Source: Acidobacteriota bacterium (GTDB lineage Bacteria > Acidobacteriota > Terriglobia > Terriglobales > Acidobacteriaceae). From it: DNA of 10,270 nucleotides. A program made the translations under genes and the position numbers. The stretch lies in the NCBI GenBank assembly GCA_021805955.1, contig JAJZDO010000670.1, positions 1-10,270 of the forward strand, in the 5' to 3' direction. Positions 1 through 10,270 of this stretch are shown here, in pieces; within the stretch, counting starts at the first letter, position 1; every line of letters begins with the position of its first letter. The notes below the pieces were generated by a model that worked only from the letters and a program-made list of their open reading frames with translations, was not told the DNA's origin and searched no databases.

Positions 1-1
1 G

Positions 2-127
2 CTTCGCCGCCAAGCCAAAGCCTGGAATCGCCGCGCCAATCGCGACCAGATCACGGTCAAGTGGAAGTTCACCAGAAAACTGGCACGCCTCAAACTCAAT
101 TACTCATTCAAACGGTCACGGTACTAG
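2..127 (+). mobile_element. IS630-type transposase, 3' end only
   Basis: The last 41 codons of a reading frame that enters from the left edge and stops with TAG. The peptide contains AWNRRANRDQITVKWKFTRK, rich in Arg/Lys, which resembles the end of IS630-family (DDE, Tc1/mariner-like) transposases, where a WNRR..NRD...W.FT...AR pattern precedes a short basic tail. The DDE catalytic core would lie left of the window, so activity cannot be judged. The adjacent minus-strand gene reads towards this end and stops inside it, which fits an insertion. The terminal inverted repeat should lie just after the stop, but the partner end is outside the window and cannot be compared. The family call rests on the short tail only. 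Confidence 0.6.
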
Positions 128-234
128 ATGGGAGGAACGGAGACGCCCGCCGGTTGACTTGCCTTCTGCGCAAGTGAGGTCGCCGCAGTCAAGGTAACGA
201 AAATGGCCAAGGCGAACAGGGGTTTAACGTCCAA
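124..234 (-). pseudogene. Signal-peptide remnant of a secreted protein, cut off beside the IS630 end
   Basis: A short minus-strand frame of 36 codons starts with TTG at 234, with GGAG 7 nt upstream and an in-frame TGA shortly before it. The product is MDVKPLFALAIFVTLTAATS followed by LAQKASQPAGVSVPPI. This is a textbook Sec signal peptide: short positive n-region, hydrophobic core, and S-L-A before Q as cleavage site. Almost no mature protein follows. The stop codon (TAG, 124-126) overlaps the transposase stop on the other strand. The simplest reading is a secreted-protein gene interrupted by the IS element, with its body lost or left of the window. It follows the secreted 461-aa gene on the same strand, so both may once have been co-transcribed. 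Alternatively it is a chance frame, though the ribosome site and signal peptide together argue against that. Confidence 0.5.
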
Positions 235-357
235 GGGGAGTCTCCGTAGGTATTTTCAAGATGCGTGTTCGCGGGTCATCGGCTGGCACACCGCGCCGAT
301 CGAAGGTTAAGCCAACAGCGTGCGTCCAGTAACGCGAAAGATTTGCTCATAATACTT

Positions 358-1743
358 TCAATCCGCCTTAGAAGGAGCAGGCTGAAGCTCCGTCGCGGGA
401 AGCGGGTTCTGAGTCGGTATAGTTGTCACTTCAATCCGGCTATTCTTCACAAAGACAACATTCTGACCGTGGACCAGCCAGCGTTCATAGACGGAGAGGC
501 CGGCCGCGTAGAAACCGATGCCCGCCGCTAAATTCGGGGAGCCTGCCACGATGCCGACCGCGCGGCCGATGATTCCAAATCCGTTGGATGATACGGCGGC
601 GTTACCGGCGAAGTTTCCGTCCTGATCTAGCGCGCGTCCCGCGAGAAAGGTCAGCACTACGGGGACGATGATACGATTTTGGGGTTTGGACTGCACCTCG
701 CCTTCAGAGTTGATTTGCAGCTGTTGCGATTTGCTTGCATCCGCGCCCGCGAGCGTGCCATGGACATGTTGAGCGGGCGCGCCTGGCAGCTTCAGTTCAC
801 GGAAATCGAAGCGCAGTTTTCCTGCCCGGCCGAAGGATCGCGCGGGCTTGGCCTGGGTGATCGTCCCCACCAATATCGATCCTTCGGGAACCTCCAGAGT
901 ACGGTCTGGCGTGAATATCGGTTCAGCAACCAGCGCTTCAAACGTGTTTCCCTTCTTCTGGTCGGATGAGCTGATCGTCTGCTGAAGATAAGCGCGCAGT
1001 CGCCACGCCGACTTGATGTCCGACTCCTTCTTTGCCTGCGAAGGTGATGTCGATGGCGGCTTGGGCGACACGCTGGACGCTGCGGCAGAATTGCTCTGCG
1101 CATTTCCAGACGCTTCATCTTTCTTGAGAGTGAGCGGTTGCGCCAGCATTGCCGTCCACATCGTTGCCGTTTCGATTCTCTCCGGGTGATATGGAAGTTG
1201 ATGGTAGAGCAGCTGAACCAGCCGGTCTTTTCGTCCTGGGGCTGTCACCAGCGCGAGAGTATCTTTGGCGTGCACCTTGACCTGAGCGAGCTGGCGGGCA
1301 AAGAATGATGGCGATTGCTTGGAGGCAGGCGTGGAAAGATGCAGGACGGGCGCGCCGTCTGTGGCATCGCCGCTGACAATGGGATGGATGGTCCCGTCAG
1401 GGAGTACCAGTTGGTCGAAGCGAACGACCGGAATATGGTAAGGCGTAAAGTCCCCTCCCAGCCGAGCGTGGATGCGTCGGCTGCGGTCGGGTTTGAGCGC
1501 GACAACCCTGCCGCGCACAATGCTGCCCGTCGGAATGGCCAATCGATTCTGGGCGTAGACCGGGTAGAGTAAGCGGCAATCTAAAAGTTTCCCTGTTTTC
1601 ATGGGAACGTGCTTGCCGAGTTGGATTGCGAGCGGAGTCGCCACAGGAACTTGAACGGACGGCTCTTGCGCAACCAGCCCGGACGCAGCCATGATGAACG
1701 ACAGCAAGCCGAGGAATCGTAACAGTGCGCGTGTGTCGCTCAT
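358..1743 (-). CDS. Secreted hypothetical protein with two similar beta-type domains
   Basis: 461 aa with a Sec signal peptide (about residues 1-25, ending SGLVAQ), so it is exported. I do not recognise a named family. Two parts look alike. Residues 48-122 contain NRLAIPTGSIVRGRVVALKP followed by FDQLVLPDG. Residues 266-334 contain RTLEVPEGSILVGTITQAKP followed by FRELKLPGA. This pattern (an 'IP.GS...G.V' strand, then 'L.LPDG') recalls the C-terminal beta-barrel of TrbI/VirB10 proteins, but here it is duplicated and no other conjugation gene is nearby. A Ser/Pro/Lys-rich linker (about 208-242) separates the halves. A Gly/Ala-rich hydrophobic stretch (about 388-418) precedes a short tail. The start has no clear ribosome site, but a promoter-like sequence ends about 15 nt upstream of the ATG. 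Function unknown, probably periplasmic or envelope-associated. Confidence 0.75.
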   Translation of the reverse strand: MSDTRALLRFLGLLSFIMAASGLVAQEPSVQVPVATPLAIQLGKHVPMKTGKLLDCRLLYPVYAQNRLAIPTGSIVRGRVVALKPDRSRRIHARLGGDFTPYHIPVVRFDQLVLPDGTIHPIVSGDATDGAPVLHLSTPASKQSPSFFARQLAQVKVHAKDTLALVTAPGRKDRLVQLLYHQLPYHPERIETATMWTAMLAQPLTLKKDEASGNAQSNSAAASSVSPKPPSTSPSQAKKESDIKSAWRLRAYLQQTISSSDQKKGNTFEALVAEPIFTPDRTLEVPEGSILVGTITQAKPARSFGRAGKLRFDFRELKLPGAPAQHVHGTLAGADASKSQQLQINSEGEVQSKPQNRIIVPVVLTFLAGRALDQDGNFAGNAAVSSNGFGIIGRAVGIVAGSPNLAAGIGFYAAGLSVYERWLVHGQNVVFVKNSRIEVTTIPTQNPLPATELQPAPSKAD

Positions 1744-1757
1744 GCGGGTCTAAAAAG

Positions 1758-1786
1758 ACTGTACCGATTCTTGTCGGGCATGTCAC
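1758..1786 (-). promoter_or_regulatory. Candidate sigma-70 promoter for the 461-aa secreted protein
   Basis: Read on the minus strand, GTGACA (1786-1781; five of six matches to TTGACA) lies 17 nt upstream of TACAGT (1763-1758; four of six to TATAAT). Transcription would begin near 1751, only about 8 nt before the ATG at 1743. This near-leaderless layout agrees with the absence of a Shine-Dalgarno sequence there. It is a consensus match only. Confidence 0.3.
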
Positions 1787-1833
1787 AAATGTGGAAACCA
1801 TACAGACAGCGTTGACGCCGATGCGCTCCGCGT

Positions 1834-2454
1834 TCATGGTTGCACCGTGGCTCGGCTGTCCACTTCGATGGCGACCGTTTTCCCGACACGCAGGATAAAG
1901 GTACTGGGGTCTTTCAATCCCCATTGAACGTAGGGCACAACGAATTGGGTACCTGCGCGGAGTGAATTATCCGTTTGAGGCATCACGTGAATGTGCAATC
2001 GGAGCGGGTGATCTTCGCCATGCAGACGAAAAATTCCATCCACGGCAATCGACTGGTCCTTAGTGAAATCGAAATTGCCTGAAGCGTACGTGGGGCGAAA
2101 GGTGACATCGGGATACCGATCGCTTTCGAGAACGCTCTTCTCCATTCTCTCATCACGCGCCGTGTCCCCGCTTTCACCACTTTTGGCATCGACAACGATC
2201 AGTCCGTCCGCGGCTCCCGTGGCTGGATTCAGATGAATCACTCCGCTCTTGAGAGTAAAGGCGCCATGGGCGGTATGGAGAACGGCCTGCAACGTCCAGT
2301 GAATCGATGTTCTCGCGGAATCAAGAGTTACCGTCACCTCATCGTGCGTGTTATTGGCGGCCAGGGCCGAATCCGACAAAAGGAGCAGGCAGAACAGTAC
2401 GAGACTTGCAGCGGCGGCCTTGCCAATATTCCCGCGATAAAAAACGCTTTGCAT
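1834..2454 (-). CDS. YceI-family periplasmic protein
   Basis: 206 aa. Residues 1-32 are a signal peptide (hydrophobic core VLFCLLLL, cleavage after SDSALA). The mature part is a YceI-like lipocalin-type beta-barrel. It shows the [20 protein letters not shown] opening, then the family hallmark [10 protein letters not shown]...[13 protein letters not shown], and the late V.G.F.LHGE.HP.R motif. YceI proteins are periplasmic and bind long polyisoprenoid or amphiphilic ligands; some are stress-induced. Length is normal for the family. The ATG at 2454 is well supported by AGGAG 5 nt upstream. The next gene on the strand starts 90 nt downstream and has its own promoter candidate. A GAGTCTTAA element (2475-2483) just upstream resembles half of the putative BlaI operator at 5929. 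Confidence 0.9.
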
Positions 2455-2515
2455 CGATTCTCCTCTAGCGTCCTGAGTCTTAAATTCGTTAAAGAAATGA
2501 TTTTCGGTCTTGTAT

Positions 2516-2541
2516 CAGGGCACGACTTCCAGCCTGCCCTG
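2516..2541. repeat. REP-like hairpin
   Basis: CAGGGCA (2516-2522) and TGCCCTG (2535-2541) are perfect 7-bp inverted arms around a 12-nt loop. The right arm continues into GAGCGGAGCCGAAGGGT. Motifs like CCCTTCGGCTCCGCTCAGGG are often seen as dispersed intergenic palindromes in environmental bacterial genomes (recalled, not searched). Only one copy is visible here. Confidence 0.45.
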
Positions 2542-2580
2542 AGCGGAGCCGAAGGGTGCCGTAAATGGAGCAAAACAGAT

Positions 2581-2745
2581 GGGCTTTACAGGCTGCGGAA
2601 AAACTCAATTTCTCGGAAGGGATAAAAAATGGATCGCGCCAGGATGCACCAGGAACGATCCGCGAGGCCTGAGTGATTGTTTTCCATCCCGCAAATTTCT
2701 CCCTTTCGCCATACATTCGGAGTTTTTCCGCAGCCTGTTTAGCCC
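2581..2745. repeat. MITE-like element with 26-bp terminal inverted repeats
   Basis: The sequence at 2581-2606 (beginning GGGCTTTACAGGCTG) and the reverse complement of 2720-2745 (beginning GGGCTAAACAGGCTG) match at 24 of 26 positions, sharing CAGGCTGCGGAAAAACTC. The 113 bp between them encodes nothing recognisable. Length (165 bp), long near-perfect ends and intergenic position fit a miniature inverted-repeat transposable element or another dispersed palindromic repeat. As RNA it could also form one long hairpin just downstream of the oxidoreductase gene. No clear target-site duplication is visible at the edges. Confidence 0.6.
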
Positions 2746-2810
2746 TTGCGTGCTGATGTTCGAATCGCTTCCATAAATCGAATTGTTGAATGAACTTCAG
2801 ACTCAGACCT

Positions 2811-3920
2811 CTAGTAGAAACTTGCCTCAAGAAAACTCCAGCCGATTCGTAGTCCCTGCCGCATCGCAAAACGGTACAGGCTCTCGGCGCCGACATGCAC
2901 GGAAAGAAGCTGCTGAAAGTAGTCCGGATGGGATGACAATGTCTTGATCGCGCGACCTTGTATTTGCGGCCAGCGATCCATCGTCAACATCAGCCAACTC
3001 ATGGCATGGGGCAGCCTCCCAATCCTTTTGTGCGCGCGGTTGTAAAGCTCCAAATCTCCCTGATCGATGGCGTTTGCCAGCGAGACAGCTTGGCGGAACG
3101 ATACCGCGAGACCTTCACCGGTAATAGCGTCGGGCGAACCCGAAGCATCGCCGATCAGAGCAACCGAGCGGTTGGCAACGCGGCGAAGTTTCCTGTTGGC
3201 GGAGATGCCGCCGCGGAGCTGCGACATGGTCGGAATACCTTGAAGTCTGGCGGCAACAGATGGAAAAGCGGCGAGAAAATCTCCGTGTGCGAGCTTGGGA
3301 TTTCTTGTGATGAAGACGACGCACACACTGTCGGCGGCAACAGGAGTGAGATAAACCTGGCCGGGCGGTCCCCAGTGTACCTCCACATACTCACTCCACG
3401 GCGCGATGTCGTAGTGACGGCGGAAACCGAAACGCACGCTCTCTCGCTGGACTTCGCCCAGCCCCGCCCACTTTCGGATGCCTGATGCGTGCCCGTCGGC
3501 ACCGACCAGATATCGAAACGATATCGTCCTTCCATTGACAAGGGCGGAGCGGTTGTCCAGCAACTTGGCTCGACTGCCCCACAGCACCGGAACACCCGCT
3601 TCGCGGGCCCGGTCGGCAATCAGCCCATGCAATTTCGTGCGTCGCACTCCGATGCCGGTACCGTTGGGAAAGTCCGCATGGACCCGATGCGCGGGGTTGT
3701 TGAAGCGGATGCCGCGAAAGCGATGGCCGTGCTCCTCCGTAATGTCCAGGCCGAGTTCGCGCAGGGAAGCGAGGGCATCTGGCATCAGCCCTTCAGCACA
3801 GCCTTTGTCTATCGCCGGCCCCAGAGCTTCGACCACAAGACATTCGATGCCTTTTTGCCGTAACGCAATTGCCGCTGCCAATCCGGCGGGACCACCGCCG
3901 AGAATGAGGACGTCCGTCAT
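2811..3920 (-). CDS. FAD-dependent oxidoreductase/monooxygenase (geranylgeranyl-reductase-like)
   Basis: 369 aa from ATG 3920; an in-frame TTG at 3953 would add 11 residues. ATG is preferred because the protein then opens with MTDVLILGGGPAGLAAAIAL, the Rossmann dinucleotide-binding motif (GGGPAG at 8-13). Neither start has a strong ribosome site. Also visible are GCAEGLMP (40-47), a DG motif in YLVGADGHASGIRKW (D142) and the flavin-binding GD motif in ALIGDASGSPDAITGEGL (G257-D258). This order is that of the p-hydroxybenzoate hydroxylase / geranylgeranyl reductase superfamily. The (I)DK.C.EGLMP block is, from memory, typical of oxidoreductases near lipid or type III polyketide genes. Substrate unknown. 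It lies 76 nt (43 nt with TTG) behind the aminotransferase on the same strand, so co-transcription is likely. Confidence 0.85.
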   Translation of the reverse strand: MTDVLILGGGPAGLAAAIALRQKGIECLVVEALGPAIDKGCAEGLMPDALASLRELGLDITEEHGHRFRGIRFNNPAHRVHADFPNGTGIGVRRTKLHGLIADRAREAGVPVLWGSRAKLLDNRSALVNGRTISFRYLVGADGHASGIRKWAGLGEVQRESVRFGFRRHYDIAPWSEYVEVHWGPPGQVYLTPVAADSVCVVFITRNPKLAHGDFLAAFPSVAARLQGIPTMSQLRGGISANRKLRRVANRSVALIGDASGSPDAITGEGLAVSFRQAVSLANAIDQGDLELYNRAHKRIGRLPHAMSWLMLTMDRWPQIQGRAIKTLSSHPDYFQQLLSVHVGAESLYRFAMRQGLRIGWSFLEASFY

Positions 3921-3996
3921 GTCATTTTTTGGCGTCAAGTTTGCGGAGATCAAACCCCTACTTCCCTTTGTCGGTTTCAGAGCATGGGAATGGCGG

Positions 3997-5382
3997 CTAC
4001 GCGGTTATCGCTCTGCGGCCTAAATTGAGCGCGTCAGACCAGAAGGATGCGGACGAATGCATCGTATCGACAACATCGCGTACGGCAGCGACGCAATCAT
4101 GCATTTGTTGTTCGGAGACTACGAGGGGAGGAGCGATTTTGAGCACCATGAAGTTGTTTCCGCAGATTTGCGTGAGAATGTTCTTTTCTTTGAAAAGCCG
4201 CATCACCAGGATCTGTCCAAACAAAGCAGGATGAATTGCTTTGAATGCCTCGAACGAGAATTTCATCGAAACGCTGCATGGCGCCTGAAATTCGATTCCG
4301 GTGAGCATACCTTCGCCGCGCACCTCCTTGACCATCTCAAAGGAAGCGAGCGCGGCGCGCAGGCGGTCACGCAGTTCGACACCCATCGTGTCGGCTCGCT
4401 CCGCAAGCCGCTCGCGGCTCAGGACCTTCAGCGTGGCCAACCCAGCCCGCATCGCCAGCGCGTTCTCGCTGAAGGTTGAAGTATGGATGAAGGCCCGCCG
4501 CAACGAATGAAAGACAGACTTATAAATTATATCCGTCATCAGAACTGCGCCGATCGGAACCAGGCCTCCGCTCAGTGCGTTGGCTAGAACAATCATGTCC
4601 GGCTGTACATCGTAGCGCTCCGCCGCGAGAAATCTGCCCGTTCGTCCGATGCCGGTCTGCACTTCATCCAGTACGAAGAGCGTACCGTACTTCAGACAGA
4701 GACGCTGCGCGCTGGCGAGATATCCCGCCGGAGGAAGGATGATTCCGGCCTCCGCCTGGATCGGCTCCAGTACTACAGCCGCGACCGTGCGCTCTTTGAG
4801 CAGCTTTTCGAGCTTTGTCAAATCGCCAAACGGCACAGCGTGCGTGCCGTCGAGCATTTGCCCAAAATCCTCGCGCCAAAAATCGTTGCCCATCAGGGAG
4901 AGAGCGCCGCAGGTAAGCCCGTGGAATGCGCCAGAGGCGTATACGATGCCGGGTCGACCTGTGCAGGCGCGTGCAAACTTGATCACCGCCTCAATGGCCT
5001 CACTGCCGGAGCTGCAGAAGAATGTTTTCGAGACTTTGCCGCCAGACTGTTCGCATAATATGGAAGCGAGTTGACCGGCGCTCTCGACTACATTGCTCTG
5101 CAACATCGTTGGCGTCTGAGCGTGCAGCTCAGCCATCAGTTCGGCGACGATATACGGGTGGTTATGGCCGGCGTTATGGACGCAGTAACCGGACAGGCAA
5201 TCCAGAATCACGCGGCCGTCGTCGGTATACAGCTCAGCGCCGCTGGAACGCGTGTAGCGGACGTTCATGCCAAGCACATCGAGCAGTTTGACCCAGATCG
5301 GATTGACGCGTTGGCTGTATAGCCGCTGGCCATTCAACTCAACCGGGTCAAGGTGAATGCCAGAGAGTCCCGAATGTGGCAC
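3997..5382 (-). CDS. Class-III PLP aminotransferase homologue lacking the catalytic lysine
   Basis: 461 aa, full length for fold-type I class-III aminotransferases (ornithine / acetylornithine / GABA type). Family motifs are in order: LSGYCVHNAGHNHP (63-76), phosphate-binding SSGSEA (124-129), aromatic FHG (153-155), EPIQAEAG (206-213), and DEVQTGIGRTG (239-249) with D239 for the pyridine nitrogen. The segment that should read LAK/GKALSGG reads LANALSGG: residue 268, the Schiff-base lysine position, is Asn (AAC at 4579-4581). The D239-to-268 spacing of 29 equals D263-to-K292 of human ornithine aminotransferase, so the alignment is firm. The rest of the gene is intact, so this is either a recent inactivating change, a sequencing error, or a pseudo-enzyme using PLP differently. 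The N-terminal NP.WVKLLDVLGMNVRY...G block resembles aminotransferases placed near hopanoid genes (recalled). Start is GTG; AAGGGG lies about 12 nt upstream. Confidence 0.88.
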   Translation of the reverse strand: MPHSGLSGIHLDPVELNGQRLYSQRVNPIWVKLLDVLGMNVRYTRSSGAELYTDDGRVILDCLSGYCVHNAGHNHPYIVAELMAELHAQTPTMLQSNVVESAGQLASILCEQSGGKVSKTFFCSSGSEAIEAVIKFARACTGRPGIVYASGAFHGLTCGALSLMGNDFWREDFGQMLDGTHAVPFGDLTKLEKLLKERTVAAVVLEPIQAEAGIILPPAGYLASAQRLCLKYGTLFVLDEVQTGIGRTGRFLAAERYDVQPDMIVLANALSGGLVPIGAVLMTDIIYKSVFHSLRRAFIHTSTFSENALAMRAGLATLKVLSRERLAERADTMGVELRDRLRAALASFEMVKEVRGEGMLTGIEFQAPCSVSMKFSFEAFKAIHPALFGQILVMRLFKEKNILTQICGNNFMVLKIAPPLVVSEQQMHDCVAAVRDVVDTMHSSASFWSDALNLGRRAITA

Positions 5383-5384
5383 GA

Positions 5385-5510
5385 TCAGTCACCCCTTCTA
5401 GCGTGTATCCATTGAGTGTTGCCAGAAAGCTTCATCAAGGTTTTCATTCGTCTCTCAAAATGGCGCCGAGGGGAATCGTAAGTATTTAAGACATAGAAAA
5501 TCTTCAACAT
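5385..5510 (-). CDS. Possible 41-aa basic small protein, overlapping the preceding stop (TAATG)
   Basis: A short frame starts with ATG at 5510, sharing one base with the TAA of the 35-aa membrane peptide (TAATG), and ends with TGA 2 nt before the GTG of the aminotransferase. The peptide starts MLKIFYVLNTYDSPRRHFER and is rich in Arg/Lys, with no recognised domain. The tight stop/start joints are what translational coupling looks like and are its main support. Against it: no own ribosome site, AT-leaning third codon positions unlike the neighbouring enzymes, and an imperfect copy of the putative repressor palindrome inside (5473-5494). That would instead make the stretch a promoter region. Confidence 0.27.
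   Translation of the reverse strand: MLKIFYVLNTYDSPRRHFERRMKTLMKLSGNTQWIHARRGD
5473..5494. promoter_or_regulatory. Imperfect copy of the putative BlaI-type operator
   Basis: TTAAGACAT (5486-5494) is identical to the right arm of the palindrome at 5929-5950, and the identity extends to TTAAGACATAG. At the same 4-nt spacing the left side reads GAATCGTAA, five of nine matches to the perfect arm ATGTCTTAA. It lies about 90 nt upstream of the aminotransferase start. If bound by the divergent repressor it would put the aminotransferase/oxidoreductase pair in that regulon. Confidence 0.35.
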
Positions 5511-5617
5511 TAGCGGGCACATAGAAAAAATCCACCGATCAGAAGAAGCCCAAGCAAGGCAACCACTGCAACGGTGTAGAAAAGGTACGACACCGGAATA
5601 TCGCCATCGTCAACCAT
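5510..5617 (-). CDS. 35-aa single-span membrane peptide
   Basis: A 35-codon frame too short for usual gene calling. Start ATG at 5617 has GGAG 6 nt upstream. The peptide opens MVDDGDIPVSYLFY, then a hydrophobic segment of about 20 residues (VAVVALLGLLLIGGFFL), ending CAR. An acidic N-terminus, one transmembrane helix and a short C-terminal Cys-Ala-Arg are typical of small membrane proteins that modulate or anchor a partner. It heads a possible minus-strand operon ahead of the 41-aa frame, the aminotransferase and the oxidoreductase. Function unknown. It could be a chance hydrophobic frame, but the ribosome site and TAATG joint raise its odds. Confidence 0.45.
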   Translation of the reverse strand: MVDDGDIPVSYLFYTVAVVALLGLLLIGGFFLCAR

Positions 5618-5928
5618 GAGAAACTCCAAACCCAAAGCAGTCTGCGGGAACTGCGCGGAAAAATATTGTCCCGATCTCGGCACGTCTTCTTTTTACAGAC
5701 GTGGCGTATGAAGGCATCCTGAATATTTGTAGGCGGGAAATCCCGGCGGAACGGCTCCATGGAACAGCGATATCGCGAATCTTCTGCCGCACTCCGTATA
5801 CTCGTATCTGGCGGCCTTTCCGTATACAAGGGTTTGCGGAGCGAGTTGTCGTTCTTCGCGCATGTTTGGCTGTTACTGCAGTCTGTTTGGCCGCATCCGA
5901 TTCTTTCCAAAGTGCGGCGCGCCATCTA
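5618..5928. other. Shared intergenic region between divergent units
   Basis: About 310 bp with no convincing gene on either strand. The minus frame 5539-5925 and plus frame 5701-5937 have no domain and unlikely composition. It must carry the promoter of the minus-strand small-ORF/aminotransferase unit. Visible elements are a 7-bp stem-loop (5681-5703) and two copies of CCGTATAC (5794-5801 and 5820-5827) 26 bp apart, each containing the palindrome GTATAC. Confidence 0.6.
5681..5703. repeat. Stem-loop in the leader of the minus-strand unit
   Basis: CACGTCT (5681-5687) and AGACGTG (5697-5703) are perfect 7-bp inverted arms with a 9-nt loop, about 65 nt upstream of the 35-aa peptide start. It could be an operator or an RNA hairpin. 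No U-run follows on either strand at the position needed for an intrinsic terminator. Confidence 0.4.
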
Positions 5929-5950
5929 ATGTCTTAACGTATTAAGACAT
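5929..5950. promoter_or_regulatory. Perfect palindrome, likely operator of the BlaI-type repressor
   Basis: ATGTCTTAA (5929-5937) and TTAAGACAT (5942-5950) are perfect 9-bp inverted arms around CGTA. BlaI/MecI/CopY repressors bind as dimers to such dyads in their own promoter. A possible -10 box TCTAAT (5925-5930) overlaps the left arm, so bound repressor would block initiation; no good -35 is evident. The repressor gene begins 51 nt (ATG 6001) or 105 nt (ATG 6055) downstream. The arm recurs at 5486-5494, and a related TTAAGACTC is at 5979-5987. Confidence 0.6.
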
Positions 5951-6054
5951 AGCAAGTCAAATGAACACCTGAAAACACTTAAGACTCCGTCCCTCTTTTC
6001 ATGAGAGACTGCGCTCATTACAATTTGATACAGACGCCGGAAGGTGTGAGGCAG

Positions 6055-6486
6055 ATGCCAGGGAAACGATTGAAAGAATCACGAGAAAGACAACTCCCGA
6101 CCGCAAGCGAGCTTAGGTTGCTGCAGATCCTTTGGGAAGGCGGCGAAGCCACGGTTGAGGATGTCGTCAATGCGCACGTCCCGCGGGATCGGCCCAATTA
6201 CAAGACCACCCAGACGTTGCTGCGCATCATGGAGCAGAAGGGGTTCATCGCGCACGAAAGTCGGGGACGGGTCTTCGTCTTTAAACCTCTAATCTCACGC
6301 AAGACAATCGACCAGCAATCCGTACAGGCGCTACTCTCGCGGAACTTTGGCGGCTCCGCAACCGGGCTGTTCCTCAACTTGCTGGAGGCGGCAACCGTCA
6401 GGGAAAAGGACCTGGATGAGTTGGAGTCCCAGATCCGGGAGTATCGTAAAAAGAACGAGCCGTCGAGCGGACGTAACCGGAACTAG
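6055..6486 (+). CDS. BlaI/MecI/CopY-family transcriptional repressor
   Basis: 143 aa from ATG 6055, chosen because GAGG lies 3 nt upstream and the length is near the family's usual 120-145. An upstream in-frame ATG at 6001 (161 aa) has no ribosome site. The winged-helix DNA-binding domain is clear: PTASELRLLQILWEGGEATV (15-34), recognition-helix region YKTTQTLLRIMEQKGFI (49-65), then the wing ESRGRVFVFKP. The C-terminal helices (about 80-135) form the dimerisation part. In Staphylococcus BlaI, BlaR1-dependent cleavage occurs at an Asn-Phe bond (recalled); the corresponding stretch here reads FLNLLE, so Asn is kept but Phe is not. It represses until the partner protease, encoded 72 nt downstream on the same strand, removes it. 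The palindrome at 5929-5950 is the probable binding site. Confidence 0.92.
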   Translation: MPGKRLKESRERQLPTASELRLLQILWEGGEATVEDVVNAHVPRDRPNYKTTQTLLRIMEQKGFIAHESRGRVFVFKPLISRKTIDQQSVQALLSRNFGGSATGLFLNLLEAATVREKDLDELESQIREYRKKNEPSSGRNRN

Positions 6487-6558
6487 AGCGCGGCGCTTCT
6501 CGTCTCGTGGATGGCGGAGGCAACGCAAAGCGTCAGCAGGCCAGAAATCGGAGGTGTC

Positions 6559-7998
6559 ATGCGTCCAGAGACTCAGCTAGCGATCATGGCAGCATTCACC
6601 GGATTTCTACTCAAGACGTCCCTGGGTTTCTGTATCTGTTGGGCAATGAGCAAAATTGTGTCCTTCCCTCGAAGACGGTTTCTGATTTGGTTCGGTTTCC
6701 TCATCAGCGCGGGATGCTATTGGCTATGGCTGGCGGCAGCTCTTGTGCCCCAAGGATCGCCGCCTATCCCCTTGGAGGTACCCGCGGCTTTGGCCATGAC
6801 AGCACCGGTCGGCGAGTGGCAAGTCCAGCGCTCCTGGGAGTTTCCCATCTCGATCGTCTTACGGGGTTTGGCAGCACTGTATTTCATCGTATTGGGATAC
6901 TTCTTCGTCGCGTATATCAAAAAGCATCTTCACCTGCGATGGATACTTCGCTTTACCTATACGGCGCCCGCTGCGATCGAGAACATATTCCGGCCAATCG
7001 CGGAGAGTTTGGATGCCGGCAATGTGCGGTTGCTGATGCTCTCGGGGATTCATTCTCCCGCAACCTTCGGTTGGATCAGGCCCACCATTTTGTTGCCGCC
7101 GTTTTGCCTGGAACAGAACGAGAGCGAGCTAAGAGACATCTTCCGCCATGAATTGCAGCATGTTCAACGCCGAGATTTCGTCTTTAACGGCATCGCCTCG
7201 CTCTGTCGCGCGCTATTGTTCTTTCATCCGGCTGTTTGGTATGCCATGCGCAGGCTCGAATTGGAAAGTGAACTTGCCTGCGATCTGGCGGTCGTCGGCG
7301 ATTCTCCTGACAGGCGCGCCACCTATGCCGAATGTCTGGTTCGCTTTGCGAGGCTGCATGTAACTCAAGGGCCCACGCCATGGAATCTGGATTTCGCGGG
7401 TTCGTCGGTTCAACTCAAAGTGCGGGTTCGCTCGATCCTGACGGAAACCGGAAAAACCCCTGGCTGGTTGCTGGGTTTGCGTGCGACTCTAGGATTGCTA
7501 GTCTGCGCTGGATTTTTGGGCGTCGTGCCATCGCTCTTCGTCGTGCTTTCCTATGAGCAGCCGCGGATTGCGCAGCCGGAAAAACCCCAATCGCTCACTA
7601 CCCACGCCGGTGTTCCTCCGCGGAGGAAACGCACCGACACGGTTCGATTGCATGGGCAGGCTCTGGGAACGCGTCGCGTATTTTCTTCCTCGCCCTCAAC
7701 CGTCTCAATTTCTCCTCCGGTTGAGGTTGCTGTGGATGCAACACCAATTGTGGCGCGCAATTCCGACCCGCTCCTGTCCAGCGAGCCGCAGCCGACGCTG
7801 AAGCTGCGGAGCGATCTGGGTGGAACTGCAGCGTCGCACCCTGCCCGAGCCACAGTCATCCTTTTGTCCAGTCAATCTTCTTCTCATCCAGGAAACTCGA
7901 TCATCACGAAGAGACGCTCGGTCGCGTCGGCAATCACAGCGGCGGCAAGCGAAGCCGTCCGCATCGCTTCTCACGGCAGCGTCCGAGGCGACCATTGA
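6559..7998 (+). CDS. M56 (BlaR1-type) membrane metallopeptidase without sensor domain
   Basis: 479 aa from ATG 6559, chosen for GGAGG 4 nt upstream; an in-frame ATG at 6511 adds 16 residues without a ribosome site. Hydrophobic segments near 6-30, 41-65, 97-120, 210-228 and 302-332 are probable membrane helices. The cytoplasm-facing zinc-protease core shows HELQH (197-201), FHPAVW (222-227) and the glutamate of ELACD (E238) as third ligand, all intact. In classical BlaR1 a penicillin-binding sensor of about 250 residues follows the last helix. Here there are only about 145 Ser/Thr/Pro/Arg-rich residues (335-479) with no SxxK-type transpeptidase motifs visible. The protein should still cleave the neighbouring BlaI-type repressor, but the signal sensed is unknown. 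It forms an operon with the repressor. Confidence 0.9.
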   Translation: MRPETQLAIMAAFTGFLLKTSLGFCICWAMSKIVSFPRRRFLIWFGFLISAGCYWLWLAAALVPQGSPPIPLEVPAALAMTAPVGEWQVQRSWEFPISIVLRGLAALYFIVLGYFFVAYIKKHLHLRWILRFTYTAPAAIENIFRPIAESLDAGNVRLLMLSGIHSPATFGWIRPTILLPPFCLEQNESELRDIFRHELQHVQRRDFVFNGIASLCRALLFFHPAVWYAMRRLELESELACDLAVVGDSPDRRATYAECLVRFARLHVTQGPTPWNLDFAGSSVQLKVRVRSILTETGKTPGWLLGLRATLGLLVCAGFLGVVPSLFVVLSYEQPRIAQPEKPQSLTTHAGVPPRRKRTDTVRLHGQALGTRRVFSSSPSTVSISPPVEVAVDATPIVARNSDPLLSSEPQPTLKLRSDLGGTAASHPARATVILLSSQSSSHPGNSIITKRRSVASAITAAASEAVRIASHGSVRGDH

Positions 7999-8101
7999 GG
8001 CCACTGCTCGTCTCCATCGTGTGGCGGGGTACGCGGACGGAACAGCGTTAGTCAGAGCATTTTCACTATTACTTATGAACTCTCGAAGTTCAGGTACTAT
8101 C

Positions 8102-8126
8102 GTGAGCGCTACGTGAACCACGGGTT
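8102..8126. repeat. Candidate terminal inverted repeat of the IS66 remnant
   Basis: GTGAGCGCTACGTGAACC begins at 8102, 27 bp from the transposase stop. IS66-group ends typically begin GTAAGCG; this matches six of seven. It would mark the 3' end of the element. The other end is lost, so it cannot be paired. Confidence 0.35.
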
Positions 8127-8500
8127 CTACGCAGTGGGGACAGCGGGGTTCTCCGGGTTCCTCAGCCGTGCGGCCTGAGTAAGCTTCCACTGGTCTGGCA
8201 GCCATGCGGATAGCTCGCTCATGCGTGCCGAGGTCAGGTTGGCCAGCAGCTGCGTGAGATAGAGTTGCGGGTCCACATCGTGTCGCCGTTCTGCCACCGC
8301 GCGGATTGCCCACGAAAAAACTGTTCTTGCGATTGAGCACGACGCGCTTTATCTCGCGCTCGCTGATGTTGTTGTCGATGGCCACCGCGCCGTCCGAGCA
8401 GAACACGTTCAGTTCCGTCCATTGGCCCAGGGCGGAGTGGATCGCCTCGGCCGTAGATTTTTTGGGCAGCAACTGCTCCTTCCACTCGAAAAGTTCCACA
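8127..8500 (-). pseudogene. IS66-family transposase (TnpC), C-terminal remnant with internal deletion and frameshift
   Basis: Only the last part of an IS66 transposase remains. From about 8497 down, one frame reads LFEWKEQLLPKKSTAEAI, then IDNNISEREIKRVVLNRKNS and FFVGNPRGGR. This is the conserved IS66 DDE C-terminal block (IDNN..ER...R.....RKN..F.G...GG). Near 8286-8292 the frame switches: the continuation RRHDVDPQLYLTQLLANLTS and WLPDQWK lies in another frame ending at TAG 8127-8129. About a dozen residues normally present after GGR (the A.L.SL..TC part) are missing, so an out-of-frame deletion joined the two parts. The N-terminal two thirds are absent, and the remnant abuts a glycosyltransferase relic at about 8500. 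Non-functional. Confidence 0.8.
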
Positions 8501-8958
8501 GTTCTTCGATGACGTGTGAATAGCCAGATTCATGCACCCATTCGACTTGGGAGCTGAGATATTCAGCCGGCGGATTGTCCCGAGCCATTTCCATATACGC
8601 GCTGATTGCGCCGGGCAGAAACTCATCATCCGCACCGAGAAAGCATATCCAATCTCCTTCGCGCTTCGGTTAGGCCCTTATTCCATGCATCATAAACTCC
8701 GTTGTCAGGTTCGCTCGCCCAATACTCGACTCTGTCGTCATACCGGCGCAGTATGTCGACCGTTTGATCAGTCGATCCGCCATCCAGCACAATGTGTTCA
8801 ATGCCGGGATAATCCTGCTGCAAAACGCTTTCCAGGTAGCCCGCGATGTATTTTTCTCCGTTGTATATGGCTGTAATCGCAGAAACGGAAGTTTGCTTGG
8901 CACAGTCTCCTCGCTTGCGGAGTCCGCCGTCAAGGCGTTGGATTGCATCCTGTTGCAT
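8500..8958 (-). pseudogene. Family-2 glycosyltransferase, frameshifted and 3'-truncated
   Basis: Starts at ATG 8958 with AAGGAG 7 nt upstream. The first frame reads VSAITAIYNGEKYIAGYLES, then HIVLDGGSTDQTVDILRRYD and SEPDNGVYDAWNKGLTEAR. This is the GT-A nucleotide-sugar binding fold of GT2 enzymes that transfer sugars during surface polysaccharide synthesis. At about 8655-8664 the frame breaks (one extra base in a CGAAGGAG context). The expected continuation GDWICFLGADDEFLPGAISA, with the metal-site-like ADD, follows in the next frame to about HESGYSHVIEELW, where the IS66 remnant begins. About 150 of the usual 240-300 residues survive. It lies divergent from a polysaccharide export gene, so it is probably a dead member of that cluster. 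Confidence 0.8.
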
Positions 8959-9254
8959 TCCATGGCTCCTTCATGGATTGTACCGTTGTCCGGCAGACGG
9001 ACCGCTTTCCAACCGCTTGAACCCACGACGCCTCCGCCGCAGATACAGACGCAGTCCTCCTGCGGCTCCATGGAAATGGAGAGTTGGAAGGCACGATATC
9101 GCTTTGTCGTGCTATCGTCAGATACCAGAAGGTCTCCGCGAGCGCTCTGCGTGTTGTCGCATCCGCCTGCCGACAACACGGGAAAACGTGTGCTTTTTCA
9201 ACCATGTGAATGATTTGGGCCAGCCCAGCATTTACACTACTAGGGTCAACTCAA
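8959..9254. other. Divergent intergenic region upstream of the export gene
   Basis: Nearly 300 bp with no convincing gene; open frames on both strands lack domains. It contains two dyads: a 10-bp-arm stem-loop (9150-9180) and a weaker one, GCACGA (9091-9096) with TCGTGC (9107-9112). It would hold promoters for the glycosyltransferase relic (minus) and the export protein (plus). No clear -35/-10 pair was found. Confidence 0.55.
9150..9180. repeat. 10-bp-arm stem-loop upstream of the polysaccharide export gene
   Basis: CGTGTTGTCG (9150-9159) and CGACAACACG (9171-9180) are perfect inverted arms around an 11-nt loop, 74 bp before the export gene start. It could be an operator dyad or a leader hairpin. 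A short T-run (CTTTTTC) comes only about 12 nt later, too far for a standard intrinsic terminator. Confidence 0.5.
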
Positions 9255-10270
9255 ATGCTACGCAGATTTCTTCCCCTTTTCGCCGCGATGTTGTGTATGG
9301 GAACGATGGCGGCGAGCGCCCAGCTCATGGGTGGAAGCTCGACTTCGCAAACGACCGACTGTTCGAGCCCCGCGAGCGCGTTTTCGCCGGAGTGTACGGG
9401 CACATCCGCCAATCCCTATGCGACCGGGCAACAATACAGCACGGGACAAGGCGCGTATGGAACGGCAGGCCAGCCGCAGCAGCCTTCGGCCATCGGCGGC
9501 AACGGCATTCATCAAAATGTTCCGACATACGTCGATCAGTTCCCATATGGGAACCAGCTTACGGGGGCCTATCCCAATCCATACAATCCTTATGCGAACT
9601 TGCGGCAGGAACAGCCCCTCACGGAATTTCAGCGGGTAGTAGCTGGCTCCGTGGGGGCCGTGTTGCCCATCTTCGGTGCGAACCTCTTTTCCAGCAACGC
9701 GGCTCAGTTCGCGCCCATCGATCGCACTCCTGTTACCTCCGACTATGTCGTAGGTCCGGGCGATCAACTGTTGGTCCGCGTATGGGGCCAGGTCAACTTC
9801 AATATTCATGCGACCGTCGATCGCGCAGGCGACGTGTACATTCCGCAGGTCGGCAACGTCGAGGTCGCGGGCCTGCATTTCCAGCAGCTCAATGACTATC
9901 TGAAGGACCAGCTTGGCCGCGTGTTTCGCAACTTCGACCTGAGCGTCAACATGGGCCAGTTGCGGTCCATCCAGATATACGTGGTCGGGAATGCGCGGCA
10001 GCCGGGAAGCTATACCGTCAGCTCGCTCAGCACGCTGGTGAACGCGCTGTTTTCCTCCGGAGGTCCCTCCGAACAAGGATCGATGCGGCGGATTGAATTG
10101 AGGCGTGGCGGGAAGGTTGTGACGACATTCGATCTCTACGATCTTTTGATCGATGGCGACAAATCGCACGATGCGCCGCTGTTGCCGGGCGATGTCATTT
10201 ACATTCCCGCAGTGGGACCGCAAGTTGCGATCGCGGGCAGCGTCCATGTTCCAGCGATCTATGAGTTGAA
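9255..10270 (+). CDS. Polysaccharide export outer-membrane protein (Wza-like), 5' part
   Basis: 338 codons visible; the gene runs off the right edge. Residues 1-22 are a Sec signal peptide (MLRRFLPLFAAMLCMGTMAA, cleavage near SAQ). There is no canonical lipobox, unlike lipoprotein Wza. Residues about 27-125 are a Gly/Gln/Pro/Tyr/Asn-rich, probably disordered stretch. A poly-export domain follows (about 160-236) with SDYVVGPGDQLLVRVWGQ and VDRAGDVYIPQVGNVEVAG, typical of Pfam Poly_export (PF02563). Then comes a first SLBB domain (about 238-320: IYVVGNARQPGSYTVSSLST and LLPGDVIYIP). PQVAIAGSVHVPAIYEL begins a second. Such proteins form the periplasmic/outer-membrane channel through which exopolysaccharide leaves the cell. 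The start has only a weak AGGG about 10 nt upstream, but the signal peptide fits it well. Confidence 0.9.
   Translation, partial: MLRRFLPLFAAMLCMGTMAASAQLMGGSSTSQTTDCSSPASAFSPECTGTSANPYATGQQYSTGQGAYGTAGQPQQPSAIGGNGIHQNVPTYVDQFPYGNQLTGAYPNPYNPYANLRQEQPLTEFQRVVAGSVGAVLPIFGANLFSSNAAQFAPIDRTPVTSDYVVGPGDQLLVRVWGQVNFNIHATVDRAGDVYIPQVGNVEVAGLHFQQLNDYLKDQLGRVFRNFDLSVNMGQLRSIQIYVVGNARQPGSYTVSSLSTLVNALFSSGGPSEQGSMRRIELRRGGKVVTTFDLYDLLIDGDKSHDAPLLPGDVIYIPAVGPQVAIAGSVHVPAIYEL

Follow-up and report, generated by a model that had tools for sequence, protein, structure and literature searches.

The closest described relative of the protein studied here is the C-terminal aminotransferase domain of PigE (4ppm) from prodigiosin MAP biosynthesis, which, according to the available part of PMC8341465, catalyses the amination of a ketoaldehyde, for which it probably uses ornithine or arginine, and is preceded by an N-terminal thioester reductase domain. 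The putrescine aminotransferase YgjG (4uox, 5h7d) is a further relative. In a related omega-transaminase, the catalytic lysine both holds PLP and moves a proton (PMC6502798, in the part available), and the same functional lysine has been substituted in the engineered AspAT variants K258A and K258C, of which K258A is described as catalytically dead and as rescued by small amines (PMC12018205, in the part available). A PLP-enzyme relative that is also devoid of the PLP-binding lysine is LCB1/SPTLC1 of serine palmitoyltransferase, an established subunit of a eukaryotic heterodimer (PMC3794620, in the part available).

The window, that is, the whole stretch of 10,270 nucleotides analysed here, which comes from a soil acidobacterium, encodes a class III aminotransferase (AMT; Table 1) in which positions 4579-4581, GTT on the forward strand and AAC on the reverse strand, correspond to residue 268 of the ORF. 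AMT matched PF00202 with 289.2 bits (cut-off, 30.5) and covered positions 10-402 of the 403 in the profile, with Asn268 standing where this family has its Schiff-base lysine. Using phmmer, Asn268 was aligned onto the lysine of PigE and of the putrescine aminotransferase constructs 5h7d and 5x3f, and Asp239, in the DEVQTG motif, was found 29 residues before it in a gap-free alignment. In human ornithine aminotransferase, D263 and K292 are also separated by 29 residues. On these alignments, misalignment is excluded as the cause of the Asn at 268, which bears out the first-pass annotation: it had read the reverse-strand codon as an Asn replacing the PLP lysine and had considered misalignment unlikely from the spacing to Asp239. 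Residues D239, S125, S127, H154, E206, Q242, and T303 of AMT were all at consensus; we take them to have the PLP-site roles of their counterparts, with Asp239 presumably being the partner of N1, the ring nitrogen of PLP, as in the family. The Asn of AMT is natural, whereas K258A and K258C are laboratory mutants of another aminotransferase.

Table 1. Position of the aminotransferase gene, its relevant codons and repeats, and its neighbours in the window
Feature	Position	Strand	Evidence
Class III aminotransferase (AMT), PigE-like, 461 aa, GTG start	3997..5382	-	ORF call; PF00202, 289.2 bits; phmmer; fold match
Codon 268, where the PLP lysine is expected: AAC (Asn) in the window, AAG in sister L009	4579..4581	-	Sequence; phmmer; homologue columns
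Codon 239, Asp; identical in 253/253 listed homologues	4666..4668	-	Coordinates computed from codon number
Direct repeat GAAGGT (6 bp), copy 1; intact in the window, likely deletion end in P0081	4424..4429	-	Tail-frame match
Direct repeat GAAGGT, copy 2, 115 bp later in the gene than copy 1; a 115-bp loss would explain the P0081 frameshift	4309..4314	-	Tail-frame match
Downstream neighbour of AMT: FAD-dependent oxidoreductase, with weak family matches of the geranylgeranyl-reductase/UbiH type	2811..3953	-	Profile matches
YceI-domain protein, third gene in the AMT-FAD-YceI order	1834..2454	-	Pfam; locus comparison
461-aa protein without Pfam/NCBIfam match (E<=0.001); sister L009 has it in the same order	358..1743	-	Profile searches

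PigE was the best match both by sequence (292 bits) and by structure, since a predicted model of AMT (AlphaFold; pLDDT 82.9, pTM 0.85), used solely for fold matching, gave PigE as top match (TM 0.85), followed by the YgjG constructs. Both proteins share the class III fold and the same motifs, but PigE has the lysine and the N-terminal thioester reductase domain (PMC8341465, in the part available), and AMT has neither. AMT scored 404.8 bits against the 850 set for the PigE equivalog NF053554, its best stretch covering profile positions 380-738 of 837. YgjG aligned along most of its length, with the window Asn falling on the lysine of 5h7d that AMT is missing, and the scores of AMT against YgjG-type NCBIfam models were below cut-off (293.4 vs 612 for NF008570; 260.8 vs 658.65 for TIGR03372).

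The closest orthologues (P0002, P0003, P0004, P0005, and the sister locus L009, which is 90% identical to AMT at the amino acid level and has the codon AAG) all contain Lys, the result that the first-pass annotation had said would speak for a lone recent mutation or an assembly error. The clade it had proposed to look for, with a conserved Asn and the same neighbours, was not found beyond a single lineage comprising the window, P0001, and P0081, in which the neighbours were readable in the window only. A first search gave Lys in 114, Asn in four, Arg in one, and Glu in one among the best 120 of 7623 matched homologues; two further searches, with the best 120 of each, contributed 13 and 120 new proteins, to a total of 253 listed homologues. 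Lys was present in 247 of these 253, including all 120 of the third search. It was also present at all genome loci checked, 40/40 in a first set and 75/75 in a second one that shares nine loci with the first and includes three relatives that are only 39-40% identical, several loci being one contig counted twice. Among the 253 proteins, S125, S127, H154, E206, D239, Q242, and T303 were invariant, and G126 and F153 varied solely in P0085/P0087. At the genome loci, S127 was Ala in 8/75, and the other checked PLP-site residues were invariant where covered.

In a tree of 134 rows, the seven rows devoid of Lys (window included) required four label changes, also when well-supported branches alone were considered. 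These rows correspond to the window lineage (N), P0085/P0087 (N), P0077 (R), and P0091 (E). P0085/P0087 adjoin the Lys-bearing P0065, and P0077 and P0091 form a three-row clade with the Lys-bearing P0090, the window lineage being placed elsewhere. Since in this three-row clade a loss followed by a regain costs the same as two losses, the floor is three losses. According to the tree, the lysine has been lost independently in at least three lineages, probably in four. The largest group consisting entirely of Lys-less rows was the window lineage, with three rows, and the others were scattered among Lys rows. P0085, P0087, P0077, and P0091 look alike at first sight; the idea that they form a single Lys-less clade was discarded, as they split apart on the tree. 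The second Asn lineage, P0085/P0087, has two more changes, F153Y and, in the SGSE motif, G126D, and is thus further gone than the window protein.

P0001 and P0081, two database representatives of the window lineage whose clusters may include the window's own contig, both have Asn268 and group with the window with a support of 99. Relative to the window, P0001 shows E336G and has its start read as M, and P0081 shows I108M and G145D within its first 320 residues, followed by a frameshift. A single-base sequencing or assembly error at codon 268 would be in keeping with the Asn of this lineage being seen only in the window and these two representatives. Both deviate from the window at other sites and yet have Asn, which makes an assembly slip unlikely, and overall we give the error explanation hardly any credence. 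D145 of P0081 is the state found in the sister P0002; P0081 therefore probably branched before G145 arose, and Asn268 is probably older than the P0081 split. P0081 parallels the window protein for 320 residues and then continues in another frame, 33 of its 34 tail residues being those of the +1 frame of the window gene. A 115-bp deletion between the two GAAGGT repeats would explain this frameshift, which is known from the database protein alone and could be an assembly artefact. An in-frame deletion of 114 bp was also considered and was dropped for the 115-bp one, which matches those 33 tail residues.

In the nearest genome, G001, contig C34 corresponds to window positions 5227-10270 (98.95%) and starts at 5227, inside AMT, and contig C251 corresponds to positions 122-442, with sequence unlike the window on both sides. 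The rest (443-5226) gave short repeat matches only. Since G001 covers AMT only from position 5227 on, it is uninformative on residue 268; its missing stretch may be due to differences between strains or to a gap in the assembly. Elsewhere in the window, positions 7705-8499 and 8626-8958 (both on the reverse strand) contain an IS66 transposase remnant, which matches only profile positions 220-283 of 284, and next to it a family 2 glycosyltransferase that is cut short (profile 1-78 of 168). These are leftovers of an old insertion, close to a gene for polysaccharide export (9210 onward).

Comparison of 152 near-invariant columns revealed that AMT departs at only one of them, the lysine itself; these columns were defined without the window and the Lys-less rows, so K268 is fully conserved in them by construction. 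This agrees with the earlier remark that the full length and the other motifs are kept. At the same columns there were eight departures in P0085, five in P0091, and four in P0077, and two, three, three, and none in the Lys-bearing P0002, P0003, P0090, and P0004, respectively. The dN/dS of AMT against L009 (0.235 by YN00) fell inside the range of its five neighbours, 0.177-0.293 (FAD 0.177, YceI 0.247, unnamed protein 0.247, BlaI 0.181, and BlaR1 0.293); using NG86, the values were 0.182 for AMT and 0.121, 0.140, 0.201, 0.118, and 0.246 for the neighbours in the same order. After dropping sites at which P0002 and P0003 differ, 20 derived residues were assigned to the window branch and 19 to the sister branch, with six unresolved. 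Changes on the window branch were somewhat less conservative than on the sister branch (mean BLOSUM 0.00 vs 0.68) and affected more variable columns (entropy 2.04 vs 1.68). These comparisons give no clear sign so far of relaxed constraint on AMT. The ordinary dN/dS and the single departing column suggest that normal constraint has acted on AMT during most of the time since its lineage separated, and that the loss of the lysine is probably young.

The kept motifs and the ordinary dN/dS fit a young mutation as well as they fit selection, and the constraint data do not separate a young neutral change from a young selected one. Selection for a folded but dead protein would account for that dN/dS, for the lysine being the sole change among the 152 columns, and for the four points on the tree at which N, N, R, and E have replaced the lysine within a mostly preserved PLP site, and it would have a precedent in LCB1 (PMC3794620, in the part available). 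We consider it unlikely because the losses lie near the tips, with Lys rows close by and no large Lys-less clade in the sample, an argument that is qualified by P0077 and P0091 sharing a three-row clade with one Lys row. In addition, the P0081 allele of the window lineage is truncated, and no match that could be a close active paralogue serving as partner was found at E<=1e-80 in G001, although this genome is 85% complete and is devoid of this stretch. A stable Lys-less clade of the LCB1/SPTLC1 type was not recovered, given the four label changes and the scattered rows; unlike that subunit, AMT shows a recent loss, in one lineage, and has no known partner.

The distribution of the changes over the PLP site was evaluated with six events (four at K268, plus G126D and F153Y of P0085/P0087) over 11 columns that were hand-picked after the data had been seen, giving a binomial P of 0.0009 for one site and 0.01 after multiplying by 11. 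When one K268 event was removed (that of the window, or one of P0077/P0091), three of five events remained at this position, with P values of 0.0065 and 0.07. That the lysine in particular was hit in three or four lineages is suggestive only. Such lysine-focused losses with a largely fixed PLP site are more focused than random decay predicts. A bolder proposal would be that selection in Acidobacteriaceae repeatedly removes only the PLP lysine (N, N, R, E) and keeps the folded protein as a partner that binds PLP/PMP or holds a substrate for the FAD-YceI module; we would then be looking at the very beginning of a convergent path that leads from enzyme to pseudo-enzyme. We regard this as a long shot, and the lysine focus in three or four lineages is the one thing that keeps it alive.

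The FAD gene was found with at least 64% amino acid identity in six of the ten genomes of the genus (G003, G005, G007, G008, G009, and G010), and G002 and G006 gave matches of 41-43% only. AMT was detected in only one of these six, G005, and was not found in the other five at E<=1e-80 or by inspection of their loci. Directly after the FAD gene, G008 and G010 have the BlaI region, and G003, G007, and G009 have other sequence. In the family, AMT had a patchy distribution and was present in 69/398 genomes (E<=1e-100), three of them at 39-40% identity only, and the FAD protein gave a match in 166/398 (E<=1e-60), many of these matches being 40-50% identical, so that they need not be orthologues. 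AMT was directly followed by FAD at 11 of the 40 genome loci (10 distinct, as L001 and L009 are one contig), all with Lys, and this order reaches well outside the genus. It is therefore more likely that AMT was lost from the congeners than that it was never gained, although its absence could in principle be a non-gain. Since the same order occurs elsewhere with an intact Lys, the FAD neighbour is not special to the Asn, and nothing was found in support of the earlier suggestion that the AMT and FAD proteins may do unusual chemistry as a pair.

Among the recurring neighbours in 41 sets (the 40 loci and the window), YceI came up 22 times, FAD 21 times, and a type III polyketide synthase 12 times; these counts are similarity clusters of crude ORF calls in which one synthase member was checked against Pfam and confirmed (PF02797, PF00195). 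In the synthase cluster, 9/12 members were about full length and 3/12 were short reverse-strand ORFs. Matches to the synthase (57-61% to the AMT-linked one) were present in six of the ten genus genomes, and no AMT was found near them within the 2.3-3.4 kb stretches examined. Five of these six genomes are without AMT, so the presence of the synthase does not explain the loss of the lysine. As to the remaining parts of the locus, the YceI and FAD genes are separated by about 340 bp of dispersed repeats (window positions 2469-2807), which include inverted arms of 26 nt (2581-2606 and 2720-2745). Many copies of these repeats occur in G001 and other congeners, whereas L009 has none at this site, its flanks being joined there. 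The unnamed 461-aa protein is conserved after YceI in L009, with a partial match at the DNA level in G007, G008, G009, and G010. A BlaI-type repressor (6001-6486) and a BlaR1/M56-type sensor (6511-7998), both on the forward strand, form a pair that also adjoins the AMT or FAD gene in L009 and G008; in G010 this applies to the repressor.

An altered but live chemistry, with PLP or PMP being used with another base or a free amine replacing the lysine, would be in keeping with the intact H154, D239, Q242, and T303. The PMP-dependent sugar dehydratase ColD uses a histidine in place of the lysine. Asn is, however, a poor base, the N, R, and E of the relatives reveal no common replacement residue, and no lysine has been gained in AMT relative to P0002. 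Even taking into account that small amines replace the lysine in AspAT K258A (PMC12018205, in the part available), we judge such chemistry to be very improbable.

The best fit to these results is that AMT is a recently inactivated, dispensable accessory enzyme, an explanation to which we assign a probability of about three in four. The intact gene would code for a class III aminotransferase resembling PigE and would belong to a small accessory operon together with the FAD oxidoreductase and YceI genes. Since PigE is the best match and a type III polyketide synthase lies near some acidobacterial AMT loci, the intact enzyme would probably aminate a lipid- or polyketide-derived carbonyl. A single AAG-to-AAC change would have removed the lysine on which both the Schiff base with PLP and the proton relay depend. 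Folding should be unaffected in the resultant protein, and PLP or PMP may still be bound non-covalently, but the expected turnover is extremely slow or nil: having lost the lysine and gained no other, and given the AspAT precedent, it is not expected to transaminate at a useful rate. "Dead" need not mean zero possible turnover, if the rescue of AspAT K258A by small amines is a guide (PMC12018205, in the part available). From the comparison of alleles and congeners we infer an early, strain-variable loss of the locus, in which the lysine would have gone first, followed by a frameshift in another allele and by the absence of the whole gene in congeners, AMT thus appearing to be dispensable in the genus. 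The first-pass annotation had left two explanations side by side: the very recent single-base loss is better supported, by the Lys of the orthologues, the frameshift of P0081, and the five congeners without the gene, and a selected non-transaminase role is less likely.

If AMT is indeed a recently inactivated accessory enzyme, the window would offer a clean snapshot of such an enzyme, silenced by a one-base change but otherwise intact in appearance, and proteins annotated as aminotransferases from PF00202 matches may be dead. If the repeated loss of only the lysine were selected, these lineages would constitute a natural series for asking with what frequency the death of the catalyst comes before the loss of a gene, or takes its place.
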